A program made the position numbers and the translations under genes. The notes under the pieces are model-generated. The model was not told the DNA's origin, did not search any database, and saw only the letters and a list, made by a program, of their open reading frames with translations. Of a stretch of 5,832 nucleotides of DNA, positions 1-5,832 are shown in pieces. Each line of letters starts with the position of its first letter. The stretch's first letter is position 1. Source of the stretch: a bacterium (lineage in GTDB: Bacteria > B130-G9); the NCBI GenBank assembly GCA_021160245.1, contig JAGHCW010000035.1, forward strand, positions 1-5,832. Direction: 5' to 3'.

Positions 1-2
1 AT

Positions 3-47
3 TTAGCGGCAGCTGGAGCAGGTCTTCTTATCTCAAGGACGGAATAG
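3..47 (+). CDS. Possible C-terminal tail of an upstream gene (partial)
   Basis: Reading from base 3 gives 14 codons (LAAAGAGLLISRTE) and a TAG at 45-47. The small, hydrophobic residues followed by a polar end would suit the last membrane segment of an integral membrane protein, and a terminator-like hairpin begins six bases after the stop. The alternative is frame 2, which stays open to a TAG at 92-94 and has a more GC-rich third codon position. That reading would run straight through the hairpin. Too little sequence is present to identify a family, and the segment may be non-coding. Confidence 0.25.
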   Translation, partial: LAAAGAGLLISRTE

Positions 48-52
48 TCCAT

Positions 53-92
53 CGGGTCTGCAACCAGACGCGTGCAGACTTGCTTATTGATT
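53..92 (+). terminator. Terminator-like hairpin before the lptFG gene
   Basis: GTCTGCA (56-62) pairs perfectly with TGCAGAC (73-79) across a 10-base loop. The stem can be extended outward by two G-U pairs and one C-G pair (53-55 with 80-82). The following bases are T-rich but broken (CTTATTGATT, 83-92). A competing smaller hairpin, GTCTG (56-60) with CAGAC (65-69), uses the same left arm. It could terminate an upstream transcript ending near base 47. The interrupted T tract makes this a moderate-to-weak call, and the hairpin could also be a leader structure of the gene at 139. Confidence 0.3.
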
Positions 93-138
93 AGAGCGCG
101 CATCAAATGAGGCTGACGGACTCCTGTGGCGAGGCACG

Positions 139-2595
139 ATGAGAAAACTTGATATATACATTCTCCGCCAAATGGCCGGGCCCTTCGGCCTTTGCCTCAG
201 CCTGATCACGATGATCCTGATCATGCGGCAGACGCTCAGGTTGATGGAGATGATCATCAACAAGGGCATTCCCGCCTTATCGGTGGTCCAGCTGCTCATC
301 TACCTTCTGCCGTCGCTACTTGTATTGTCGATTCCTATGGCCGTTCTTGTTTCAACGCTGATGACATTCACCAGGATGTCATCCGACAGCGAGATAGTCG
401 CGATGAAGGCGACTGGCATCAGTCTCTTCAGGATGCAGCGACCGGCGCTTATCTTTGGCCTAGCAGCATGGATAGTATCGTCGTTGATAATGATCTACTT
501 CCTGCCGTTCGCCAATCGCTCGGCGAAAAAAATGATCTTTGAGATGGCGACCAAGCACGCCGATGCAATCATCGAGCCACGCGTCTTCTGCGATAGGTTC
601 AAGGATGTCGTGGTCTATATAGATGAGAAGCTTCCGGATGAGGCGATCATGCAGGGAGTCTTTGTCTCGCATCTGTCGGAGAATGGAGACCTTCGCATTA
701 TGGTCGCCTCGCGGGGCATGCTTTTCTCAGATGAGGAGAAACAGCAGAGCTTCCTGCGACTTGAGAACGGCAGCGTGCATGAACTACCCCGCTCCCACGC
801 CGAGAGATATTCCGTCTCCAGTTTCTCCACCCAAGACTATCCGATCCTGACTGAGTTCAGTGCGAAGAAAATGAAGAAGAAGATTCCCAAAAGCTATCGG
901 GAGATGACTCTTCAAGAACTCGACCAGCAGATAGAGCGGCGCCTCGTGAAAGTCCACGCGACAAAGGCGGCATACGAGAAGGCCAAAAGGAAGGCAAACC
1001 CCAAGAAAGGCGATGACAAAGGGATCGCCGGACTCAAACGATCGCACGAATACGAGAAGTTTCTCTACAACTCCAGTCGCGTCGAGCTCCAAAAGAAGTT
1101 CTCATTGCCGTTCGCGTGCGTCATCTTCGCTCTCTTGGGCGTGCCGCTTGGGGTTTTTGGGCGCCGATTGAAGCAGACCGGAAGCCTCGGGAGCAGTCTG
1201 TTCTTCTTTCTGATCTATTATGTGCTGCTATCGACTGGCGAGGATATGGGGGACAACGGCCATCTGCACCCGATTCTCGCCATGTGGTTTCCAAACGTAG
1301 CGCTCGGTCTCTTCGCCTCGGCGCTTCTTTACTATTCCGCCCATGAGCGGAAGCCGAGAATCTGGATCATTCTCTCCGACCTGGCCTTCTCGTTCTTTCA
1401 AAGAACCAAAGCCCTGCTGCTAAGGACAGGCGCCGTAAGGCAGTTCGGTCGGCCGTGGGCAACCAGCCTTAAGATGGCAAGCGAGCGTCTGGGAAGCAAC
1501 AGGATCGGTTTCCCAAAGCTCCTTGACCGTTACGTCGCATCGCAATTTATCAGGATATTTTGGATTGTGGTTGTTGGCCTCGGCACAGTCTTCTGCCTGG
1601 TGCAGTTCTTCGAGGTGCTGGATGACGTGATGGAACACAAGTCGGGGCTGTATCCGGCCCTCAAGTACGTTCTCTTAAGCCTTCCGCAGCTGCTCTTCTG
1701 GCTGGTACCAGTGGCAGTTTTGATTACAGCGATGATGACCATGAATATCATGACAAGAAGCAACGAGACTACTGTTCTCCTTGCGGGCGGAACGAGTCTG
1801 CAAAGAGCATCTATGGCGATTGTCATCCTAGCGTTTCTTTCGAGCCTCGTCGCCTTTACGCTTAACGAGTATATTGTCCCATACACGAACAAGGAGGCGG
1901 AGCGGGTCAAGCACGAGGAGATCAACAAGCGCAAGCGCAAGAGCAAGTTCGCAAAACATAAGATATGGTACCGAGGCGCCCATAATCGCATCTATAACAT
2001 AGAATACATCGACCAGAACGCCCAGAACGCCTTGATACAGGGCTTCACGATCTTTGAGTTCACAGATGATTTCCACATCAAGCAGATTCTTCGCGCAGAA
2101 AGGGCCTATTTCGCCGACGGGAATTGGTTTTTGGAGAACGTTGACTTCAAACAGATAACGGATAAGGGGCCTAGGTCGGAACTAATCGAGCGCATGGTTA
2201 TCAAACTCGATGAGACCCCGGCAGATTTCATCAAATCACGCCCCAGGCCTGACGAGATGAGCTATGATGAGCTCAGAAGCTATATTGAAGATCTGAAGAG
2301 CGCCGGCTATAGCTACCAGAAGTACCAGACCGATCTTATGAATAAAATGGCGCTGCCGGCGATTGCATTCATAATAGCGCTGATCGCTGTCCCCCTGGGC
2401 GCAAGGTCGGGAAAAAGCGGCAAGCTCGTTGGATTGGGCGGGGCAATCGCCATCGCCGGTGTCTTCTTCGTCGTTCACTCCTCGTTCATTTCGTTTGGAC
2501 ACAGCGGACGGATACCCTACTTCTTGGCCGCCTGGGCCGCCAATATACTATTCGGTGTTGGGGGATTGTTTCTGTTCTCCCACGCGAGGACCTAG
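139..2595 (+). CDS. lptF/lptG: Fused LptF-LptG lipopolysaccharide export permease
   Basis: This is probably the whole transmembrane part of the LptB2FG ABC exporter, which extracts LPS from the inner membrane and passes it to the periplasmic Lpt bridge. The 818 residues are two consecutive YjgP/YjgQ-family permeases; each is normally a separate protein of about 360-400 residues. Half 1 (about 1-400) is LptF-like: N-terminal LDIYILRQ, membrane segments near 14-30, 50-77, 102-121, 321-340, 348-365 and 378-399, a periplasmic domain (about 135-250) and a GVPLG motif (334-338). Half 2 (about 459-818) is LptG-like: LLDRYVASQF (461-470), segments near 473-493, 508-536, 557-576, 737-754, 763-783 and 793-813, and VPLG at 751-754. 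A linker of about 60 residues (400-458) joins them; six segments per half place both ends and the linker in the cytoplasm, so fusion is topologically easy. Half 1 carries a basic insertion (about 274-309). The ATG follows GAGG (131-134) by four bases, and the nearest upstream in-frame stop is at 88-90. No ATPase (LptB) is visible in the window. Confidence 0.93.
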   Translation: MRKLDIYILRQMAGPFGLCLSLITMILIMRQTLRLMEMIINKGIPALSVVQLLIYLLPSLLVLSIPMAVLVSTLMTFTRMSSDSEIVAMKATGISLFRMQRPALIFGLAAWIVSSLIMIYFLPFANRSAKKMIFEMATKHADAIIEPRVFCDRFKDVVVYIDEKLPDEAIMQGVFVSHLSENGDLRIMVASRGMLFSDEEKQQSFLRLENGSVHELPRSHAERYSVSSFSTQDYPILTEFSAKKMKKKIPKSYREMTLQELDQQIERRLVKVHATKAAYEKAKRKANPKKGDDKGIAGLKRSHEYEKFLYNSSRVELQKKFSLPFACVIFALLGVPLGVFGRRLKQTGSLGSSLFFFLIYYVLLSTGEDMGDNGHLHPILAMWFPNVALGLFASALLYYSAHERKPRIWIILSDLAFSFFQRTKALLLRTGAVRQFGRPWATSLKMASERLGSNRIGFPKLLDRYVASQFIRIFWIVVVGLGTVFCLVQFFEVLDDVMEHKSGLYPALKYVLLSLPQLLFWLVPVAVLITAMMTMNIMTRSNETTVLLAGGTSLQRASMAIVILAFLSSLVAFTLNEYIVPYTNKEAERVKHEEINKRKRKSKFAKHKIWYRGAHNRIYNIEYIDQNAQNALIQGFTIFEFTDDFHIKQILRAERAYFADGNWFLENVDFKQITDKGPRSELIERMVIKLDETPADFIKSRPRPDEMSYDELRSYIEDLKSAGYSYQKYQTDLMNKMALPAIAFIIALIAVPLGARSGKSGKLVGLGGAIAIAGVFFVVHSSFISFGHSGRIPYFLAAWAANILFGVGGLFLFSHART

Positions 2596-2612
2596 CCTCG
2601 CCGCATGTGACA

Positions 2613-2630
2613 TGAGAGGCATGCCTCACA
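2613..2630. repeat. Palindrome between lptFG and nadE
   Basis: A perfect 12-bp palindrome, GAGGCATGCCTC (2616-2627), extends after one mismatched pair by two further pairs, giving an 18-bp imperfect palindrome. It begins 18 bases after the lptFG stop and ends 28 bases before the -35 box of the predicted nadE promoter. No T run follows and the perfect centre leaves little room for a hairpin loop, so a dimeric regulator's operator is more likely than an intrinsic terminator. No known operator was recognised, and chance remains possible. Confidence 0.35.
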
Positions 2631-2658
2631 CTCTCTGTCGCCCCGTATGTCTTGCCGA

Positions 2659-2688
2659 TTGACTGTGTGTCTGGCGCTAGGATATATT
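2659..2688 (+). promoter_or_regulatory. Sigma70-type promoter for nadE
   Basis: TTGACT (2659-2664) and TATATT (2683-2688) each match five of six consensus bases and are separated by 18 bp. They lie in the only sizeable gap between lptFG and nadE and point towards nadE. Transcription would begin near 2695, giving a leader of about 60 bases before the preferred ATG at 2757. This would let nadE, and perhaps the macro-domain gene after it, be expressed independently of lptFG. The extended -10 TG element is absent. Confidence 0.6.
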
Positions 2689-2745
2689 GTACGTCCAAAT
2701 GACGAGTGGCGGTGGAGTTAGAGCCTCACACAGAATCCGAAGAAC

Positions 2746-2752
2746 AAGGGAG
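2746..2752 (+). promoter_or_regulatory. Shine-Dalgarno that sets the nadE start
   Basis: AAGGGAG lies four bases before the ATG at 2757. The alternative in-frame start, GTG at 2706, has no purine-rich site before it and would sit only about 11 bases after the predicted transcription start. It would also add 17 polar residues with no counterpart in the family. The ATG is therefore preferred. Confidence 0.6.
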
Positions 2753-2756
2753 CAGA

Positions 2757-4418
2757 ATGGCCCGAGATTATGATGAAAATGCCTGGTTCAACCGATTGAA
2801 GGTCGGTGTTGGCCAGATAAAAACAAGCACTGGCGATTTTCCGGGAAATGTCGAGAAGGTCTTGAATGCCATAAAGAAGGCTGAGGAGCTTGGCTGCAAC
2901 CTGGTGGTCTTTCCCGAGATGTGTCTCGCCGGATGCCCGGCGCATGACTTACTCCAGAGGCCGGACTTCGTTCAGGGCCAGATTTCCGCGATGCGAGACG
3001 TGGCAAGTCGCGTTGGCCGGATAATCGTGCTTCTGGGTTTCGTGTCCCGCAAGAAGGAAGATAGAATCGAGTATCTTCATAACGCAGCCGCGCTCTGTTT
3101 CGACGGCAAGGTGCTGCGGGTGATAGAGAAGAGCTCCATAGGTGAGCACAGCGGGCTTGAGGAGCGTCATTATATGACGAAGGGGGAGCTTGCTCCACCT
3201 GTCAGGATTAACCGCGTAGCGGTCGGCGTCCTGGTCGGAGATGATGTTTTGAGGCCCGGGACTTGCGAGCAGTTGGCAGAGCAGGGGGCGCACGTGATCG
3301 TGGCGCCCATCGCCTCGCCTTTCCGGATAGGGGCAACCGACAGTCGGATATCTAGAATTGCCGAGAGGGCCGACGAGGCGAGTGTCAACCTATTGGTTGT
3401 GAACCGGGTGGGCGGCCAGGACGAACTAGTGTTCGACGGCGCCAGCTTCGCCGTTGATGATTATGGAGAGCGAATATGGCAAGCGCCTCAGTTCGAAGAG
3501 GGTCTTTTTGTCGTCGAGGTTTCGGCGGGAAACAGGCCGGCTGCGCTTCCCGATGACCTTGAGCAGGTCCGCGGCGCGCTGGTCACCTCGATTCGCGATT
3601 ATGTTCATGATTGCGGCCTCTCCAAAGCGATTGTGGGTTTGTCAGGAGGGATCGATTCTGCGCTCGTTGCTGCGCTTGCAAAAGATGCGCTCGGGCCGGA
3701 GAATGTCCTGGGCTTGCTCATGCCCAGTGGCATAACATCCAAGGAAAGCACGGACTATGCGGAATCGCTCGCCTCGAATCTTAGTATCAAGACAGAAAGC
3801 GTCCCGATTCAGCCTATTCTGGACACCTACATCGGTAGTTTGAGCGGGCATTTCGTCGGCAAGGAGCCTGATGTTACTGAGCAGAATCTTCATGCGAGGA
3901 TACGAGGCGATATCTTGATGGCGTTTTCAAACAAGCTAGGCCATCTAGTGCTCTGTACGGGCAATAGATCGGAAGGATCGACGGGCTACGCGACGCTTTA
4001 TGGTGATATGGCCGGCGGCTTCTGCCCACTCGCGGACGTTCCGAAGACGCTCGTCTATAGTCTTGCGGGGCACATCAATAGCCGGACAGGTCAGGAGGTA
4101 ATCCCCAAGACCATAATTGATAGGGAGCCAACAGCGGAGTTGAGACCGAATCAAACGGACGCCGAGTCGCTTGGGCCATACAAGCAGTTGGACCCAATAC
4201 TCGAGGCGCATCTTGACCGGGGATTGGGTATTCGGGAGATTGTGGACAGCGGCTTGCCCGAGGAGGCGACTCGAGACGCGCTCAGGCGTTTTTATTGCAG
4301 CCAGCACAAGCGTCACCAGGCCGCTCCCGGGCCGCGCATCGTGTCCGCGAGAACGTCTTCTGAGGTCAGACTTCCAATCAACTCCCACTTCGACGCATGG
4401 TTCAAATTCTCGGAATAG
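2757..4418 (+). CDS. nadE: NAD+ synthase with a glutaminase-type domain lacking its catalytic Cys
   Basis: This protein should carry out the last step of NAD+ synthesis: ATP-dependent amidation of nicotinic acid adenine dinucleotide, in the cytoplasm. Its 553 residues match the usual short form of two-domain bacterial NadE. Residues about 13-265 form a nitrilase-fold glutaminase domain and about 275-553 the ATP-pyrophosphatase synthetase domain. The synthetase half keeps SGGIDS (296-301), the region leading to TGNRSE (401-406; commonly TGNKSE), TLYGDMAGG, PTAEL (458-462) and HKRHQAAPG (517-525). In the glutaminase half, the catalytic Glu (FPEM, E54) and Lys (EKSS, K125) and the GGQDELVFDG motif (219-228) remain. 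However, the nucleophile motif, normally close to ICEDLW, reads VGDDVL (160-165), putting Gly161 at the Cys position. The LPNY-type loop after the Lys is also replaced (SIGEHSG). The reading frame is intact, so the gene is not a simple pseudogene. I infer ammonia-dependent activity, or ammonia supplied by another protein; a changed substrate is possible. A promoter lies just upstream, and the macro-domain gene follows 91 bases later. Confidence 0.92.
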   Translation: MARDYDENAWFNRLKVGVGQIKTSTGDFPGNVEKVLNAIKKAEELGCNLVVFPEMCLAGCPAHDLLQRPDFVQGQISAMRDVASRVGRIIVLLGFVSRKKEDRIEYLHNAAALCFDGKVLRVIEKSSIGEHSGLEERHYMTKGELAPPVRINRVAVGVLVGDDVLRPGTCEQLAEQGAHVIVAPIASPFRIGATDSRISRIAERADEASVNLLVVNRVGGQDELVFDGASFAVDDYGERIWQAPQFEEGLFVVEVSAGNRPAALPDDLEQVRGALVTSIRDYVHDCGLSKAIVGLSGGIDSALVAALAKDALGPENVLGLLMPSGITSKESTDYAESLASNLSIKTESVPIQPILDTYIGSLSGHFVGKEPDVTEQNLHARIRGDILMAFSNKLGHLVLCTGNRSEGSTGYATLYGDMAGGFCPLADVPKTLVYSLAGHINSRTGQEVIPKTIIDREPTAELRPNQTDAESLGPYKQLDPILEAHLDRGLGIREIVDSGLPEEATRDALRRFYCSQHKRHQAAPGPRIVSARTSSEVRLPINSHFDAWFKFSE

Positions 4419-4433
4419 AAACTGATGGCGCGG

Positions 4434-4508
4434 CTCTAGATCTTACTTTCAATTGGGGACTGGGCTGTGCCTCGGGCGGATTGCGGTCAGTAAGGGGATG
4501 ATCTAGAG
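4434..4508. repeat. 9-bp inverted repeat between nadE and the macro-domain gene
   Basis: CTCTAGATC (4434-4442) is matched exactly by its reverse complement GATCTAGAG (4500-4508), with 57 bases between. The right arm ends two bases before the GTG start of the macro-domain gene and overlaps the in-frame TAG (4504-4506) that blocks any longer N terminus. In RNA the pairing could bring the start codon close to a long stem-loop. No T run follows, so it is not a typical terminator. Each arm contains the palindrome TCTAGA, which makes a chance match somewhat easier. Confidence 0.35.
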
Positions 4509-4509
4509 A

Positions 4510-5040
4510 GTGGATGAGATTCTCTTCGGCAGAAAGAAGATCAGGCTCGTGGAGGGAGACATCGCGGCGCAGGATGTGGACGCGATTGTGAATGCTGCCA
4601 ACAGCGAGCTCTGGATGGGATCGGGCGTCGCTGGGGCTATCAAGCGGGCCGGAGGGCAAGAGGTTGAGGACGAGGCTGTCGCTTTGGGGCCTATCCCGAT
4701 TGGCGAGGCTGCCACAACTGCGGCGGGCCGGCTGAGAGCGAAATACGTCATACACGCGGCCGCGATGGGCCCGAATCTCGTGACAGGCGCCCATCAGATA
4801 AGAGAAAGTACTCGCAATTCGCTGATTCGAGCTCACGACCTTCATCTTGCGAGCATTGCATTCCCCTCGATTGGCACAGGAGTTGGTGGTTTCCCGATGA
4901 AAAGTTGTGCCGAGATCATGCTCTCCGAGGCGAGGCAGTTTTTGGTTGAGCGTGACACAACAATCGAAGAGATCGTATTCGTCTTGTGGGGCAAACGGGC
5001 CTATGATGAATTCGCCGAGGCTCTTGACGAGTTTAAATAG
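4510..5040 (+). CDS. Macro-domain ADP-ribose-binding protein
   Basis: A stand-alone macro domain (Appr-1''-p processing / COG2110 type) of 176 residues, the usual size for a single-domain member. Such proteins bind ADP-ribose, and many remove it from proteins or hydrolyse O-acetyl-ADP-ribose. Visible motifs are GDI (16-18, adenine-contacting Asp17), VDAIVNAANS (23-32), the glycine-rich GSGVAGAIKRAGG (37-49), GPIPIGEA (60-67), AKYVIHAA (77-84) and the phosphate-binding loop SIGTGVGGF (120-128). The catalytic Asp found in MacroD/YmdB-type enzymes (GVDGAI) is Ala41 here, as in AF1521-like members (GVAYAI), so binding or a weaker or different hydrolase activity is possible. No signal peptide is present; it should act in the cytoplasm. 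The GTG start is forced by an in-frame TAG six bases upstream. The best Shine-Dalgarno, AGGGG (4493-4497), is rather far at 12 bases. The gene follows nadE on the same strand and may share its transcript, a sensible pairing of NAD+ synthesis with ADP-ribose handling. Confidence 0.9.
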   Translation: MDEILFGRKKIRLVEGDIAAQDVDAIVNAANSELWMGSGVAGAIKRAGGQEVEDEAVALGPIPIGEAATTAAGRLRAKYVIHAAAMGPNLVTGAHQIRESTRNSLIRAHDLHLASIAFPSIGTGVGGFPMKSCAEIMLSEARQFLVERDTTIEEIVFVLWGKRAYDEFAEALDEFK

Positions 5041-5112
5041 AGGTTGCTCTAGTTCAATTGTGCAAACAGCTGACCGCCTTGTCGATAAGTAAGCTCACAG
5101 CATAAGAGGTTG

Positions 5113-5832
5113 ATGGCAAAAGTGCTCGCTATCAGAATCCCCCAGTTATTCACCTTTCTCCTTTGCACAGCTATTTTCGGGTACCTCTTCGTGGGGATGG
5201 CTCCGGGTCCCTTGAGCGTTCAGGTAGGAATCGCCATCCTTTTTATCCTCGCCATGCTGGCGCCGCCTCTTGTCGGTCCGGAATGGGCGCTTGTTATCTT
5301 CGCCGCGATTATCCCGTTGGTGGGCATCATTCCGAGGCTCATGGGCTCACCCAAAATGCCAATTCTCGTCTTTGCGTTCCTCGGCTTTTGTAGCGGAATG
5401 AGCGCCCGCGCCATGATGTCGAGTTCGGCTCGCTCCACGAGTCGCATTCCCGGTCGGCCGCCGCTTCTTGCGCTCTGCGCCCTTGTTCTTACATCAGGAG
5501 CGATAACGACACTGAGATTTGTGAACTTCTTCCCATTCTCGGATGAGCCATTCAGAGATTGGATCGTCAATTGCATGGGAGTTCTGACTTCGGAGGCGGT
5601 GAACAACACGTTCACTGAGGGCATCTCCTTTTTATCGGGGGCGGCCTTTCTCATCATCGGGCATAAGACCTTTGCAGAAATGTCGCATGAGGCCCGAGCG
5701 GCAGCCCTCAGGCGAGTTGCTTGGGCTGTTGTGCTCTCGGGATTCGCGTCAAATCTCTTTGCGCTTTGGCAGGTCTTTTCAGCTAGATTCCTCGTCATTG
5801 GGTTCATAACGGGGATGTACACCGACTCGAAC
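5113..5832 (+). CDS. Multi-pass membrane protein, probable O-antigen ligase/polymerase family (3' end missing)
   Basis: An open frame of 240 codons starts at ATG 5113 and runs off the window with no stop. AAGAGG (5104-5109) lies three bases before the ATG, a short but usable spacing; the next in-frame Met is residue 29. Hydrophobic stretches near residues 9-30, 37-55, 58-75, 82-103, 117-134, about 170-183 and 200-220 indicate at least six or seven membrane passes, with a short basic loop (104-115: SSARSTSRIPGR). The end reads ALWQVFSARF, then GFITGMYTDSN (230-240). This resembles the Gln...Arg...Gly...(D/N)-x-N signature of O-antigen ligase / Wzy-like proteins, in which the Asn is usually followed by a membrane segment. 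If so, it would act in the inner membrane, polymerising O-antigen or joining it to lipid A-core. The diagnostic large periplasmic loop lies beyond the window, so the family call is moderate, though the membrane-protein call is firm. Confidence 0.6.
   Translation, partial: MAKVLAIRIPQLFTFLLCTAIFGYLFVGMAPGPLSVQVGIAILFILAMLAPPLVGPEWALVIFAAIIPLVGIIPRLMGSPKMPILVFAFLGFCSGMSARAMMSSSARSTSRIPGRPPLLALCALVLTSGAITTLRFVNFFPFSDEPFRDWIVNCMGVLTSEAVNNTFTEGISFLSGAAFLIIGHKTFAEMSHEARAAALRRVAWAVVLSGFASNLFALWQVFSARFLVIGFITGMYTDSN

Follow-up and report, generated by a model that had tools for sequence, protein, structure and literature searches.

A two-domain NAD synthetase with glycine at the catalytic cysteine position of its glutaminase domain, predicted to work on free ammonia

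Introduction

When the catalytic cysteine of the glutaminase domain is mutated in the yeast and mycobacterial NAD synthetases (NadE), glutamine-dependent synthesis is lost and ammonia-dependent synthesis is kept. In the literature covered here, fused NadE proteins, in which a glutaminase (G) domain is joined to a synthetase (S) domain, are all treated as glutamine users, and the elements of the interface between the two domains were proposed as a necessary and sufficient mark of this property (PMC3376133). Among the elements through which the two domains touch is the C-terminal loop (PMC3376133). In vivo, ammonia is the physiological nitrogen donor of single-domain NadE (PMC3376133), and the two-domain NadE of Mycobacterium tuberculosis also accepts it in free form (PMC6946656). 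Work on the M. tuberculosis and human enzymes assigns a role in contacting glutamine, in the constriction between the glutamine and ammonia tunnels or in gating the glutamine tunnel to the residues that correspond, in the numbering used here, to Tyr60, to the loop 131-136 (YRE loop) and to Trp165; in the M. tuberculosis enzyme the YRE loop is connected with one of the tunnel constrictions by Lys644, a lysine late in the sequence (PMC6946656). PII regulation was reported for the NadE2 proteins of Azospirillum, Herbaspirillum and Synechocystis (PMC7196632).

A dead glutaminase domain has been described in human carbamoyl phosphate synthetase 1 (CPS1), in which the Cys is replaced by Ser294 and free ammonia is used (PMC4655335). 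Among open-licence papers we found no earlier report of a natural glutaminase-dead NadE, which is weak evidence of absence. In this study we describe a bacterial NadE that has Gly in the nucleophile position, and we compare it with its relatives.

Results

The window, i.e. the whole stretch of DNA that was analysed, is one complete contig of 5832 bases from a genome (G000) of 3.43 Mb and 94.8% completeness. On the forward strand, where all features of the window described here are located, nadE occupies positions 2757-4418 and encodes, from an ATG start, a two-domain NAD synthetase of 553 aa. The protein scored 534.7 bits against NF010588, the NCBIfam equivalog model of NAD+ synthase, with a cut-off of 479, and its domain order is CN_hydrolase (PF00795) followed by NAD_synthase (PF02540). 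The fused domains and the score above the curated cut-off place it in the two-domain NAD synthetases (NF010588 / type F). The single-domain ammonia-dependent class is defined by the lack of a glutaminase domain, and in the window NadE this domain is present and predicted to fold. The closest solved relatives found by phmmer were the two-domain enzymes 4f4h, 5kha and 3n05. We concluded that the window NadE is a type-2, short and probably dimeric, two-domain NAD synthetase.

The nitrilase-type G domain covers residues 14-256 (positions 2796-3524; PF00795, 4.1e-22) and is predicted to be inactive from its losses at conserved positions. The S domain, residues 268-546 (3558-4394; PF02540, 1.2e-71), is apparently intact. 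Its active-site motifs SGGIDS (3642-3659), TGNRSE and GDMAGG and the extended C-terminal loop KRxQxxPGxR (4308-4376) were all found.

Residues 156-165 of the translation read VGVLVGDDVL, and codon 161 is GGA (3237-3239). phmmer aligned this segment without gaps to the Cys motifs of 4f4h (GVVICEDVW), 5kha (GVLICEDIW) and 3n05 (ALAICEDLW). The initial annotation, which had placed Gly161 in the column of the nucleophilic Cys with flanks alignable without gaps and had given the positions of Glu54, Lys125 and Cys170, was thus correct in these points. A shifted alignment was rejected, since the three solved structures and approx. 150 relatives put the Gly in the Cys column. Of the Glu-Lys-Cys triad the window NadE retains Glu54 (2916-2918) and Lys125 (3129-3131), and the Cys is Gly161.

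Our sample of the family, and of its phylum, comprised four genomes, three of which contained NadE. The question whether Gly161 is common to a clade, raised in the initial annotation, could be answered positively, as Gly was present in all three. The two other NadE-bearing genomes belong to a different genus, their proteins are 55-56% identical to the window NadE, and both use GGC where the window has GGA. A further record, L033 (recorded as Candidatus Coatesbacteria bacterium B130_G9), is from the same family as the window and its locus is identical to L002. Because Gly was found in both other NadE-bearing genomes, separately assembled, in two genera and with different codons, chance or a read error as the origin of Gly161 was rejected, as far as sequence allows.

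We also considered substitute nucleophiles within the domain. Cys170 was rejected as it is not conserved in the window clade, and Cys60 likewise is not a shared replacement for the same reason. The sole G-domain Cys common to the clade is Cys47, which precedes the strand of Glu54 and is also found in 9% of the Cys161-bearing proteins.

The Cys is not the only residue that the G domain has lost. In 143 sampled Cys-bearing two-domain NadE proteins Tyr60, Pro129, Tyr131, Val133, Phe134, Glu162, Trp165 and Asn183 are near-constant, and in the window NadE all of them are replaced. Position 60 (2934-2936), the conserved Tyr of the GYP motif, corresponds to Tyr58 at tunnel constriction 1 of the M. 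tuberculosis enzyme; it is Tyr in effectively all Cys-bearing relatives and Cys or Gly in the window clade, with Cys60 in the window NadE itself. The equivalent of the YRE loop, residues 129-136 (3141-3164; loop role from PMC6946656), reads GEHSGLEE instead of the usual PxY(G/D)VFDE. At position 165 (3249-3251) Leu stands at the conserved Trp of CED(L/I)W, the gate of the glutamine tunnel (PMC6946656); the counts for Trp165 come from alignments in which this column stayed in register, and it was shifted in one re-alignment. With Pro129, Tyr131, Val133, Phe134, Trp165 and Tyr60 replaced, neither the YRE loop nor the tunnel gate is intact.

The window NadE has lost 13 of the 35 G-domain positions on which at least 95% of the Cys-bearing proteins agree, and the largest loss in any Cys-bearing protein is 4. 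Among the strongly conserved S-domain positions 50 of 57 are kept. The earlier description of an otherwise complete domain could therefore not be upheld, as Tyr60, Pro129, Tyr131, Val133, Phe134, Trp165 and Asn183 are gone together with the Cys. Judged from the sequence, the glutamine site is dismantled around a kept Glu-Lys pair and a kept fold.

The nucleophile was absent from 8 of approx. 153 two-domain NadE proteins sampled, replaced by Gly in six and by Ser in two. These are the three proteins of the window family (Gly), L035 (Gly; Deltaproteobacteria by the title of its record, ranked Myxococcota), L072 of genome G154 (Gly), L187 of G236 (Gly), and L019 of G018 and L199 of G165 (both Ser), and all come from metagenome-assembled genomes (MAGs) or assemblies. 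The resulting rate of about 5% is rough, because the survey profile was made from dead proteins and L035 was obtained by a pattern scan, so that the sample is non-random. A tree built from the S domain alone, leaving out the decayed G domain, needed five changes, and its supported branches force at least four. This points to separate losses of the nucleophile in about five bacterial lineages. Two of the losses, in G236 and in the genus of G018 and G165, are recent to judge from their close relatives: CEDIW is present both in G387, a family member of G236 in which the loop is intact too, and in G301, which shares its genus with G018 and G165.

The Ser codons at position 161 are TCT and AGT in L019 and L199. 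These belong to different Ser blocks and are not one step apart, so one change from Cys to Ser would not account for both; either two separate Cys-to-Ser events took place, or selection holds the Ser. In the genome of L035 (G389) we found in addition a type-1 NadE, L214, of 698 aa (NF002730, 1046 bits) with an intact CEDVW and loop. The dead copy of G389 is backed up by L214 and may have a different job there.

Pro129 was absent from all eight nucleophile-less proteins compared with 1 of 145 Cys-bearing ones. Counted by lineage, Val133 was lost in five of five and Tyr131 in four of five; the probabilities of co-loss take the five lineages as independent trials and are uncorrected for the number of columns tested. 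The strongest S-domain column was Phe533 of the C-terminal loop, Thr in the window NadE (4353-4355), which was lost in four of the five nucleophile-less lineages and kept in 96% of the Cys-bearing proteins. These residues suggest that a communication path between the two halves of NadE decays along with the nucleophile. Glu54, Lys125 and Glu136 are kept in all eight Cys-less proteins, and with Glu54 and Lys125 in every dead protein the pocket could still do something. The sole sampled Cys-bearing protein without Pro129 is L034, from a MAG of Acidobacteria gp13; it is possibly an early step to loss, or merely shows a tolerated change.

Between the two close relatives L002 and L003 the dN/dS of the G domain was approx. 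0.19 (0.093/0.477) and that of the S domain 0.12. Relative to the Cys-bearing proteins, the window clade diverges further in its G domain than its S domain would predict (z -3.3 to -3.7). These values indicate that the dead G domain is under relaxed but real purifying selection, as would be expected if it still folds, takes part in the dimer or has a regulatory role.

The AlphaFold model was built from 7 sequences; it has a mean pLDDT of 72.6, low in loop 132-134, and is unfit for side-chain detail. It shows a strand at 154-158 and a helix at 161-165, in the usual arrangement of the nucleophile elbow, with Gly161 at the predicted helix start. Superposed on 4f4h, 437 residues were aligned with Z 33.0 and an rmsd of 3.5. 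Crystals of the M. tuberculosis C176A variant (3sdb, 3seq and 3szg) were among the structural matches of the model.

In the window genome no second NadE was found at the sensitivity used. An initial contig scan with a single protein as query gave no match. In none of the three family genomes with NadE did an amidotransferase gene adjoin nadE. G000 encodes a free-standing CN-hydrolase of 266 aa with the Cys motif MMICFDW, located on another contig than nadE and beside an ftsK-like gene, and relatives of it are present in G001 and G002. It matches models of the archaeal-type nitrilase and of N-carbamoylputrescine amidase, all below cut-off. PII-family matches were detected in one of the four family genomes (G000).

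Discussion

We consider it probable that the window NadE has lost glutamine hydrolysis, that its synthetase works on free ammonia, and that the G domain is kept for fold, assembly or regulation. The G domain would then produce no glutamine-derived ammonia, and the S domain would adenylate deamido-NAD and accept free cytoplasmic ammonia in the manner of single-domain NadE. The dead G domain would be retained as part of the oligomer, as tunnel wall or as regulatory surface. We infer the use of ammonia from the loss of the triad and from the presence of a single NadE in the genome. In the fourth genome of the family, which is 86% complete, no NadE was detected, and this counts against the explanation. 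The initial annotation had proposed that glutamine hydrolysis is lost, and here the clade-wide Gly, the co-loss of loop and gate residues and the same pattern in other lineages support it well, even though the rest of the domain turned out not to be complete. Among the three outcomes it had named, the best match is the use of free ammonia, with the domain kept in a structural or regulatory role. A partner amidotransferase is less well matched, as none adjoins nadE and a lone nitrilase-type protein lies elsewhere.

Such a partner, a free-standing nitrilase-type amidase or class I amidotransferase that docks and feeds the synthetase, would have a counterpart in the two-subunit NadE of Thermus thermophilus, and two-subunit glutamine-using NadE is known (PMC3376133). 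The 266-aa CN-hydrolase of G000 with its intact Cys and its relatives in two other genomes would be the candidate, but its gene lies on another contig than nadE, the query P0001 had no match to it in G000 at E 1e-3, the models it matches below cut-off are those of the archaeal-type nitrilase and N-carbamoylputrescine amidase, and the docking face of the S domain would already be occupied by the protein's own G domain. We find this source of ammonia improbable. A pocket reassigned to bind glutamine or another metabolite uncut, or to form a widened ammonia inlet, and so to gate the synthetase, is a doubtful reading as well. It is consistent with the retention of Glu54 and Lys125, with the purifying selection on the G domain and with the mostly smaller replacements (Tyr to Cys or Gly, Pro to Gly, Ser or Ala, Cys to Gly, Trp to Leu) at known tunnel constrictions (PMC6946656). 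Plain relaxation, however, also turns large conserved residues into smaller ones, the fold itself may require the Glu and Lys, and no new set of residues common to the dead clades was shown.

A substitute nucleophile elsewhere in the domain, such as Cys60 at the former Tyr site, is very improbable. Cys60 is found in the window NadE and has arisen separately in G236, in its dead protein, and the equivalent Tyr adjoins the glutamine site in known structures (PMC6946656), but the two nearest relatives have Gly at this position and the other dead lineages have Tyr; Cys170 is unconserved and the clade-common Cys47 occurs in Cys161-bearing proteins too. An error of sequencing or assembly, or a pseudogene in decay, is hardly credible. 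The assemblies are draft and the losses in G236 and the G018 genus are recent, but against this stand the Gly that recurs, with different codons, in two genera whose genomes were assembled separately, the open frame, the low dN/dS and the conserved S domain. With some reserve we also put forward a more speculative view, which we hold to be on balance unlikely: in bacteria with plentiful ammonia, a repeated adaptive switch could have made the glutaminase half a domain for regulation or for ammonia entry that no longer cuts glutamine, in which the recurring changes at the nucleophile, the Pro129 loop and Phe533 rewire the communication between the halves.

In length, domain order, fold, C-terminal loop and SGGIDS motif the window NadE resembles the type-2 dimeric glutamine-dependent enzymes of Burkholderia thailandensis (4f4h) and Acinetobacter baumannii (5kha) and Azospirillum NadE2, and this group gave its best matches in both sequence and structure. 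It differs from them in the Gly at the nucleophile and in the replaced residues of YRE loop and gate, and presumably does not use glutamine. PII as the reason for keeping the G domain was rejected, and general PII regulation in the window family is unlikely, because only G000 of the four genomes has PII-family matches. With the single-domain NadE of Salmonella and Methanocaldococcus jannaschii the window NadE presumably shares its chemistry, from deamido-NAD, ATP and free ammonia (PMC3376133), but these lack the glutaminase domain which the window NadE keeps as a whole. CPS1 is a precedent for an amidotransferase with a kept dead glutaminase domain, as predicted for the window NadE; it is unlike it in being an unrelated enzyme with an unrelated class I glutaminase fold and activation by N-acetylglutamate. 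In M. tuberculosis NadE C176A the same catalytic residue is gone and the fold tolerates the loss. That variant is man-made and belongs to an octameric type-1 enzyme, whereas the natural variants are in addition without the loop and gate residues.

By membership the window NadE is a two-domain NadE, yet in its residues it appears to fall outside the glutamine-dependent type, which is marked by the triad and by an intact YRE loop and tunnel gate. Annotation models label every such protein an ordinary two-domain NAD synthase. If, as predicted here from sequence comparison, domain and interface are kept without the glutaminase chemistry, the interface rule fails for approx. 1 in 20 of the sampled proteins. 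The Cys-less proteins are natural repeated experiments on the crosstalk between glutaminase and synthetase, and the co-lost residues point to the loop and the C-terminal contact as carriers of the signal.

Downstream of nadE the window encodes a macro-domain protein of the ADP-ribose-binding type (176 aa, positions 4510-5040, PF01661). In G000, G001 and G003, which span two genera, nadE is followed in the same order by the macro-domain gene and a gene for a Wzy-type (O-antigen-ligase-like) membrane protein (window 2757-5832; L203 5385-9829; L204 344-4779). The proximity of a macro-domain gene to a gene for NAD synthesis may reflect a metabolic link. Upstream, at positions 139-2595 (forward strand), an open reading frame of 818 aa combines two permease domains of the LptF/LptG type and is therefore an LptF-LptG fusion, which is also present in two other genomes of the family as frames of 817 and 829 aa.
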